DNA from: Christensenella minuta
GTDB taxonomy: Bacteria; Bacillota; Clostridia; Christensenellales; Christensenellaceae
Assembly (NCBI RefSeq): GCF_003628755.1
Contig: NZ_CP029256.1
Location: 1,259,585-1,323,584 of the forward strand
Direction of reading: 5' to 3'
Length of the DNA: 64,000 nucleotides
Shown piece by piece: positions 1-64,000 of the stretch. The position numbers were made by a program, and so were the translations under genes. Numbering within the stretch: the first letter of the stretch is position 1; each line of letters begins with the position of its first letter. Below the pieces are notes generated by a model that saw only the letters and a program-made list of their open reading frames with translations, searched no databases and was not told where the DNA came from.

Positions 1-2313
1 GGTATAGAACACATCAATCGTGGTTGGTGTCGGATAAGTAAAGGTCATTTTGACCTGATTGCCCTGCGGGTCGTAAATCTTAAATCCTGCTCCTGCATAC
101 GGAATACTCTTTCCGCTTTCTGCGTCCACCTTGACTACATTGACAAAGCTCTCAAAGTTACGGTTATTGATAAGATAACGATACGTCTGTGCGTTCTGTG
201 AAATGAACACATCAAAATCGTCCATCATCTCTCTGCCTTCCCAACCAGAAGTCTGGTGTACGGTATAAATACCATACGGCATATCTTTTGTCTGACCGAA
301 GCCATTTTCATCGCAAACAATGGTATCTCTCTCGTCTTTATTGGCTGCGTCATAGCTTCCGGCAGATTTCAAATAAATCTCAAAGGAAGCACCCTTTTCA
401 GGAGTTTCAATCTTTGTTTCTCCATCATCAGTGTGTTTAATGATAGCCACATTGCCTTTGATTACCTGCTCGGTTACATCATTGGAAGTAAGGTTGTGTT
501 CTACCTCATAAAGTTTCGGGTCTGCACCTACTTCATGGGTAGTCTTATCAAGCAAATATCCCTCTGATGGTGTAATTTCTCGGATTGTCCAGTCGGTATC
601 ACAAACATATTCTTTAGTAGTGAACTGACCATTTTCATCAGTAACATACTTATCTACAAGAGTTTCGCCCTTATAGATACCGTAAACTGCTCCTGAAAGT
701 TTGGCATTGCCCTGTGCTTCGCCTTTATCAGCGTCGCTCTTTGTTACTGTTACAGTAAACTTCTTCAAAATATTGTTGAAGTTTCTTGTGGTTACTTCTT
801 TCCACTTCACTGGTGCAGTCTGATTTTTTGGCACAACATAACGGATAGCCGTGTCTACTTCTTCAAGGGTATATGGTTCAGAACCACTGATAAGCACATC
901 TTTGAAAGTTGCCACACCGTTTTTGTCTGTAACTGCATACTGGTCAACAGCATCACCGGAAAGAGAAGTACCGTAAAGATGGAACTTCACACCTTCAACA
1001 AGGTTATCTTCTGAGGTCTTCACTACCTGAAGGTCGCCACGCTTCAATTTGTTATTGAAATTGACCTTTGCAACCTGCCCTGCCACAACAGTAACTCTAT
1101 GTGTTTCCTGCGGCTCGTACTTATCGTATGCCTGCTCGGTTACGGTATAGATACCCGGCATAAGGTTATCAATCTGGAATTTACCGCCATTGGCTGTTGT
1201 AACCGTCTGATTGATACCGTTTCCGGTAATCGTGAAGTTGATACCGTCAACCTTGCCGTCCTCACTGGTCTTTACAATCTGACAAGAACCATAGCTGACT
1301 TTCATTTTCACATAACCGTTGATACTGTCGCTTACTTCCTGAGCATAGCTGACAACATCCTGCACACTGGAATTCTGACCGTGTTTACCCTCTGACCATA
1401 CAACCACACCTCTGCGGACTGCATTTTTCTTCGTTGCGGTAATGGTAAATTCCTTAATCGGTGCAGTATCCATAGAAACCGTAAGTTTGTTACCATTCAC
1501 TGAAAAGCTCACTCCACTGATACTTGCTTTGAAATTATATTTGGACAGCACATTATTGGAATCTGTCAGAGTAGTTGTGTACTTGCTTCCGTTCCACTCA
1601 AGTTCTATTGTCTTTGCCGAACCGGATGATTTATTACAAAAGCTTGGTATGGTCGCATGGTTCTGTACACTCTGCACCATACTGTTGTAATAACTGAAAA
1701 TCTTATTGCGAAGCGGATGCTTTACATTGATGACATCTTTCACATTGCTGCAACCACTGGCTGCTACATGATTGAAATTCGCATCACGCTCTCCGATAAC
1801 AGTTTCCCAGATAAGAAGCTGTGTAGCATAAGCCTGTGCAATGCTGTTTGCTGCCGCTTCATTCTGTGACCTCCAAGAAGTCGAGATTGTCCCACGATAG
1901 CCATACTGTAAAATACGACCAACGAAAAGACGGATTTCATCTCCGGAAATAACCCCATTGGCTGCAAGGTTATTAAAATAATTTTCGTCATACTTATTCA
2001 TTGTCTGACCGACCTTGAGCGAAATTCCCGGCTCAATACAATAAGCAACATTGCCTGAGTATGAGCCAATAGCCTTAAGATTGGTAAAATTGGAACGTCC
2101 GGTATGCCAACCATTTTTCAAGGTCAAATTGCTGTGTCCCCATACCCCATCGTAATTAGCATCGCCATCACGAGGGAAATCGACCATATAAACATCGGCT
2201 TTTTCTCCCGAAGCAGCATATGCTGTTGTCGAGCCAATGCCTGCAAAAGTGGTCACACACATAAGGGTCGCCAAGAAAAGCGACGTGACTCTTTTGAATT
2301 TTGACTTTATCAT
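1..2313 (-). CDS. Thioester-domain / Cna-B repeat surface adhesin (3' end cut by window)
   Basis: The frame starts at 2313 behind CAGGAGGAAACGC and stays open to base 1, so 771 codons are present and the sorting signal is missing. Residues 1-33 form a signal peptide ending TAYA. A thioester (TED/TQXA) domain follows, with the expected Cys92 in AYCIEPG and Gln165 in ATQLLIWE; such domains form a Cys-Gln thioester that bonds covalently to host ligands. From about residue 340 there are at least five Cna-B/SpaA-like repeats, each opening with a V-K-x-(S/T/D) strand (about 343, 424, 519, 619, 724), the type that is stabilised by isopeptide bonds. A cell-wall adhesin is the likely role. Such genes are common cargo next to parA/parB on clostridial conjugative elements. 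Function is inferred from domains only. Confidence 0.85.
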   Translation of the reverse strand, partial: MIKSKFKRVTSLFLATLMCVTTFAGIGSTTAYAASGEKADVYMVDFPRDGDANYDGVWGHSNLTLKNGWHTGRSNFTNLKAIGSYSGNVAYCIEPGISLKVGQTMNKYDENYFNNLAANGVISGDEIRLFVGRILQYGYRGTISTSWRSQNEAAANSIAQAYATQLLIWETVIGERDANFNHVAASGCSNVKDVINVKHPLRNKIFSYYNSMVQSVQNHATIPSFCNKSSGSAKTIELEWNGSKYTTTLTDSNNVLSKYNFKASISGVSFSVNGNKLTVSMDTAPIKEFTITATKKNAVRRGVVVWSEGKHGQNSSVQDVVSYAQEVSDSINGYVKMKVSYGSCQIVKTSEDGKVDGINFTITGNGINQTVTTANGGKFQIDNLMPGIYTVTEQAYDKYEPQETHRVTVVAGQVAKVNFNNKLKRGDLQVVKTSEDNLVEGVKFHLYGTSLSGDAVDQYAVTDKNGVATFKDVLISGSEPYTLEEVDTAIRYVVPKNQTAPVKWKEVTTRNFNNILKKFTVTVTKSDADKGEAQGNAKLSGAVYGIYKGETLVDKYVTDENGQFTTKEYVCDTDWTIREITPSEGYLLDKTTHEVGADPKLYEVEHNLTSNDVTEQVIKGNVAIIKHTDDGETKIETPEKGASFEIYLKSAGSYDAANKDERDTIVCDENGFGQTKDMPYGIYTVHQTSGWEGREMMDDFDVFISQNAQTYRYLINNRNFESFVNVVKVDAESGKSIPYAGAGFKIYDPQGNQVKMTFTYPTPTTIDVFYT

Positions 2314-2598
2314 TGCGTTTCCTCCTGTAAAAATTGAAAAACACACCGTATCTCTACGATGTGCCTTTGTGGATTTTCTCTTACGACAAGATTTACCTGC
2401 CGAAAAACAAATGCGGATTTTTCGTTAATTTTTCATTTTACCATACACCTCCAGTCCGTTCATATTGTGCGATTGCCCCTTAGAGATAGACATATACTTT
2501 GAGATACTTATATTCAAGTGAGATAATATATATCATTTTCGGTAGGTAGAAGTATAACTAAGGGGTTAGAGTGTGAGAAAGGGGAACTGTAACTCCGG

Positions 2599-3537
2599 CT
2601 ATCTGCTGTCACGTTCTGCACGATTACGCAAAAACTTGTTGTAATGCTCCAATGCTTTGCAAACAAAATCCTCCGTCTGACTGACGGGAATGTTTTTCGG
2701 GATAAGCTGTCTTACTCTGTCACCCCTCAACACGATTTTTTCCTTTTGGTTCGGCTTTTCCTCAGACATAACAGCGTGGATTGCTTCGGTTGTAAGGTTG
2801 CCCTCGTTGAATAACTTTCGCATACGGATTGTCTGGTCGTGTGACGGGGTAGCATCATTCAGGTCGATTTCATCAACCACATCACGCTGGCAATCTTCAT
2901 CAAGATAGGAAAGCTCTACGGCAGGACGCATTTTAATACGCCCCTCGTCAACAAATTCAAGCAGTTCAGGAACAAGGTTTGTCAGACGCACATATCGGTG
3001 TATCTGATTTCTGCTGTCCCCTGTTTCCTGTGCAATTTGTTCATCGGTTCGTAAATTCGTCCCCACTGGGGACACATTTTCTTTTCTTGGTCTGCCTGCT
3101 TGTCTTTTCATTGCTTCCAAACGCATTTTATACGCAAAGGCTTTTTCACTCGGCAATATCTCTGACCTCTGAAAATTACTCTCAACCATTAAAATGGTCG
3201 CTTCATCTCTGTTCAGGTCTACAATCTCACTTCTCAAGGTTTCAAATCCTGCCAGTTCACAAGCTCGCTTTCGTCTGTGTCCTGAAACAAGTTCGTATCT
3301 GCCGTCCTCTTTCTGCCTTACCGTTGCCGGAGTAATAACCCCTCTTTCCTTGACACTCTCCACAAGCTGCATCATATCTTCATCGTCCCTGACCTTAAAC
3401 GGATGGTCTGGGAAATCATCAATCAGCTCTAACGGAATATCTCGGATTTTTGAAAGCTGTTCTTCATCTCTCTGTGCCTGCGTGGTAAATAAATCATCGA
3501 GCTTCGTGAGAGTGAAGTCGCTCTTTCTTCCTGCCAT
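2599..3537 (-). CDS. parB: ParB/Spo0J-like partition protein
   Basis: The 312-residue protein has a ParB N-terminal domain with the phosphate-binding motif SGHRRKRA near residues 90-97. A central helix-turn-helix region (EQIAQETGDSRNQIHRYVRL) follows, and then a charged C-terminal part. ParB proteins bind centromere-like sites and work with a ParA ATPase. The start at 3537 has the site AAAGGAGGTGTTAGCCG. It overlaps the end of parA by 44 bp, so the two are translated from one message. On conjugative elements such pairs are thought to stabilise the excised circle; that is general knowledge and was not shown here. No parS-like site was identified. Confidence 0.9.
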   Translation of the reverse strand: MAGRKSDFTLTKLDDLFTTQAQRDEEQLSKIRDIPLELIDDFPDHPFKVRDDEDMMQLVESVKERGVITPATVRQKEDGRYELVSGHRRKRACELAGFETLRSEIVDLNRDEATILMVESNFQRSEILPSEKAFAYKMRLEAMKRQAGRPRKENVSPVGTNLRTDEQIAQETGDSRNQIHRYVRLTNLVPELLEFVDEGRIKMRPAVELSYLDEDCQRDVVDEIDLNDATPSHDQTIRMRKLFNEGNLTTEAIHAVMSEEKPNQKEKIVLRGDRVRQLIPKNIPVSQTEDFVCKALEHYNKFLRNRAERDSR

Positions 3538-4318
3538 CGGCTAACACCTCCTTTGTAAATTCAGCGTATGCCTTAGACACTGTGCTGTTTGGCTCATAAG
3601 CATAAATGCTTTTGCCTTTGGAAGAAGTTTCAGCGGCTTTTACGGCAATCGGGATTTGTGTTCGATACATTCTTATCTGATTACCGAAATTCGCCCTGAG
3701 TGCTTCCACCGTACTCTTTGCAAGGTTTGTTCGGCTATCCACCAAAGTAAGCAGCATACCGTCTATCTTAATATCCGGATTGATATACTTCTTTACTTTT
3801 GAAATGGTCTGCACAAGCTGTGTCATACCCTTTGCCGGCAAATACTGAGCCTGAACCGGAATGATAACACTGTCTGCCGCCGATAAAGCATTGAGAGTAA
3901 CCATACCAAGTGAAGGCATACAGTCTATAATTACATAATCATATCTGTTTTTCACTTGACACAAATAATTCTTGAGTGTAGTTTCTCTGCTCATTGCGTT
4001 TACAAGGTTAAATTCCATTGCTGAAAGCTCAAGGTTTGCCGGAACAAGGTCAACACCTTCTTCGTGATGCAGGATACCAACCATAGGGTCTGTCATCGTT
4101 TCATTGATTACATCTGTGAGTTTTGTTGCAAGCGTGATACCCAAACCGTCTGTATCCTGCCAACCAAGACAAGTCGTTAAATCGCCCTGCGGGTCTGCGT
4201 CTATGAGCAATACTTTCTTGCCCTGCATTGCAAGCCCGACTCCGAGATTAACTGTTGTGGTGGTCTTTCCGACTCCGCCTTTCTGGTTACATACGGAAAT
4301 CGTTTTGCAGTTTGACAC
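3494..4318 (-). CDS. parA: ParA/Soj-family partition ATPase
   Basis: This 274-residue protein begins with a deviant Walker A motif, CNQKGGVGKTTT (residues about 10-21), followed by Walker A' LIDADPQGD and Walker B VIIDCMPS. That is the signature of ParA/MinD ATPases, which form ATP-dependent dimers on DNA and move ParB-bound DNA. Length is normal for a Soj-type protein with no N-terminal DNA-binding extension. It is upstream of and overlaps parB. The region just upstream (4345-4744) is non-coding and rich in hairpins. It likely belongs to the maintenance module of the conjugative element rather than to chromosome segregation. Confidence 0.92.
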   Translation of the reverse strand: MSNCKTISVCNQKGGVGKTTTTVNLGVGLAMQGKKVLLIDADPQGDLTTCLGWQDTDGLGITLATKLTDVINETMTDPMVGILHHEEGVDLVPANLELSAMEFNLVNAMSRETTLKNYLCQVKNRYDYVIIDCMPSLGMVTLNALSAADSVIIPVQAQYLPAKGMTQLVQTISKVKKYINPDIKIDGMLLTLVDSRTNLAKSTVEALRANFGNQIRMYRTQIPIAVKAAETSSKGKSIYAYEPNSTVSKAYAEFTKEVLADGRKKERLHSHEAR

Positions 4319-4344
4319 TTCTTTTTGCCCTCCTTTCTGAAATT

Positions 4345-4744
4345 CATAGCCACCGCATTATGGCTATGTACCTGACCGACTCATTTCCTAATCGGTCATA
4401 GCAATATTTGTTCTCAACACCCCTTGCCAAGCAAAATGCTTATGGGAAGTCACTAAGGAACAGACTGCTTATCTGTATCATAGGATTCTAACCTCTGCCG
4501 GGTACTCCGCCAGCTCCGTAGAGAAGTATCATTATCATTCTGACTGTCATCGCCATATCAGGAGCAACCTAATACTCATAGCCGGAATTCTCGCTATTCT
4601 GAAATACAGAAATCACGGCGTACCTGCTAAAGTGGCTATCATCAGAAATAAAGTCTTAGTGAATGACTTATTCAATTTTCAAGCGAAAAGGCTTCCGTTT
4701 TTGCTATCTGGAATGAACCCCTTCACTCATTTGGACAAAGGGGT
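4345..4744. other. Hairpin-dense non-coding region upstream of parA
   Basis: No credible gene occupies the roughly 500 bp between parA and the next gene. It contains a series of short perfect inverted repeats: CATAGCCA/TGGCTATG (4345-4368), GACCGA/TCGGTC (4374-4397), AAGC/GCTT (4429-4441), ACAGA/TCTGT (4460-4476), TTCTG/CAGAA (4597-4611), AAGTC/GACTT (4651-4669) and ACCCCTT/AAGGGGT (4717-4744). Such a layout could be an origin of transfer, a replication or partition site, or a structured 5' leader of parA. I cannot tell which from sequence alone. Confidence 0.5.
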
Positions 4745-4803
4745 ATGAAATGCACACCCAAAATCGCCGTTTTTCCGAAAATTTTTTTGAAAAATTTTTT
4801 GAA

Positions 4804-4842
4804 ATAAAAAAAGCCGCCTGCTCCGGTTAGGAAACAGACGGC
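4804..4842 (-). terminator. Rho-independent terminator
   Basis: Arms 4813-4820 and 4835-4842 form an 8-bp GC-rich stem with one G-T wobble, followed on the minus strand by seven T. It lies just after the stop of the small gene 4853-5032 and closes the operon of the zinc-ribbon protein. Confidence 0.85.
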
Positions 4843-4852
4843 AAAACACGTT

Positions 4853-5032
4853 CTAAATGTATTCAATTTTCAATTTCTTTTTCTTTGCTTCAAGCACTTT
4901 GCAGAGGACATCATCTACTGCATCGGTGTATCGTCCCTGAGCTGCTAAATTGTTCTTCAGTTCAATGAGCGATTGTATCACTCGGCTTCGTTCTTCTTCA
5001 TTTAAGTATAGATGATAGGTTTTCTCTCTCAT
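4853..5032 (-). CDS. Small conserved mobile-element protein (59 aa)
   Basis: A 59-residue basic protein beginning MREKTYHLYLNEEERSRV and ending with a lysine-rich tail. I chose the ATG at 5032 because it has GGAGGGACAGCCA in front of it and overlaps the stop of the upstream zinc-ribbon gene by 4 bp (ATGA), a coupling signal. Similar short proteins with a YHLYL.EEER start are familiar from Tn1549-like elements, but no function is known to me. No membrane segment or metal motif is visible. It is followed directly by a terminator, so it is the last gene of its operon. Confidence 0.7.
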   Translation of the reverse strand: MREKTYHLYLNEEERSRVIQSLIELKNNLAAQGRYTDAVDDVLCKVLEAKKKKLKIEYI

Positions 5033-6420
5033 TGGCTGTCCCTCCATCTTTCAAATGTATTTTTGATTATCTCTACATCTTCCTCTGTATCAGAAGAAAT
5101 AAATATATGTACGTTCTGAAAAGCTCTTTTTAGGCTGTCGGCATAATCCAGTTCAGTGCCTTTCATCGGCAGTTTAATCAGTCTTATTCCTCGTTGCTCA
5201 CACATATATGCTTTCATTATTTCTATATTCTCGTCAGCACTTCCTGACTTAATAGCCAACTTTTCTGAAGGTATGTATGTTTCAAGCGGAACTCCAAGCA
5301 ATCGGTCAGAACCAAGTTCTGCTTTCAAACCTTTCTTATTAGAATAATAGCTGACAGCCAAAGCAGGAAATAGAGATAAATATTCTTGCTCACAAATTCG
5401 GCAGCCTTTATTCAATATCGTCCTTTCATTTATCTTCATACTCCATGAATGACCGTGCCTGCATTTCCACCACGCTCTCTTTGCTGAAGTTCGTGATACC
5501 TCTGTCGGCTTCAATTTATTCTGTTCATAATCCCATTCACTGAGAAGCTGACTGTCCGTTGTCGCCAAATCATTATATCCGGCAAGGACTTCTCTCTCTG
5601 CACAAACGGGGCATACCGTACCTTTCACACGGGCATTGACAACGGATTTCCACTCATTACCGCATTTTCTGCACTTCCACCAGACGTTTTTCCTCGACTT
5701 TGCATTTACTTCATCAGGTTTCAAAGGCAAGTTCTTCTCCGACCACTCCGAAGCAATTTCAGGGTGTGTTGTCTGCAAATCGTTAAACCCTTTCGAGAAT
5801 ATGTACCCACTGCAATACGGGCATTTACTCCCACCGGAACGGGTAGAAATAAGGGTGTTCCACTCTCTGCCGCAATCCTTACACTTCCACCACGCCTTAC
5901 GATTGGCAAAGACCGTAACCTGAGTTGGAAGTAACGGATAATTTCTGTCCGACCACTCGGCAGCTATATCCGGCAGAAGCGTTGCAAGGTCATTAAATCC
6001 TGCCAACACTTTATTATGAGAGCAATACGGGCAACCCGTTTTATTTATTGTCCTGCTTTTAACGACAGCTTCCCACTCGTGACCTTTTTTACATCTCCAT
6101 ATCACTTTCTTATGAGAACCAATAGAAACCTCTGTCGGTTTTATCTTATTCTTTTTTGACCACTGCTTTGCCAGTAACGGCTCTAATGTCGCCAAATCGT
6201 TAATACCTGCAATCACTCTCGCACCGGAACATATCGGACATTTTTCTCCATTAGAACGAGCCTTAACGCTTGTCTGCCATTCGTGACCGCAAGCACCTCT
6301 CCACCATACTTTTTTATTTGAACCGAAAGTAATGTCATCAGGCGTAAGCGTTAAATTCTTTTCCGACCACTCCGAAATAAGCTCCGGGTGTACTTCTGCT
6401 AAACTGTTGTTCATAGCCAA
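5029..6420 (-). CDS. Multi zinc-ribbon protein with degenerate nuclease-like C-terminal domain
   Basis: The N-terminal 330 residues are five tandem repeats of about 67 residues. Each has the pattern A..HPEL..EWS.KN....P.....GS.KK.WW.C..GHEW...V..R...G..CP.CSG, which matches the probable zinc-ribbon family Pfam DUF4379. Each unit offers a C-x-x-C knuckle and a C-G-H/N knuckle for zinc. The last 120 residues (LLGVPLETYIPSEKLAIKSG and onwards) resemble the very-short-patch/PD-(D/E)XK nuclease fold often attached to these ribbons. The usual acidic residue of the A-I-E motif appears as Lys here (LAIK). DNA binding is a reasonable inference; nuclease activity is doubtful. The start may be TTG 6420 or ATG 6414; both have a GAGG site. 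It overlaps the 59-aa gene by 4 bp. Confidence 0.75.
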   Translation of the reverse strand: MAMNNSLAEVHPELISEWSEKNLTLTPDDITFGSNKKVWWRGACGHEWQTSVKARSNGEKCPICSGARVIAGINDLATLEPLLAKQWSKKNKIKPTEVSIGSHKKVIWRCKKGHEWEAVVKSRTINKTGCPYCSHNKVLAGFNDLATLLPDIAAEWSDRNYPLLPTQVTVFANRKAWWKCKDCGREWNTLISTRSGGSKCPYCSGYIFSKGFNDLQTTHPEIASEWSEKNLPLKPDEVNAKSRKNVWWKCRKCGNEWKSVVNARVKGTVCPVCAEREVLAGYNDLATTDSQLLSEWDYEQNKLKPTEVSRTSAKRAWWKCRHGHSWSMKINERTILNKGCRICEQEYLSLFPALAVSYYSNKKGLKAELGSDRLLGVPLETYIPSEKLAIKSGSADENIEIMKAYMCEQRGIRLIKLPMKGTELDYADSLKRAFQNVHIFISSDTEEDVEIIKNTFERWRDSQ

Positions 6421-6494
6421 ACCTCAACCTCCTTGTGCTTAGAGTATATGAAGTTTTGGCTTTATCTTGTAGTTTGCAAATATCCGTATAAATA

Positions 6495-6537
6495 GAAAAA
6501 GCCCTTTGAGAAAAGGATTTCTCCTCTCTCAAAGGGC
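6495..6537 (-). terminator. Rho-independent terminator
   Basis: A perfect 11-bp stem GCCCTTTGAGA/TCTCAAAGGGC (6501-6511 with 6527-6537) is followed on the minus strand by TTTTTC. It ends transcription from the EF-Tu-domain gene at 6562-6939. Confidence 0.9.
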
Positions 6538-6561
6538 AAGTTGACAAAAGTGAATTTCTAA

Positions 6562-6939
6562 TTACATTCCATACATATTGGCATTCTTTACAATCACTCT
6601 ATCTCCTCTTTCTAATTGTTCCTTAGAAACTCCTCTTAACCCAAGTCCAACATGCTCTGTTTTATATCCACAACCATTTGATTTTCGTTCTTTTGTATGT
6701 ATATCGATGGTAGTAATTATAGTCTCTAATACACCTCCATTTGTTTTATAAACACACGCATTTTCTCCTTCTCTACACATTCCTGTTGATATGTTTCCTG
6801 TGGCAACTGTTCCAACCCCCATAATTGTAAATACATCATCAATAATCAATTCAAAGTCTTCTTTTAAACATAATGGAACATCTAATCTGTTCATATACTC
6901 TTTTTCTCGCTCTTTTTTTCTTTTACCAAATAATCCCAT
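6562..6939 (-). CDS. Stand-alone EF-Tu domain-2-like protein
   Basis: After a basic N-terminus (MGLFGKRKKEREKEY) this 125-residue protein reads F.L.IDDVFTIMGVGTVATGNISTG, then EHVGLGLRGVSKEQLERGD. These are the hallmark strands of domain 2 of EF-Tu-type translation GTPases (F-x-I-x-x-V-F-x-I-x-G-x-G-T-V-x-T-G; G-L-x-L-x-G-V). There is no G domain: no P-loop, DxxG or NKxD. Such orphan beta-barrel proteins occur on mobile elements and in phage-rich regions, but no role is established to my knowledge. The start has AAAGGAGAAACACT. It has its own terminator downstream. Confidence 0.75.
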   Translation of the reverse strand: MGLFGKRKKEREKEYMNRLDVPLCLKEDFELIIDDVFTIMGVGTVATGNISTGMCREGENACVYKTNGGVLETIITTIDIHTKERKSNGCGYKTEHVGLGLRGVSKEQLERGDRVIVKNANMYGM

Positions 6940-6976
6940 AGTGTTTCTCCTTTATAACTCCCGATTTAGTGTCCTT

Positions 6977-7429
6977 TTATAACGGTTGCATCATCTCAAG
7001 AATGATTCCATCCGGGTCTCTGAAATAAAACGCTCTGCTTTCCCCAAATCCATTTGCCCTGAAATCGAAATACTGCGGTTCCGACAAGCACTCCACATGA
7101 TTTTCGATAAGGGTTTTGTAGACAGAATCAATGTCATTCGTGTAAAAACATACTTCTGAGATAGATGTCGTAAACAAGTCTGATTGTTCTTTATAGATTT
7201 TGCTGTCTACAAACTGAATTAATTCAACCGGTGGTGCTTCAAGAGCCTTCGAACCATTCAAATATGCAACCCTTGCTTTACAATTTTCCTTGCGGAACAT
7301 TTTATCTGTTTCTTTGCCCTTCATAAAGATTTCGCCTTGAAATTCAAGTCCAAGAATATCTCTATAGAACGCAATAGAGCAATCCAAATCAGAAACCGTT
7401 AGTCCTACATGATAAATTCTTCCAACCAT
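6977..7429 (-). CDS. VOC-superfamily (glyoxalase/bleomycin-resistance fold) protein
   Basis: The 150-residue protein shows two beta-alpha-beta-beta-beta modules. The first starts IYHVGLTVSDLDCSIAFYRD with metal-site His at about residue 7. The second ends AFYFRDPDGIILEMMQP with the usual metal-site Glu. Members include glyoxalase I, dioxygenases and drug-binding proteins; the substrate cannot be told from the sequence. Start 7429 has AGGAGGATATAAAG. It lies in the AT-rich mobile element between the membrane protein and the EF-Tu-domain protein. It lacks features that would let me name it a fosfomycin or bleomycin resistance gene. Confidence 0.8.
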   Translation of the reverse strand: MVGRIYHVGLTVSDLDCSIAFYRDILGLEFQGEIFMKGKETDKMFRKENCKARVAYLNGSKALEAPPVELIQFVDSKIYKEQSDLFTTSISEVCFYTNDIDSVYKTLIENHVECLSEPQYFDFRANGFGESRAFYFRDPDGIILEMMQPL

Positions 7430-7491
7430 CTTTATATCCTCCTGATGAAATTTTCGATTTTCTATTCTCTCACAAACAAATTGGAAGTTGG

Positions 7492-8019
7492 TTACTTCTT
7501 GTAATTCATTTTCTTACTTAATACCCCAAACAAAGCCAATAAAAATATTCCAATTCCAAGCAATACGCCAGCCCCTTTCATTAATTCATTGTTTGTATAC
7601 TCTGTATCCGGAAGAATCCCATACTTGTAATAAGAATAACTAACATGGTCTGTGGTATATGCAGTTATGGAATCTCCTACATTATATTCCGAATATACAA
7701 CTCCCGGTACTTGCATTCGCTTGTGATAATCATTCACTTTCCCATTGTTGTAGTAAAAGAAATAATTCTGAGATATCGTATCAACCGAAGCATCTTCAGC
7801 CCTTTTACCTGTAATCACAATATCCTCCATATAGTAATCTTCTCCCAGTACCATCTCTTCCATTTGTGTATTAAATGCTTTAGATGTCAAAAGTATATTT
7901 ATCCAGACTGCAATAAAAGCTATACTTAAAATAATGAGACAAATCCAAAACAAAATTTTCTTTTGCTTTCCACTTAATAGTTCTTTTGATTCTTGGTGCT
8001 TAACCAATTTATTACTCAT
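7492..8019 (-). CDS. Two-TM membrane protein (DUF3592-like topology)
   Basis: The 175-residue protein has a basic cytoplasmic N-terminus, a membrane segment at about residues 24-46, an extracytoplasmic domain of about 90 residues rich in Tyr and Asp, and a second membrane segment at about 148-168. The outer domain contains SEYNVGDSITAYTTDH, reminiscent of the DUF3592 family, in which a short beta domain sits between two helices. Function unknown. Start 8019 follows AGAGGTATTATGGA. It is the last element gene before the lysS junction. Confidence 0.65.
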   Translation of the reverse strand: MSNKLVKHQESKELLSGKQKKILFWICLIILSIAFIAVWINILLTSKAFNTQMEEMVLGEDYYMEDIVITGKRAEDASVDTISQNYFFYYNNGKVNDYHKRMQVPGVVYSEYNVGDSITAYTTDHVSYSYYKYGILPDTEYTNNELMKGAGVLLGIGIFLLALFGVLSKKMNYKK

Positions 8020-8121
8020 TCCATAATACCTCTAAAGTACTTTTCCTTCTTCCTTCCCTTCGCCCAAGAAGTGTATCTCACTCAAGAACTCGGTCAATTC
8101 CGATTTGTATTTCTGTTTGTT

Positions 8122-8153
8122 TTAAAAATGGGCAACTCCGATTGGAATTGCCC
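8122..8153 (-). terminator. Probable terminator downstream of lysS
   Basis: The inverted repeat GGGCAATTCC/GGAGTTGCCC (8130-8139 with 8144-8153; one G-T wobble on the minus strand) is followed by ATTTTTAAAA. It lies about 150 bp after the lysS stop, inside mobile-element DNA, and could end lysS transcription. Confidence 0.5.
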
Positions 8154-8208
8154 ACTCATTGCACTAATTATGCGATTTTTTCTTGCTTGCACCGATTTCT
8201 GCATCAAA

Positions 8209-8748
8209 TGATGTAAGTTTGATGTAAATCGCTGTTTTTTTAGTTTTTTATCAAATGAAGTACGTCCCGTCTATTCGGTAAAACGGTACATCTTTACATC
8301 ATCTTAATAGAGCTTTGCACCTGCTGGAATGTGGTCATCAACCATCAGAAGATGAAGCTTTTCTTCGCCTTCTTCTTCATGAATAGCACTGAGGAGCATA
8401 CCGCAAGAGTCAATGCCCATCATAGCTCTCGGTGGAAGATTTGTGATAGCAATAAGAGTCTTTCCAACCAGTTCTTCCGGCTCATAAAAGCTATGAATAC
8501 CGCTTAAAATGGTTCTGTCTGTGCCTGTTCCGTCATCAAGAGTAAACTGTAACAGTTTCTTTGACTTCGGTACTGCAACACACTCTTTAACCTTTACAGC
8601 TCTGAAATCTGACTTGCTGAATGTATCAAAATCAACTTCTTCCTCAAATAAAGGCTCAATCTTTACATTAGAGAAATCAATTTTTTCCGGCTCTGCTTTC
8701 ATTTCTTCGGCAGCCTGATTTTTTACATCATTTTTCTTATTTACATCA
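8209..8748. repeat. Five TTACATCA motifs around the element/lysS junction
   Basis: The 8-mer TTACATCA occurs at 8294-8301, 8723-8730 and 8741-8748 on the plus strand, and as its complement TGATGTAA at 8209-8216 and 8220-8227. Most share a longer core TTTACATCA(T). Roughly 0.02 copies would be expected by chance in this span. The clustering at one end of an element suggests arm-type binding sites for a tyrosine integrase or excisionase; that role is inferred. Confidence 0.6.
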
Positions 8749-10232
8749 CCGAGTGACTTCATTGTGGGGAACAGTAATACGTCCCTGATAGAGAAGCAAT
8801 CCGTGAGAAGCATCACCATACGGTCTACGCCAATGCCCATACCGCCGGTCGGCGGCATGGCATATTCAAGTGCCGTGACGAAGTCCTCATCCATCATATT
8901 GGCCTCGTCGTCGCCTTCCGCGCGCTTTCTCGCCTGCTCCATAAACCGTTCCCGCTGGTCGTCCGGATCGTTTAGCTCGGAAAACGCGTTTGCAAGCTCC
9001 CTGCCCGTAATAAACAATTCAAACCGCTCCACCATCGAATCCGAACCCGGTTTCTTCTTGGCAAGCGGGGACACCTCGATCGGATAATCGTAAATAAACG
9101 TCGGCTGGACCAGGTTTTCTTCCACCTTCTGCTCGAACGCCTCGTTGAGGAGTTCTCCCCGCGACGGCTGTCCTTCAAAATGAATCCCCGCCGCTTTCGC
9201 CGCCGCGCGCGCCTGCTCGTCCGTTTCGCACGCGCCAAAATCAACGCCCGAATATTCCTTTACAGCTTCGATCATCGTCATCCGTTTCCACGGCGAACCA
9301 AGATCGATCTCCGTTCCCTGGTACATAATCACATCCGAACCATTCACCTGCCGCGAGCAGTAACGGAACAGCTTTTCACACAGGTCCATCATGCCCTTGT
9401 AATCCGTATAGGCCTGATACAGCTCTACCGTTGTAAATTCTGGATTGTGCTTGGGGTCCATTCCCTCGTTGCGGAATATCCTGCCAATCTCATACACACG
9501 CTCGAAGCCGCCCACAATAAGCCGCTTCAAATGAAGTTCAGTCGCGATCCGCAGGTACATATCGATGTCGAGCGTATTGTGATGCGTCACGAAGGGGCGT
9601 GCCGCCGCTCCGCCCGCGCTCGTTTGCAGCACAGGGGTCTCGACCTCGATAAAGCCCTGTGCGTCCAGAAAATCACGGATTCCCCGAATGATTTTAGACC
9701 GCGCATAGAACGTATCTTTCACATCCGGATTGACGATCAGGTCAACATACCGCTGGCGGTACCTCAAGTCCGTATCCTTGAGGCCGTGCCATTTTTCAGG
9801 CAGCGGAAGCAGGGACTTGGATAATAAAACCACCTCATGGCTTTTCACCGAAATTTCGCCGGCATTCGTCTTGAACACCTCTCCCGTCACGCCCACGATG
9901 TCGCCGATATCAAATTTTTTATAGTCTGCATAGGGTTCGTCGCCCATCACATCGCGGCGGGCATAAATCTGCAGCTTTCCCTTCCCGTCAAGGATATGGA
10001 AAAAGCTTGCCTTACCCATCACGCGCTTGGAAATAATCCTGCCGGCGACCGATACGGTATCGCCTTCCATTTCATCGAAATGATTCAGTATTTCGTCCGA
10101 ATGATGCGTTTTCTCAAACGTCGTAATTTCATATGGGTCCCGCCCCGCTTCTTTCAGGGCGGCAAGCTTTTCCCTGCGCACCCGCAGGACTTCGCTTAGC
10201 TCCTGTTGTTCCTTTTCCTGCTTCTCGGCCAT
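8304..10232 (-). CDS. lysS: Lysyl-tRNA synthetase fused to a MetRS-type tRNA-binding domain
   Basis: Residues 1-494 are a full class II LysRS. They comprise an N-terminal OB-fold anticodon-binding domain, motif 2 region [15 protein letters not shown], and motif 3 [13 protein letters not shown] ending [13 protein letters not shown], where ordinary LysRS proteins stop. The frame continues 148 residues. It has a charged linker (about 495-525), then an EMAP-II/Arc1p-like OB fold with [35 protein letters not shown] and a C-terminal [12 protein letters not shown], as at the C-terminus of bacterial MetRS. The extra part lies in AT-rich mobile DNA. The start has TAAGGAGGATACGACACC. It is 15 bp after greA and is transcribed with it. 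Catalytic core intact; the fused domain probably adds non-specific tRNA affinity. Confidence 0.95.
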
Positions 10233-10247
10233 GGTGTCGTATCCTCC

Positions 10248-10724
10248 TTACCTGTGGATGTCCAGAATTTTCAGCTTCACAATTCCTCCGGGCGTTTCCA
10301 CCTTCACAAGATTGCCGACTTTCTTGCCAAGCAGTGCACGGCCAACAGGCGATTCGTTCGAAATTTTATTCGTGCTGAGGTCCGCTTCCGCAGAACCGAC
10401 GATCTTATACTCGATCTCCTCGTTATATTCCTTGTCTAGGACCTTTACTGTCGTACCCACATTCACGCGCTGTACATCTACGTCTTCCTGATCCACAACC
10501 GTCGCATTCCTGAGCATGTTTTCGAGCATCACGATTTCGCCTTCGATCTTGGCCTGCTCGTTCTTCGCCTCGTCATACTCGGCGTTCTCCGAAAGGTCGC
10601 CGAATGCCCTCGCCGTCTTAATCTCTTCCGCAATTTCAAGCCGTCTTACGGTTTTCAGATATTCAAGTTTCTGTTCCAGTTCCTTAACGCCCTGATGCGT
10701 TAATACTACACCCTCGTTCGCCAT
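10248..10724 (-). CDS. greA: Transcript cleavage factor GreA
   Basis: This 158-residue protein has the normal GreA length. It shows the N-terminal coiled coil ([20 protein letters not shown], through [20 protein letters not shown] with the acidic tip D-x-x-E) and the C-terminal FKBP-like domain ([16 protein letters not shown]). GreA enters the secondary channel of RNA polymerase and stimulates cleavage of backtracked RNA. It is the first gene after a consensus promoter (10779-10806) and lies 15 bp upstream of lysS. The greA-lysS pairing is common in Firmicutes. Confidence 0.97.
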
Positions 10725-10778
10725 TCATTTACTCCTCACCGCGCGCATATGCACACTGATCCAATTTACATGTCATCT

Positions 10779-10806
10779 ATTATATAGAAATTCCACATTT
10801 TGTCAA
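10779..10806 (-). promoter_or_regulatory. Sigma-A-type promoter of greA-lysS
   Basis: On the minus strand TTGACA (10806-10801), a 16-bp spacer and TATAAT (10784-10779) form a perfect-consensus promoter about 55 bp before the greA start. A 7-bp hairpin (ACGGGCT/AGCCCGT) sits between it and the sigH stop, without a clear T run. Confidence 0.92.
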
Positions 10807-10850
10807 GATAAAGGCCGTGTTTACGGGCTTTCCAGCCCGTTTGCGCGCCG

Positions 10851-11558
10851 TTATTCCCTCACCCCGTTCTTGGCCTCAAGGAACTTATCGATCTTCCCTT
10901 TCGCCCTCTGCAACGCATTGTCGATCGATTTTTCATGCCGTCCCATGATCTTTGCGATCTGCTGATAGGAAAGGCCGTGCAGGTAATACGTCAGCACCTG
11001 GTTTTCAAGGCTGGAAAGCATTTTCGATATCTCTTCCTCCATGCTCGCGTAATCTTCCTGGTCGATCACGATTTCTTCTGGATTAGAGACCTTGGACGCC
11101 GCGATAATATCCACCAGTGTGCGTTCGGACTCCTCATCATATACCGGTTTGTTGAGGGACACGTAGGAATTGAGCGGCTGGTGCTTCTGCCGCGTCGCCG
11201 TTTTAATCGCCGTAATAATCTGCCGCGTTACGCAAAGCTCCGCAAAGGCCCGGAAGGAAGCCTTCTTTTCCGCATCGTAATCGCGCACCGCCTTATAAAG
11301 CCCGATCATGCCTTCCTGCACGATATCTTCCTTGTCGGCGCCGATCAGAAAATACGATCTCGCTTTTGCGCGCACAAAATTTTTATATTTATGCAGGATA
11401 TACTCGAGCGCCGGGCTCCCCTCTTCTTCGTTCGCCATAATAACGATTTGCTCGTCCGTCATCAGCGCGTACTTTTCAAAGCCCGCGTGCACGATCACTT
11501 CCCGCTCTTCTTCCAGCTCCAGTTTTTCCGGCAATCCCCGCCGTTCCTCTTCCGCCAA
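10851..11558 (-). CDS. sigH: RNA polymerase sigma factor SigH
   Basis: The protein is close to Bacillus SigH through the whole of regions 2 and 4. It shows HKYKNFVRAKARSYFLIGAD, DIVQEGMIGLYKAVRDYD, FAELCVTRQIITAIKTATRQ and the region 4 helix-turn-helix LSYQQIAKIMGRHEKSIDNA. I place the start at TTG 11558: it follows GAAAGGGAAAAAA, 13 bp after the rlmB stop. The longer frame upstream would run through rlmB. That gives 235 residues, against 218 in Bacillus. SigH directs transition-state, competence or early sporulation genes in spore formers; its regulon here is unknown. Synteny rlmB-sigH is as in Bacillus. Confidence 0.93.
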   Translation of the reverse strand: MAEEERRGLPEKLELEEEREVIVHAGFEKYALMTDEQIVIMANEEEGSPALEYILHKYKNFVRAKARSYFLIGADKEDIVQEGMIGLYKAVRDYDAEKKASFRAFAELCVTRQIITAIKTATRQKHQPLNSYVSLNKPVYDEESERTLVDIIAASKVSNPEEIVIDQEDYASMEEEISKMLSSLENQVLTYYLHGLSYQQIAKIMGRHEKSIDNALQRAKGKIDKFLEAKNGVRE

Positions 11559-11571
11559 TTTTTTCCCTTTC

Positions 11572-12333
11572 TTACCTGACCAATTCCTGCCGCCGCTTCT
11601 CATAGACCAGTATACTGGCTGCGCACGAAGCGTTGAGTGAGGTTGTCCGGCCGCCCATCTCGATTTTGACAATGAGGTCGCACAGTTCCTTTGTGTGTTT
11701 TGCTACGCCTTCGCCTTCTCCGCCGATCACCAACGCCATAGCGCCCGTAAGGTCTGTCGCCGAAAGGGGCTGCCCGTCCATATCCGCCGCCGCGGTCCAT
11801 ACGTTCCGTTTCTTCAGCTCTTCGATTGTCTGGTTGATGTTCGTGACCTTAACGACCGGAAGATACTGTGCGGCGCCGCACGATACCTTAAACGCCGATG
11901 CGGTCAGCGACGCGGACCGCCGTTTTCCAATAATGACTCCATGCGCCCCGAGCGCCTCTGCGCTGCGGATCACCGCCCCCAGGTTATGCGGATCCTGCAC
12001 ATTTTCCAGGATCACGATAAAGGGCTCTTCCCCACGCACCTGCGCCAGTTCAAAGATATCGTCAAGCTCGCTGTAGCGGAATGCCGGAATCTGTGCCGCG
12101 ATTCCCTGATGGTTTCCCGGACGGCCATCCGGCCCTAGCCCCGCGCACATGCCGTCCAGCTTGGCGCGCGGCACCTCCGTCACAACGAGGCTATTTTGCC
12201 GCGCCATCATCAGCAATTCACGGATACTCCCGTCCGTAAGCCCCTGCTGTACATAAATACGGTCGATCTGCTCTCCGCTTTTGATCGCCTCGCGTACACT
12301 GTTGCGCCCAATCACAAATTCCCGCTCATTCAT
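11572..12333 (-). CDS. rlmB: 23S rRNA 2'-O-methyltransferase, TrmH/SpoU family (RlmB)
   Basis: The 253-residue SPOUT methyltransferase has an N-terminal substrate-binding domain (FVIGRNSVREAIKSG). Its three knot motifs are ILENVQDPHNLGAVIRSAEA, ALVIGGEGEGV and the C-terminal TTSLNASCAASILVYE. RlmB methylates the ribose of G2251 (E. coli numbering) in the 23S peptidyl-transferase centre. The Bacillus counterpart is YacO, also next to mrnC and upstream of sigH. The start overlaps the thyX stop by 8 bp and its stop is 13 bp before sigH, so the block is co-transcribed. Confidence 0.93.
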   Translation of the reverse strand: MNEREFVIGRNSVREAIKSGEQIDRIYVQQGLTDGSIRELLMMARQNSLVVTEVPRAKLDGMCAGLGPDGRPGNHQGIAAQIPAFRYSELDDIFELAQVRGEEPFIVILENVQDPHNLGAVIRSAEALGAHGVIIGKRRSASLTASAFKVSCGAAQYLPVVKVTNINQTIEELKKRNVWTAAADMDGQPLSATDLTGAMALVIGGEGEGVAKHTKELCDLIVKIEMGGRTTSLNASCAASILVYEKRRQELVR

Positions 12334-13069
12334 GTCCGCAGCCCTCCATCAGTTTCCGGTGCCGGGCACGCACTTCGTCCGCTCTGCCGCAGCACATTTT
12401 CCCCTCGCTGCACGCTCCGCATATGCAGGACGGTCCAGCCTTGCCAAAAAGGTCCGGCGCTTTTTCCATCACCAGCGCAAGCATCTGCCACGCAAGCTCG
12501 CGTATTTCCCACTGCGCCCGGTTACAGCACCGCAGCGCAAAAAAATGCAGGAGTTCGCGGGCGTTCATGGTAACGATCATCTTGGTCTCGCAGGCATTCG
12601 GAAGGACAAAACGCGCGTCCTCGTTCGATTTTTCCCCCGCGTTTCCAAGCGCAGCCACCCATTCGTCGTACCACTCCTGCATGGTCCGCATCTGTTCCTC
12701 GAATTTATGCACCGCCGCCTGCCCGAGCGCCTCGATGCTCGGCGGGATCACATAAGAAAATTCACCTTTTTTGGCGCTCTGGTTCACATACCGCTGCGAC
12801 TGCACGGAAAAGCTCGCGATGCGGTGCCGTGTGATCTGCGCGAGAAGCGCGCGCGATACGCCCTCTATGCCAAAAGAGAAGGAAGCGTGCTCGATTGGCG
12901 AAAGATGCCCCATCTGCGTCAGCCTTTCAATAAATTCCGGACTCTTGGCCGTCTTTTCAAGGCCAGCGATATCCGCTTTGGAGTAGCATAGTTTCGCCCC
13001 CATAGAAACGATCTGTTCCGGATTCGGCGTGGCTGCCAGCAGCACTGTTTTGAGCTTTGTTTTCGGCAT
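12326..13069 (-). CDS. thyX: Flavin-dependent thymidylate synthase ThyX
   Basis: ThyX makes dTMP from dUMP using FAD, NADPH and methylenetetrahydrofolate. The ThyX signature R-H-R-x7-S is present as RHRIASFSVQSQRY, together with GHLSPIEHASFSF and the C-terminal NARELLHFFALRCCNRAQWE that binds dUMP. The start MPKTKLKTV (13069) has CAGGAGGGAAAGAAG before it. A cysteine-rich tail (CICGACSEGKMCCG) is unusual but is seen in some clostridial ThyX. It lies between mrnC and rlmB, a clostridial variation on the Bacillus mrnC-rlmB-sigH order. Confidence 0.95.
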   Translation of the reverse strand: MPKTKLKTVLLAATPNPEQIVSMGAKLCYSKADIAGLEKTAKSPEFIERLTQMGHLSPIEHASFSFGIEGVSRALLAQITRHRIASFSVQSQRYVNQSAKKGEFSYVIPPSIEALGQAAVHKFEEQMRTMQEWYDEWVAALGNAGEKSNEDARFVLPNACETKMIVTMNARELLHFFALRCCNRAQWEIRELAWQMLALVMEKAPDLFGKAGPSCICGACSEGKMCCGRADEVRARHRKLMEGCGHE

Positions 13070-13088
13070 CTTCTTTCCCTCCTGTAAC

Positions 13089-13499
13089 TCACACTTCAAA
13101 ATCAAGCGTCCCCAGTATTTCATCGATCCGCCCGGCCTGCCCCGTCAGGAACAGGTAGCCGACCACCGCCTCGAGGGCGGTCGCGTATTTATAATCCGCA
13201 ATGCTCATATTCTTGGGCGGCGAAGGACTCTTTGCGTTCCTTCCCCGCCGGAAAATATCCGCTTCCGCTTCGGTGAACCGCTCCATCCACCGGCGTGCGA
13301 ATTCCGCCTGCGCACGGGCGTTCACAAGCCGTATACTCATGGAGTGCAGAGCGCCCGCATTTTTGGCACAGCCGAGCACATACTTTGTGCGCACGTAAAG
13401 ATCAAACACGCTGTCGCCGATATAAGCAAGCGTAAGCGGCGGCATTTGCGCCGCTTTTTCCTCCGAAAGCCTCAAGTCCTCATCTATTCTACTTAACAT
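13089..13499 (-). CDS. mrnC: Mini-ribonuclease III
   Basis: The 136-residue protein consists of the RNase III catalytic domain alone, without the dsRNA-binding domain: PLTLAYIGDSVFDLYVRTKY with the catalytic acidic residue, and MSIADYKYATALEAVVGYLF as the second catalytic helix. Mini-III trims both ends of 23S rRNA precursors in Firmicutes. The ATG at 13499 is favoured over the GTG at 13505 because GGAA lies at proper distance. The frame overlaps the end of the upstream amidase gene by about 11 bp, so translation is likely coupled. Confidence 0.93.
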   Translation of the reverse strand: MLSRIDEDLRLSEEKAAQMPPLTLAYIGDSVFDLYVRTKYVLGCAKNAGALHSMSIRLVNARAQAEFARRWMERFTEAEADIFRRGRNAKSPSPPKNMSIADYKYATALEAVVGYLFLTGQAGRIDEILGTLDFEV

Positions 13500-14199
13500 T
13501 TCCACATTCCAATTGATAATATTTGATCCCGTCCACGATGGCCGCAGCCACCCTGTCCTGGTATTCCTCCTGCTGAAGCTTTTCTTCTTCCTCCGGATTC
13601 GTAAAAAAGCCGCATTCCACCGTCACGCTGGGCTGGCTGCCCGGCGCAAGCAGCCGATACCGCCCGAAATTCACCTTGCGCGGCGCTTCGATCTCAAGTT
13701 CTTCGTTCATCACCGTCTGGATACTTTCGGCGAGCTTTTTTCCTTCGCCGGAGTCCGTATAATAAAAAATCTGCGGCCCGCAGGCGTCCGCGTTCTCAAA
13801 GCTGTTCTGGTGGACCCCGATATACATATCCGCGTCCGCATCACGGATGATCTGTTCGCGCTTCTGCATATCCGCTTCCTTACGCTTCCCGATATCCGTT
13901 TCCTCCGCTGCGGCAACAGGATCGTCCGATTCGCGCGTCATCACTACCGTAACGCCTTCCTGTTCAAGCGCCGCCTTCAGCTTCAGGCCGATCTCAAGGT
14001 TCACTTCCTTTTCATACCGCCCCGTCGACACCCCAATCGTTCCGACGTCCGTATCGCCGTGCCCCGGATCGACGACGACCTTCACCCCTTCGAGGCTGAC
14101 AGAGGAATAGCTCCGTCCGGATTCTTCTTCCCCGCACGCGCACAGCGCAAGCAATATGAACCCTGCAAGCAGGACAAGCAACCATCGTTTCAGCCTCAT
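13489..14199 (-). CDS. cwlD: N-acetylmuramoyl-L-alanine amidase lipoprotein (CwlD-like)
   Basis: An N-terminal lipoprotein signal (RWLLVLLAGFILLALCAC, lipobox Cys about residue 20-22) is followed by an Amidase_3 domain. Zinc-binding and catalytic residues are visible: His in VVDPGHGDTD, Glu in YEKEVNLEIG, His in GVHQNSF, and the catalytic Glu in VTVECGFFTN. Enzymes of this family cleave the muramoyl-alanine amide bond of peptidoglycan. CwlD is needed for muramic-lactam in spore cortex; whether this organism sporulates is not known from the window, so the symbol is given on family resemblance. It lies 9 bp after tsaD and overlaps mrnC. Confidence 0.82.
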   Translation of the reverse strand: MRLKRWLLVLLAGFILLALCACGEEESGRSYSSVSLEGVKVVVDPGHGDTDVGTIGVSTGRYEKEVNLEIGLKLKAALEQEGVTVVMTRESDDPVAAAEETDIGKRKEADMQKREQIIRDADADMYIGVHQNSFENADACGPQIFYYTDSGEGKKLAESIQTVMNEELEIEAPRKVNFGRYRLLAPGSQPSVTVECGFFTNPEEEEKLQQEEYQDRVAAAIVDGIKYYQLECGNVK

Positions 14200-14208
14200 T
14201 TTTTCTCC

Positions 14209-15216
14209 CTAGAGCTCCATGACCGGCTGCGCATTGAGGTCGAGCCCCGCGCGCCGTCCTTTCCTGAACTCGTAATATGCACACGACGCGATCATCACCG
14301 CATTGTCCGTGCAATACTTAGGCTCCGGAAAATAAAGCGCGGTTCCGGTTTCCTTCGCTTTTTTTTCAAACGCCGCGCGAATCTGTTCGTTCGCAGATAC
14401 GCCGCCCGCCACCGCAAGCGCCCGGGCATCCATCCGCCGCGCCGCTTCAAACGTATTTTTCACCAGCGTATCCGCAACATTTTTCAAAAACGATGCGGCG
14501 ACGTCTTCTTTTTTATATTCCTGCCCCTGCTGGCCGAACTTATGCAGCAGGTTGATTACCGCCGTCTTCAGGCCGCTGAACGAAAAATCCAGATGATCCT
14601 CGCCGCGAAAGCTGTGGGGAAATTTATATTTTGTTTTATCCCCCCGCTTTGCCAGCTCCTGTAGGTTCGGGCCGCCCGGATAGGGAAGCCCGAGAACGCG
14701 CGCCACCTTATCAATGGCCTCGCCCGCCGCGTCATCCCGCGTGCGGCCGAGCGTCTCATACTCCGTGTAATTCTCCGCCCATACGATCTGCGTATGGCCG
14801 CCCGACGCTACAAGGCACAGAAAAGGCGGCTTAAGCTCCGGATGGGAAACATAATTCGCACAAATGTGCCCCGCAATATGGTGTACGGGCACCAGGGGCT
14901 TTTCCAGCGTATACGCAAGCCCCTTGGCATACGAAACGCCTGTCAGGAGCGCCCCCACCAGCCCGGGCCCGTTCGTTACCCCGACCGCGTCGATCCGTTC
15001 AAAACCGCCCGCGCCGCGCACGGCGGCTTCCACGACATGCGGAAGCTTCTTCACATGGTTGCGCGAAGCGATCTCGGGCACGACGCCCCCGTATTCCTTA
15101 TGGATCTCGATCTGCGTATAAAGCGCCTGCGAAACGACTTCGCGGCCATTCCTGACAACCGCTGCAGCCGTCTCATCGCACGAGGTTTCAATTGCAAGTA
15201 TATTCAGGTCTTCCAT
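14209..15216 (-). CDS. tsaD: tRNA N6-adenosine threonylcarbamoyltransferase TsaD
   Basis: TsaD transfers threonylcarbamoyl from TC-AMP to A37 of ANN-decoding tRNAs with TsaB and TsaE. The 335-residue ASKHA-fold protein has ILAIETSCDETAAAVV at the N-terminus, the metal motif HHIAGH near residues 111-116, and LVASGGHTQIV, GEAIDKVARVLGLPYPGGP and GGVSANEQIR. The start has AAAGGATGAAAAAAC. The first 29 bp overlap the end of the preceding membrane-protein gene. Length and motifs are complete. Confidence 0.97.
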   Translation of the reverse strand: MEDLNILAIETSCDETAAAVVRNGREVVSQALYTQIEIHKEYGGVVPEIASRNHVKKLPHVVEAAVRGAGGFERIDAVGVTNGPGLVGALLTGVSYAKGLAYTLEKPLVPVHHIAGHICANYVSHPELKPPFLCLVASGGHTQIVWAENYTEYETLGRTRDDAAGEAIDKVARVLGLPYPGGPNLQELAKRGDKTKYKFPHSFRGEDHLDFSFSGLKTAVINLLHKFGQQGQEYKKEDVAASFLKNVADTLVKNTFEAARRMDARALAVAGGVSANEQIRAAFEKKAKETGTALYFPEPKYCTDNAVMIASCAYYEFRKGRRAGLDLNAQPVMEL

Positions 15217-15916
15217 GTTTTTTCATCCTTTGGTAAACAATTCCCGCGGCTGCCGCGCTTCCCACCGCGGCCGAAAGAAACCACGCCAGTATCCGGGCCA
15301 CCATATTGGCAAAAAACGCCTCCTGGAACATGCGTATCATACGTGATACGGCCGGGTCGAGCAGCCACAGGTCGTTGGTAAAAAACATATGGTGAAAACT
15401 GACCCAGAAACTGTTGAAATCTACCGCCGCCCACACGCCGATACAGGCAAAAAGGGCAAGCACGCCCACCGCCGCCCAGAAATAACAGCGCAAAAAGGTG
15501 CCGAGCGCACGTTCCCTCTTCCACAGGAAACAGCCCGCAAACAGCGCCCCGCCCGCACAAAAACCGACTGTCATAAAGAGAACCGCGTTTTGGTAAAGCG
15601 CCTTTACGTCAACCATGTGGTCCTTTTCACGTTGGCTGTAATATTCTTCACCGTTGTCCATTGCCAGATCGAGCGAAGGGGCATTGCCCTGTAAATAATC
15701 AAGCAGCGTATTGGTCGCCTGCTCCAAAACAGGATCAGTAACGCCCACATACGCCGCCGTATCCATTTTCCGGTATTCGTCACGGTAAAAGCTTTTGTCG
15801 AACGCTACGCCGCTGATACAGGCCACCGCAGCCGAAAGAACAATCAACACCGTTCCAGCGGCGGCCATCAGCCTGACAAAGCCGGTTCCATGCTCCCGCA
15901 GGCCTGTTTCGTTCAT
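15188..15916 (-). CDS. Integral membrane protein, TIGR01906-like
   Basis: The 242-residue protein has an N-terminal membrane helix (about 14-37) and an outside loop with DKSFYRDEYRKM and the region EEYYSQREKDHMVDVK. Three further membrane helices and a final helix follow. This layout and the HMVDVK motif match the TIGR01906 family of Firmicute membrane proteins of unknown function, usually found beside housekeeping genes. I start at ATG 15916, which overlaps the stop of the upstream cyclase gene by ATGA and has GACGAAGG in front. The longer frame would run through that gene. No enzymatic motif seen. Confidence 0.75.
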   Translation of the reverse strand: MNETGLREHGTGFVRLMAAAGTVLIVLSAAVACISGVAFDKSFYRDEYRKMDTAAYVGVTDPVLEQATNTLLDYLQGNAPSLDLAMDNGEEYYSQREKDHMVDVKALYQNAVLFMTVGFCAGGALFAGCFLWKRERALGTFLRCYFWAAVGVLALFACIGVWAAVDFNSFWVSFHHMFFTNDLWLLDPAVSRMIRMFQEAFFANMVARILAWFLSAAVGSAAAAGIVYQRMKKHGRPEYTCN

Positions 15917-16479
15917 CCTTCGTCCCACTCCTGCAGGAGGCAGGCGCGGATCGGTGAGCCATCCGTATCGATCTTCAAGGGAAGCGCGCACAAAATATAG
16001 TTGCCCGGCTCCGCCTTGTCCAGCTTTAAAGATTCCAGCACCACGATGCCTTCCGAAAGCAAAATCTTATGCACCGCATCGTTGCCGATCGACTGCGCGT
16101 CCGTACCGATCAGGCGTACGCCCGCATCCGCCAAACTGCGTGCGCTTTTCTCCGTCAGCCGTCCTTCCGCGTCTTTCGTCCCTTTCAGGATAACGCGTTT
16201 CGTTCCGCGCGGAAGGCGGAAATCCTTCTTGTTCACCAGTACGGCCTCGCCGATCAGCGTGGAAAGCGGCACCTCTTTGGTCGTCTTTCCTCCGATCACG
16301 ACATGCGCGGGCGCGTCAATATGGGTTCCGCTGTGAGAGCCCATCGTCAGCTTTGTCACGGCATAGCCATAGTTATCCACCGTGAAAAATTGCTCGAGCC
16401 GGACGTGCGGATCCCCTTCGTATACCTTCGTTTCACTATTCAGTTCGTGGGTAATATCGATTATTTTAATTTCAAACAC
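15913..16479 (-). CDS. Cyclase / kynurenine-formamidase-like metal hydrolase
   Basis: The 188-residue protein belongs to the cyclase family (Pfam04199). It has the zinc-site motif HSGTHIDAPAH near residues 49-59, preceded by ITHEL at the N-terminus and YEGDPHVRL, and later the GTDAQSIG motif. Family members hydrolyse N-formylkynurenine or isatin, or act on polyketides. Short Firmicute versions such as this have no assigned substrate, and no tryptophan-degradation gene lies nearby. It is the first gene of a run that continues through the membrane protein and tsaD, behind the promoter at 16521-16549. Confidence 0.82.
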   Translation of the reverse strand: MFEIKIIDITHELNSETKVYEGDPHVRLEQFFTVDNYGYAVTKLTMGSHSGTHIDAPAHVVIGGKTTKEVPLSTLIGEAVLVNKKDFRLPRGTKRVILKGTKDAEGRLTEKSARSLADAGVRLIGTDAQSIGNDAVHKILLSEGIVVLESLKLDKAEPGNYILCALPLKIDTDGSPIRACLLQEWDEG

Positions 16480-16520
16480 CTCATATTCAAAGATTAGCCA
16501 TACAATTTTCCGTAGTGTCT

Positions 16521-16549
16521 ATTATAGTGATTTTCATCTGTTTTTTCAA
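16521..16549 (-). promoter_or_regulatory. Sigma-A-type promoter for cyclase-tsaD-cwlD-mrnC run
   Basis: Minus-strand TTGAAA (16549-16544), 17-bp spacer, TATAAT (16526-16521), about 40 bp before the cyclase start. No other strong promoter was seen before greA, so the downstream block may share it. Confidence 0.85.
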
Positions 16550-16625
16550 CCGCCATCCGGATTATTCATAAAATCGTTTCAAACTTCGCCGGACGCATAT
16601 CCTTAAAACAGGTCCCCGCGGCGGC

Positions 16626-16667
16626 AAAAAAACACCCCGTTCGCTCTCCTGGCCGCGTACGGGGTGT
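16626..16667 (-). terminator. Rho-independent terminator
   Basis: Stem ACACCCCGT/ACGGGGTGT (16632-16640 with 16659-16667) followed on the minus strand by seven T, directly after the stop of the C_GCAxxG_C_C gene. Confidence 0.9.
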
Positions 16668-16676
16668 CTTGCCATG

Positions 16677-17129
16677 TCAAATATTCTTTTGCAATTCCTG
16701 ATCGAGGAACTCTGCCGCGCATGCAACGAGCTCTGCGCAGGGACGCTTCCTGTAATAAGCTTTCGTCCGTTTTTCAGGCACGGGACAGCTCGTATGCTCC
16801 GCAAGCCCTAAAAGCTCCCGGCATACGATGGAGCCGTTTTCGTCCCGGAACTGCCGTGCAAGCTTCTGCACGCGGGCATACTGTACCGCCTTCCCGCAGG
16901 CATCCGCCGGGGAATCATATCCCTGCACAAGCCCAAGTACCAGAAACATTCCGCTTACCGCCCCGCACACCTCGCGCAGCCGTCCCATTCCTCCTCCGAA
17001 AGAGGAACCAAGCCGCGCGGCCGTCTTTTCGTCAAGGCCAGCCTCCGGTGCGAAGGCAAGAACCACGGATTGACAGCAATTATATCCTTCTTTGAAATAA
17101 CGCCCTGCGAGCAGCGCTTTTTCACTCAT
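16677..17129 (-). CDS. C_GCAxxG_C_C family (putative redox) protein
   Basis: The 150-residue protein shows the motif set of TIGR01909: an N-terminal double Cys in YNCCQSVVLAFA, a glycine-rich FGGGMGRLREVCGAVSGMFL containing C-G-A-x-x-G, then single Cys residues at VCRELLG and RPCAEL. The conserved cysteines suggest a metal or Fe-S site, and the family is usually listed as a putative redox protein without known reaction. Its start overlaps the stop of the Mrp-type ATPase by 4 bp, which suggests the two proteins work together, for example carrier and client. A terminator follows. Confidence 0.85.
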   Translation of the reverse strand: MSEKALLAGRYFKEGYNCCQSVVLAFAPEAGLDEKTAARLGSSFGGGMGRLREVCGAVSGMFLVLGLVQGYDSPADACGKAVQYARVQKLARQFRDENGSIVCRELLGLAEHTSCPVPEKRTKAYYRKRPCAELVACAAEFLDQELQKNI

Positions 17130-17956
17130 AATTTTTCCACTTGCTCAGCCGCTTCTGCGAGCCATTCCCCCGGGAGCGCCTCGATCTTCCCTTCGTCCGC
17201 CGCACGGGCGATCTCCGGATCGACCGGTACTCTGCCCAGCACCCTGATTCCGAATTTAGCCGCCGTCTCCTCGACGCGGCTTTCGCCAAAGACCGGGATT
17301 TCCTTCCCACAGTCCGGGCATTTCAGGTAACTCATATTTTCCACAAGGCCTATAACCGGCACGTTCATCATGCCCGCCATCTTAACCGCCTTGCCGACGA
17401 TCATAGACACCAGCTCCTGCGGCGAAGTCACCACAATGATACCGTCTACAGGAATGGACTGGAACACGGTAAGCGGTACATCGCCCGTTCCCGGCGGCAT
17501 ATCCACAAACATCACGTCCACGTCGGACCAGATTACATCTTTCCAGAACTGCGTTACGGTCCCCGCAATGACCGGGCCGCGCCATACCACCGGATCGGTC
17601 TCGTCTGGCAGCAGAAGGTTGACGGACATAATCTGTATCCCGTTTTTCGTATAGACCGGGAAAATCGTGTCTTCTGTTCCGCGCGCCTTTTCCGTCACGC
17701 CAAACATCTTGGGGATGGACGGCCCTGTGATATCCGCATCGAGGATCGCGGTGCAGAGCCCCTTGCGGCGCAGCAGAACGGCCAGCATCGAGGTCACGAG
17801 GGATTTTCCCACGCCGCCTTTCCCGCTGACCACGCCGATAACTTTTTTGATGGTGCTTGCCTCGTGCGGCGCTTCCAGGAAATCCGCTGGGTTTTGTTCC
17901 CGCGAACCGCAGTTTTCCGAACAACTTCCGCAGTCATGCGTACAATCTTCACTCAT
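17126..17956 (-). CDS. Mrp/NBP35-type P-loop Fe-S carrier ATPase
   Basis: The protein has an N-terminal cysteine cluster (CTHDCGSCSENCG), a deviant Walker A SGKGGVGKS, Walker B-like VDMPPGTGDVPL, and the Mrp C-x-x-C (LKCPDCGKE) near residue 220. Mrp/ApbC proteins bind a bridging [4Fe-4S] cluster and deliver it to targets, or act with other P-loop partners. I use ATG 17956 (MSEDC) with GGAG nine bases upstream; the GTG at 17965 has the site too close. It is 5 bp after a DUF1622 membrane gene and overlaps the C_GCAxxG gene. The N-terminal Cys set is typical of clostridial Mrp proteins. Confidence 0.92.
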   Translation of the reverse strand: MSEDCTHDCGSCSENCGSREQNPADFLEAPHEASTIKKVIGVVSGKGGVGKSLVTSMLAVLLRRKGLCTAILDADITGPSIPKMFGVTEKARGTEDTIFPVYTKNGIQIMSVNLLLPDETDPVVWRGPVIAGTVTQFWKDVIWSDVDVMFVDMPPGTGDVPLTVFQSIPVDGIIVVTSPQELVSMIVGKAVKMAGMMNVPVIGLVENMSYLKCPDCGKEIPVFGESRVEETAAKFGIRVLGRVPVDPEIARAADEGKIEALPGEWLAEAAEQVEKL

Positions 17957-17961
17957 CTTTT

Positions 17962-18339
17962 TCACTCCGTTTCTTTATCGTTGTCATTGATTATTTTTTT
18001 CTGTTGCTCCGAGTCCCTGATTTCCTTGTTGAGGAAATAGGAAATCACCGTGCGTATCGCCACAATCGCCGCCAGCCGCAGGATATCCTCAAACGTCGGT
18101 TTTGCGATGGAATCGATGATATCCGCTACGATCAGCACTTCAAGGGCCAACAGGATATAACCCCCAAGGCCGTTCTTTGCGTCGGCAAGCTTTCTCATCC
18201 GCGCAAACCGCTCCATCCGCTTGAAATGCGAAGCCAGAAAATCCCGCAGGCATAAAACAAATCCCCACAGGAGTATAGCGACCGAGGCAAGATACAGGAC
18301 TGTTGTGATAACGTTCAAATATGGCGCAAAAAATTCCAT
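17962..18339 (-). CDS. DUF1622 family membrane protein
   Basis: The 125-residue protein has three predicted membrane helices (about 8-30, 55-80, 86-105) and an acidic, lysine-rich tail. The central LALEVLIVADIIDSI and the following AIRTVISYFLNKEI are typical of DUF1622. Function is unknown. It lies 5 bp upstream of the Mrp-type gene and 124 bp downstream of another small membrane protein, so it may be expressed with the Mrp pair. Confidence 0.75.
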   Translation of the reverse strand: MEFFAPYLNVITTVLYLASVAILLWGFVLCLRDFLASHFKRMERFARMRKLADAKNGLGGYILLALEVLIVADIIDSIAKPTFEDILRLAAIVAIRTVISYFLNKEIRDSEQQKKIINDNDKETE

Positions 18340-18393
18340 ATATTCCCCCTTTCCCCACAGTCTTATGATACCCTTTCCGGTTCAAAGCAAACA

Positions 18394-18419
18394 GCCCGGC
18401 GGCGCTTTTGCCGCCGGAC
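18394..18419. terminator. Hairpin, probably a terminator
   Basis: Perfect 8-bp stem CCGGCGGC/GCCGCCGG (18396-18403 with 18410-18417) between two minus-strand genes. The minus-strand tail (CTGTTTGCTTTG) is only moderately T-rich; the plus-strand tail is ACTTTTATT. Confidence 0.55.
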
Positions 18420-18463
18420 TTTTATTCATAGTGAACAGGCTGTAACAAGTTTTTGTCCGCTGA

Positions 18464-18805
18464 TTATCTTTTCGGCAAATTTTTGCGCGGGTCTTTCAAA
18501 TATTCTTTGAATTTCACACGGAAAATAATGAAATAAGCCACGACGCAGGCAAGGATATACACGATGCTGATAATGCTCCAGATCGACATCGCTTTGTCTT
18601 CGCTCGTGTACTCCAGAACGGACAGTACCAGCAGCGGCACGCCCGTGATCCAGCAAAAAGTGCGGAGGAGCTTTCTATGTGCTGCCTGCATCTCTTCCGG
18701 ATAATCGTTCTCATACGCTTTGCCCGACCCCTTAATTGCATAGTATAACAGGTATACTGCAATAAAGATGTCGAAAATTATCATAAAATTAAAAGCGCCT
18801 TCCAT
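18464..18805 (-). CDS. Small three-helix membrane protein
   Basis: The 113-residue protein has helices at about 5-22, 46-64 and 75-96, and ends in a basic tail (KFKEYLKDPRKNLPKR). The loop after the first helix is polar (GSGKAYENDYPEE). I do not recognise the family. It begins 17 bp after the cysS stop, so it is probably transcribed with cysS, and a hairpin follows. An intact frame with host-like composition and good spacing argues that it is a real gene. Function unknown. Confidence 0.6.
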   Translation of the reverse strand: MEGAFNFMIIFDIFIAVYLLYYAIKGSGKAYENDYPEEMQAAHRKLLRTFCWITGVPLLVLSVLEYTSEDKAMSIWSIISIVYILACVVAYFIIFRVKFKEYLKDPRKNLPKR

Positions 18806-18822
18806 ATCTTTCTGTTTTCCCC

Positions 18823-20205
18823 CTAGATTTTATTGATTTTAACGCCGTCCGGCGTATCTTTCAGTTCATACCCGCGGGTCCTTACTTCATCGCGCAGGCG
18901 GTCCGCCTCGGCCCAGTTCTTTTTGGCGCGCGCTTCCTGCCGCTTTTCGGCCATCTCCCGCACGTCTTCCGGAACCGCTCCGCCGGTCTCGTCCGAAAGT
19001 ATGCCCAGCACGTCCATAAGCGTATCGAGCTCCGTAAGGGCCGCTTTTGCGTCCTCCGCGCGTCCTCCGCTCTCAAAAAGAGTGTTGATTTCTTTGATGT
19101 ATTCAAAAATCCCGCCAATCGCATCCGCCGTATTGAGGTCGTCGTCCATTGCCGCGTTGAATTTCTCGCTTGCCGCCGCAATCACCGGTGCAATTTCCAC
19201 CGCTTCGTCCTTCGGATGCTCCATAATGAACTTCAGGTTCTCACGGCAGTTCAAGATGCGGTCGTACGCCGTTTCCGACTGTGTAAGCAACTCACGCGAA
19301 AAATTGATCGGGTTCCTGTAATGGGCGCTCAGCATAAAGAGGCGCACCGCCGGGCCACGAAATTCCTTTAGGATGTCGCGCACCGTGAAAAAATTCCCCG
19401 CCGACTTCGACATTTTCCTGTTGTCAATATTGATGTAGCCGTTGTGCATCCAGTAATTTGCAAAGGGCTTGCCCGTCGCGGCTTCACTCTGGGCAATCTC
19501 GTTTTCATGGTGCGGGAATTTCAAGTCCTGCCCGCCGCCGTGAATATCGAGCGTATCGCCGAGATATTTCATGCTCATTGCCGAGCATTCGATGTGCCAT
19601 CCCGGGCGGCCTTCCCCCCACGGGCTCGGCCAAGCGATCTCCCCTTCCTTTTTCGCTTTCCAGAGGGCAAAATCCATCGGATTTTTCTTTTCCTCGTTGA
19701 TGTCGATGCGCGCACCCATTTCCAGTTCGGAAAGATCCTGCCCGGAAAGCCTGCCGTAGCCGGGGAAGCTCTGCGTATCGAAATACACGTCGCCGTGGAG
19801 CTCGTAGGCATGCCCCGTATCGACCAGCTTTTTCACCAGCGCAATGATGTCGCCGATGTGCTCCGTCGCCTTGGGATGTACGGTGGCGGGGCGGATATTA
19901 AGCGCTTCCGCATCCTTAAAATATTCCCCGATATAGCGGTCCCCGAGTTCCTTTACCGTAATGCCTTCCTCTGCCGCCACACGGATCATCTTATCGTCTA
20001 CGTCGGTAAAATTCTGCACAAAGTTTACTTTATAGCCGCGGTATTCCAGATACCTGCGAAGCGTATCGAATACGATAAACGGGCGGGCGTTGCCGATATG
20101 GAAATAGTTATATACAGTCGGACCGCACGCATAAATGTTGAATTGTCCGGGGATAAGCGGATTCAGTTCCTCTTTTTTCCCCGTCATCGAATTAAATATC
20201 TTCAA
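18823..20205 (-). CDS. cysS: Cysteinyl-tRNA synthetase
   Basis: This 460-residue class I synthetase charges tRNA-Cys. It has the HIGH motif as FHIGNARPF, the KMSKS motif as NRKMSKSAGN, zinc ligands including YACGPTVYNY and GWHIECSAM, and GGGQDLKFPHHENEIAQSEA. The DALR and C-terminal anticodon domains are complete. The start is TTG at 20205 with AGAGGTTTTAAGC upstream. No T-box leader is present: only about 30 bases separate the promoter from the start. In Bacillus cysS stands just before mrnC; here it is separated. Confidence 0.97.
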   Translation of the reverse strand: MKIFNSMTGKKEELNPLIPGQFNIYACGPTVYNYFHIGNARPFIVFDTLRRYLEYRGYKVNFVQNFTDVDDKMIRVAAEEGITVKELGDRYIGEYFKDAEALNIRPATVHPKATEHIGDIIALVKKLVDTGHAYELHGDVYFDTQSFPGYGRLSGQDLSELEMGARIDINEEKKNPMDFALWKAKKEGEIAWPSPWGEGRPGWHIECSAMSMKYLGDTLDIHGGGQDLKFPHHENEIAQSEAATGKPFANYWMHNGYINIDNRKMSKSAGNFFTVRDILKEFRGPAVRLFMLSAHYRNPINFSRELLTQSETAYDRILNCRENLKFIMEHPKDEAVEIAPVIAAASEKFNAAMDDDLNTADAIGGIFEYIKEINTLFESGGRAEDAKAALTELDTLMDVLGILSDETGGAVPEDVREMAEKRQEARAKKNWAEADRLRDEVRTRGYELKDTPDGVKINKI

Positions 20206-20236
20206 AGCTTAAAACCTCTTTCCGTCATACTCACCT

Positions 20237-20265
20237 ATTATAATATACGCGCGCTGAATTCACAA
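20237..20265 (-). promoter_or_regulatory. Promoter of cysS
   Basis: Minus-strand TTGTGA (20265-20260), 17-bp spacer, TATAAT (20242-20237), about 30 bp before the TTG start of cysS. Confidence 0.8.
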
Positions 20266-20287
20266 GTGAATTATCATTTTCCTCCTG

Positions 20288-20331
20288 TACGACAAAAGCG
20301 TTTTTCACGATGGAAAAACGCTTTTGTGCCG
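20288..20331 (-). terminator. Terminator of the sugar operon
   Basis: A perfect 15-bp stem (20292-20306 with 20313-20327, ACAAAAGCGTTTTTC and its complement) lies right after the last gene of the carbohydrate operon. The T-rich 3' arm can act as the T tract. Confidence 0.75.
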
Positions 20332-20340
20332 GGCCGGCCG

Positions 20341-20700
20341 TCAGATTCCATATCCCGCGACCGGGTAATATGCCATATCTTTCCTCCGGTCCAGCCTGCC
20401 GAACACGGCGACGACAGGTACGCTTGAGTTGAGGATCACCGCATATTGTCCCTTGGGAATACTGTATGCTTCTTCACCGATGGGAAAATCCATACGGAAG
20501 CAGTTGACCCGTTTCGCGGGGACGGTAATTTTAATTCCCTCTTTTGGTTCCTTGTCCTCAAACAGCAGGTCGAGGGTGATTTCGGCCTCCTCGCCGCAAT
20601 TGTTTACCACCATCAGCGCTTCGTGTCCCAGCGGCTCGCTCTGCCCCTGCGGCGGCAGGTCGCCGTCCGCAAATACCCAGGTTTTCTTTCCAAGTTCCAT
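20341..20700 (-). CDS. Sensory-rhodopsin-transducer-like (ASRT family) protein
   Basis: The 119-residue protein matches the family of the Anabaena sensory rhodopsin transducer (Pfam07100): GKKTWVFADGDLPP at the N-terminus, EALMVVNN, then FRMDFPIGE and SVPVVAVFGRLDRRK at the C-terminus. In Anabaena the small soluble beta protein binds a rhodopsin, but most members occur in bacteria without rhodopsin, beside carbohydrate genes, as here. A sugar-binding or regulatory role is plausible but unproven. It is the last gene of the LacI-controlled operon, 18 bp after the M24 gene, followed by a terminator. Confidence 0.8.
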   Translation of the reverse strand: MELGKKTWVFADGDLPPQGQSEPLGHEALMVVNNCGEEAEITLDLLFEDKEPKEGIKITVPAKRVNCFRMDFPIGEEAYSIPKGQYAVILNSSVPVVAVFGRLDRRKDMAYYPVAGYGI

Positions 20701-20718
20701 TTTGCCCCCTCCCGCCTC

Positions 20719-21891
20719 TTATAGGTCTTCCATAAAGATTGCGTCCATCTCGGGGCACAGCGGCTCACAGCCGTCTTTCGTAATCAGGTAGCCCGTTTCA
20801 ACGCGTGCGCCGTGCAGCGTCGGATGCCCGAAAAAGCTGACGTCGATGCACACGGTCATGCCTTCCTCCAGCTTATCGTCGCTGTTCGGCCCGTAGAACG
20901 GTCCTTCTGCTTCCATCAGTCCGATGGTGTGCACAAACGGGCATACCAGATATTCGATCAGTCCTTTTTCTTCAAAGAGCTTGCGTGCCGGAACGTCAAG
21001 CTCCCTTCCGCTCATTCCCGGTTTAAGGATTTCTTTTGTGATGCGCAGCGCCTTTCGCAAGGTGTTGACCGCGTCGCGCTGCTCGGGCGTATATTCTCCC
21101 GAAACGGGCAGCGTTTCCCCCATTGTCCCCGCATAGCCGTTGGTGCGGGGCGCAATGCCAATCATAACCCATTCGCCTGCTTTCATTTCCTTGTTGATCG
21201 CCGTGGGAACGACCGCGTCCGAACGCTCCCCGCTGCCCACGATCGTAGTGTAGGCAAAGCTGTTTGCTCCGTGTTTACGGCAGATATATTCGCCCTCCGC
21301 CGCTACCTCATGCTCGAACGCGCCGGGTTTCACCGCCGCCTTCATAGCTTTGAACGCCTCGTAGCACATTTCAAAGGACTGCCTCACATTTTCCGCTTCC
21401 CATGCGGATTTATACGCCCTCAACGCTTCATATTCGCCGGTGATGTCAACAAGCTCCGCGCCCTTGAAGCCCTCCTTGAACTGCGTATATACCTGGTAGG
21501 GGATCGCGCTCGTCCCGACGATGCCGACTTTCCTGAGCACACAGTTCTTGGCCTTCAGTTCTGCCGCCAGCCCGGTAAAATCCATGATCGTCGCATTCGG
21601 GTATTCTTCATCCGGCACCATGAAGGCTGAAAAGTTGCGCGTCTCTTTGATTGCGCTGCTCATCTTTGCGAAGGGCTCGCTTTCCGGGCCTCCCAAAAGA
21701 AGCGCTTCCCCCTCTACCGGCAGGAGCACCGCGCCCTTCTCGAACTGCGGGCACCACCCCGTAAGATACCAGCCGTTTGCAATGTTCAGTTCATCATAAT
21801 AGATAAGCGCTGCGTCAAGGTCCTTGTCCTTCAGAATTCCCTTTACTCTGGCAATCCTGTTTTTCGTTTCCTGTTCGTTGTAGTAAGACAT
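20719..21891 (-). CDS. M24-fold protein (aminopeptidase P-like) lacking metal ligands
   Basis: The protein (390 residues, start MSYYNEQETK with AAAGGAGAAAATGAC) has a creatinase N-terminal domain and a pita-bread domain like Xaa-Pro peptidases. Of the five usual metal ligands, the two Asp residues of D-x7-G-Y-x-x-D are replaced (MIGIAPRTNGYAGT), and the TIEP Glu is Asp (VCIDVSF). A His (FVHTIGL) and the last Glu (ARVETGYLIT) remain. A dinuclear metallopeptidase is therefore unlikely. A metal-free hydrolase, as in creatinase, or a binding protein is possible. It is part of the sugar operon between the GH20-like and ASRT-like genes. Confidence 0.8.
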   Translation of the reverse strand: MSYYNEQETKNRIARVKGILKDKDLDAALIYYDELNIANGWYLTGWCPQFEKGAVLLPVEGEALLLGGPESEPFAKMSSAIKETRNFSAFMVPDEEYPNATIMDFTGLAAELKAKNCVLRKVGIVGTSAIPYQVYTQFKEGFKGAELVDITGEYEALRAYKSAWEAENVRQSFEMCYEAFKAMKAAVKPGAFEHEVAAEGEYICRKHGANSFAYTTIVGSGERSDAVVPTAINKEMKAGEWVMIGIAPRTNGYAGTMGETLPVSGEYTPEQRDAVNTLRKALRITKEILKPGMSGRELDVPARKLFEEKGLIEYLVCPFVHTIGLMEAEGPFYGPNSDDKLEEGMTVCIDVSFFGHPTLHGARVETGYLITKDGCEPLCPEMDAIFMEDL

Positions 21892-21928
21892 GTCATTTTC
21901 TCCTTTTCCGTTCGATTTTTTTGCAATT

Positions 21929-24004
21929 TTATGCCCATAGCCACCCGAGCGCTTCCACGCCCGCATAGATCGGTTCGTTATCTTCCCGTTCCGGATAAAG
22001 TGCGTTCGTAAGGATACGCTTCATCTCATGATACGGGAAGCAGCAGGATTTCACCCCTGCTTCGGTCATCGGGTTCACATCGAAATAGTTGCTGCGGATG
22101 ATCTCGAATTCCTTTTCGTTCAGCCGGTACATTTCTTTTAGGTACTTCCTGCCTTCCTCCGGCGACTGCGCGTTATCGTATGCGATAGACGCGAGCGCCA
22201 TATCATAAATGATTCTCAGCCTGCGCATCGCGACCTCCCATTTTTTAAAATGCAGGTCGAAATGTGCCGTCTCTTCGCCCGAACGGACATATTCGCGAAT
22301 CCTGCCGATCCGCTCCATCATGTCCGGGTACTCCTCAATTGCCCGCTTAATGCGCGGAATATCCTGTTTTTCCACCTTGTTGCGCGCCATCGGGAATTCC
22401 GCCCGGTATATCTTCATCTGGCTTTCATGGATCGTCAGCATATTTTTCATGACATACCATATGTCGTCTGCCGCTTTTCCAAAGACCGCTTCAAGGGAAT
22501 AGCGATAGAACTCCTCGGCCTCCAGCGTTCCGCCCCAGCCGTAATAGGAATGGGCAAAAAGCGCCATAAAAAACCCGTACCATTCAAACTGGTACCCGTT
22601 GATCCCCTTCACCTTCATTTTTACGGACCCTCTGTGCTGGCGGATATCCTCTTCTACGAACTGTGTGATCGTTTCTTCTTCCGCCCGCAGCCCGTTCCAC
22701 CGGAACGGCCGCAGAAGCCTTCCGAAGCAGGCCGCAAAGCCGATCGCCTCCGTATCGCGCCCCCATATCCGTTCTTTCCCAAAGGCTTTCGTCCATTTTT
22801 CAAACTCCTCGTCCGGCACATACTGTCCGGGTGCCCAAAACAGCACAATGTCGTCCGGCACGCTTTTTACCATGTTTTCAATCAGCTGCCCGTCGCGGAT
22901 CAGCGGCGGCTGCCGCCATGCCCTCAGCCCGATCACACAATCTTCGGAGGCCTTTTTGATCTCCTCGCAGAGCATCTTCAGCAGCGCCGTATTCGCCGCG
23001 TGGAGCGCCTCCTCCGGTGTGCTTGCATCTTTCCAGAATGTCTTTCTGCATTGATCGCAGCCGCAATACCAGAAGGCCTCTTCGCTTTCCTCAAAATCGA
23101 TTCCGTCAAAGCCCTGCTCCACAATCTTGCGGATACTCGCTTTTAGGTATTCGACCGTCTCCGGCTCGCTCAGGCACAGGCTGTCAAAATCATTGATGAA
23201 TTTGCTGCCCGCTTCCTTTTTCATCCGTTTTTCCGGGTGTCGGCAGGCATACCCCCCGCTATAGCTGTTGAGTCCCGTATAGGCGAAAAACCTGATTCCA
23301 AGCTTGTGCCCGTATTCGATGAGTTCCTTCAGGAACGGCTTTTCCACATTCGGATGCGTATATTCGACGGTAATCCAGCCGTCGCTCTCCGGATCGTACA
23401 CCCGCATTTTAAGGCCCCGGAGCACAGTCTCCGGATATTCGGGAAATTCAAACGGCCAAAAGCCATACAGCACCATATTGAGCTGGTTGATCCGGTAATC
23501 GGAACAGACATCCAAAAACTGTTTCCACTGTTCAAAATCCCAGAGCTGGGAATCAAAGCCAATCCGTCCGTAACCGGCATACCATGCAAGGGGAATGGAT
23601 ATGCCCCGCACTTCAACGGAAGGATAGTCCTCGATATGCGCGCAAGCGATCGTATATCCGTCTTCCGTGCGGGAAATCAGCTGTTTCAGCGCGGCCGCCG
23701 CATAGACGAAGCCCTGCCTGGTCGCGGCATAGACCTCCGCCCGGTCCTCCTGCGCGTGAAGCACAAAGCCCTGCTCGTAAAACAATTTTCCGCCGTTTCC
23801 GCACCCGGGCGCGTCGTTCAGACAGACGGAATAGCTGTCCGCGCCGTCTTTGAGCACATTTTTCATGTTCCAGAACCGCGACTGGAACAAGTCCTCCGCG
23901 CCTTCCGTATTTTTACAGTTTGAACAAACACGAATCCCGTCAAAGCTTCCCGCCCGCGGCGGAAGCTCTTCCATCACCTTGGGCTGCGGCATGATCTTTT
24001 TCAT
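21929..24004 (-). CDS. Glycoside hydrolase family 20-like protein
   Basis: The 691-residue cytoplasmic protein has an N-terminal alpha/beta domain of the GH20b type (LHAQEDRAEVYAATRQGFVY, then ALKQLI and IEDYPSVEVRG). A TIM barrel (DYRINQLNMVLYGFWPFEF) follows. The putative acid/base region is GFDGIDFEESEEAFWYC and continues into CGCDQCRKTF. A C-terminal helical region follows. GH20 enzymes act on beta-N-acetylhexosaminides, but the usual D-E pair is not in its standard context, so the substrate is open. No signal peptide. The start at 24004 has AAGGAGGCGTTT and overlaps the stop of the M81 gene by 4 bp. Likely degrades the sugar imported by the neighbouring transporter. Confidence 0.7.
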   Translation of the reverse strand: MKKIMPQPKVMEELPPRAGSFDGIRVCSNCKNTEGAEDLFQSRFWNMKNVLKDGADSYSVCLNDAPGCGNGGKLFYEQGFVLHAQEDRAEVYAATRQGFVYAAAALKQLISRTEDGYTIACAHIEDYPSVEVRGISIPLAWYAGYGRIGFDSQLWDFEQWKQFLDVCSDYRINQLNMVLYGFWPFEFPEYPETVLRGLKMRVYDPESDGWITVEYTHPNVEKPFLKELIEYGHKLGIRFFAYTGLNSYSGGYACRHPEKRMKKEAGSKFINDFDSLCLSEPETVEYLKASIRKIVEQGFDGIDFEESEEAFWYCGCDQCRKTFWKDASTPEEALHAANTALLKMLCEEIKKASEDCVIGLRAWRQPPLIRDGQLIENMVKSVPDDIVLFWAPGQYVPDEEFEKWTKAFGKERIWGRDTEAIGFAACFGRLLRPFRWNGLRAEEETITQFVEEDIRQHRGSVKMKVKGINGYQFEWYGFFMALFAHSYYGWGGTLEAEEFYRYSLEAVFGKAADDIWYVMKNMLTIHESQMKIYRAEFPMARNKVEKQDIPRIKRAIEEYPDMMERIGRIREYVRSGEETAHFDLHFKKWEVAMRRLRIIYDMALASIAYDNAQSPEEGRKYLKEMYRLNEKEFEIIRSNYFDVNPMTEAGVKSCCFPYHEMKRILTNALYPEREDNEPIYAGVEALGWLWA

Positions 24005-25449
24005 AAACGCCTCCTTTTCGCCTCCGCTTCGATTTCTTCCCACCGGATGTCCGTGCAGGCCGGATAGAGCCGATCCGGTGCGCGCCGGAAACCGATCTGC
24101 GAAAAATCATTTGTGCTTTGCCCCGGGGTCAGCGCAACGACAGCCTGTTCCGATATGTCCCTCAGGCGCGGGAACAGATAGCCCATTTTCAGCACGATGA
24201 TCCGGTAATCCCGGGGATCGATTCCCATTTTTTCAAAATGCCGCAAAGTGGTGAAGGCCGCGCGGGCATTGGTAATTAAAATGTCGATCCCGCCGCTTTC
24301 CGCCACGACTCCCTCGCCCACCTCGTCTCCAGCCCAGCCGCATACGATTCCGGAGCTTTTTACAGTAACGTCGAGCCCGGTCTCGATCTCCTGTGCGGTA
24401 TGCTTACCCTTGCACAATACGATGTGCCGTTTCTCTCCCGGCTTGCTTTGCAAAAGCTCGCTGGTGACCGCTGGGTCGAAGATGCCGCATACCAGTACGC
24501 CGTCCGCGCCTTTTTCCAGATATTTGCGGAGCATAAGCGTCCCGGCGCCCCATGCCCCGGCAGTCGTATTGTCCCCCGAGTCGTTCACGAAGATCAGGCC
24601 GCCGTTCTGTGCCAGCGAATAATCGACCGCCTCATCCGCAGGCATCGCGCCTTCAAATACCGCGCCCTCCTTATGCTCCCAGAATACTTTCGCGAGCCGC
24701 ATCGCCTCCGCGAACGCCGTTTCGCTGTCGAGATCCGCCACCACGGCGCAGGCCCCCGTATGCGGCGCGTCATACCATGCGTGGCCGTTGAAAAACGCAC
24801 ACGAGATAACGTGATCTTCCGCGTCGAGCCGCTTAAGTTCCTTTGTGACGGAAAGATACGGCTCGTTTGCCGTGACGGACGCATCCGCTCCCAAAAACGG
24901 GACCCTGACGCGCTGCAGCCGCGGCGTAATGTTCCGCTTCATACATTCGATCAAAGAGCGCGCCGCCCGCCGTTCCGTGTCGTCGTGGTCCGTGTGAGGC
25001 GCCGTGCGGAAGCCATTGACGGCATTCACGTTCCTGTAAAACTGGTCCGACAGCGTTGCGTGGAAGTCAAGCGCCGCCGAAATCGGTATTCCGTCCCCAA
25101 TTTCCCTGCGGATCGCCGTTGTGAGAAGCTCTTCGCCGCAGCCGTGCCCTTCCACGTACATGGAACCGTGGAAATAGATGTAGATTCCGTCGAACGCCTT
25201 TTGCTCCCTGATCTTTTCAAGGAATATCCCTTCAAAATATTGGTAAGCCGAATAGGCGACTTCCCCGCTCGGCAGGGCGCTGGCAAATACCATAGGCACG
25301 GTTTCTATACCGTTTTCTTCAAAATATCGTGTCGCGGCCAGCTTTTGCGCCGCGTCGTTTCCGTAATGAACCTCAAAGTCATTTTCCGTTGCCACATCAT
25401 CGCAAAACGAATTTGATTCGCACTGGAAAGAACCTGTCAAAACTTTCAT
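24001..25449 (-). CDS. M81 family (MlrC-like) protein
   Basis: MlrC/DUF1485 proteins are zinc-dependent amidohydrolase-like enzymes first described in microcystin breakdown. The start MKVLTGSFQCESNSF (25449), the segment YFHGSMYVEGHG, LDFHATLS with metal-site Asp/His, YRTAPHTDHDDTERRA-like region (GFRTAPHTDHDDTERR), and FVNDSGDNTTAGAWG are all family features. The protein is 482 residues. M81 members in Clostridia and Alphaproteobacteria usually lie beside sugar or peptide ABC transporters, as here, where the real substrate is unknown. It overlaps the GH20-like gene by 4 bp and follows the binding-protein gene. Confidence 0.88.
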   Translation of the reverse strand: MKVLTGSFQCESNSFCDDVATENDFEVHYGNDAAQKLAATRYFEENGIETVPMVFASALPSGEVAYSAYQYFEGIFLEKIREQKAFDGIYIYFHGSMYVEGHGCGEELLTTAIRREIGDGIPISAALDFHATLSDQFYRNVNAVNGFRTAPHTDHDDTERRAARSLIECMKRNITPRLQRVRVPFLGADASVTANEPYLSVTKELKRLDAEDHVISCAFFNGHAWYDAPHTGACAVVADLDSETAFAEAMRLAKVFWEHKEGAVFEGAMPADEAVDYSLAQNGGLIFVNDSGDNTTAGAWGAGTLMLRKYLEKGADGVLVCGIFDPAVTSELLQSKPGEKRHIVLCKGKHTAQEIETGLDVTVKSSGIVCGWAGDEVGEGVVAESGGIDILITNARAAFTTLRHFEKMGIDPRDYRIIVLKMGYLFPRLRDISEQAVVALTPGQSTNDFSQIGFRRAPDRLYPACTDIRWEEIEAEAKRRRL

Positions 25450-25523
25450 CGGGTTATCTCTCTTTCCGCCGCAGGCCGCGGGGAAAGGAGCCCTTTCCCC
25501 GTCCCGCGGCATTCCGCTTCCTT

Positions 25524-26537
25524 CTACTGTCTCTTTTCAAGCCATACTTTCGCTTCTTCAGCCGTCTTTACCGGGATATATTCCGCAAGGATCTGGCCCT
25601 TGGGTTCGCTTCCGTTCAAAATACTTACCATTTCTTCTACAGCAAGCCTGGATTCCGTTTCAACGTCATCCACTACCGTCGCTGCCATCGTTCCGTCGAT
25701 CACTGCCTGCAGGGCCTCCGCATCGCCGTCGATACCGATAATCTTGATCTCTGTACGGTTCGCGCTGATGCACGCGTTCATCGCGCCGAGGGCCATACCG
25801 TCGTTGTGGGCAATGATTGCGTCAATCTCGCCCGCCGGATATTTAGCGAGCCACGCTTCCGTCACGGACATTGCCTTATCTTTGGTAAATTCGCCGCTCT
25901 GCGATTCGACCAGTTCGATATCCGGATACGCTTCCAGCGCTTCCGCGATGCCTGCGCCCCTGTTGATCTGCGCGGAATGTCCCATAACGCCCTGAATCTC
26001 GAATACCTTTCCTTTTCCGTCGAGCATTTCGGCCACCATCTCGCCCGCCAGGAGCCCGGAAGCCTTTACATCCGTTCCGACAAACGTATCGTAGTCTTCA
26101 TTCTCGGTCAGCGAAACCAGCTCGACCAGAGGAATCCCCGCATCTTTCGCAGCGACGACCGCCTGGCTGCTTCCTTCCACGCTGTCCGCATTCAGGATAA
26201 TGCCGTCCACGCCCTGCGCGATAAGCGTATCGACGTCGTTCAGCTGCTTTTCGACCGAATCCTCGCTGTCAACGATCACAAGCTCTACATCGGGCATCGA
26301 TTCGTCGATCGCCTGCAAGGCGTTAACCATGTTTTTCAGGAACTCATGCTCCCATGACTGCGTTGAAATCCCGATCTTCCATACCTTTTCCGCATCTCCC
26401 GCGGGCTGTGCGGATTCGCTGCCCTCCGCCGCCTTAGACGTGTCGGCGGACGCGGACGGGTCCGCCGTCCCCGAACACCCCACTGCCACCATTGCCACCA
26501 AAAGGATGGCGAGTACTACAGCTACCAGTTTCTTCAT
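25524..26537 (-). CDS. Sugar ABC transporter substrate-binding lipoprotein (RbsB-like)
   Basis: A 337-residue lipoprotein: signal peptide and lipobox VAVGC (Cys21), then a Ser/Ala-rich linker, then a Peripla_BP_4 domain starting KIGISTQSWEHEF. Family motifs are visible: LIAQGVDGIILNADS, GTDVKASG and AIIAHNDGMALGAM. These proteins bind ribose, galactose, autoinducer-2 or related sugars; the specificity cannot be read from sequence. It stands after the permease (13 bp) and before the M81 gene. The unusual gene order ATPase-permease-binding protein-catabolic genes is all in one transcription unit. Confidence 0.93.
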   Translation of the reverse strand: MKKLVAVVLAILLVAMVAVGCSGTADPSASADTSKAAEGSESAQPAGDAEKVWKIGISTQSWEHEFLKNMVNALQAIDESMPDVELVIVDSEDSVEKQLNDVDTLIAQGVDGIILNADSVEGSSQAVVAAKDAGIPLVELVSLTENEDYDTFVGTDVKASGLLAGEMVAEMLDGKGKVFEIQGVMGHSAQINRGAGIAEALEAYPDIELVESQSGEFTKDKAMSVTEAWLAKYPAGEIDAIIAHNDGMALGAMNACISANRTEIKIIGIDGDAEALQAVIDGTMAATVVDDVETESRLAVEEMVSILNGSEPKGQILAEYIPVKTAEEAKVWLEKRQ

Positions 26538-26550
26538 TCCATTTTCCTCC

Positions 26551-27555
26551 TTAATTCCCTTTTTTGGTTTTCATATCAAGCAGCACTGCGACTGCAATAA
26601 TGATACCCTTGATGATCTGCTGGTAGTACGAAGATACACCCAGCAAAACCAGTCCATTGTTGAGCACTCCGATAATCAGCGCACCGATGATCGTGCCGCT
26701 GATCTTTCCGCTGCCGCCCGACATACTGGTCCCGCCGATAATAACCGCCGTGATCGCGTCGAGCTCGTATCCGGTCGCCGCGTTTGGCTGGCCGGACGTT
26801 ATGCGGGCTGCAAGCATCATACCCGCCACACCGCAAAGGGCGCCGTTTAATACATAGGTCCAGAATTTCACCTTGACGACATTTACGCCGGATGCTTCTG
26901 CCGCGTTCTCGTTTCCGCCGACCGCATAAATATACCGCCCGAATTTTGTATTATAAAGGATCACCGCCGTAATCACCGCCACCACGATCAGAATCAGCAC
27001 CAGCACCGGAAACCCTACTCCGCCCGTCGCCGCCGGGTCCCACAGGTACCCGTTTCCGATCTCGCTGTAGGTCGTATCCTTGATGGTATGCGGAATGCCG
27101 TCCGCCACCACGAGCGCGACCCCGCGCGCGATGGTCATGGTAGAGAGGGAAGCGATAAATGCCGCTATTTTCATCTTGGCCACCAGGACCGCCGTCCACA
27201 TGCTCATGAGCGCTGCGGCGCCGATCCCCACGATCAGTGCGACCGCCAGCATATTCGGATTGCTTTCCAGTATCATAGCCGATACGACGCCGGTGATCGC
27301 CATCAGGGAACCGACTGAAAGGTCGATCCCGCCGGTGATGATAACGAGAGTCATCCCCAGCGCCAAAACCCCGTTGATTGCGATCTGCCTGAACACGCCA
27401 ACGATATTCGTGGGCTGCAGGAACGTTGGGGACGCGATTGCAAAAACGGCGCAAACGCCTAAAAATATAATTACAAGGGCATAGCTTCTCAGATATTGCT
27501 TAAAATTTTTCTGCCGGCTTAACGCCCCTTCTTTATTCTCTCCAAATGCCATCAT
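26551..27555 (-). CDS. Sugar ABC transporter permease (RbsC-like)
   Basis: The 334-residue permease of the BPD_transp_2 family has 8-10 hydrophobic segments. It carries the RbsC-type motifs VLALGMTLVIITGGIDLSVG and MSGGSGKISGTIIGALIIGV, with the ATPase-contact loop NENAAEASG. It would pair with itself and the double ATPase. The ATG at 27555 overlaps the stop of the ATPase gene by 4 bp. Confidence 0.94.
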   Translation of the reverse strand: MMAFGENKEGALSRQKNFKQYLRSYALVIIFLGVCAVFAIASPTFLQPTNIVGVFRQIAINGVLALGMTLVIITGGIDLSVGSLMAITGVVSAMILESNPNMLAVALIVGIGAAALMSMWTAVLVAKMKIAAFIASLSTMTIARGVALVVADGIPHTIKDTTYSEIGNGYLWDPAATGGVGFPVLVLILIVVAVITAVILYNTKFGRYIYAVGGNENAAEASGVNVVKVKFWTYVLNGALCGVAGMMLAARITSGQPNAATGYELDAITAVIIGGTSMSGGSGKISGTIIGALIIGVLNNGLVLLGVSSYYQQIIKGIIIAVAVLLDMKTKKGN

Positions 27556-29060
27556 TGTTTTTTACCTCCCAGTGCGCATTTCAAAATATCGTCCTGCGAA
27601 TATTCGCCGATCTTAAATTCTCCTTTGATTTTTCCTTCGCCCATCACGATAATCCGGTCGCTCATCCCGATGATCTCCGGCAGCTCGGACGAGATCATTA
27701 CAATCGCCATCCCGGCCTTCGCAAAATCCCCCATCAGGGAATGAATCTCGGCCTTCGCTCCTACGTCGATGCCGCGCGTGGGTTCGTCAAGGATCAGGAG
27801 CTTCGGACTCTTCATCATCCATTTGCACAAGACTACCTTTTGCTGGTTGCCGCCCGAAAGGTTGCCCGCTTCCTGGGCAAGTCCGCTCATTTTTACCGTC
27901 AGCCTCCCCGCGATCTCCTTGCACCTTTCGCTTTCCTTCTCTTTATCGAGGAATGCGCCCCTGCAGAATTCCCCCAGGCTGGGAAGCGCGATATTTTCGC
28001 GGATCGACCGGCACAGGACAAGCCCCGTATCCTTCCGGTCCTCCGTAACGAGGGCGATCCCGTTTGCAATTGCGTCCTGCGGCTTCCTGACCCTGATCCT
28101 GCGGCCGTCCATCCATATTTCCCCGCAGTCGGCCCGGTCGAGTCCGAACACCGCCCTCATCACCTCGCTCCGCCCGGCGCCTACCAGTCCGTAGAATCCC
28201 ACGATTTCCCCGGCGCGCACATTGAAACTGATGTCTTCGAACACGCTCTTTCTGGTAAGATTTTTTACTTCCAGCACGGTATTCCCGATCCCGACGATTT
28301 TTTTGGGGAAAATATTATCCAGCTTACGCCCGACCATCATATTAATCAGCGAATCCCGGTCGAGGGCTTCCGTCTTTTTACTGTCGATATATTTCCCGTC
28401 CCGCAGTACCGTCACCGTATCCGCGATCTGGAAAATCTCCTCCAGCCGGTGTGAAATATAGATCACCGCAACATTATTCTGTTTTAGATCATGTATCGTT
28501 TGGAACAGGATGGTGATTTCTTCATCCGTAAGCGACGAGGTCGGTTCATCCATGACGATCAGCTTCGCCCCTGAGGATACCGCTTTGATAATTTCGATCA
28601 TCTGCATCTGCGCAATGGAAAGCTCGCGCATATGGGTCCTGGCCCCAACCGGCATGCCAAACTCCTTCAGCAGCTTATCAGCCTCCGCTTCGGCCCTCCC
28701 TTTGTCGACGAATACGCTGTTTCCCCGGGTGTATTCGCGGCCAAGGAAGATGTTGTCCGCGATCGTCATATCCTTGATTGGATTAAGCTCCTGATAGATC
28801 ATGGCGATCCCCAGCTTCAGGGCCTCGGACGGACTGTGTATCCGGACCTTTTGGCCGGCAAATTCTATGCTGCCTTCATCCGGTTCGAGCAGACCGTTGA
28901 GTATTTTCATAAAGGTCGATTTCCCGGCCCCGTTTTCCCCCATCAGCGCGTGCACCTCTCCTTCCCGCACTTCAATTGCGGCTCCGTCAAGCGCCTTTAC
29001 ACCGGGAAAACTTTTCGATACGCCCTCCATTTTCAATATTGTTTTTTCCAAATTCTTCAC
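27552..29060 (-). CDS. Sugar ABC transporter ATP-binding protein with two ATPase domains (RbsA-like)
   Basis: The protein (about 500 residues) has two tandem ABC domains. The first has Walker A GENGAGKST, signature LSIAQMQMIEI and Walker B LIVMDEPTS. The second has the degenerate P-loop GLVGAGRSE, signature LSGGNQQKV and LLILDEPTRGIDVG, as is normal for RbsA/MglA proteins. It is the first gene of the carbohydrate operon. The start is uncertain: GTG 29060 or, with the better site AGGTGAAGAA, TTG 29051. A LacI-type operator (29103-29122) lies 43 bp upstream. Confidence 0.94.
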   Translation of the reverse strand: MKNLEKTILKMEGVSKSFPGVKALDGAAIEVREGEVHALMGENGAGKSTFMKILNGLLEPDEGSIEFAGQKVRIHSPSEALKLGIAMIYQELNPIKDMTIADNIFLGREYTRGNSVFVDKGRAEAEADKLLKEFGMPVGARTHMRELSIAQMQMIEIIKAVSSGAKLIVMDEPTSSLTDEEITILFQTIHDLKQNNVAVIYISHRLEEIFQIADTVTVLRDGKYIDSKKTEALDRDSLINMMVGRKLDNIFPKKIVGIGNTVLEVKNLTRKSVFEDISFNVRAGEIVGFYGLVGAGRSEVMRAVFGLDRADCGEIWMDGRRIRVRKPQDAIANGIALVTEDRKDTGLVLCRSIRENIALPSLGEFCRGAFLDKEKESERCKEIAGRLTVKMSGLAQEAGNLSGGNQQKVVLCKWMMKSPKLLILDEPTRGIDVGAKAEIHSLMGDFAKAGMAIVMISSELPEIIGMSDRIIVMGEGKIKGEFKIGEYSQDDILKCALGGKKQ

Positions 29061-29102
29061 CTGCTTTTATCATTTTTTCCTTGCAAAAAACTATTTTAAC
29101 GC

Positions 29103-29122
29103 TTCTGCAAACGTTTGCAGAA
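29103..29122. promoter_or_regulatory. LacI-family operator before the sugar operon
   Basis: TTCTGCAAACGTTTGCAGAA is a perfect 20-bp palindrome with the central A-C-G-T of LacI-family operators. On the minus strand it is followed by a TAAAAT-like -10, so a bound repressor would block initiation of the ABC-transporter operon. The same half-sites recur at 30314-30344. Confidence 0.85.
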
Positions 29123-29250
29123 AACTGCTGTTTCTAATCCCGGCATGCTGTTTTAAAAAATAATGCGCCAGGATTTCTCCAAAAATGATTTTTTCTCGTT
29201 CTTTGAAATAAGAGAGGTCTTTTTGTTTGTAAACTATTGCCTTAAAAACT

Positions 29251-30288
29251 TTATTTTTTTCTGCAGCTTTGTTTAATCTCAAGATAAGGATCCAGCAATA
29301 TCTTCCGGCACTTCGCCGTCTGTCTGGATTTTTTGTTGCCTTTTTGCTTCAAGCGTTTAATGAGAAGCTCGCCCGTCTTGGTGCCGATCAGGCTCTCCGG
29401 CTGGCGAACGGTGGTAATACCCGGGACAACGAGACCCGTTTTATCATGTACGTCAAAGCCAATCAGGGAAATATCCTCCGGAATGCGCAGGCCCCTGTCG
29501 TTAATCGCCTTGATCGCGCCGAACGTCATCATTTCGGATGTCACGTATACTGCCGTAAACGGCACTTCCCCGATGCGGTCAAGCAAAGCGCACATGCACT
29601 CATAGCCTTTGTTCTCTTTGTAGTTGCCATAGGCGATCAACCGTTCGTCAACAGGGATGTCCGCTTCCCTCAGGGCACTTTTATAGCCAAGCATCCTGTC
29701 GTACCCGGTGGTCTCCTCGATCGATCCGATAATGACGGCGATCTCCCGGTGGTTCAGCCCAATCAGATGCCGCATAGCTATTTTGCTCGCTTCCACATTG
29801 TCGATCATCACTGCGTCGATCTCCTGTTCGATGACAGGCAAGTTGTCGATAAACACTACGGGAATATCGTGGTCCAGAAATTGCAGGACTTTTTTTCCTT
29901 TCAGCTCTACTGTCGCGAGCACCAGCGCGTCCACTCTTTTTTGAAACAACATCTCCAGATCGCGCGCTTCATTCGTTTTGCTTTCCCCGGAATCGGATAC
30001 GATGATGGTATAACCCTCCGGCGACACAACCTCGTCGATTCCCTTGATGATCTGTCCGAAAAACATTTCGCAGATATCCGGGATGATGACTCCAATCGTT
30101 TTTGTGGACTGCGATTTTAAAGACCGGGCGATTTCGTTCGGGACATAATGGTACTCTTTCAATGCCTGCAATACCTTCTGCCGCGTTTCTTCCTTGACAT
30201 AGGATTTGTTATTCACCGCCCGCGAAACAGTGGAAACCGAAACATTCAATTTTTTTGCGATATCTTTTAACGTGTTTGAATTGACCAT
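29251..30288 (-). CDS. LacI-family transcriptional regulator
   Basis: The N-terminal helix-turn-helix reads TLKDIAKKLNVSVSTVSRAV, followed by the hinge NEIARSLKSQSTKTIGVIIP and a periplasmic-binding-protein-like effector domain. I choose ATG 30288 (MVNSNTLKDIA; GGGAG upstream) over a further upstream ATG at 30351, which would place the operator inside the gene; this gives 345 residues. Palindromes of one type lie before this gene and before the downstream transporter operon, so it probably represses both and is released by a sugar or sugar phosphate of that pathway. The basic C-terminal tail is a little long but otherwise normal. Confidence 0.93.
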   Translation of the reverse strand: MVNSNTLKDIAKKLNVSVSTVSRAVNNKSYVKEETRQKVLQALKEYHYVPNEIARSLKSQSTKTIGVIIPDICEMFFGQIIKGIDEVVSPEGYTIIVSDSGESKTNEARDLEMLFQKRVDALVLATVELKGKKVLQFLDHDIPVVFIDNLPVIEQEIDAVMIDNVEASKIAMRHLIGLNHREIAVIIGSIEETTGYDRMLGYKSALREADIPVDERLIAYGNYKENKGYECMCALLDRIGEVPFTAVYVTSEMMTFGAIKAINDRGLRIPEDISLIGFDVHDKTGLVVPGITTVRQPESLIGTKTGELLIKRLKQKGNKKSRQTAKCRKILLDPYLEIKQSCRKK

Positions 30289-30313
30289 GCCGGCAGTCTC
30301 CCATCCCCACAGG

Positions 30314-30344
30314 TTCTGCAAACGTTTTCTGCAATCGTTTGCAG
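30314..30344. promoter_or_regulatory. Tandem LacI-family operators upstream of the regulator gene
   Basis: CTGCAATCGTTTGCAG (30329-30344) is a near-perfect palindrome, overlapped by TTCTGCAAACGTTTTCTGCA (30314-30333), which shares the same half-site. They match the 29103 operator and point to autoregulation. The 1.2-kb spacing between sites would allow a DNA loop. Confidence 0.8.
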
Positions 30345-30419
30345 TAATCATAATCCTTTTTCACCCATTTGTCAATATATGTAATAAAAAAATTTTATAT
30401 TTGCGTCGCCTAAAAATAT

Positions 30420-32303
30420 CTAATCCAGCGCGATCCATTCTTCAAGCAGCTTTTCGTGCCGCTCTTTCAGCTCTTCCAGCTCCGTGCAGCACTCGCCGAC
30501 CAGCTCAAAATCCGCCGGGTTTTCGGCAATCAGCCTGCCAAGCTCCGCTTCGCGCGCTTCCGCCGCCGCAATTTCTTTTTCCAGCCGCGAGATGCGTTCC
30601 CGCCGCTTCGCCTCTTCCGCACGCCGCTGCCGGGGGTTCCTCGCCGGCTCCGCCGCTTCCTGCGGTGCGGTCTTGGGGGCTTCCTCCCGCGCGCGCTGTT
30701 CTTCCAGCTCTTTTACCTGCCGGTATTCGTCAAATGTGCCCTCGAATTCATTCAGCTTGCCATCCGTTATTTCATAAATCCGTTCCGCGAGCGCGTTGAT
30801 GAAATATCTATCGTGCGATACGAAGAGCAGCGTCCCTTCGTACTCTTTGAGCGCCGCCTCAAGGCTTTCCCGTGCAGGCAGGTCAAGGTGGTTAGTCGGT
30901 TCGTCAAGAAGCAATACGTTATAGCCCCCGCACATTAAAAGCGCCAGCCCTACCTTCGCGCGTTCCCCTCCCGAAAGGTCGCCAATATGCTTATAGACTT
31001 CTTCCCCGGTAATCAGCACCCTGCCCAGCATAGACCGTGCGCCGTATTCCAGCAGGGAAGGAAATGCGTCCCACACCTCCTGCACCACCGTCTTTTCGGG
31101 CGTCATGTTCTTATTCTCCTGGTCGTAATATCCAACGAGCGTGTTCTTCCCGAAAACAATCCCCTCCTCCGGCTCCCGCGAGGCCGCGACGAGCCTTTTC
31201 ATCAGGGTCGACTTTCCCGTTCCGTTGTCTCCGATTACCGCAGCCTTCGTGCCGCGCTTCAATTCTATATTCACATCCGTCGCGAGCACCTTCCGCTCCC
31301 GTCCGGCCACAAGGTCGAGGTTCTGCACTTCGAGCACGTCGTTTACCGGCCGCTGGGAAAACTCAAAGCGGAAGGACGGGGCCCGCACCTCTGTTTTCGG
31401 CTTCCTGATGCGCGTGAGCCTGCTCAGCTGTTTTACGCGGCTTTGCGCGCTCTTCGCCGTGGACGCGCGCGTTAAATTGCGCGCCACATAGTCCTCCATG
31501 TGCGCAATTTGCCGGGACTGTTTTTCATATTCCTTCATCTGCCACGAAATATATTCCGCCTTAAGCTGTTTATACTGCGTGTAATTTCCGGTATATTCGG
31601 TAAGCTCCCCCTCGTCAAGCTCCCATATCTTCTTTGCCAGCTTGTCGAGGAAGTAACGGTCGTGCGATACGATCAGCACTGCTCCCCTGTAGCCGTTCAA
31701 ATAGTCTTCCAGCCACATCAGCGTTTTAAAATCCAGATGGTTGGTCGGCTCGTCGAGAATCAGCAGCTCCGGGTCCGAAAGCAGCAGCCGCGCAATCGCA
31801 AGTCGGGTCTTTTCCCCTCCCGACAGCGTAGCGATATTCGTTTCATAAGCCTTATCCGCGAATCCCATACCGTTCAGTATCTTCTTGATCTCTACCTCGA
31901 ACTCGTACCCTCCGCCCGCCTCGAACGCATTTTGGGCGCGCGCGTACTCCGTCTGGAGGGCAGTATCGTCCGGGGCCTGCTCCATCTTCTTTGCGATTTC
32001 CCGCATTTTTGCGCGGGCATTGAGCGTCTCTCGGAATACGCCGCGCATTTCTTCTATGATCGTGCTCGACGCGGTGAGTCCGCTGTCCTGCTCCAGATAG
32101 CCAATGGAAAGCCCCGCCTTATGGATCACCGTGCCCGCCTCCGGGCGTATCCGCTTCACCAAAGTATTGAGCAACGTCGTTTTTCCTGCGCCGTTCGGCC
32201 CGATCAGGCCGATCCTGTCTCCCGCGTTGATAGCTGCGGTCACGTTCTTTAAAATTTCCGTTTCCCCATACGCAACGGTTACGTCCGTAAATGATGCAAG
32301 CAT
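30420..32303 (-). CDS. ABC-F family ribosome-associated ATPase
   Basis: The 627-residue soluble protein has two ABC domains: Walker A GPNGAGKTT and GDNGTGKST; signatures LSGGEKTR and LSGGERAK; Walker B LLILDEPTNHLD and LLLDEPTNHLD. The ABC-F linker of charged helices lies between them (about 240-310) and a C-terminal coiled coil rich in Glu/Arg/Lys follows (about 560-620). There is no membrane part. ABC-F proteins bind the ribosomal E site and act in translation; a few give antibiotic resistance. The domain layout resembles the general Uup/YdiF type. The start has AGGAGAGGAAAAA. It appears as a single-gene unit. Confidence 0.93.
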   Translation of the reverse strand: MLASFTDVTVAYGETEILKNVTAAINAGDRIGLIGPNGAGKTTLLNTLVKRIRPEAGTVIHKAGLSIGYLEQDSGLTASSTIIEEMRGVFRETLNARAKMREIAKKMEQAPDDTALQTEYARAQNAFEAGGGYEFEVEIKKILNGMGFADKAYETNIATLSGGEKTRLAIARLLLSDPELLILDEPTNHLDFKTLMWLEDYLNGYRGAVLIVSHDRYFLDKLAKKIWELDEGELTEYTGNYTQYKQLKAEYISWQMKEYEKQSRQIAHMEDYVARNLTRASTAKSAQSRVKQLSRLTRIRKPKTEVRAPSFRFEFSQRPVNDVLEVQNLDLVAGRERKVLATDVNIELKRGTKAAVIGDNGTGKSTLMKRLVAASREPEEGIVFGKNTLVGYYDQENKNMTPEKTVVQEVWDAFPSLLEYGARSMLGRVLITGEEVYKHIGDLSGGERAKVGLALLMCGGYNVLLLDEPTNHLDLPARESLEAALKEYEGTLLFVSHDRYFINALAERIYEITDGKLNEFEGTFDEYRQVKELEEQRAREEAPKTAPQEAAEPARNPRQRRAEEAKRRERISRLEKEIAAAEAREAELGRLIAENPADFELVGECCTELEELKERHEKLLEEWIALD

Positions 32304-32356
32304 TTTTTCCTCTCCTGTTTGCCGATTTTACCATTATATCACAGACAGACGCACAT

Positions 32357-32392
32357 AAAAACAGGGCGGCGGGAGAATTTCTCCCACCGCCC
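32357..32392 (-). terminator. Rho-independent terminator of the agu operon
   Basis: A 12-bp stem (32364-32375 with 32381-32392, one G-T wobble) follows the stop of the carbamate kinase gene and is followed by TTTTT on the minus strand. Confidence 0.9.
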
Positions 32393-32402
32393 CGTGCCTG
32401 TT

Positions 32403-33335
32403 TTACAGCTCGATCAGCGTACCGCTTTTCCCCTCGAGGGCCAGCGGCGCTTTCTCAAGCGAGCCAATGATCGCTTTCCGTCCTTCCCGGCTTTTCGCAA
32501 ATTCGCACGCCGCCTGCACCTTGGGCAGCATGCTCCCCGGCGCAAACTGGTTTTGGGCGATATACGCATCCGCCTCATCCGGCGTCATGCGCAGGATATC
32601 CTGCTGGTCCGGTTTCCCAAAATTGACCGCCACACGGTCCACGGCCGTGAGGATGAACAGGTAATCCGCATGCACCAGCTCCGCCAGCTTTTCCGCTGCA
32701 AAATCTTTATCCACAACAGCCGCCACGCCATGGTAGCCCGTGTCCGTTTTGATAACGGGAATTCCGCCGCCGCCGCCCGCGATGATTACCTCGCGCGCAC
32801 TAATCAGCGTATCGAGCGTCATATATTCATAGATGCTGACGGGCTTGGGCGACGCCACCACCCTGCGCCAGCCGCGTCCGGAGTCTTCCACATATTTGCA
32901 GCCCGTCTCCGCCATCAGCTTTTTCGCCGTCTCTTCGTCGTAAAAGCCGCCGATCGGCTTGGTGGGGTTTTCAAACGCAGGGTCGTCTTTATCTACAATG
33001 ACCTGCGTGAGCATGGTGATAACGGGCGTATTGTCGTTCCCGTTGGCCACGAGCTCCGCGTCTATCGCCTGCTGGAGGTGATAGCCGATATACCCCTGGC
33101 TCATCGCCGTACATTCCGCAAGCGGCATCAAAGGCGTATACCCGCCTTCATATCCTTTTTCAAACGCAAGATTTATCATGCCGACCTGCGGACCGTTTCC
33201 GTGGCATACGATAATATCGTTTCCGGCCATGATCAGCGGTACGATCGCCTTCGCGGCTTCCCTTACACGTTCCATCTGCTCCTCGGGCGTGTTGCCAAGC
33301 GCATTCCCGCCGAGTGCAATTACCATTCTACACAT
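32403..33335 (-). CDS. aguC: Carbamate kinase of the agmatine deiminase pathway
   Basis: Carbamate kinase makes ATP from carbamoyl phosphate and ADP, the energy-yielding last step. The 310-residue amino-acid-kinase-fold protein has MVIALGGNALG at the N-terminus, VCHGNGPQVGMI, VVASPKPVSIYE and IIAGGGGGIPV, and is complete. Alone it could be ArcC of an arginine deiminase route. Its position as the last gene after aguB, aguD and aguA, and the absence of arcA, makes AguC the better name. It is separated from aguA by 373 bp without a gene. A terminator follows the stop. Confidence 0.93.
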   Translation of the reverse strand: MCRMVIALGGNALGNTPEEQMERVREAAKAIVPLIMAGNDIIVCHGNGPQVGMINLAFEKGYEGGYTPLMPLAECTAMSQGYIGYHLQQAIDAELVANGNDNTPVITMLTQVIVDKDDPAFENPTKPIGGFYDEETAKKLMAETGCKYVEDSGRGWRRVVASPKPVSIYEYMTLDTLISAREVIIAGGGGGIPVIKTDTGYHGVAAVVDKDFAAEKLAELVHADYLFILTAVDRVAVNFGKPDQQDILRMTPDEADAYIAQNQFAPGSMLPKVQAACEFAKSREGRKAIIGSLEKAPLALEGKSGTLIEL

Positions 33336-33708
33336 TACTTTTACCGCCTTTTCCGGTTTCTTCCCCTGCGGGGATGTCCGTTTTCAGTAACAATAACCAC
33401 AAAGCGGATCAAGTATCCGCTTTTCCGCCTTTTCTTATTTTTCCAAGGTGAACTTCGCGGCTTTCGCCCGGGTGGAAAAATCCGCCCGGGTCTGCCGCTG
33501 TATCTGTCGGTTTTGTCTAATTCTGCGGGATTTAGCCCCCGCAAGGTCCTTTTTTATTCCTGTCCTTTGGTCCGCCAATATTGGGGATTATTGAGCGCAT
33601 GCAGATAGGTGCAGTCCGGGGGCCGGGCACGCGGTCAGCAGCGGCACTACCATGCGCCGCATAAAGGAACCCGGCGTCCTAACGCCCGAATGCGCTATGC
33701 TGCGCATG
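33336..33708. other. Gene-free interval between aguA and aguC
   Basis: No gene is supported in these 373 bp. There is an imperfect 10-bp inverted repeat CCCGGGTGGA/TCCGCCCGGG (about 33467-33489) and a short GCGGAT/ATCCGC hairpin (about 33397-33413), neither with a T tract. The interval could hold a processing or attenuation site that sets the aguC level. Confidence 0.4.
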
Positions 33709-34809
33709 TCACTTGCCGGAGGGCTGCTGCTGTGTGATACAGTGTACGTTGCCGCCGCCAAGAAGGATCTCCCGCGCGGGGATCTGCACGATCTCCCTAT
33801 CCGGGAAGCATTCCTTTAATGTCTGCACCGCCTTTTCATCGTTCGGGTCGCCAAAGCCCGGAACCACGATGCCGCCGTTCGCGATATAGAAGTTTACATA
33901 GGAAGCCGCGAGCCTGTCGCCCTCGAGCCTTGGCAGCGTGCCGTCTACGGCGTCCACTCCCTCTTCTTCCTCTTTTGTAATCGTCACCGGGGAAGGAACG
34001 TACAGCTTTACGATTTCAAGCTTCCGACCCTTTGCATCCGTTTCCTCGGAAAGGATGCCGTAATTCTCTTTCGAGATCGCATACTGCGGATCGCTCTCGT
34101 CGTCCGTCCACGCGAGCAGTACCTTGCCCGGCTTGACGAAGCAGCAGATATTATCCACATGCCCGTTGGTCTCGTCAAGATAAATACCGTTTTTCAGCCA
34201 GATCACCTTGTCCGCGCCGAGGTAATCGCACAATACCTGCGTGATCTCTTCCTTCGTAAGCTGCGGATTCCTGCCTTCTGAAAGCAGGCATTCCTCCGTC
34301 ACCATAACTGTCCCGTCGCCGTCCGAATGGATGCTGCCCCCTTCCAATACAAAGTCATTGAGGCGGTAACGGCCCTTGTATTCGATGTCGCACATCTTGC
34401 GCGCCACCTCGTCGTCAAGGTCCCACGGGAAGTAGAGGCCGTCCACAAGGCCGCCCCACGAGTTGAACGTCCAGTCCACGCCGCGCACTTCGCCCGTCTT
34501 GTCGTTGACGACAAACGTCGCGCCGCAGTCGCGGATCCACGAATCGTTGTTTGACATTTCCACTACGCGTATCTCCTCCGGGAGCATTCCGCGCGCGTTT
34601 TCGTACTGGTCCTCATTGACGCCGACCGTTACCGGTTCAAACCTATTGATCGCTTTTGCAACTTCGACAAAAACCTTCTGCGCCGGTTTTCCGCCTAAGC
34701 GCCAGTTATCGGGGCGCTGCGGCCACAGAATCCAGCAGCCGTCATGATGTTCGAATTCGCCTGGCATCCGGAATCCGTCTGCCTTTGGTTTGGAAGTATA
34801 GTTTTTCAT
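33709..34809 (-). CDS. aguA: Agmatine deiminase
   Basis: AguA hydrolyses agmatine to N-carbamoylputrescine and ammonia. The 366-residue protein has the guanidino-group-modifying fold. It carries [20 protein letters not shown], the substrate loop [38 protein letters not shown] and the C-terminal nucleophile Cys in [12 protein letters not shown] start at [12 protein letters not shown] (34809), which has AAAGGTGTGTTTACA. It lies 116 bp after the permease gene. The pathway order B-D-A-C is the same as in enterococci. Confidence 0.96.
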
Positions 34810-34925
34810 TGTAAACACACCTTTCGATTTCAATATCCTTATACTTATACAAGCGCGTTTTCCTTTGCTCACGCGCCCATATACCGCTTATTTGCGGCAG
34901 CGGTTAGTAACTCCGCATTCACCGC

Positions 34926-36311
34926 CTATTCTTTTTTCACCGCTTCGCGCGGCGCTTTTTTCGTCGTCACTGCGGCGATGATCTCTCCCAGCACCACGGA
35001 TATCGCCACGCCGATAATGAGAATGATATCCGGCTCAAGCATTCCGGTGTCCGCATTGTACGGGAACAGCAGGAATATGATCGCCAGGATCAGCAGCGCG
35101 AACGGCACCCATGTCATAACCCCGATCAGGCCTTTTTTGCCTGGCACCTTATAAGGGCGTTCCCTGTCCGGGTCGATCTTCCGTAGCTTCTGGAAGGCCG
35201 GAAACAGAAAGATATAGGATGCGAGCAACGTGACCACATTGAGGGCGAACAGCGTCCAGAATGCATCCACCGCATCCGGATTCACCTGCCCCAGTACCGC
35301 CGCAATAATCACAATCACCGTTGCTACGACGCCGTTGATGATATTGGCGCTCGAGGGAACTTCGTCCTTATTTTCCTTTTCAAACACCTTGGGCATCGCA
35401 TGGTCGCGGGCTGCGTACATCGCGACATAGTTGACGCCGAACGACCAAGAAGAGAGGTTCGCGATCAGCGAAAACATGAACAGGAAGCCAATAACCGACA
35501 GGATAATCCCCGGCGCGCCCGCCAGCAGGATGCCTGCCGCATCCATGAAGCCACTGTCCACAGAGAGCTCGTTATACGGGATCGCCGCGGAAACGCCGAA
35601 TGCGCCGAACAGGTAGAATACCGCGATCAGGATACCGCCCACAACGATTGCCTTGGGAATTTCCTTTTTCGGGTTCTGCATGTCGCCCGCAAACGTCGTC
35701 ACGACCTCAAACCCCATAAAGTTGAACAGGATGATCGATATGAATGAGATTCCCATCAGCGGCGAGATATCCGCCAGGGAGCCGGAATTGGCAAAGCCGT
35801 TGACAACCGCGCCATAGATGCCGAGGCCGCCCATCGCAACAATTAATATAACCTTGACAATGGTGCCGATATTAATCAGCCACTTGCTCTGGCTGACGCG
35901 ATAATTGCTGATGAGAATTACGACCCAGATGAACGCGAGCTGTATAACGAGGGCCACGATCCAGTTGATCTCGATTCCGGTCGCCGCAATCAGTATGTCC
36001 GTAAACAGGACGGCAAGGGACGCCATCCACAGCGGGAAGTTGACCCAATAGTACCATGCCACGCGGGAACCGTTCCTGCGGCCGAACGCACGCTTTACCC
36101 AATCGTACAGGCCGCCTTCGTCGTCATAGGTCGTCCCTAGCTCCGCGGAAACCATACCGTACGGCAGGAAAAAAGCGACGAGCATGATCGCCCACCAGAT
36201 GTACTGCCACGGACCAATCGCGGCCGCAGGCGCAACCGCTTCTACAACGAGGACGATGCACACCGCTGCCAATACGGCGTCGAACAGTTTAAACTTTTTC
36301 TTTGTAGCCAT
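34926..36311 (-). CDS. aguD: Agmatine/putrescine antiporter (APC family)
   Basis: The 461-residue transporter has about 12 membrane helices and APC motifs (AAIGPWQYIWWAIMLVAFFL in helix 1-2, SAELGTTYDDEGGLYDWV, and FMGFEVVTTFAGDMQNPKKE around helix 6). Its place between the putrescine carbamoyltransferase and agmatine deiminase genes identifies it as the agmatine:putrescine exchanger that feeds the pathway. The start has GAGGAGGAATGGTAG. The specificity is inferred from context rather than a binding-site motif. Confidence 0.88.
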   Translation of the reverse strand: MATKKKFKLFDAVLAAVCIVLVVEAVAPAAAIGPWQYIWWAIMLVAFFLPYGMVSAELGTTYDDEGGLYDWVKRAFGRRNGSRVAWYYWVNFPLWMASLAVLFTDILIAATGIEINWIVALVIQLAFIWVVILISNYRVSQSKWLINIGTIVKVILIVAMGGLGIYGAVVNGFANSGSLADISPLMGISFISIILFNFMGFEVVTTFAGDMQNPKKEIPKAIVVGGILIAVFYLFGAFGVSAAIPYNELSVDSGFMDAAGILLAGAPGIILSVIGFLFMFSLIANLSSWSFGVNYVAMYAARDHAMPKVFEKENKDEVPSSANIINGVVATVIVIIAAVLGQVNPDAVDAFWTLFALNVVTLLASYIFLFPAFQKLRKIDPDRERPYKVPGKKGLIGVMTWVPFALLILAIIFLLFPYNADTGMLEPDIILIIGVAISVVLGEIIAAVTTKKAPREAVKKE

Positions 36312-36440
36312 CTACCATTCCTCCTCTTTCTCTTGATTTGACAAGATATTCCATTTTGCATCGGCCCGCCGGTACGTTCGCAGTAACAGGCGGGCCGATG
36401 CTTATGTTCAAAAGGGCGTACGCCCTTCCTGCCGGGATGG

Positions 36441-37463
36441 TCAGATCAGCCCTTTTTCTTTCATATAGGCTTCGAGTCCGGCCTTGGAAGCGTCACGCTC
36501 GGCAAGATCGACGGGTTTTTCCGGATACATGAAATAAACGAGCAGGGAGCGCATGGCGGTAAGCCTGTTCTCCGCTTCATCGATCACGATAGACCGCGGG
36601 CCGTCAAGCACTTCGTCCGTCACTTCCTCGCCCCGCGTTGCGGGCAGGCAGTGCATAAATTTCACATCCGGCGAAGCCTTCGACAGCATCGCCTCCGATA
36701 CCTGGAATTTCGGATAGAAGATACGCATGCGGTCCTCCTTGGAAAGCTCCGCTTCGTACAACCCATACCATACGTCCGTATAGACGAAATCCGCATTTTT
36801 CATTGCTTCGTCCTCGTCCTCCGTAATCAGGAACGAACCGCCGGAAACCTTGCAGTTTTCCGCCGCGATCTTCCGGAAATTCTCCTTAAGCTGGAAACCT
36901 TTCGGCCCAAACTGCACAAAATCCATGCCCAGCTTAGTCGTCAGCATCATCAGGGACGCGCATACCTGTGTCGCGTCGCCCACGAATACAACCTTCAGGT
37001 CCTCCATTTTCTTCCCTTCCGGGAGGTGCTCCTTGATGGTGATCGCGTCGCCCATCTCCTGTGTCGGGTGGTTATAGTCGCTCATACCGTTGATGACCGG
37101 GATTGCCGCTCCTTCGGCCATATCCACAACGGTCTGGTGCCGTTCTACACGGGCCATCAGGATATCGACGAGGCGTGAAAGCACGCGCACCGTATCTCCT
37201 ACGGATTCATGCTTGCCCATCTGGATCTGCCCTGGGGCGAGGTACTGCGCGTGGCCGCCCATCTGCGCCATTGCGGTTTCAAAGGAAACCCTTGTGCGCG
37301 TTGATGATTGCTCGAAAATCATCCCCAGCACTTTATTTTTCATCAGCTGGGGATAATACCCCTGTTTGATACATTTTTTAATCGCGATTCCGAGGTCGAT
37401 GATCTCCATCAGTTCTTTCTTTGTAAAGTCTGTTGTGTCGATAAAATCTTTGATACGGGCCAT
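36441..37463 (-). CDS. aguB: Putrescine carbamoyltransferase
   Basis: The enzyme splits N-carbamoylputrescine with phosphate into putrescine and carbamoyl phosphate. The 340-residue protein has the carbamoyl-phosphate motif [33 protein letters not shown] and the [15 protein letters not shown] region. The segment [18 protein letters not shown] and the helical C-terminal tail past [17 protein letters not shown] match enterococcal PTCase rather than ornithine carbamoyltransferase. The start has AAGGAGGACGCCGTT. It is the first gene of the operon, behind a promoter with a CRE-like site. No AguR-type activator gene is nearby. Confidence 0.95.
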
Positions 37464-37568
37464 AACGGCGTCCTCCTTAGAATTTAAAGTAATGATCTAA
37501 ACCGAATAAATTCGGCAAACGACATTTTGTTACAAAGCTGCGTTTTCAGATGTTCTCCGGATGCCTTT

Positions 37569-37613
37569 ATCTTAATGAAAACAAAAAAGCAAGTCCAGTA
37601 TTTAAAGCGCTTT
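37569..37613 (-). promoter_or_regulatory. Possible aguB promoter with CRE-like palindrome
   Basis: Minus-strand TGGACT (37597-37592), 17-bp spacer, TAAGAT (37574-37569). Just upstream lies AAAGCGCTTT (37604-37613), the core of CcpA catabolite-response elements. The position fits carbon-catabolite control of agmatine use; both boxes are imperfect. Confidence 0.5.
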
Positions 37614-37665
37614 TGGAAGAATCATACCCCGGTTGGCAGTTTGTTCCACTCCTGTGAACAAACCG

Positions 37666-38136
37666 TCATTCCTCCTCGCTGTTTTTCCTTGCGAGCCGCG
37701 CCTCGCGGCGCCTCGCGGCGCGTTCATACTCCCGCTTTTCGCTGTCTGTGCGCGGTGTAAAGGGCGGCACCTCGTGAGGCTTGCCGTCATACCCGAGCGC
37801 CACGAACACAAGATAAGCCGTATTCGTACGTTTCTTTACCACACAGTTGGACTTTTCGCTGTATACGTCCACGCGCACCTCGAGCGAAGTGCGGCCCGTC
37901 CATGTCACTGCGGCCTGCAGCGTTACAATCGCTCCAAGCGGCACCGGATGTTTAAAATCCATGCTGTCAAGCGCCGCCGTCGTAACCGTGCTGTGCGCAT
38001 GCCGCGTGGCGGCCACCGCGCCAATGATGTCCACCCACTGCATCAGCGTTCCGCCGTGCAGGTTCCCAAGCTGGTTGATGTCTTCCGACATCACAATATG
38101 CGTTGTTTCCGCATATGCGGTCTTCGTTTGCTCCAT
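37666..38136 (-). CDS. Acyl-CoA thioesterase (hot-dog fold)
   Basis: The 156-residue protein has the hot-dog domain of YciA/BFIT-type thioesterases: DINQLGNLHGGTLMQWVDII with the catalytic-helix residues N-x-x-G-x-x-x-H-G-G, then RHAHSTVTTAALDSMDFKHP and LGAIVTLQAAVTWTGRTSLE. It hydrolyses acyl-CoA; chain length is unknown. The start MEQTKTAYAE (38136) has AAAGGGGGTATATAGA. A tail of alternating Arg/Glu (about 135-156) is low complexity. It is transcribed alone or reads into the agu promoter region; no terminator seen. Confidence 0.9.
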   Translation of the reverse strand: MEQTKTAYAETTHIVMSEDINQLGNLHGGTLMQWVDIIGAVAATRHAHSTVTTAALDSMDFKHPVPLGAIVTLQAAVTWTGRTSLEVRVDVYSEKSNCVVKKRTNTAYLVFVALGYDGKPHEVPPFTPRTDSEKREYERAARRREARLARKNSEEE

Positions 38137-38271
38137 TCTATATACCCCCTTTGTACAACTATTGATAACCATAAAGTTTTTGATTAAGCAAAAAATATCC
38201 GGTTATGAGAAAGACAGCAGTTTATCAATAGGTTTGATGTCTGGTATTTCACAACAACAGGGAACAGGATT

Positions 38272-39699
38272 ATGAAAAAGATTTCATTTATGCAGCTTAT
38301 TTTCCTTACGATGGCCTATTTCGCCTCTGTAAGGCGCATCCCGAACATTGCATATGCCGGCTGGGAATCCGTATCTTTTATGATTTTCGCCGTGCTGATG
38401 TTCGTGATCCCAATTTCTTTCGTATCGGCGGAGCTTGCCACGGCAATGCCCGAAGACGGCGGCCTGTCCGTGTGGATCGGCCGCGCCCTTTCCCCGCGTT
38501 TTGGGTTTCTTGCCGCATGGCTCGTGTGGATTCAGATGTGTTTTGGCATGGTAACGGTGGGCGCCGCCTTTGCCGATATGATCGCCACCATCACGGGAAC
38601 AAAAAGTCTTCTTTCAAACGACTTTTTCATCGGCATCATTGTAATCTCTATTTTCTGGCTGATTACGTTCCTTATCATCAAGGGCGTCCCCATTACTGCA
38701 ATCAGCACTTATGGCACGATTATCGGGCTTTTTGTCCCGCTGGCAGTTTTACTTGTTTTCGGGACGGTCTTTGCATTCACCCACAATCCCGGGGTCTTTA
38801 CTCCGCCCACTGAGGATAAAATCTTCCCCGACCTTTCCGACCTCGGAACGCTCTCCAAGCTGTCCGGCATTATTTTCCTCTTCGCAGGCATGGAACAGGC
38901 CTCGAGCTCTGCCAACCGCATCGATAATCCGCGAAAAAATTATCCGCGCGCTATCATCCTCGCGACTTGCCTCACAGCGGGGCTTTTCACTTATGCCGGC
39001 CTGGTGACCGACGCGCTCGTCGCCGAGGGCAGCATTGCCCTGGCCGATCCGGCGCAGGTTTTCTCCGTTATGTTCAGCGGCTGGAATATCCCGTGGGTCA
39101 CCGCGGTCATTGCGGGTATGATCGCCCTTTCCTGCATCACCGAAATTTCGGCGTGGACCGTCGGGCCTTCCCGCAGCATGCTGCGCTGCGCGCGCGAGGG
39201 CTCTCTTCCGCCCGTATTTCAGAAAACCAACCGGCACGATATTCCCGTCCCGCTGATGCTGTTGCAGGCAGTGATCGTAACGGGTATCGCGCTTATCTTT
39301 GTATTCATTCCCGGCACCAACGGAGTATTCAACACCATCCTCACAATGGCGGTCGCCCTGTACTGCATCGTATACATCTTCATCATTTTATCGGGTATTA
39401 TTTACCGCAAACGCCATCCGAATGAAAAACGCGCGTTCCAAATCCCAGGCGGAAAATTCGGGATGTGGCTCACCTCGATCGTGGGCCTTGTGGGTATCTG
39501 CTTCGTAATCTTTACGAGCTTCATTCCCCCAGCGTCCCTGAGCGCCTCCGAATATCCGGCTTATGTCCTGTTCATGCTGCTGGGTATCATCGTGCTTGTT
39601 GCCATACCGTTGGTCATTTACAGGCTGCGCAGGCCCGCGTGGAAGCAGGCGGACGTTTCCGCTCCAAAGCAGGCCGCAGCATCCGTCCGGCAGCAATAG
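38272..39699 (+). CDS. APC-family amino acid permease (GadC-like)
   Basis: This is the first plus-strand gene of the window. The 475-residue protein has about 12 membrane helices and starts MKKISFMQLIFLTMAYFASV. Motifs SAELATAMPEDGGLSVWIGR and FAGMEQASSSANRIDNPRKNY resemble the glutamate:GABA and related antiporters of the APC superfamily. No adjacent decarboxylase indicates the substrate. The start has ACAGGATT, a weak site. A strong bidirectional terminator follows. Given the agmatine genes next door, an amine or amino-acid exchanger is reasonable. Confidence 0.85.
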   Translation: MKKISFMQLIFLTMAYFASVRRIPNIAYAGWESVSFMIFAVLMFVIPISFVSAELATAMPEDGGLSVWIGRALSPRFGFLAAWLVWIQMCFGMVTVGAAFADMIATITGTKSLLSNDFFIGIIVISIFWLITFLIIKGVPITAISTYGTIIGLFVPLAVLLVFGTVFAFTHNPGVFTPPTEDKIFPDLSDLGTLSKLSGIIFLFAGMEQASSSANRIDNPRKNYPRAIILATCLTAGLFTYAGLVTDALVAEGSIALADPAQVFSVMFSGWNIPWVTAVIAGMIALSCITEISAWTVGPSRSMLRCAREGSLPPVFQKTNRHDIPVPLMLLQAVIVTGIALIFVFIPGTNGVFNTILTMAVALYCIVYIFIILSGIIYRKRHPNEKRAFQIPGGKFGMWLTSIVGLVGICFVIFTSFIPPASLSASEYPAYVLFMLLGIIVLVAIPLVIYRLRRPAWKQADVSAPKQAAASVRQQ

Positions 39700-39722
39700 C
39701 CGCCAGCCATAGATAGCAATCA

Positions 39723-39770
39723 TAGATATAAAAAGCCCGTTCCTTTGTTGGAACGGGCTTTTTATATCTA
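39723..39770. terminator. Bidirectional terminator between convergent genes
   Basis: A near-perfect 21-bp stem with arms TAGATATAAAAAGCCCGTTCC and complement (about 39723-39743 with 39750-39770) ends in TTTTTATAT on both strands. It serves the plus-strand permease and the minus-strand response regulator. Confidence 0.95.
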
Positions 39771-39784
39771 TATACGCCGGGGAT

Positions 39785-40840
39785 TCAGCATCTCTCCGGC
39801 TCCGGGTTCTTTTCCAGTATTATTTTGAAATTATCGGCCACGAGCTGGAAGGTCTCCACGAGTACGGGTGAAAAGGCATTGAATATTCCGTCACGGATAC
39901 GTCCCACTGCCTGTTCGTGCGAGTATCCCTTCGCCACCACCATATTGTCGTAATCATGGGCAAGGCCCACCGCCTGGGCACAGATCGGGATATCGTCCCC
40001 CACGAGCCTGTCCGGAAAACCTGAACCATCCCATTTTTCGTGATGGGACCGGCAGATATTATAGCAATACCTGATATAATCCTTGTTTTCGATATTTTTA
40101 AGGGGTTCGATCAACTGACAGCCCTTCACTGTATGCTGCTGCCAGATCAGGCGCTCTTCATCCTCGAGCTCATTGGCCCTTTTCCGCAGAATCGATTCCG
40201 GAATCAGCAGTTCTCCGATATCGTGCAGTACGGATGCGATACAGATCGTTTCGATCGTCTGCGGGTTCAGCCCGTTCTTATCGTCGCTGTGTTCATACAG
40301 GAATCTAAGCAGCTCGCGGGTATACATCCTGATACGCTGGATATGCTCCTTTGTCTCCGCCGTTTTTGTTTCGAGCACCGACGTAAGCACCGCGACGATG
40401 ATTTCGTTCACATTGGAAAGCGCTTCCCCTTTTTGCTCGAGCACTTCTTCAAGCCCATTCTGGTAATGGTACAGTTCGACGATGTTTTTGACCCTGCGTT
40501 TGACAACATCCGTAACATACGGTTTGCGCACAAAATCCATCGCGCCCAGCCGCAGGCATTTCTCCTCGTCCTCGGCCGAATCCGCCGCCGTGACCATAAT
40601 GACGGGCGTATGTTTGAGCAGGCCGTTAAAGTTCATATATTCGAGGACTTCGTAGCCGTCTATATCCGGCATCATCACGTCGAGAAGTACCAGCGCCAGG
40701 TTGTCACGCTCCCGTTCCATGATTTCCATCGCTTCCCTGCCCCCGCAGGCGCAAATTGTCTCATACTCGGATGAAAGCAGTTCCTCCAGTACGGCACGGT
40801 TCAGTTCGGCATCGTCAACAATCAACAATTTCTCTTTCAT
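39785..40840 (-). CDS. Response regulator with HD (HD-GYP-like) output domain
   Basis: The 351-residue protein has a receiver domain (IVDDAELNR, phospho-acceptor Asp54 in VLLDVMMPDIDG, Lys in VRKPY), a short coiled linker (about 122-150) and an HD domain. The HD domain has ASVLHDIGELLIP (His-Asp 206-207) and HHEKWDGSGFP (266-276). HD-GYP domains hydrolyse cyclic-di-GMP; the third motif residue is Phe instead of Tyr (GFP). It is the last gene of a phosphorelay operon after HPt and hybrid kinase genes. The start has AGAGGTCTGCA. Confidence 0.92.
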   Translation of the reverse strand: MKEKLLIVDDAELNRAVLEELLSSEYETICACGGREAMEIMERERDNLALVLLDVMMPDIDGYEVLEYMNFNGLLKHTPVIMVTAADSAEDEEKCLRLGAMDFVRKPYVTDVVKRRVKNIVELYHYQNGLEEVLEQKGEALSNVNEIIVAVLTSVLETKTAETKEHIQRIRMYTRELLRFLYEHSDDKNGLNPQTIETICIASVLHDIGELLIPESILRKRANELEDEERLIWQQHTVKGCQLIEPLKNIENKDYIRYCYNICRSHHEKWDGSGFPDRLVGDDIPICAQAVGLAHDYDNMVVAKGYSHEQAVGRIRDGIFNAFSPVLVETFQLVADNFKIILEKNPEPERC

Positions 40841-40851
40841 TGCAGACCTCT

Positions 40852-41190
40852 TTACTCCATATCCTCAATCGCTTTTACCGCGGCGTCGTAACGGTTGTAC
40901 ACGGTATCCACATCAATATCGCCCTCATTGCCCCGCAGTTTTTTGCACACTGCGTCGCAGCTGTCCGAAAGTTCATACATTCCAAGGGTCCCGCTCGTCC
41001 CCTTCAGGGTATGCGCGGCTTCGTAGACCCCCTCCATGTCGCCTTCCGAGAGGCAGTCCTTCAGCCGGATCATGCTCCCGTCCTGCAAAAACTTCTTCAG
41101 GAACTTGCGGTACAGTGCTTCGTTTCCGCTCATCCGCCGCAGTCCGTCTTCATAGTCGATCCCCGCACGATTCATTACTTCAATTTCCAT
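40852..41190 (-). CDS. Histidine phosphotransfer (HPt) protein
   Basis: The 112-residue four-helix protein has the phospho-accepting motif AAHTLKGTSGTLGMYEL with His60. It should carry phosphate between the receiver domains of the hybrid kinase and the HD response regulator. I chose ATG 41190 (MEIEVMNRAG), which has GGAGGAAACGGGT. The TTG 15 bp upstream lacks a site. Only 11 bp separate it from the regulator and 15 bp from the kinase, so the three form one phosphorelay operon. Confidence 0.92.
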   Translation of the reverse strand: MEIEVMNRAGIDYEDGLRRMSGNEALYRKFLKKFLQDGSMIRLKDCLSEGDMEGVYEAAHTLKGTSGTLGMYELSDSCDAVCKKLRGNEGDIDVDTVYNRYDAAVKAIEDME

Positions 41191-41205
41191 ACCCGTTTCC
41201 TCCAA

Positions 41206-43848
41206 TCATAGCCTGCTTTTTTTATCATACAAAAATTTATACAAGGCTGCAAATATTGCTTCCGGCTCAATCGGTTTTGCCAGATGCTCGTTCATTCCAC
41301 TCCTGATCGCTTCCGCGGCGTCTTCATAAAAAGCGTTCGCCGTCATGGCGATAATTGCGACCGAATGCGCGTCGCTCCTCTTCATCTCCCGGATCGCCCG
41401 GGCCGCCTCGTTCCCGTTCATGACAGGCATATGCACGTCCATCAGAATCGCGTCGTAATATCCAGGCCCGGAGGCTGCAAATTTTTCCACTGCTTCCTTT
41501 CCGTTATAAGCGCATTCGACCGTAAAACCCACATGCTCGCACAGTTCCCGCGCGACCTCCATATTAAGCTCGTTGTCTTCCGCAATCAACAGCCTCTTGC
41601 CTGTGAAATCATAATTTTCTTCTTCCCGCGCTTCGTTCGCCGAAGCCGATATTTCTCCGCTCAGGCGCTGCAGGATGCGGTAGATGTCCGCCCGCATCAC
41701 CGGTTTTGTCAGGAAATCGTCGACACCGGCCGCAAGCGCCTCCTGCTCGATATTCTTGTGGTCGTAGGCCGACATCAGCACAATATGAGTCTCTTTTCCC
41801 GCTTCCGACCGAATCCATTCCGCCGTGTGGATACCATCCACATCGGGCATATAAAGGTCGATCAGGCACAGGTCAAACGTCTCTCCCGCATCCTTGACAA
41901 GCCTGACCGCGTCCACGCCGGAGGCTGCCGCCGTCGCGTCCACACCCAGCTGGCTGCACTGGAGCTTCAGATGTTCGCGCATCTCCTCGTCGTCCTCCAC
42001 GATCAGCACATGCAGGTTTTTGATCTCCTCCGAAATCTTGATGGAAATTCCGCCCGCGTCCGCGATCTCCAGCCACAGGCTGAAAGCAAAAACGCTGCCC
42101 ATATCCGGCACGCTTTCCACCTCGATCTCCCCGCCCATGGATTCGACAAGCGTTTTGGAAAGCGCCATCCCAAGACCGGTTCCGCCATACTTGCGGTAGG
42201 TGGCGCTTTGCTCCTGCTCAAAAGGCTCGAATAAATGCTCCAGGAATTCCTCGTGCATCCCGATACCGGTATCCCTGACCTCAAATTTCAGGCAAACCTG
42301 ATTTCCCCGCCGGTCCATCTCTTCCACGGACATCCTGATTTTGCCTCGCTCCGGGGTAAACTTGATCGCATTGGAAAGAAAATTCAGCAGCACCTGCTTG
42401 ATCCGCGTATTGTCGCCCTTCACCATATCACAGGTCACGTTTTTCTGCAGCACATCAAACGCCTGCCTGCTCTCTTCCGCCTTGGGCTGCATAATATCCG
42501 TGATCTCGCTGAGCATGGCGTTCAAGCTGAACTCGCGTTCTTCGATCTTCATCTTCCCGCTTTCGATCTTAGACATGTCGAGGATATCGTTAATCAGGTC
42601 GAGCAGGTGCATGGTAGACATATTCAGCTTGCGCAGGTGTTCCCGCATTTTTTCCGGATCGGCAAGGTCGTACTCCATCGTGCGGATCGTCCCTGTCATC
42701 GCATTCATAGGAGTGCGGATTTCGTGGCTCATACGCGACAGAAATTCCCGCTTCGCAATATTTGCGTTCTCTGCACGTTCGAGCGCGGACCTGAGCATAT
42801 TCTGCGCGCGGTTTTCCTCGGTAAGGTCACTCGTCACAAATACGAACTTGGTGACCCTGCCGTTTTCAGCGATCGGATAACGCCTGCTGGACAGCTCTTT
42901 TTCATGACCCGTCTTCGGATCTGTCATAATATATTCATCCTGCCGGATCTCGCCAAGGTTGGGCTCTCGAAAACCGTTTGCAAGCCTCTGGAACGTTTCA
43001 TCGTCAAGGTATGCACGCGCGATCCAGACATTGTTTTTATAGCTTTCCGCGGAAATCCCGAGGATGCGCTCCGCATTGTCGCTGATATATTCCACACGGT
43101 CCTCAAGAAGGTCGTAGATCATGAACACATCGTCCACATTTTCCGAAATAATACTGAAAAGCGCATTGTTGTGGAAGATATCCTCGTTGCGCTTTGCAAT
43201 CGCATGCACGCTGGCGGCAGATACCATAATCGCGAGCGCAATCAAAATCGAGCCCCACGCAAGCGCCATCATATTCGTTTTTTCATTCAGTTGGTTGGCC
43301 CGCTCCACGTAATTATCGATCTCTGTCCCTGTATAATCTGTGATCTCGCGCACATTGCTGTCTGCGCGAAGATAGAGCGGATAGGCAGTCTCGTACAGGA
43401 GCGTCTTTGCTTCTTCCTGCTTCCCGTCGCGGATCAGTTGGATGCAGCGGTCATGCAGCGACAAAAGCTCGTTTACGTCCGCAATCAGCTGTTCCACGGT
43501 TTCGGAATTCCCTTCATATTGGGACCGGAGCGTCTCTTCGAGCAGAGGAAGGTCGTCACGGATCTCATACATCACACCCAGCTCCGCCGCCCGGCTCTCG
43601 GGGAATTCGTCTCCCGCAAGCAGGTTCAGCATCGTATTGCGTGTGAACAATAACTGCGTACGCAACTTCCACGCCGCGTTATTGACGGAATAAGGCCGCT
43701 GGTAGATTTCGTCCGTATAGGTAGCCAGGTTATCCGTATTGACGATCGTCATACCGGCAAACGCCGCCACGCCAATACAAATGACGGCCACAACGGCAAT
43801 CAGCAAAGCGTTGATGTTTTTTACTTTCCGGTCCTTTTTATGCTTCAT
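41206..43848 (-). CDS. Hybrid sensor histidine kinase with two receiver domains
   Basis: The 880-residue membrane protein has helix 1 (about 12-35), an extracytoplasmic four-helix-bundle-like sensor domain (36-190) and helix 2 (about 194-216). A PAS domain follows (about 230-345), then HisKA with His375 in SRMSHEIRTPMNAMTG, HATPase (N box NFLSNAIKF, G boxes DTGIG and GGTGLGMAL), receiver 1 (Asp664) and receiver 2 (Asp804). The sensor domain has no recognisable ligand motif. Phosphate likely flows kinase-receiver-HPt-HD regulator. The start has AGGTAGCT. It is 29 bp after ccdA, so the thioredoxin-CcdA pair may be in the same operon. Confidence 0.93.
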   Translation of the reverse strand: MKHKKDRKVKNINALLIAVVAVICIGVAAFAGMTIVNTDNLATYTDEIYQRPYSVNNAAWKLRTQLLFTRNTMLNLLAGDEFPESRAAELGVMYEIRDDLPLLEETLRSQYEGNSETVEQLIADVNELLSLHDRCIQLIRDGKQEEAKTLLYETAYPLYLRADSNVREITDYTGTEIDNYVERANQLNEKTNMMALAWGSILIALAIMVSAASVHAIAKRNEDIFHNNALFSIISENVDDVFMIYDLLEDRVEYISDNAERILGISAESYKNNVWIARAYLDDETFQRLANGFREPNLGEIRQDEYIMTDPKTGHEKELSSRRYPIAENGRVTKFVFVTSDLTEENRAQNMLRSALERAENANIAKREFLSRMSHEIRTPMNAMTGTIRTMEYDLADPEKMREHLRKLNMSTMHLLDLINDILDMSKIESGKMKIEEREFSLNAMLSEITDIMQPKAEESRQAFDVLQKNVTCDMVKGDNTRIKQVLLNFLSNAIKFTPERGKIRMSVEEMDRRGNQVCLKFEVRDTGIGMHEEFLEHLFEPFEQEQSATYRKYGGTGLGMALSKTLVESMGGEIEVESVPDMGSVFAFSLWLEIADAGGISIKISEEIKNLHVLIVEDDEEMREHLKLQCSQLGVDATAAASGVDAVRLVKDAGETFDLCLIDLYMPDVDGIHTAEWIRSEAGKETHIVLMSAYDHKNIEQEALAAGVDDFLTKPVMRADIYRILQRLSGEISASANEAREEENYDFTGKRLLIAEDNELNMEVARELCEHVGFTVECAYNGKEAVEKFAASGPGYYDAILMDVHMPVMNGNEAARAIREMKRSDAHSVAIIAMTANAFYEDAAEAIRSGMNEHLAKPIEPEAIFAALYKFLYDKKSRL

Positions 43849-43877
43849 AGCTACCTATTATTCCTTTTGCCTTCCAA

Positions 43878-44564
43878 TCAGAAGCCCAGATAAAGCAAAT
43901 ATAATCCAAGGATCAGGATTACTGCGCCAAGAACGGCTTTGACCCATTTCCCCGCTTTCGCAAACCGCGCCGAGCCGCCGAGCTGGTTCACCGTTCCGAT
44001 TCCCGCTCCCACGGCGACGATTAATATGCTGTTTCCCACCGAATAGGTAACCAGCATAGCGATTCCCACGCCGAGGTCGATTCCGCTTGAAATCACCGCA
44101 AGAATCGCCGCCAGCACGGGCGTCACGCAAGGGGAAGCAAACGCACCTCCGAGAAGGCCAAGCAGGAACGCGCCCACGCCGCCCTTTTTAGTCGTGGTCT
44201 GCCGCACGCCGCAGGCCGGAAACAACTTTACAACGTCCCACATCACTAGCGCCATAAACACCATCAGCGCCCCTAGCGCCAGATACCACCAGCTTCCCAT
44301 AGCGGAAAGCTGCTGGCCAAGCAGCGCAAGCACCGTGCCGATAGCGGTAAAGGTCACCGTCATCCCCAGGCAAAACAGCAGGGAATAGATGAGCGCTGTT
44401 TTTCTGCCGCTCCTATTTCCGCCGACATAACCGATGACAAGCGGAAAGGTAGAGAGGGAACACGGAGTGAAGGAGGTCAGCACGCCCGCCGCCAGCGCCG
44501 CCAGCGGCCCGATCCACAAGTTTTGCGAAATCATGTTTCCAAGCTGTGCGAGAAGCTCCGTCAT
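43878..44564 (-). CDS. ccdA: CcdA/DsbD-type thiol electron transporter
   Basis: The 228-residue protein has six predicted membrane helices. Its two redox-active cysteines sit in the typical places, SFTPCSLSTFPLVIGY (helix 1) and ASPCVTPVLAA (helix 4). CcdA passes electrons from cytoplasmic thioredoxin across the membrane to an extracytoplasmic thioredoxin-like partner. That partner is encoded directly upstream and the genes overlap by 4 bp. No cytochrome c maturation genes are present, so general thiol reduction is more likely. About 30 residues past helix 6 are absent, normal for short CcdA. Confidence 0.92.
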   Translation of the reverse strand: MTELLAQLGNMISQNLWIGPLAALAAGVLTSFTPCSLSTFPLVIGYVGGNRSGRKTALIYSLLFCLGMTVTFTAIGTVLALLGQQLSAMGSWWYLALGALMVFMALVMWDVVKLFPACGVRQTTTKKGGVGAFLLGLLGGAFASPCVTPVLAAILAVISSGIDLGVGIAMLVTYSVGNSILIVAVGAGIGTVNQLGGSARFAKAGKWVKAVLGAVILILGLYLLYLGF

Positions 44565-45013
44565 GCGCCTTCCCCCGCCATATCCGGGTTCGCAAATGCG
44601 TCTTCGATAAAGGCCGTAAGCGCCTCCTTCGTCGCCGCGCCCGGATAATATGTAACGGGAGTTCCCGACGCGTCGAGGATCATATAAACGGGAACGCTCG
44701 ACACGCCAAATTCCTGCGCGATTTTTTTCTGTTCATCGACATTCACCGTTACAAACGTAATTTTACCATCGTATTCCCGCCTGAGTTCCTTAAGGACCGG
44801 TTCCATCTCTTTGCAATAGGGGCACCAGTCGGCCGTAAAATCGATAAAAACCGGAAGGCCGTCCACAGTCCACTCCTGTACTGCCTGCGCGGGTTCCACA
44901 TCCGCCGCTTTTTCTTCCTGCGAGGTTTTTATCAAAAAAATGCACAATACAAGCAAAAGAACCACCGTTATGATCGTTACTTTGCCTGCCGTGCCCGCTA
45001 GAAATTTTTTCAT
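44561..45013 (-). CDS. Membrane-anchored thioredoxin-like protein
   Basis: The 150-residue protein has an N-terminal membrane anchor (about 10-28) and a thioredoxin fold facing outside, with active site FTADWCPYCKEME (C-P-Y-C) and the cis-Pro loop SSVPVYMIL. It ends GEGA where the ccdA start overlaps. With CcdA it forms an outside thiol-reduction module. The start has AAAGGAAGATTGA. Upstream, about 110 bp away, ends the structured RNA candidate. Confidence 0.93.
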   Translation of the reverse strand: MKKFLAGTAGKVTIITVVLLLVLCIFLIKTSQEEKAADVEPAQAVQEWTVDGLPVFIDFTADWCPYCKEMEPVLKELRREYDGKITFVTVNVDEQKKIAQEFGVSSVPVYMILDASGTPVTYYPGAATKEALTAFIEDAFANPDMAGEGA

Positions 45014-45123
45014 TCAATCTTCCTTTACCAAAAGCCAATAATAATCCTTTTTATTAATAACCCGAAACACAGGAACAGTAACCGCTTTTTTTACACATTT
45101 TTGTCCGTGAAATTTTGCCGGCG

Positions 45124-45288
45124 GAAAAGTCGAAGAGGCGAAGCAAAAGCCTCGCCTCTTCCGGACAGATAGCTGCTCTTTTGCGCGCAGACGCGCGCTC
45201 CGCTCGGCGGAATTTCCCCGGAGCACGCTTTTCGGCTGAGTTCCAGTGGAATGGCGCGGCAGCAAGATGCGCCTGATTTATTATTATA
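45124..45288 (-). ncRNA. Candidate structured RNA downstream of the dead TnpB-like gene
   Basis: The 295 bp after the TnpB-like stop contain no credible gene. They begin with a perfect TATAAT box on the minus strand (45288-45283). Then come a 9-bp helix CGTGCTCCG/CGGAGCGCG (45227-45219 with 45202-45194) and an alternative GCGCGC/GCGCGC helix (45198-45193 with 45188-45183) that competes with it. A 13-bp hairpin follows, GAAGAGGCGAGGC/GCTTCGCCTCTTC (45161-45149 with 45144-45132), then CTTTTCC. A transcript of about 150 nt is expected. Placement immediately 3' of a TnpB-like gene is where omega RNA or guide RNA is encoded. Identity as a guide RNA is inference; no -35 box is clear. Confidence 0.5.
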
Positions 45289-45308
45289 CTATAAAATTGT
45301 CCGTCCGG

Positions 45309-46877
45309 CTATTCTTCATCCACAATGGTAATCTCTTCGCGAACGTTGCGCAGGTTTGCGAAGCGCTTGCGGTAGCTGATTTCCCGGATAGATATCCCCT
45401 CCGGAAAATCTTTGCCCGCCTTTATATCCTTTGCCGCTTTTTCCGCATAGCGGAAAAAATCCCGGATACCCTCCTGCGTGGGGCGCGCCAGATAAGACAG
45501 GCCCAGGATATCGTTGTGGATCAGTATCCCCCCGTCCGTTTGTTTCGCATAAAACAAAAGCGCCGTACCGTTATATTTCAACAGCCGCCGCGCGGCATTC
45601 AGAGGCCCTATCGTTTCAATTTCCCCGGCAAAGCCGCATTTAACACATATCATTCTGCCGCCCGCAAAGCGGTTTTTCTGTGTATTCGAGCCGCACCGCG
45701 GGCAGGCGGTGAAAATACCCCTCGCGCTCACGAATACGGGCTTTTCAAGCCCCCTCAGCTCCGCTTTATAGGCCACCATCGACACCATACGGTTGAATTC
45801 GCCCGCTGTAAGCTGCGCCGCCTCCCTGCCACAGGTAAGCTTGTCCCCGATCTCTCCCATGCGGTATGTGATAATGGCGCTCTTGTTTTTCCATGCAATT
45901 TCCACCAGCTCGTTTGCCGCCGCATGCATTCCGTTTTTAGTGCAAATATCCTTCCTGCGGGGAATTCCGCCTTCCGCAAGAACCTTTCCCTGAAGGTCCG
46001 TCACCGCGTAGCGCGCCGCGTCCTTCAGGCTGCGGGTGATTCCCATATATGTCTCGTTTTTCCCTTCCTGTGCGCTTTCGCACGCCACGTTTATGGAAAG
46101 GTAATAGTCCCCGTTCTTCTTCAGCAGGCGCGCCGTTTTAAAAATCCTCGGGTTTTCCAGCCCCGCGCGCAACACAGTCTCTTGTGCTTTGCCAAAGGAA
46201 AGCGGTACGACGATATACCGCTCGCGTTTATTATCCCGCTCGAGCGGCTCGTGTCCTTCCGCAACATAATATAGCTCCGCATCTCCGCGTACGATCCCTC
46301 CGCGGCGGTTTTCGTCCCGGACGCCCATAAGATAGAGTTTTGCATAGAACCTGCCGTGCGCTTTATCGTACAGCAGGCAGTAATCGCGGTTTTTCGCATA
46401 CCGCCCGAAAAGCAGCGGTTTCCGTATGCCGAGGCCGTTATAGAGGCGTTCGAGCCGCAGGCGCAGCTCCTCCCGGCCGATCTCACCTGCGTCAAACGCG
46501 TCAAGCGCGGCGGAGAACTGCCGGTCAAAATCGGCTTCTTCCAATATCTGCGGATAGCGCGCTCCCTTCTGCGCTTTACGCAGAGACAGCCACGCGACCA
46601 TCGCCATCGCATAATCAAGCTTCAGGGCGTCTTTGAACGGCTGTACGCCGAATTCGTTGAGCCTGTTCATCAGTTCTTTACCGAGAAGGCCGGTGATACG
46701 GCGTGTGAGGTAAGCGCCCCCCTCCCGCATCTCCCGCATGATAGGCTCCACGTTTTCCTTGGTATGCTCGAACAAATAGGAAAGCGCACGGTTATACCGT
46801 AAAACCGCCCGGTCGATCAGCTCCCGTTTTGCCGCCGAAGGATTATGAAGTTTGAGAACAAGCGTCCTTACCACCAT
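45309..46877 (-). CDS. Nuclease-dead TnpB/Cas12-like protein in the hydrogenase operon
   Basis: The 522-residue protein starts like TnpB (MVVRTLVLKLHNPSAAKREL, YNRALSYLF). It has the strand ARLLKKNGDYYLSINVACES before RuvC-I, and the TnpB zinc ribbon with Cys392/395 and Cys411/414 (ACPRCGSNTQ, MICVKCGFAG) followed by N427-A-A-R. All three RuvC acids are gone: GID is GIT (Thr281), the RuvC-II Glu is Thr337 (AIITYR), and the Asp of D-x-N-A-A is Pro425 (PLNAA). The RuvC-I to II interval is short, and an extra 90-residue C-terminal tail is present. The start is 1 bp after the SpoIIE-type phosphatase stop. Codon use is host-like. No TnpA or IS ends were seen. Likely a DNA-binding, RNA-guided regulator; inferred. 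Confidence 0.72.
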   Translation of the reverse strand: MVVRTLVLKLHNPSAAKRELIDRAVLRYNRALSYLFEHTKENVEPIMREMREGGAYLTRRITGLLGKELMNRLNEFGVQPFKDALKLDYAMAMVAWLSLRKAQKGARYPQILEEADFDRQFSAALDAFDAGEIGREELRLRLERLYNGLGIRKPLLFGRYAKNRDYCLLYDKAHGRFYAKLYLMGVRDENRRGGIVRGDAELYYVAEGHEPLERDNKRERYIVVPLSFGKAQETVLRAGLENPRIFKTARLLKKNGDYYLSINVACESAQEGKNETYMGITRSLKDAARYAVTDLQGKVLAEGGIPRRKDICTKNGMHAAANELVEIAWKNKSAIITYRMGEIGDKLTCGREAAQLTAGEFNRMVSMVAYKAELRGLEKPVFVSARGIFTACPRCGSNTQKNRFAGGRMICVKCGFAGEIETIGPLNAARRLLKYNGTALLFYAKQTDGGILIHNDILGLSYLARPTQEGIRDFFRYAEKAAKDIKAGKDFPEGISIREISYRKRFANLRNVREEITIVDEE

Positions 46878-46878
46878 C

Positions 46879-48051
46879 TTAGCAATACTCGATCTCTACG
46901 TCTTTGCCCATCTGCCGGAGGATCTTGGCGATATCCTTCACCATGCGCAGCTTGAGGCTGAGGTCGATCGGAAGGTCCGGGTTCTGGTGCGCGGGGTTGG
47001 CTGCGCGTCCCACCGTAAAGTGCGCGCTTGTGCATTCCTCCAAGAGCAGCTTTGCAAGCCGCGACGCGCCGTCCTGCTTGAATATATCGAACAGTTCTTC
47101 CATGTCGCTTCCTTCCGCCATATATTTCTGCATGATTTCATAGGTTTTCGCAAGCGTCACGACGCCTTCCGTCACAAGGTCGATCCCTTCGATCATTCCC
47201 GTGGGCGGCACGCCCGCATCCTTATAATCGATTTTGACGCGGAGGTCGCGGCCGGAAACACGGCTTACAATCTGCGACGTCGTGCCGCCGCACACCACCT
47301 TTACCCCGTCGGCCTCCAGCAGCCTGTCGACCAGCTCCCGGTCGCGCGAGGAATCCACCGGCGGCCCCACCATGATAAAAGCCGGCTGCGCATGCCGTAT
47401 TTTTGTGGTCACAAACGTCGTATCGTCCCCCGGCCGGCCGTCGTAAAGCGAATTGCACGCGGAAAGCAGAAGCTTTGTCATCGCGCGCGCCGGCATCTCT
47501 TTGCGGTATGCCCGGCAGGCGTATTCCACAATGTTATCCCGCTGCCATCCAAAATTCAGCGTCTGGCCAACCCCTGCATGGATCGCCCCGTCTGAAAAAG
47601 CGACGCACATGTCGTCCTCCTGCATAGAAAAACGGCTTTCCAGCACCTTTTTATCGCCAATTTCAATCTCCGTTTTTTCAACCGGGACTTCCTTCCCGCC
47701 GCGCAGGATAATGGCCTGCGGATTATCAAACTCCACCATATGCGCTTTTCCCGCGGTATTCACGCGCAGGATGGTGAACGTGCAATACGCCAGCCCGCGT
47801 TCCGAGCAAACGGGCAGCGTGGACGCAACCGTCTCCACCGTTTCATAGATATCCGCACCTTCGGAAAGCATGGTTGCAGCGATCTTGCTGGTGAGCGTCG
47901 AAAGGATGTTCGCCTTTACCCCGCTGCCAAGACCATCCGCCAGAACAATGGTGGTCACGTCACCTTTGCGCACGATCTCCACCTTGTCGCCGCACAATTC
48001 CTCTCCATGCTTGAACAGGCTTTCGCCCGCCGTCTCAATAAATACGCTCAT
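46879..48051 (-). CDS. SpoIIE/PP2C-type serine phosphatase
   Basis: The 390-residue soluble protein has a PP2C (SpoIIE) phosphatase domain with metal-binding motifs TIVLADGLGSGVKAN, CVAFSDGAIHAG and GRPGDDTTFV. The region about 240-390 has the sequence VVCGGTTSQIVSR and helical segments that I do not recognise. Such phosphatases are commonly paired with a sensory [FeFe]-hydrogenase in Clostridia and are thought to relay its redox or H2 signal. The start MSVFIETAGES (48051) has AGGAGAGCGAAG and overlaps the sensor gene by 17 bp. The substrate phosphoprotein is unknown. The TnpB-like gene follows after 1 bp. Confidence 0.87.
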   Translation of the reverse strand: MSVFIETAGESLFKHGEELCGDKVEIVRKGDVTTIVLADGLGSGVKANILSTLTSKIAATMLSEGADIYETVETVASTLPVCSERGLAYCTFTILRVNTAGKAHMVEFDNPQAIILRGGKEVPVEKTEIEIGDKKVLESRFSMQEDDMCVAFSDGAIHAGVGQTLNFGWQRDNIVEYACRAYRKEMPARAMTKLLLSACNSLYDGRPGDDTTFVTTKIRHAQPAFIMVGPPVDSSRDRELVDRLLEADGVKVVCGGTTSQIVSRVSGRDLRVKIDYKDAGVPPTGMIEGIDLVTEGVVTLAKTYEIMQKYMAEGSDMEELFDIFKQDGASRLAKLLLEECTSAHFTVGRAANPAHQNPDLPIDLSLKLRMVKDIAKILRQMGKDVEIEYC

Positions 48052-49747
48052 CTTCGCTCTCCTGGATATACTTTTTGAGGTTTGTGAGCGCAAGCTTCGT
48101 CTCCGCCGTCGTTTCCCCAAGCAGGCTTGCGATTTCCTGTGCTACGCGCATCTGTTTGTTGATGACTTCCTGGGTGACCTCCATGGTTTCCGCGCGCATT
48201 TCGCTGATTTTCTTCTGCTGGTGTTCATCCTCCGTGATATCTTTGATGAGCAGCAGGTACATTGAATTGTCCTTGATGAAAATCGTGGACTGCTTTACCG
48301 TAATCCCGAGATCCTGGTAAAACACCTTTCGGTCAAAAATGTTTTCCCCTGTCTCGCGTACTTCGTCGATATCATCGCAGTCGATAATCATGGATACCGG
48401 GCGGCCTACATAATTCCTTTCATTCAGGTGGAACAGTTCCGCCGCGGCCTTGTTATATTCCATCAGGTTGAAATCGCTGTCAAGGATGACGATCGCATTC
48501 GGCGTATTATCCAGCACCACGTTGGAGATACTTTCCGCTTTTTCGCGCATAAACGGCAGGCACATCCTGATATCCGCCTTACCCTGCAGGACAGCAATCG
48601 CTTTATCGCGGCAGGTCGGGTATCCGCAGCCGCCGCAATTGAGTATTTTGTCCTCGCTCGTCTTGCCCATGCGCACAAATACCTGCTGTATCTCCTCGTC
48701 GCTGGGGATACGGCGGTGAAGGGAGCGGTCGCGGTACTGCCGTCCGATCCCCGTTTTTGCGTCCTCTGTCAAAGGCGCGCTGCACGCGGTGCGGTTTTTG
48801 GCATACTGCAGCGTGCGGTCCTTAATGTGCAGGAAGGGAATATCGATTTCCTTTGCGCCCGGCCCGCCGAGACAGCTGCCCGGGCAAGCGTTCATTTCAA
48901 GGAAGAAATTTTCCAGTTCTCCCGATTTGAGCGAATCCAGCACCTCGGCGCAGCGGTCGATCCCGTCCACAGCCACACATTTATAGGCCTGGCGGATGGG
49001 CCGGTCGAGCGTCTGTATGATCCCCCCCGGGATCGGATACAAACGGTTCACGGTTGCTTTCATCTCGCGCACGTCCGGGTCCTCCGCCTCAAGGTCCACG
49101 CCTTCCGCTTCAAGCCACTGCATCAATTCGTCAAACAGCACCACCGCGTCGATTGCTCCGTCCGATTCCTGTGCCTCGTGTATTTTCGAGATGCACGGCC
49201 CTACAAAAACAGTCTTGATGCGCGGGCCATAGACCTCCTTCATCATCTTGCCGTGCGCCGTCATAGGCGCGTCTACGGGCGCGAGGTAAGGGATCAGCTC
49301 CGGATAATATTTCTCTACCAGAAGCACGAGCGTCGGGCAGCATGTTGTGATAATGTTTTTCATCTTATGCTCACGCATCAGCTCCATGAAATTCTGCGAA
49401 ACCTTCGCCGCCCCGATCGAGGTTTCCTCCACACCCGTAAAGCCGAGTTTTTTCAGCGCCGATGAAATTTTCGGGAAAGTCGCATTTTTATAGCAGCTTG
49501 CAAAGGACGGAGCCACCGAAACATATACCTTGTCTCCGTTTTTGATGAATCCCTTGACCTTATCTAGGCTGCTGTTCACATATTTCGCGTTCTGCGGGCA
49601 GGCCAGAAAACAATGCCCGCAGAGAATACATTCCTTCTCCGTGATTTCCGCCTGCTCATTTTTAAAGGCGATTGATTTTACCTGACAGCTTCTGATACAT
49701 TTATAACAGTTTTTACAGTTTGCTTCTTTAAACTGTATAATACTCAT
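48035..49747 (-). CDS. Sensory-type [FeFe]-hydrogenase with PAS domain (group C-like)
   Basis: The 570-residue protein has two N-terminal [4Fe-4S] motifs (CKNCYKCIRSC, CILCGHCFLAC). An H-cluster domain follows with TTCCPTLV, VGPCISKIHE and NACPGSCLGGPG, then a four-Cys Fe-S domain (NCGGCGYPTCRDKA to IRMC) and a PAS domain (about 425-535) ending in a coiled coil. The altered P1 (TTCCPT instead of TSCCPA) and P3 motifs and the PAS domain are typical of sensory [FeFe]-hydrogenases rather than catalytic ones. It probably senses H2 or redox state and passes this to the phosphatase encoded downstream, whose start overlaps its end. Confidence 0.88.
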   Translation of the reverse strand: MSIIQFKEANCKNCYKCIRSCQVKSIAFKNEQAEITEKECILCGHCFLACPQNAKYVNSSLDKVKGFIKNGDKVYVSVAPSFASCYKNATFPKISSALKKLGFTGVEETSIGAAKVSQNFMELMREHKMKNIITTCCPTLVLLVEKYYPELIPYLAPVDAPMTAHGKMMKEVYGPRIKTVFVGPCISKIHEAQESDGAIDAVVLFDELMQWLEAEGVDLEAEDPDVREMKATVNRLYPIPGGIIQTLDRPIRQAYKCVAVDGIDRCAEVLDSLKSGELENFFLEMNACPGSCLGGPGAKEIDIPFLHIKDRTLQYAKNRTACSAPLTEDAKTGIGRQYRDRSLHRRIPSDEEIQQVFVRMGKTSEDKILNCGGCGYPTCRDKAIAVLQGKADIRMCLPFMREKAESISNVVLDNTPNAIVILDSDFNLMEYNKAAAELFHLNERNYVGRPVSMIIDCDDIDEVRETGENIFDRKVFYQDLGITVKQSTIFIKDNSMYLLLIKDITEDEHQQKKISEMRAETMEVTQEVINKQMRVAQEIASLLGETTAETKLALTNLKKYIQESEDERIY

Positions 49748-49949
49748 ACCCTATAACGCTCCTTTCGTCGAAACGCGCCCCTTTGCTCATTTTCTCCGCA
49801 AGGGCCTCAGACTTAAAAGTTAATTCCTGACGGCATCCCCGGATAAAAGCATTTCCTCCGCGCGGCCCCTTCGTTTGGAAAAGACAGGGATGCGCAAAGC
49901 GCGCCAGCCTCCGCCGCCGCGCTGATGCACATTTCATTTATAGTCCCGG

Positions 49950-50192
49950 TCAAATTTTCGCTAAAACCTGGTTTTTGAAAAACTCCCCGACGTTATCCGT
50001 ATTTACGGAAAAGACCTCATCCCCGATCTGTACGGAAACCGCGTCTGTGCAGTGGCCGAGGCAAAATACGCCCGTAAGCTCTACCCGGTCCCCGAGCCCC
50101 GACTCCTCGATCATCTCCTGCAGCTCGCTCACCACGTTGTACGACCCCTTCAGGTGGCATGCGCTCCCGATACAAATGTTGATTGTCATCAT
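49950..50192 (-). CDS. Thioredoxin-like [2Fe-2S] ferredoxin
   Basis: The 80-residue protein is a single NuoE-C-type domain with four cysteines: ICIGSACHLKG and GVFCLGHCTDAVSVQIGD (pattern C-x5-C ... C-x3-C). It probably binds a [2Fe-2S] cluster and carries electrons between the hydrogenase HydA and the sensor protein. Its start overlaps the hydA stop by 4 bp (MMTINICIG; an ATGATG start). About 200 bp without a gene separate it from the sensor gene. Such small proteins are standard in clostridial hydrogenase clusters. Confidence 0.88.
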   Translation of the reverse strand: MMTINICIGSACHLKGSYNVVSELQEMIEESGLGDRVELTGVFCLGHCTDAVSVQIGDEVFSVNTDNVGEFFKNQVLAKI

Positions 50193-51907
50193 TTTACGTT
50201 CTCCTCCCCTTTATAGTAATTCACATGCAGCAGCTCATGAATTTTATTCTTTAAAATACCTCCGTACAGGGCCATCATGACAGGATTTTCCTCCGAACGC
50301 TTCACCTGCGACAGCTTATCCGCATCGTAAAGCCCTTTCGCACGTTCTTCCTTTCCTTCCCTGCGCGTAAACGGCTGGCCCGCCCCCGCAATACAGCCGC
50401 CCGGGCATGCCATGACCTCTACAAAATCGTATTCTGCCTCACCGATCTCGATCTGTTCGATCAGCTTCTCCGCGTTGGCAAGGCCGTTTACCACGGCGAT
50501 CTTGACGCGGCCGCTGCCGTATGGGATGCTCGCCTCTTTGATGCCTTCCATGCCGCGCACACCCGTATATGCTATATTATGCAACATATTATTGCTTTTG
50601 TCATCTACAACCCTGCGTATCACCGCCTCTGCGACGCCGCCCGTCACGCCGAAGATCACGCCCGCACCGGAGGTGATTCCAAACGGCATATCCGCAGCCT
50701 CGGGATCGATATCCTCGAACACGATCCCTGCCTGTTTCAGGATGCTCGCGAACTCCTGCGTAGTAATAACGCCGTCCGTATCGCGTGAGCCGTCCCCGTA
50801 AACGAACTCCGGGCGTACCTGCTCGTCCTTTTTCGCCGTGCACGGCATGATCGCAAACACCACCGTTTCCTTGCCGTCCACCTCCTGCACCTGCTTGAAA
50901 TGCTCCTTGATGACCGCCGAGAAAATCTGCATCGGCGATTTGCAGGTGGAAATCTGCTCCACCAATTCCGGGTGCGCATGCTCCGCATATTTCACCCATG
51001 CCGGGCAGCAGGACGTAAAGAGGGGGAGCTTCGCCCCCGCTTTATATTTCTTCACAAACTCTTTGGATTCCTCCATCACGGTAAGGTCGGCGCCCATAGT
51101 GGTGTCATACACCTCGTCCACCCCCATTTTCCGCAGTGCGCCCACGATCTTGCCCGCGACATTTGTGCCCGGTTCGAGGCCGAACTCGTCCCCGAGCGCC
51201 ACGCGCACGGCCGGTGCAAACTGCACCACCACACGTTTGGAATCGTCGTAGATCGCATCCCAGAATTTCTGCGTACAGTTGCGGATCACGATCGCGCCCG
51301 TCGGACATACCGACGCGCACTGTCCGCAATTAACGCAGTTCGTTTCAGAGAGGGGTTTATTAAAGGCTGTAGAGACCGTCATGTTCGATCCGCGGTGCGC
51401 AAAATCAATCGCCCCCACATTCTGTATCTCCGAGCACATGCGCACGCAATCGCCGCACAGGATGCACTTGGAAGGATCGCGGATGATGGAAAGCGCCGAA
51501 TCATCGATCCCCTCCTGCTTTTTCGTATTCTCGAAGCGCACGCTGTCGATCCCAAAACGGAGCGCCAACTCCTGCAGGCGGCATTTCCCGTTTTTAGGGC
51601 ACGTCGTACAGTCGCGGCAATGGCTCGCGAGCAGCAGCTCGAGGATCATTTTCCGGTAACGGAAAAGCTGCGGCGTGTTGGTTTTGATCTTCATCTTGTC
51701 ACGCGGAGGCGTGGAGCACGAGGCGATGATACCGCCCCATTCGTCCTCCACTACGCACATGCGGCATGCGCCGTAGATGGAAAGCTCCGAATAATAACAG
51801 AAGGTGGGCAGGTCGATCCCCGCCTTACGAATCACCGCAAGGATATTCTGTTCCTCGTCGAAATTGACGATCTGCCCGTCTATAATCATGTGTTTCTTAT
51901 CAGTCAT
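50189..51907 (-). CDS. hydA: [FeFe]-hydrogenase catalytic subunit HydA
   Basis: HydA evolves H2 from NADH and reduced ferredoxin with HydB and HydC. The 572-residue protein has an N-terminal [2Fe-2S] domain (CYYSELSIYGACRMCVVE), a His-Cys cluster (CRDCTTCPKNGKC) and two [4Fe-4S] motifs (CILCGDCVRMC, CVNCGQCASVCP). The H-cluster motifs are P1 FTSCCPAWV, P2 MPCTAKKDE and P3 MACPGGCIAGAG. All H-cluster cysteines are present. The start has AAGAAAGGAAATAAGTGGT. It stands in the order hydC-hydB-hydA. Confidence 0.96.
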   Translation of the reverse strand: MTDKKHMIIDGQIVNFDEEQNILAVIRKAGIDLPTFCYYSELSIYGACRMCVVEDEWGGIIASCSTPPRDKMKIKTNTPQLFRYRKMILELLLASHCRDCTTCPKNGKCRLQELALRFGIDSVRFENTKKQEGIDDSALSIIRDPSKCILCGDCVRMCSEIQNVGAIDFAHRGSNMTVSTAFNKPLSETNCVNCGQCASVCPTGAIVIRNCTQKFWDAIYDDSKRVVVQFAPAVRVALGDEFGLEPGTNVAGKIVGALRKMGVDEVYDTTMGADLTVMEESKEFVKKYKAGAKLPLFTSCCPAWVKYAEHAHPELVEQISTCKSPMQIFSAVIKEHFKQVQEVDGKETVVFAIMPCTAKKDEQVRPEFVYGDGSRDTDGVITTQEFASILKQAGIVFEDIDPEAADMPFGITSGAGVIFGVTGGVAEAVIRRVVDDKSNNMLHNIAYTGVRGMEGIKEASIPYGSGRVKIAVVNGLANAEKLIEQIEIGEAEYDFVEVMACPGGCIAGAGQPFTRREGKEERAKGLYDADKLSQVKRSEENPVMMALYGGILKNKIHELLHVNYYKGEENVK

Positions 51908-52077
51908 ACCACTTATTTCCTTTCTTTATACAACGCCATGTACAAGAGGCCTTCGGTCATTCCGGATAGAAGCTCCCGGCGGGGAAAACGCAATCCCGGC
52001 CAACAGAGCATACGGAGCCGTACAGGGCCAAAGACAAAGCCCGCCGCTTCCGCACCGGGAAATTCCTGATGGCCGGA

Positions 52078-53952
52078 TCAAAATTGTTCAACAACCGCGC
52101 CAAAGCTGCACGCCTCTTCGCATGCGCCGCACTTGATGCACTTTTCCGCATCGATCACAAACGGCTTCTTGATCTCTCCGCTGATCGCGTTTACCGGGCA
52201 CTGGCGCGCGCATTTGCTGCATCCTTTGCACTTTTCTTCCACGATTACATATTGTTTCATTGCCTGGCAGTTCTTCGCCGGACATTTCTTATCCACAACA
52301 TGCGCAAGATATTCGTCCCGGAAATATTTCATCGTACTAATCACAGGCGACGGCGCTGTCTTGCCAAGGCCGCACAATGCGGTCCTCGCGATCATGTCCG
52401 CGAGCTCCTCAAGCATATCGAGGTCTTCCTTTTCCCCCTTGCCCGCAACGATGCGTTCCAGTATCTCGAGCATCCGCAGCGTACCCTCGCGGCAGGGGAC
52501 GCACTTCCCGCAGGATTCGTTCTGTGTGAAATTCATAAAGAACCGCGCCACCTCGACCATGCAGTTATCTTCGTCCATTACCACAAGGCCGCCGGAACCG
52601 ATCATCGCGCCTTTTTTCTTCAGGGAGTCAAAGTCCATAGGCATATCGAGATGCTCTTCCGTCATACAGCCGCCGGACGGTCCGCCGATCTGCACCGCTT
52701 TGAATTTCTTGCCATTTTTGATGCCGCCGCCAATATCGAAGATGACTTCGCGCAGCGTCGTGCCCATCGGCACTTCTATAAGGCCCGTATTATTGACGTT
52801 TCCCGTAAGGGCGAACGCTTTCGTGCCCGGACTGCTCTCCGTTCCCATACTGCGGAACCAGCCCGAACCGTTCAGGATAATCATGGGGATATTGGCGTAG
52901 GTCTCCACGTTCGACAGCACCGTAGGCTTGCCAAACAATCCCTGCTCTACCGTACGCGGCGGTTTTACCCTCGGCATACCGCGGTTGCCTTCGATGGAAG
53001 CGGTAAGCGCACTTCCTTCGCCGCATACGAACGCGCCCGCGCCCTGGTTGATCCTCAGGGTGAAATCGAACCCGCTGTCCAGGATATTATCCCCCAGAAG
53101 CCCCTGCTTTTCCGCCGCGGCAATTGCCGTTTGCAGGCGTTTTACCGCCAGCGGATATTCCGCGCGGACATAGATATAACCTTCGTGCGCGCCCGTCGCG
53201 ATACCGGCGATCATCATTCCCTCGATCATCTTATGCGGATCGCCCTCCATGATGCTCCGGTCCATAAACGCGCCCGGATCTCCCTCGTCGCCGTTGCACA
53301 CCACGAATTTTCGGACTTCCTTTTGCTTCGCCACCTGCTGCAGCTTCCGTCCCGTGGGGAAACCGCCGCCGCCGCGCCCGCGCAGGCCGGAATCCATCAC
53401 TTCCTGCACGATATCGTCCGTTTTCATATCAAAGAGCGCCTTTGCAACGGCCTGATAGCCGCCGCGCGCAATATATTCTTCGATCGCCTCCGCATCCGTG
53501 TGCCCACAGTTGGAAAGCACCATGCGCGTCTGCTTTTTGTAAAAAGGGATTTCCTCTTCCGCAGCATATGCCTTACCGTCCTGATGGAACAGGAGGCGTT
53601 CTACCGGCTCGTCACCCTTGAGGCTCTTCTCAAGTATCTCTTCGCAGTCCTCCGGCTTCACCTTCACATACAGCCAGCCAAACGGCTCGATACGAAGGAG
53701 CGGTCCCATTTCGCAAAATCCGTGGCATCCGCTCTTTTTAAACGCGATCTCTTCATGCGGCTCCTTTTTCAGCTCCACCGATACGGGAAGCCCCGCTTCC
53801 TGTGCAAGGTCCTTCAGGCGGCTGAATATTTCGAGCGAACCGCCCGCGACGCAGCCGGTCCCCGCGCAGACCAACACCTTCTTGTACTGCGCCTCCATAG
53901 ATTTCCTGTATTGGTTTTTAAATTTATTTAATTCTTTTACGTTGTGTATCAT
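52078..53952 (-). CDS. hydB: Hydrogenase NADH-binding subunit HydB (NuoF-like)
   Basis: The 624-residue protein has an N-terminal thioredoxin-like [2Fe-2S] domain (VLVCAGTGCVAGG to GCHGFCEMGP) and the NuoF domain. FMN/NADH motifs are GLRGRGGGGFPTGRK and CNGDEGDPGAFMDR; the cluster motif is ESCGKCVPCREG. A C-terminal ferredoxin domain has two [4Fe-4S] sites (CKGCSKCARQCP, CIKCGACEEAC). I start at MIHNVKELNK (53952), which has GGAAGGAACGAAC; a longer frame upstream would run through hydC. It oxidises NADH and passes electrons to HydA, with bifurcation using ferredoxin being known for this family. Confidence 0.95.
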   Translation of the reverse strand: MIHNVKELNKFKNQYRKSMEAQYKKVLVCAGTGCVAGGSLEIFSRLKDLAQEAGLPVSVELKKEPHEEIAFKKSGCHGFCEMGPLLRIEPFGWLYVKVKPEDCEEILEKSLKGDEPVERLLFHQDGKAYAAEEEIPFYKKQTRMVLSNCGHTDAEAIEEYIARGGYQAVAKALFDMKTDDIVQEVMDSGLRGRGGGGFPTGRKLQQVAKQKEVRKFVVCNGDEGDPGAFMDRSIMEGDPHKMIEGMMIAGIATGAHEGYIYVRAEYPLAVKRLQTAIAAAEKQGLLGDNILDSGFDFTLRINQGAGAFVCGEGSALTASIEGNRGMPRVKPPRTVEQGLFGKPTVLSNVETYANIPMIILNGSGWFRSMGTESSPGTKAFALTGNVNNTGLIEVPMGTTLREVIFDIGGGIKNGKKFKAVQIGGPSGGCMTEEHLDMPMDFDSLKKKGAMIGSGGLVVMDEDNCMVEVARFFMNFTQNESCGKCVPCREGTLRMLEILERIVAGKGEKEDLDMLEELADMIARTALCGLGKTAPSPVISTMKYFRDEYLAHVVDKKCPAKNCQAMKQYVIVEEKCKGCSKCARQCPVNAISGEIKKPFVIDAEKCIKCGACEEACSFGAVVEQF

Positions 53953-54014
53953 GTTCGTTCCTTCCGTAATTTGAGTCTCCGGGTCCGCATTTCCATAAGA
54001 GCAGAGGCCTGCCC

Positions 54015-54479
54015 CTATTTCAGCGTGTCGATCAGTTCGCATGCCGAATCGGGCGTCATCGTCGGGTATACTTTGTCGTTCACCGTAAGCACGGGGGCAA
54101 GCCCGCATGCGCCGAGGCATGAGACCGTTTCGACAGTGTACAGCATATCGTCCGTCGTTTTCTTCTGCTCGGAAAGCCCGAGTTTTTTACGGAGGGCTTC
54201 AAGGATCGGGATCGACTTCCTGACATGGCATGCCGTCCCGTCACATATTTTGATTACATACTTTCCCTTCGGTTCCAGGGAGAAATTCTCGTAAAAAGTT
54301 GCGATGGAGTATATCTTCGCCTCGCCTACATGCAGTTTTTCCGCCACATAGCAAAGCGCTTCCTCGGGAAGATAACGGTATTCCTTTTGTATCGCCTGCA
54401 AAATGGGAATGATTTCCGATTTTTTGGGATGCTCCTTAAGAATCCCGTCCAAAGTCTGCTTCATCTCTGCGTTGTCCAA
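54015..54479 (-). CDS. hydC: Hydrogenase [2Fe-2S] subunit HydC (NuoE-like)
   Basis: The 154-residue protein has a helical N-terminus (EIIPILQAIQKEYRYLPEEA) and a thioredoxin-like fold with CDGTACHVRK and SCLGACGLAPV, four cysteines for a [2Fe-2S] cluster. I choose TTG 54479 as start: AGGAGG lies eight bases upstream. The first upstream ATG (54524) lacks a site and overlaps the Rex palindrome. It is the first gene of the hydrogenase operon, 62 bp before hydB. Confidence 0.93.
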   Translation of the reverse strand: MDNAEMKQTLDGILKEHPKKSEIIPILQAIQKEYRYLPEEALCYVAEKLHVGEAKIYSIATFYENFSLEPKGKYVIKICDGTACHVRKSIPILEALRKKLGLSEQKKTTDDMLYTVETVSCLGACGLAPVLTVNDKVYPTMTPDSACELIDTLK

Positions 54480-54523
54480 ATCCAAGACCTCCTGATTTTC
54501 ATTTCGCCCCCCGGCGCCGGACA

Positions 54524-54541
54524 TTGTTAAATATTTAACAT
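54524..54541. promoter_or_regulatory. Rex-like operator of the hydrogenase operon
   Basis: TTGTTAAATATTTAACAT matches the clostridial Rex consensus TTGTTAA-N4-TTAACAA at 17 of 18 specified positions or better (final A is T). It lies 9 bp downstream of the -10 box, where bound Rex would block transcription until NADH rises. No rex gene is in the window. Confidence 0.82.
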
Positions 54542-54549
54542 GTCTTTCT

Positions 54550-54578
54550 ATTGTATCTTTTTTCACAAAAAATATCAA
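54550..54578 (-). promoter_or_regulatory. Promoter of hydCBA
   Basis: Minus-strand TTGATA (54578-54573), 17-bp spacer, TACAAT (54555-54550), about 70 bp before the TTG start of hydC. Confidence 0.85.
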
Positions 54579-54579
54579 T

Positions 54580-54918
54580 CTCTATTCATGATTTTTTAAG
54601 AATATTTTGTAAAAATCCCGTGTTCGTCCGTGGCCGTTAAAAATCCCCGCTTTCAGGCGCTTTGCGGGCCTTTTTTCCCGCTCCGCACCCATTGCCGCAA
54701 TTGTCCTTACAAACTAACAAACTTCATATTCCCTGCTTTTACGTCTCTTTCTCTTGCGGCGCTCTTATGCGGCAACGATATCCCAACTGCCGGTTCCCCG
54801 GAAGTACCGCAGGATACCGGTCTTGGGGCGTTCTTCAAGTGCATTTTCTATCGGCTGCCGGAATCCCTGGCATCCCCGCCCGGTTTTCCGGGTCTCCGCG
54901 GTGCCGGAAACAGGCAGG
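54580..54918. other. Gene-free interval between hydC promoter and MerR terminator
   Basis: About 340 bp without a supported gene. The GC-rich part (54780-54918) has short self-complementary GC blocks but no open frame with a ribosome site. A decayed gene is possible but nothing recognisable remains. I see no repeats or further operators besides those listed. Confidence 0.4.
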
Positions 54919-54955
54919 GCAAAAGGCCCGGGCTATTGCCGCCCGGGCCTTTTGC
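54919..54955. terminator. Terminator after the MerR gene
   Basis: Perfect 15-bp stem GCAAAAGGCCCGGGC/GCCCGGGCCTTTTGC (54919-54933 with 54941-54955) immediately after the stop of the MerR-type gene; T run CCTTTTGC on both strands. Confidence 0.85.
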
Positions 54956-54957
54956 TG

Positions 54958-55686
54958 CTATTTGCAGTAATACGCGATAGCCTTGCTCATGAATTCCGCA
55001 AGTCCTTCGCCATACCGTTCAATATTTTTGGCATACCGTTCATCTGAGCGGTATAGCTCTCCCAGCCCCGCAAGGATTCCGCCGGTGCATTCATAGTAAT
55101 TTTGAGTAATATACTGCTGCCACTCCCGTACCAGTCCCTGTGCCGCTTCCTCTTCGGGAGAAAATGCCATTGCCTCCGCAAACCGCCGGAACAGGCGGTC
55201 CATCCCTGCATCGATACGCGCCCAGTCGTCCTTTCGGTACCCGGCCGTCTTCGCCTCGCTTTGCCGGTATGCTTCGGTCCCGCCCCAGCGTTTTCCGGCT
55301 TCGCGGGCATATTCCTCCCGCGCTTTTTCTATCCAGCTCCTGTCGAATTCCTGAAAACTCATATTCCGCTCTCCTTTCAGCGTTTTGTCGATAAGGCGCA
55401 CCAGGCCTAAAAGCCGTTCCCGTTTTAATTGCAGAAGGTCCCGCTGCTTCAGGAGCGCCTCTTTTTCATCGAAGGATGGATTTTCCATGATATTTTTGAT
55501 TTCCTTCAACTGGAAGCCCAGCTCCCGGAAAAATAAAATTTGCTGCAGCCGTACAAGCTCTTTTTCCCCATAGACCCGGTAGCCCGCTCCCGTCACCGTT
55601 TCCGGGCGCAGAAGACCGATCTCGTCATAATAATGCAGTGTGCGCACACTGATGCCCGCAATGCGGGATACTTCCTTTACTGTCAT
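54958..55686 (-). CDS. MerR-family regulator with TipAS-like domain
   Basis: The 242-residue protein has the MerR winged helix (MTVKEVSRIAGISVRTLHYYDEIGLLRP, shortened: residues 1-30), a dimerisation coiled coil (about 75-115) and a C-terminal TipAS domain (about 125-242). TipAS proteins bind thiopeptide or other hydrophobic compounds and then activate multidrug-type genes. I start at ATG 55686 with GGAAGGTGACGGC. It is a single-gene unit with a strong terminator. The MerR -35/-10 spacing of a target promoter was not identified. Confidence 0.88.
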   Translation of the reverse strand: MTVKEVSRIAGISVRTLHYYDEIGLLRPETVTGAGYRVYGEKELVRLQQILFFRELGFQLKEIKNIMENPSFDEKEALLKQRDLLQLKRERLLGLVRLIDKTLKGERNMSFQEFDRSWIEKAREEYAREAGKRWGGTEAYRQSEAKTAGYRKDDWARIDAGMDRLFRRFAEAMAFSPEEEAAQGLVREWQQYITQNYYECTGGILAGLGELYRSDERYAKNIERYGEGLAEFMSKAIAYYCK

Positions 55687-55752
55687 GCCGTCACCTTCCT
55701 TCGATAGCTCCATCATAAACTATGACGCAGCGTGAGGGTCAAGCGGTTTTCA

Positions 55753-55780
55753 TAAAAAAACGGGCGCATTGCTGCACCCG
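55753..55780 (-). terminator. Rho-independent terminator
   Basis: Stem CGGGTGCA/TGCGCCCG (55780-55773 with 55768-55761, one wobble) followed by seven T on the minus strand, just after the VOC gene. Confidence 0.85.
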
Positions 55781-55789
55781 CAGAATCCC

Positions 55790-56296
55790 TCATACTTCTT
55801 TCGAGACCGCTTCCGGCGGGTAAAGCTCATACGGCACGTCAATCGGCCCGGGCACGCCCAGTTCGATCATCATGGCAAGATCGTCCTGCGTGTCGGGATA
55901 GGCATGGAAGTCTCCGTCCACCCATCCCGTCTGTAGGATTGGGTTCCCGCCGGCCTCAAAATACCGCACCATTTCGCCCACCTCTTCCTTTTCAATCGGC
56001 ACCTTCACATGATGCAGCCCTTCCCCTTTTTCCTCGAGGAAGCGGAAATAGCAGTTCGGCCCTTTGACTGGCTGGATGATCTCAAATTCCACCCGGCCGA
56101 TCTGGCAGGTCGCGATATGAAAATCGAACTCATCTTCCACAGGTTTGCCGTCCACCTTGTACTCCCTTACGATTTCATTCGTAAAATGCCGCAGCTTCCA
56201 CGGTCCGATCCCCAATTTTTCCCAATAATTCCCGACATATTTTCTGAGGTCTTTTACCACGATACACACCTGCATGATATCCCATTCTTTTTTCAT
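55790..56296 (-). CDS. VOC-superfamily protein (methylmalonyl-CoA epimerase-like)
   Basis: The 168-residue protein has MKKEWDIMQVCIVVKDLRKYVGNYWE at its start (residues 1-26 in total), a His-rich second module (GEGLHHVKVPIE) and AMMIELGVPGPID near the end. These correspond to two VOC half-domains, with metal ligands Gln/His, His and Glu as in methylmalonyl-CoA epimerase. The substrate is unknown. The start has GGAGGGATGCCTT. It stands alone between two terminators. Confidence 0.72.
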   Translation of the reverse strand: MKKEWDIMQVCIVVKDLRKYVGNYWEKLGIGPWKLRHFTNEIVREYKVDGKPVEDEFDFHIATCQIGRVEFEIIQPVKGPNCYFRFLEEKGEGLHHVKVPIEKEEVGEMVRYFEAGGNPILQTGWVDGDFHAYPDTQDDLAMMIELGVPGPIDVPYELYPPEAVSKEV

Positions 56297-56443
56297 AAGG
56301 CATCCCTCCGCTTGGATTTTGCCCTCATGGTAACATACTGTTTACCGGCGGCGCAATCGTTTTAATTTTTTTCATTATATTTTCATTGTGCAGGCGGATT
56401 TGGACGGATCCTGTTTCCGTGCCGGCCGTTTTTTGCGTATGTA

Positions 56444-56470
56444 TAAAAACAGCGCGGCTTGCCGCCGCGC
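56444..56470 (-). terminator. Rho-independent terminator
   Basis: Stem GCGCGGC/GCCGCGC (56470-56464 with 56458-56452) followed by TGTTTTTA on the minus strand, after the dehydrogenase gene. Confidence 0.85.
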
Positions 56471-56501
56471 CGTTTGTTTTTCCGTTTTCCCGTCCGGCTG
56501 G

Positions 56502-57761
56502 TCAGCCGATCGGTTTTGCATTTTTGAGCAGGTAGCGCTCCGCTTCCGCCGACCACAGCCCATTCGAGCGTTCCACGATCTTTGCGAGTTCAGCGAACAT
56601 CGCATCCGTTTTGCCAAGTTCCGCGAAATCATCGATCGCCGTAAGCGGCATATCGATCTGTGTGTAAATAAGCTTTTTGCCGCCGGGAATATCGTGCAGC
56701 TTGAGCGTCACCTCGGGTACGCAGTTCAGGCCGCCGACATGCGTAATCATTACGGAAGGCTCGAGCCTGCCCTCGCCCATCATCTTGAGCACTTCGCGCA
56801 TGTCCTGCGTATTGCCGCCCGAATTGCTGCACACATGCGTTGCCGCATAGTGAACGTCATAGAAATTGAATTCCGCCTTGAATTCCGTGTTCGTCGGGCC
56901 TGCAAAAAAGTTGAGGCAGCCGTCCATACCAAGGATGTTGTCGCCCATTTCCACGACCGGCTTCACGGGCGCCATAACATAAACGTCGTCGTAGCCCGTG
57001 CCGCCCGAAAGTTCCATCACATAGGCTTCATCCTTTTCAGCCGTATTTACATAGTGAAGCTCAACTCCCTGCTTTTTGGCCTCCTCGATTGTGAAGAGGG
57101 CCTCCGCACGCGCGAGCCGTACCGGGTCGATATCCGTCACGACGAGGAGGGCGGGCTTCCTTGACGCATGCAGCGCATAATCGATGGTCCCTAGCCCCAT
57201 TGGGCCGACGCCCGCGAGCAGCGCCATCTTTCCGCCTTCTTTGATCCCCATTTCATGCACATAAGAACCGAACTTTGTATGGTAGTTTACATGCGCGCCG
57301 CCCGCGATACAGCTCATCGGCTCAGCGAGCGATCCGTGGTAAAACGCTTCCCCGTCGTATTTCAGGAAGCAATCCGTTTCAAACGCCTCGGAGGGAATAA
57401 TAATATAGGTCGCGTCCCCGCCATAGAAGGGATAGGAATATCCCGGCGCTTCCAGCGATCCCTTATAAAACATCGCCGGCTGTACCGTGAATTTATCGCC
57501 CGGCTTGGCAAGGTGCGCTACATTTTTCCCTGCCTTAACGACTTCGCCGCAGAATTCATGCCCGATGATGACCGGGTTTTCCGCCACATTATCCGGCACG
57601 CGCTTATGGTCGCCGCCCTGAAGCGCCGCCTTATAACTGGACATGCACAGGCTGTCCGATACAACCTTTGCCAGCATTTCATCGTCCGTGATTTCCGGCA
57701 ATTCAAATTCTTCCAGCCTCAAATCCGATTTTCCATACAACCTAACCGCTTTTGTTTTCAT
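56502..57761 (-). CDS. Zinc-type dehydrogenase, L-sorbose-1-phosphate reductase-like
   Basis: The 419-residue protein belongs to the medium-chain dehydrogenases: GroES-like part with IGHEFCGEVVKAGKN, Rossmann motif LAGVGPMGLGTID, C-terminal PLTAIDDFAEL. The start MKTKAVRLYGKSDLRLEEFE (57761, GGAGGAAAACA upstream) and the segment KVVSDSLCMSSYKAALQGGD resemble SorE-type sorbose-1-phosphate reductases, which reduce sorbose-1-P to glucitol-6-P with NAD(P)H. The cysteine in SLCMSSYK and Glu in GHEFCGE are probable zinc ligands. It is 55 bp after a DeoR-type regulator gene, typical of sugar-alcohol units, although no transporter is nearby. Confidence 0.78.
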   Translation of the reverse strand: MKTKAVRLYGKSDLRLEEFELPEITDDEMLAKVVSDSLCMSSYKAALQGGDHKRVPDNVAENPVIIGHEFCGEVVKAGKNVAHLAKPGDKFTVQPAMFYKGSLEAPGYSYPFYGGDATYIIIPSEAFETDCFLKYDGEAFYHGSLAEPMSCIAGGAHVNYHTKFGSYVHEMGIKEGGKMALLAGVGPMGLGTIDYALHASRKPALLVVTDIDPVRLARAEALFTIEEAKKQGVELHYVNTAEKDEAYVMELSGGTGYDDVYVMAPVKPVVEMGDNILGMDGCLNFFAGPTNTEFKAEFNFYDVHYAATHVCSNSGGNTQDMREVLKMMGEGRLEPSVMITHVGGLNCVPEVTLKLHDIPGGKKLIYTQIDMPLTAIDDFAELGKTDAMFAELAKIVERSNGLWSAEAERYLLKNAKPIG

Positions 57762-57816
57762 TGTTTTCCTCCAAAGACCTGGATTTTTAAATACTCCGCT
57801 GCGCCTGTCAGCGGTT

Positions 57817-58575
57817 TCATACAATTTGGACGTTCCTGCGCTTCGCTTCCCGCACGATCTCCTCATCGAGATCGTCGTCCGAAACGAGCACGTCGATATC
57901 TTCCATATATGCGTAAGTGAACGGCATGATCTTATCGATCTTTTTGCTGTCCATCAGCACGATCGTTTTGCGCGCACGGTTCACCACTTCTTTTTTAATC
58001 TCGCATTCCGTATAGGTCCCGCTCGTGAACCCGTTTTCCACCGAAAACCCGCTTGCCGCCATAAAGGCGATGTCGATATTTACCTCGCGGATAAAATTGC
58101 ACGAATTAATGCCGGATACGGAGATCGTATTGCGGTTCACCTGCCCGCCGATCAGGGTAACGCTGGGTTTTTGCTTCTTGATAAGCTCCATGGCAATGTT
58201 CACACCCGACGTCATAATGGAAAGATATTCGTCTTCCATCTCCCGGGTGAACAGCATCAGCGTGGTGCCAGCATCCACATAAATAGACCGTCCGCGCTCA
58301 ATAAACTGGAGCGCCTTTTTGGCAATCGCATATTTTTCCGCCACATTTTCAAGGGCCCGTTCTGAATAGATGTCCTCCGCCGCAATGGAAAGCCTGCTCA
58401 TTGCAACCGCGCCGCCGCGCGTGCGCTTTACATAGCCATTATCCTCCAGGTATTTCAAATCCCGGCGCAATGTCATACTTGAACAATCCGGAAAATGCTG
58501 CTCCAAATCCTTGAGCTTTACTTCTCCGCGCTCCCGCAGCAATTCCTTGATTTCTTCCCGTCTTTCCGTGTTCAT
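57817..58575 (-). CDS. DeoR-family transcriptional regulator
   Basis: The 252-residue protein has a DeoR helix-turn-helix (REEIKELLRERGEVKLKDLE, SSMTLRRDLKYLEDNGYVKR) and a sugar-phosphate-sensing domain (SIYVDAGTTLMLF, ISVSGINSCNF, VLMDSKKI). These sense phosphorylated sugars. I take ATG 58575 (MNTERREEIK; GGGGAAACTGTT upstream) over 58602. A palindrome ATGAA-AATG-TTCAT (58611-58624) just upstream may be its operator. It likely controls the dehydrogenase gene downstream. Confidence 0.9.
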   Translation of the reverse strand: MNTERREEIKELLRERGEVKLKDLEQHFPDCSSMTLRRDLKYLEDNGYVKRTRGGAVAMSRLSIAAEDIYSERALENVAEKYAIAKKALQFIERGRSIYVDAGTTLMLFTREMEDEYLSIMTSGVNIAMELIKKQKPSVTLIGGQVNRNTISVSGINSCNFIREVNIDIAFMAASGFSVENGFTSGTYTECEIKKEVVNRARKTIVLMDSKKIDKIMPFTYAYMEDIDVLVSDDDLDEEIVREAKRRNVQIV

Positions 58576-58610
58576 AACAGTTTCCCCATCTTGTTTTTTC
58601 ATATTGTAAC

Positions 58611-58624
58611 ATGAAAATGTTCAT
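58611..58624. promoter_or_regulatory. Possible DeoR operator
   Basis: ATGAA-AATG-TTCAT is a perfect inverted repeat directly before the DeoR-type gene; related ATGAAAAT/ATTTTC half-sites follow at 58639-58670. Autoregulation is inferred. Confidence 0.4.
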
Positions 58625-58770
58625 TTCTCAACAAATTTATGAAAATTTCTGACATTTTCGATCATTTTATTTATCCAAACGCACTGCCTGGCAAAAAAAA
58701 TTTTCTCATTTCCGTTTTTGAACATTCTTTTGGAAAATACGCAAAAAGCGATAGTTACGCATTTTTTAAT

Positions 58771-58884
58771 TGAACGCCGGTTCATAGCATCTTGAAATAT
58801 CAAAATACCGCATTAAAAAGGGATTTTTTGCCTTGACAACGCCTCCCGAAATCCGTATTATTTTATTAAATGAACTATGGTTCG
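58771..58884 (+). promoter_or_regulatory. Promoter of the radical SAM gene flanked by two GAAC-N4-GTTC boxes
   Basis: TTGACA (58833-58838), 17-bp spacer, TATTAT (58856-58861). TGAAC-GCCG-GTTCA (58771-58784) lies upstream and TGAAC-TATG-GTTCG (58871-58884) lies at or just after the start point. Both contain GAAC-N4-GTTC, the core of the Gram-positive LexA/DinR box (CGAAC-N4-GTTCG), and are centred exactly 100 bp apart. The flanks are not perfect, so another dimeric repressor is possible. Confidence 0.65.
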
Positions 58885-58983
58885 TATTAAAATATTCATA
58901 GCGGACCTGCAATTGACCGTCCGTAGCCGGACGTTTGTATATTGTAAATAATTAATGTAAGGACTTATATTGGAGGTTTTATT

Positions 58984-60465
58984 ATGGCTATTAAGAACTC
59001 GATCAAAAGCGCGGGCGCTAACGTTGCGTTCTCTGCGGCATTCAAGTACCTGGAAAAAGATCCGGTCAAGAACCTGCCGAAGCTCCTGAAATGGGCGGAC
59101 GGTTTCACCAAGGGCAACCAGTGGAATAAATCCGTGAAGAATTTCCAGGACTGGTGGGATCAGCAGACTTGGCAGGGCGTTCTGATGAAACGCGTCCTCA
59201 CCGACGTAAATGTAAACTATCTCAAGCGTTTCATTCTCAACTTCTTCCTGAACTCCGGCGTAAAGGGAATGCCGATCGCTCAGGCGAAGGGCAAAGAAAT
59301 GGGCGTCAATATTCCGTGGGCAATCCTGATGGACCCGACTTCCGCATGCAACCTCAAGTGCATCGGCTGCTGGGCTGCCGAATACGGCAAGCATTACAAC
59401 CTGACCTATGAAAAGATGGACGAGATCATCACCCAGGGCAAGGAGCTTGGCATTTATGTCTACCTGTTCTCGGGCGGCGAGCCGCTGGTTCGTAAAAAAG
59501 ACCTCATTCGTCTTGCGGAAAAGCATTCCGACTGCGCGTTCGGCGCATTCACGAATGCAACGCTGATCGACGAAGACTTCGTACAGGATCTTCTGCGCGT
59601 GGGTAACTTTACGTTCATGATCTCCGTGGAAGGCACGCCGGAAGAAACGGACGCGCGCCGCGGCGAGGGCACGTACGATAAGGTAATGAAGGCGATGAAG
59701 CTCTTAAAGGATGCCGGAATCCCGTTCGGTTATTCCGCTTGCTACCACAGCCAGAACTATAAGACCATCGCAAGCGACGAATGGAACGATACGATGATCG
59801 AAGCAGGCTGCCTGTTCGGTTGGCTGTTCACCTACATGCCGATCGGTAAGGATGCCGTTATGGATTTGTGCGTAACGCCCGAACAAAGGGCGCATATGTA
59901 CCAGAGGGTACGCGAAATGCGTGAATACAAGCCGATCTTTATCCTCGACTTCTGGAATGACGGCGAGTATGTCGGCGGATGTATCGCAGGCGGACGGCGT
60001 TATTTCCACATCAACTCCAACGGCGACTGCGAGCCGTGCGCGTTCATCCACTATGCAACGCACAATATCAACGAATGTACACTTGAAGAAGCGCTCGGCA
60101 GCCCGCTCTTCCGTAAATACCAGGAAGGCCAGCCGTTCTCTGACAACCTTCTGCGTCCCTGCCCGCTGCTCGACAACCCGGACGGCCTGCGGAAGGCGGT
60201 TAACGAATCCGGCGCACATCCGACGCAGGACCTCGACCTTGAGGGTGTCGACGTGCTTACGGCGAAGACGGATAAGATCGCTGAGAACTGGAAAGTCAAA
60301 GCAGATGAAATCTGGTCTTGCGGTCACTTCCCCTTCAACGGCGTGATTAATGCGGCGATGGATAAGAGGGTGGATACCACGAACGGTCAGGGCGCTGCGG
60401 CATGCGGCAACTGCGGACACGTTCAGTGCGACCGTGCTACGGAAATTCCGGAGCATCTGAAATAA
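58984..60465 (+). CDS. Radical SAM protein with SPASM-like C-terminus
   Basis: The 493-residue protein has a hydrophilic N-terminal region of about 110 residues with NLPKLLKWADGFTKGNQW. A radical SAM core follows with C-x3-C-x2-C in SACNLKCIGCWA (about 124-132) and the SAM-binding GGE in FSGGEPLV. Further cysteines, GDCEPCAFIHY and RPCPLLDN, resemble a SPASM auxiliary-cluster region, and the protein ends with AACGNCGHVQCD. I do not recognise the reaction. It is monocistronic, with a strong promoter, AGGTTTT site, and terminator. Codon use is biased towards highly expressed types. Possible roles include lipid or peptide modification, but none can be supported. Confidence 0.85.
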   Translation: MAIKNSIKSAGANVAFSAAFKYLEKDPVKNLPKLLKWADGFTKGNQWNKSVKNFQDWWDQQTWQGVLMKRVLTDVNVNYLKRFILNFFLNSGVKGMPIAQAKGKEMGVNIPWAILMDPTSACNLKCIGCWAAEYGKHYNLTYEKMDEIITQGKELGIYVYLFSGGEPLVRKKDLIRLAEKHSDCAFGAFTNATLIDEDFVQDLLRVGNFTFMISVEGTPEETDARRGEGTYDKVMKAMKLLKDAGIPFGYSACYHSQNYKTIASDEWNDTMIEAGCLFGWLFTYMPIGKDAVMDLCVTPEQRAHMYQRVREMREYKPIFILDFWNDGEYVGGCIAGGRRYFHINSNGDCEPCAFIHYATHNINECTLEEALGSPLFRKYQEGQPFSDNLLRPCPLLDNPDGLRKAVNESGAHPTQDLDLEGVDVLTAKTDKIAENWKVKADEIWSCGHFPFNGVINAAMDKRVDTTNGQGAAACGNCGHVQCDRATEIPEHLK

Positions 60466-60477
60466 AAAATTTACCGT

Positions 60478-60511
60478 TGCGGCACAGCCGGTTGGCTGTG
60501 CCGCATTTTTT
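60478..60511 (+). terminator. Rho-independent terminator
   Basis: Perfect 12-bp stem TGCGGCACAGCC/GGCTGTGCCGCA (60478-60489 with 60494-60505) followed by TTTTTT, 12 bp after the radical SAM stop. Confidence 0.95.
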
Positions 60512-60545
60512 ATCCTTGCTTTTTTGTATTCCGGGAATTTTCCCG

Positions 60546-60590
60546 TTTACAATCCTCCCTCCCGCTCTGTATAATAGAATTGTCTATTAT
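60546..60590 (+). promoter_or_regulatory. Promoter of the YbjQ-TRIC unit with overlapping palindrome
   Basis: TTTACA (60546-60551), 18-bp spacer, TATAAT (60570-60575). The perfect palindrome ATAATAGA-ATTG-TCTATTAT (60571-60590) overlaps the -10 and start point and may be an operator. Confidence 0.7.
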
Positions 60591-60617
60591 CAGGACCAAA
60601 CCGTCAGGAGAAAAATT

Positions 60618-60932
60618 ATGTTGCTTGTCACACGCGAAAGTATTACGGGAAAAACACTGGAAGAACTCGGGATCGTCTCCGGGAGTACAGTGCAAAGCGT
60701 ACACATCGGCAAAGATTTCATGGCCGGATTCAAAACACTCGTCGGAGGCGAACTCACATCCTATACGGAAATGATGCAGGAGGCGCGGAAGATCGCCACC
60801 GGGCGTATGGTCGCGGAGGCCTCGGCCCTCGGTGCGGACGCCGTCATCTGTATGCGCTACGCTTCCTCGTCCATCACGCAAGGCGCGGCGGAAATCATCG
60901 CATATGGAACCGCCGTAAAATTTAAAGACTGA
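60618..60932 (+). CDS. YbjQ/UPF0145 family protein
   Basis: The 104-residue protein begins MLLVTRESITGKTLEELGIV and has GKDFMAGFKTLVGGELTSYT and ALGADAVICMRYASSSI, which are the conserved elements of the YbjQ (UPF0145, putative heavy-metal-binding) family. Members form pentameric rings, and their role is not established. Start ATG 60618 is preceded by CAGGAGAAAAATT. It is followed after 21 bp by the channel gene and likely shares its message. Confidence 0.92.
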   Translation: MLLVTRESITGKTLEELGIVSGSTVQSVHIGKDFMAGFKTLVGGELTSYTEMMQEARKIATGRMVAEASALGADAVICMRYASSSITQGAAEIIAYGTAVKFKD

Positions 60933-60953
60933 TTTTTCCGGAAAGGAACCAGC

Positions 60954-61610
60954 TTGGAAGATATCATATCCACCTTCCCAACCGCCCTTGAAGTCATCGG
61001 CTTGCTTGCCTTCAGCGTTTCGGGTGTAATTGCCGCGCTGCAAAAGCGTCTCGACCTGATGGGGATCATCGTGCTCGCGATTACTACCGCCTGCGGCGGT
61101 GGTATTTTACGCGACGTCCTCCTGCAAAACGGAATCCCCGTTTTCTTTACAAACTATTCCTATATCACCACAGTCATCGTCGCCATCGTGGGCACGCTTG
61201 CGGCCAACAAGCTTTATTCGCGGCATAAGACGCTGCGCAAATATAACGTCAGCCGTATTTTGGACGTAGCGGATGCGGTCGGCCTTGCGACCTTCGGCAC
61301 ATCGGCGGCGCTTATGGTCATTGCGCAGGGCGGCAATATGCTCACCTGTGTGTTCATCTGCACCATCACCGGCTGCGGCGGCGGGATCCTGCGGGATGTT
61401 CTCGTCCAGCGTATGCCGATCATTTTTTCCGGTACGATTTATGCCGCCTGCTGCATTGCGGGCTCGGTTGTCATGTACCTCCTTTACGACTATTGTTTCC
61501 TTCCGCGTGAACTCATCACCGCCGTGTGTTTCATATTGATTCTAGGCCTCCGTTTTCTCGGTATTTTCAAAGGCGTCGGCCTGCCGAAAATACAATATCA
61601 TGCCGAATAG
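60954..61610 (+). CDS. Trimeric intracellular cation-type (TRIC/UPF0126) channel
   Basis: The 218-residue membrane protein has two repeats of three helices plus one. Each repeat carries the family glycine motif: TACGGGILRDVLLQNG (first) and TGCGGGILRDVLVQRMP (second). Bacterial TRIC homologues conduct K+ or act as YicG-type transporters of glycine; substrate unsettled. The start is TTG at 60954 behind AAAGGAACCAGC. It follows the YbjQ gene. Confidence 0.92.
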   Translation: MEDIISTFPTALEVIGLLAFSVSGVIAALQKRLDLMGIIVLAITTACGGGILRDVLLQNGIPVFFTNYSYITTVIVAIVGTLAANKLYSRHKTLRKYNVSRILDVADAVGLATFGTSAALMVIAQGGNMLTCVFICTITGCGGGILRDVLVQRMPIIFSGTIYAACCIAGSVVMYLLYDYCFLPRELITAVCFILILGLRFLGIFKGVGLPKIQYHAE

Positions 61611-61619
61611 CCGTTCCTC

Positions 61620-61653
61620 TTGACGTTTTGCTGGTATTACTATACAATACCAG
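61620..61653 (+). promoter_or_regulatory. Autoregulated promoter of the GntR-type gene
   Basis: TTGACG (61620-61625), 17-bp spacer, TACAAT (61643-61648). The inverted repeat CTGGTATT-N7-AATACCAG (61631-61653) covers the spacer and -10. AraR/GntR-type repressors bind sites of this shape; autoregulation is inferred. Confidence 0.75.
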
Positions 61654-61690
61654 TAGAATGGCCGCGCTTTTGAGCCTTCGGAGGTAGGTT

Positions 61691-62719
61691 ATGATGGATA
61701 ACGATTTGCTGTATGTTGAACTTAAGAATACGCTCATGCGCAGCATCTACGAAGGAACCTATGCCGCCGGGCAGCCGATTCCCTCCGAGCGTACCCTTTC
61801 GGAGCTTTACGGCCTCAGCCGCGTAACGGTGAGGAAAACGCTCCAGCTGCTCGCAAATCAGGGCATCATCCGGAAAAAGACTGGCCTCGGAAATATCGTA
61901 TCGTTTGAACGCGGCAGCCACCCGGGAAAGCTTGATCAGATCGCCCTTGTCGCTCCCGCACAGCGTACATTTTTTTCGCTTTTCCTCGATCATTTCCAGC
62001 GAATCGCCGATGCGGCGGATGCGCTTGTCTTTTTTATACAGCAGTCTGAACGCGAGCGCATTGAGGACACTCTTTTCCGCCTGCTTCTGCACGGCATCCA
62101 CAACTGCGTCATCTGGCTCGATTACAAAATGCTTGATCCCGTTTATATCGAACGTTTACGCGCGCTTGGGATGAATATGGTCTTTTTCGATATTCCGGTT
62201 TCCACTCCCTATGCGGATAATGTTATTCTGGACAATACCGACGCGATCCATTCCCTTTGCCAATATCTCAGGGAAAACGGCAGGTCCCCGCTTGCATACG
62301 TGAGCCGGGAAAACACATCCCCTACTAGCTTTTTTGAACGGGAAATTGCGTTTTCTGCCGAAAATCCCCATTCCGTAATCCTTCACATCCCATGGTTCCA
62401 CAGCGGCTACCTTGCCGAGCATATGAACCGCTTCATCCTGGACACCCTGTATCCGGCGCACCGGCCGGGCAGCCTTTTGTGCAGCGATGGTGAAATCGGC
62501 GTCGCGCTGAAAAAGGCGCTGCAATACCACGAGATCGATGATATTCTGATTGCCAGCATCGACGATTTCCCGGAAGCGGAGGAGCTCTCGCTGACTGTCT
62601 ACAGGCAGCCGTACGACCGTTTCGCGCAGCAGGTTTTCGATTGTCTTGCCACGCAAAACGCCAGCGCGGGCTGGCGGGCCGGAACTTACCGTATCAAAGG
62701 CGAACTGCTGATCCGCTAG
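61691..62719 (+). CDS. GntR-LacI hybrid (AraR-type) transcriptional regulator
   Basis: The 342-residue protein combines an N-terminal GntR winged helix (SIYEGTYAAGQPIPSERTLS, LYGLSRVTVRKTLQLLANQG) with a C-terminal periplasmic-binding-protein-like effector domain (about 95-342) like that of AraR. Such regulators respond to free sugars. The start MMDNDLL has GGAGGTAGGTT. It lies beside a fucose/arabinose-isomerase-like gene on the opposite strand and may control it. A palindrome overlaps its own promoter. A terminator follows. Confidence 0.9.
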   Translation: MMDNDLLYVELKNTLMRSIYEGTYAAGQPIPSERTLSELYGLSRVTVRKTLQLLANQGIIRKKTGLGNIVSFERGSHPGKLDQIALVAPAQRTFFSLFLDHFQRIADAADALVFFIQQSERERIEDTLFRLLLHGIHNCVIWLDYKMLDPVYIERLRALGMNMVFFDIPVSTPYADNVILDNTDAIHSLCQYLRENGRSPLAYVSRENTSPTSFFEREIAFSAENPHSVILHIPWFHSGYLAEHMNRFILDTLYPAHRPGSLLCSDGEIGVALKKALQYHEIDDILIASIDDFPEAEELSLTVYRQPYDRFAQQVFDCLATQNASAGWRAGTYRIKGELLIR

Positions 62720-62778
62720 ATCCTTTTCCGTCGCGGCGGCCTTGGTGCCTCCGCACGTTTTTTATCTCATTCCACAGC

Positions 62779-62815
62779 AAGGGACCGCCCGGAAAAATTC
62801 CGGACGGTCCCTTTT
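62779..62815 (+). terminator. Terminator between convergent genes
   Basis: A 16-bp stem with one mismatch or wobble (62779-62794 with 62798-62813) followed by CTTTTAG; serves the GntR-type gene and perhaps also the opposing isomerase gene. Confidence 0.8.
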
Positions 62816-62887
62816 AGAGGAAATAGAGCTGCAAGATTAATAGCTCCCTAGTTCTTTACCTTACCGCGGCTTCTTATACAGCCGCCT

Positions 62888-64000
62888 CTACAGGTCCATA
62901 ACCTCGAACCCAAGATACCCGCGGTATGCCTCGACCAGCGCGTCCCTGTTTTGCCCTGCGGAAACGCTCACATGATGCCTGAATCCATTTTTCGCAATTC
63001 GATATAGCTTTTTCTGCAAATCCGCAATCCGGGCCACTCCGCCCGTCCCAAAATATTCCGCTTCAATGGGGTCGTTTACAAATTCCCCGTTATCCACATA
63101 AGCGACGATCGTTCCGCTGTCTGTTTTGGCGCTCGAATAGGTCATCGGCATCGCCCGGATCGTTCCCTGGTTTACACCCCAGCTCACATCGTCCCCCATC
63201 GTTTTTTTGAACATTTTATGTTCTACGATCGTTCCTTTATCCTTCATCATCGTATTGCAGACCGGGCCGCAGTGGAACAAAATACATTTATCCGGCTCGC
63301 TGCCATAATTGTTATTGAAGTCAAGGCACATGGCCGGCTGCTCCGACGCGCTCGAAAGCGCCTTCATACAGATCGCATTCGCCAGGTCGAGCTCGCAGGC
63401 CGTCACGATTCCCCGTTCGTTAAGCTCGCTTACAAGGCTGCATACGGATATCTGCATTTCCCGCTGGAATTCGTCCCAGCAGCGAATCGTCATGCAGTCT
63501 GTCTCCAGTTCCGCTGCGACCTGGTCCGCCGCAAGGCTTGCGCGCACCATCTTGTCCATAGAAGCCGCAGGGACCCGCGTACAGTCCGCATAATTCTCAT
63601 AAAACTCCATCCTGCTTTTATATTCCGCCGAAAACGGATCGGCAGATTTCATCCGCAGGAAGAAATCCGCAAGATCGACGGTTTCCACCGTGATCCCGTA
63701 TTTCTGCGCGGTCAGTTCGTCAAAGCGCATGGTCTTGAATGCCGAAACACGCGCTCCCACCGCAGCAACCGTAAGGTTACGCAGGTTTTTCACCACGCGG
63801 CACACCGCGCCGAATTTTTTCAGCTCTCCTTTGAATTCTTCACTGTCAAGCCCGACGACATGCGATTGCGTCAGCGAAAAGGGAATCCCGTATTGATAAA
63901 ACAGGTCTGTAATAGCCAGCTTTCCGCAGAATGCATCCCGGCGGCCGGCAAAGTCCATTTTTCCGATCTCGTCCGGGCAGGCCTGGATCAGGATGGGAAC
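62888..64000 (-). CDS. L-fucose/arabinose isomerase-like protein (5' end cut by window)
   Basis: The minus-strand frame is open to base 64000; the ATG at 63958 is internal because the preceding 14 codons (VPILIQACPDEIGK) continue the family sequence. The visible 370 residues contain NRRDSFCGK-like GRRDAFCGKLA, DFFLRMKSADPF, a Glu-rich helix, CELDLANAICM with a metal-site Glu, LDFNNNY, LFHCGPV and FRHHVSVSAG with a metal-site His. These fit the FucI/AraA fold of aldose-ketose isomerases. The sugar is not identifiable. It is convergent with the AraR-type regulator gene, a likely regulatory partner. Confidence 0.85.
   Translation of the reverse strand, partial: VPILIQACPDEIGKMDFAGRRDAFCGKLAITDLFYQYGIPFSLTQSHVVGLDSEEFKGELKKFGAVCRVVKNLRNLTVAAVGARVSAFKTMRFDELTAQKYGITVETVDLADFFLRMKSADPFSAEYKSRMEFYENYADCTRVPAASMDKMVRASLAADQVAAELETDCMTIRCWDEFQREMQISVCSLVSELNERGIVTACELDLANAICMKALSSASEQPAMCLDFNNNYGSEPDKCILFHCGPVCNTMMKDKGTIVEHKMFKKTMGDDVSWGVNQGTIRAMPMTYSSAKTDSGTIVAYVDNGEFVNDPIEAEYFGTGGVARIADLQKKLYRIAKNGFRHHVSVSAGQNRDALVEAYRGYLGFEVMDL

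What the first reader, a model, noticed from the sequence alone, without database searches (positions are those of the whole stretch)
45309..46877. TnpB/Cas12-like protein with all three RuvC catalytic residues lost, embedded in a hydrogenase-sensor operon
Seen: TnpB-like N-terminus, intact four-Cys zinc ribbon and NAA motif, but GID to GIT (Thr281), RuvC-II Glu to Thr337 and D-x-N-A-A to P-L-N-A-A (Pro425). The gene starts one base after a SpoIIE-type phosphatase stop and has host-like codon use. No transposase or IS ends are visible. Known: nuclease-dead TnpB derivatives (TldR) act as RNA-guided transcription factors. Inference: here a dead TnpB has been captured as the output of a sensory [FeFe]-hydrogenase and phosphatase. 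Its 522 residues, short RuvC-I/II interval and 90-residue tail make it unlike described TldR proteins.
Basis: partly seen in the sequence, partly recalled or inferred. Interest (0 to 1): 0.93.

Follow-up and report, generated by a model that had tools for sequence, protein, structure and literature searches.

The report
TnpB-derived RNA-protein pair beside hydrogen sensor
In gut and other anaerobic bacteria, a DNA-cutting protein that came from a jumping gene has lost its cutting site but kept its own folded RNA, and both are always found next to a hydrogen-gas sensor, which makes them a good candidate for the missing switch that lets these microbes adjust fermentation to hydrogen.

Summary
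The 522-aa protein (45309-46877, minus strand) is a TnpB/Cas12f homologue with a nuclease site predicted dead: RuvC-I Asp is T281, RuvC-II Glu is Y338. The model matches AsCas12f (Z 22.7) and ISDra2 TnpB (Z 17.5). It is the only TnpB-like gene in this Christensenella genome, has no Y1 transposase, and is under purifying selection (dN/dS about 0.1). All 18 full-length relatives found (5 families, 8 genera of Clostridia) lie just downstream of a HydS-SpoIIE hydrogen-sensor pair; in three, adhE sits between. New here: all 18 genes are followed by one conserved pseudoknotted RNA, present once per genome, supported by compensatory changes, absent from Rfam and from 12 HydS-SpoIIE loci lacking the gene. 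It resembles a TnpB omega-RNA scaffold, but a hairpin starts 0-13 nt after it, where a guide should be, and no guide target was found. Best reading: a TldR-like domesticated TnpB ribonucleoprotein acting as output of the hydrogen sensor. RNA-guided DNA binding is inferred, not shown; a guide-less complex remains possible.

The parts
45309..46877 (-). RuvC-inactivated TnpB/Cas12f-like protein, 522 aa (T281, Y338, E421 at the catalytic positions; zinc ribbon C392/C395/C411/C414)
45167..45278 (-). Conserved pseudoknotted RNA (omega-RNA-like scaffold): P1 45273-45269/45257-45253, P2 45211-45207/45203-45199, P3 45198-45193/45188-45183, pseudoknot 45263-45259 with 45176-45172, then UAUCU
45129..45166 (-). 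Stable hairpin (-25.8 kcal/mol) occupying the position where a guide would be, followed by TTTT; probably a terminator
46879..48051 (-). SpoIIE-type serine/threonine phosphatase, immediately upstream
48035..49747 (-). HydS: sensory [FeFe]-hydrogenase with FeS and PAS domains
49950..50192 (-). Thioredoxin-like [2Fe-2S] ferredoxin
50189..51907 (-). [FeFe]-hydrogenase catalytic subunit (group A)
52078..54120 (-). NuoF-like hydrogenase subunit (HydB)
54015..54578 (-). NuoE-like hydrogenase subunit (HydC)

Best explanation
A TnpB was captured by a hydrogen-sensing locus and lost nuclease activity but kept its RNA partner. HydS senses H2 through its H-cluster and signals through its PAS domain to the SpoIIE-type phosphatase. 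The phosphatase, directly or through a phosphoprotein, controls a ribonucleoprotein made of this protein and the pseudoknotted RNA encoded right after it. The ribonucleoprotein then represses or activates fermentation genes (trimeric hydrogenase, adhE) by binding nucleic acid without cutting. SHOWN by computation: TnpB/Cas12f fold; loss of the RuvC-I Asp (18/18) and RuvC-II Glu (17/18); purifying selection; 18/18 linkage to HydS-SpoIIE; 18/18 pairing with one structured RNA per genome. INFERRED: protein-RNA binding, DNA binding, phosphatase control and the target genes.
For: Fold: AF2 pLDDT 82.4; Foldseek 1.7e-12 to AsCas12f; Z 22.7 (AsCas12f) and 17.5 (ISDra2 TnpB) over residues 1-440. Full-length BLASTP to the intact Pseudoalteromonas TnpB, E 1e-27. 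Catalytic positions. dN/dS 0.08-0.17 in nine pairs. Synteny; adhE lies between SpoIIE and the gene in three f53 genomes. RNA: present 18/18; 94.6% of cells paired against 82.8% in shuffles, 12 pairs changed on both sides, pseudoknot 100% paired with 2 double-changed pairs; a model built without Christensenella finds all six Christensenella RNAs at E 3e-7 to 8e-5 and nothing in 12 HydS-SpoIIE loci without the gene; exactly one match per genome in 18 genomes. Literature: deleting hfsA or hfsB (HydS homologue) raises adhE transcripts 2-3-fold by an unknown route (PMC5707799); in R. albus a cluster with HydS, phosphatase and adhE falls 111-fold at low H2, and the phosphatase 'may modify downstream regulators' (PMC6776011).
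Against: A hairpin begins 0-13 nt after the scaffold in all 18 (strong in 17), leaving no normal 16-20 nt guide. No conserved target was found in locus or adh promoters, nor genome-wide for the Christensenella sequence. Most HydS-SpoIIE loci (93 of 107 in the class sample, comparing) lack this gene, so it is an optional output. Nothing here measures binding or regulation.
Confidence: 0.6

Rival explanations
1. Guide-less ribonucleoprotein: the RNA is a fixed scaffold plus terminator hairpin with no targeting guide. The complex acts by protein contacts, by structure-specific nucleic-acid binding, or by controlling its own operon's mRNA.
For: Only 0-5 nt separate scaffold and hairpin in Christensenella, f57 and f52. 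No target match found. The post-scaffold sequence differs between genera while the scaffold is conserved. The segment between RuvC-I and RuvC-II is shortened.
Against: In f53 and f84, 8-13 nt are free, enough for a short guide. The first 8 nt (GTCCGGAA) are identical in three Christensenella species. A TldR seed region of guide nt 1-6 is reported (PMC13418256), so short guides are conceivable.
Confidence: 0.3
2. Still an active RNA-guided nuclease of an unusual kind, using E421 and other acids such as the invariant D345.
For: E421 is acidic in 17/18 and D345 is invariant in 18/18; L046 keeps the RuvC-II Glu.
Against: The RuvC-I Asp, essential for metal binding in this fold, is T, V, G, A or S in 18/18; no transposon or CRISPR context.
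Confidence: 0.04
3. A decaying IS200/605 remnant that happens to sit after SpoIIE.
For: TnpB ancestry; loss of catalytic residues.
Against: Full-length ORF with dN/dS about 0.1, the same place in five families, a co-conserved RNA, no IS ends or transposase.
Confidence: 0.01
4. The protein is conserved for a role of its own in the operon (for example binding the phosphatase) and the RNA is only a conserved 3' UTR of the operon.
For: The RNA directly follows the stop codon and ends in a terminator-like hairpin.
Against: The RNA is absent from 12 HydS-SpoIIE loci without the gene, follows the gene also where adhE is inserted upstream, and has the position and pseudoknot of a TnpB guide scaffold.
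Confidence: 0.1

Closest known systems
TldR (TnpB-like nuclease-dead repressors; fliC- and csrA-associated clades, PMC13418256)
   Same: TnpB homologue with inactivated RuvC, fixed beside non-transposon genes, structured RNA encoded right after the gene.
   Different: Linked to an H2-sensor operon; about 490-540 aa with an extra C-terminal region of about 80 aa; a hairpin sits where the guide should be; no target found; RuvC-III acid mostly kept.
Long-form TnpB of Pseudoalteromonas spongiae plasmid (WP_100915931) and phage J2-1
   Same: Full-length homology (E 1e-27 over residues 2-429) including the extended middle region, and a C-terminal extension.
   Different: Intact GID, IED and AD catalytic motifs; on mobile DNA; not linked to hydrogenases.
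Cas12f (AsCas12f, CnCas12f1) and ISDra2 TnpB
   Same: Fold over residues 1-440.
   Different: Those are active RNA-guided nucleases with a guide; no C-terminal 80-residue tail of this kind.
HydS/HfsB sensory [FeFe]-hydrogenase with SpoIIE-type phosphatase (R. albus HydS; Thermoanaerobacterium hfsABCD)
   Same: HydS and phosphatase pair, often with adhE nearby.
   Different: Those published loci are not reported to include a TnpB-like gene or the RNA.

Membership tests
TnpB / Cas12f superfamily | TnpB/Cas12f fold with split RuvC and zinc ribbon | tested here: met
TnpB / Cas12f superfamily | Catalytic D-E-D triad | tested here: not met
   T281/Y338/E421; RuvC-I non-acidic 18/18
TnpB / Cas12f superfamily | Association with an IS200/605 or IS607 element | tested here: not met
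   no other TnpB, no Y1 transposase in the genome, no inverted repeats; IS607-type serine recombinase was not searched for
TldR | TnpB homologue with inactivated RuvC | tested here: met
   (by sequence; activity not assayed)
TldR | Stable linkage to non-transposon genes | tested here: met
   18/18 with HydS-SpoIIE
TldR | Structured guide-RNA scaffold encoded next to the gene | tested here: met
   (structure and position; binding not assayed)
TldR | Guide complementary to a host promoter next to a TAM | tested here: inconclusive
   no normal-length guide, no conserved target in the promoters and genomes searched
TldR | Falls in a published TldR clade | not tested
   the 2024 TldR survey and its sequences were not held
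TldR | RNA-guided DNA binding and repression | not testable with these tools
   needs RIP-seq, ChIP-seq and reporter assays
HydS-type sensory hydrogenase operon | [FeFe] H-cluster domain and PAS protein next to a SpoIIE phosphatase | tested here: met

The most novel reading that the evidence does not exclude
A TnpB that has lost both cutting and RNA-guided targeting but still depends on its omega-RNA: a guide-less ribonucleoprotein, with a terminator hairpin in the guide's place, used as the phosphatase-controlled output of a hydrogen-gas sensor.
Probability: 0.3. Interest if true: 0.93.

Novelty: new variant of a known kind. Interest (0 to 1): 0.86.

Why it matters
How H2-sensing hydrogenases (HydS/HfsB) control fermentation genes such as adhE is an open question in rumen, gut and biofuel bacteria. 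This locus supplies a specific candidate output and makes the question testable. It also adds a host-encoded lineage, held in five bacterial families, in which a TnpB-derived protein and its RNA appear to serve metabolic sensing rather than transposon maintenance or defence. The missing guide raises the question whether TnpB ribonucleoproteins can work without RNA-guided targeting. Christensenella passes H2 to human-gut methanogens (PMC7002349), so H2-responsive control there bears on gut ecology.

Tried and rejected
1) Finding a guide target: exact matches of 8 nt or more in the loci and adh promoters, and all GTCCGGAARR sites in three Christensenella genomes, with flanks read for two, gave no conserved promoter site and no enrichment over the reversed pattern. 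One 11-nt match upstream of another gene in L044 and one in L155 were not conserved and were treated as chance. 2) Rfam gave no match to the RNA above any gathering score. 3) Viral contigs gave no relative. Plasmids and phages gave only partial matches of about 25%, which led to the Pseudoalteromonas TnpB. 4) A G815 hit that first looked like a sister family is a broken pseudogene away from HydS. 5) I first accepted P425 and 'three lost residues'; alignment to intact TnpBs showed that the RuvC-III position is E421. 6) The first structure model, from six sequences, was poor (pLDDT 62.8) and was replaced. 7) A sigma-70 scan found no promoter in front of the RNA, although Christensenella has a TATAAT-like run there. 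8) I suspected a yybP-ykoY riboswitch upstream of terC in f57; Rfam did not support it.

Full report
OBSERVATION. The ORF is real: 522 aa on the minus strand at 45309-46877, starting one base after the SpoIIE stop. Family scans give weak, sub-threshold TnpB/Cas12f matches confined to residues about 313-432: guided_TnpB 1.2e-8, PADLOC Cas12f 1.2e-8, Pfam Cas12f1-like TNB 2e-4. Codon use is like that of its neighbours. In the 2.97-Mb genome it is the only TnpB-like gene, there is no Y1 transposase, and no inverted repeats flank it.

RELATIVES AND CONTEXT. All six genomes held for the genus (Christensenella; L007 is C. intestinihominis) carry it, the other five at 50-83% identity. A profile search of 391 class genomes added 12 full-length relatives in four further families. 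In all 18 the gene lies on the same strand behind HydS and the SpoIIE phosphatase. It is directly next to SpoIIE in 15 and separated from it by adhE (bifunctional aldehyde/alcohol dehydrogenase, NF010378) in three f53 genomes. Gaps to the upstream gene run from a 4-bp overlap to 236 bp. Conversely, 107 of the same 391 genomes have the SpoIIE orthologue, and 14 of these carry the TnpB-like gene. In 12 HydS-SpoIIE loci without it, the slot holds a second [FeFe]-hydrogenase (TIGR04105 type in the two tested) or nothing related. Outside Clostridia the profile finds only ordinary TnpBs of about 370 aa and one broken gene, at 82 bits or less, against 243 bits or more for the best segment of each family member (earlier profile). 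A SpoIIE tree puts the carriers in two groups separated by non-carriers, so the gene was either lost repeatedly or transferred with its locus.

SELECTION. Nine pairs give dN/dS 0.08-0.17; a tenth was saturated at synonymous sites. The gene diverges faster than SpoIIE and HydS but is clearly maintained.

FOLD AND ACTIVE SITE. A 24-sequence model has pLDDT 82.4 and pTM 0.59. Foldseek's best PDB match is AsCas12f (1.7e-12), and the fifty matches listed are all Cas12, TnpB or related effectors. VIA-align gives Z 22.7 to AsCas12f and 17.5 to ISDra2 TnpB over residues 1-440; the last 80 residues are unmatched in most of these structures. Alignment with six intact TnpBs, with PDB sequences and with the intact Pseudoalteromonas TnpB (E 1e-27) places RuvC-I at T281, RuvC-II at Y338 and RuvC-III at E421. 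RuvC-I is non-acidic in 18/18 and RuvC-II in 17/18; RuvC-III is Glu or Asp in 17/18. Because the RuvC-I Asp is essential in this nuclease fold (established knowledge), the protein is predicted not to cut.

THE RNA. Aligning the DNA after the stop codon showed a strongly conserved element in every group. It is present in 18/18 and folds to the same topology: P1 with a 10-11 nt loop, a variable stem absent in f57, P2 with a 3-nt loop, P3, an A-rich linker, then GCAGCUAUCU. The P1 loop (GCUGC) can pair with GCAGC to form a pseudoknot that varies in step: GCUAC/GUAGC in L044 and L052, GCUGU/ACAGC in L046. On the 12 sequences outside Christensenella, 94.6% of cells pair (82.8% in shuffles), 12 pairs change on both sides (reached in 0 of 500 shuffles), and sliding the partners destroys the signal. 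A covariance model built from those 12 finds all six held-out Christensenella RNAs (34-45 bits) and nothing in 12 HydS-SpoIIE loci lacking the gene. In 18 whole genomes it finds exactly one match each, always beside the gene. Christensenella has its own compensatory changes in P1 and in the variable stem. No Rfam family matches. Its place (3' of a tnpB-like gene, same strand) and a pseudoknot near the guide position are features of TnpB omega-RNA/reRNA scaffolds (pseudoknots are needed for ISFba1 TnpB activity, PMC11061315). The identification as an omega-RNA derivative rests on architecture, not on sequence homology or binding data.

THE MISSING GUIDE. After UAUCU a stable hairpin, usually with a U-rich tail, begins within 0-5 nt in Christensenella, f57 and f52, and within 8-13 nt in f53 and f84 (weak in L046, -5.4 kcal/mol). 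That leaves no normal guide. Searches for targets in the hydrogenase and adh promoters and across Christensenella genomes found nothing conserved. Either guides are unusually short, or targeting has been lost.

MECHANISM. In Thermoanaerobacterium, deleting the HydS homologue raises adhE transcripts, and the route from sensor to adhE is unknown (PMC5707799). In R. albus the HydS/phosphatase/adhE cluster changes 111-fold with H2 (PMC6776011). The TnpB-like protein with its RNA is a candidate for that missing output in the genomes that have it. Shown here: ancestry, predicted inactivation, selection, linkage and the RNA. Inferred: complex formation, nucleic-acid binding, phosphatase control and targets.

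NOVELTY. Dead TnpBs recruited as TldRs are known (PMC13418256), so this is a new variant of a known kind. A search of open papers for TnpB together with hydrogenase found no report of this linkage, but the 2024 TldR survey was not held, so prior listing of this clade cannot be excluded.

Noticed in passing
L120:3548-4999 (phage J2-1, MF370964): Long-form TnpB with intact RuvC motifs, not annotated in the phage record; a 62% identical copy sits on a P. spongiae plasmid.
   Followed up: partly
L108, L110, L113, L115, L116: In HydS-SpoIIE loci without the TnpB-like gene, another [FeFe]-hydrogenase (about 480-490 aa) lies downstream; the two tested (L110, L113) are TIGR04105 type, so the slot after SpoIIE seems exchangeable.
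   Followed up: partly
L117:4477-5217 (G815): Degraded relative of the family, interrupted by stops and not next to HydS, on a short contig.
   Followed up: partly
L047:10610-10800 and orthologous f57 loci: About 120 nt strongly conserved between the RNA and the TerC-like gene; looks like a leader RNA but has no Rfam match at gathering.
   Followed up: partly
window 4478-4535, minus strand: Rfam pemK RNA (64.8 bits).
   Followed up: no
window 43878-45013: DsbD/CcdA-like and thioredoxin-like genes lie between the RNA and a histidine-kinase module in this genome and L008, but are missing at this place in other Christensenella genomes (e.g. L010).
   Followed up: no
window protein residues R282 and D345: Invariant in all 18 relatives; D345 is not shared by the intact TnpBs aligned, and R282 by only some. 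Their role beside the inactivated RuvC pocket is unknown.
   Followed up: no
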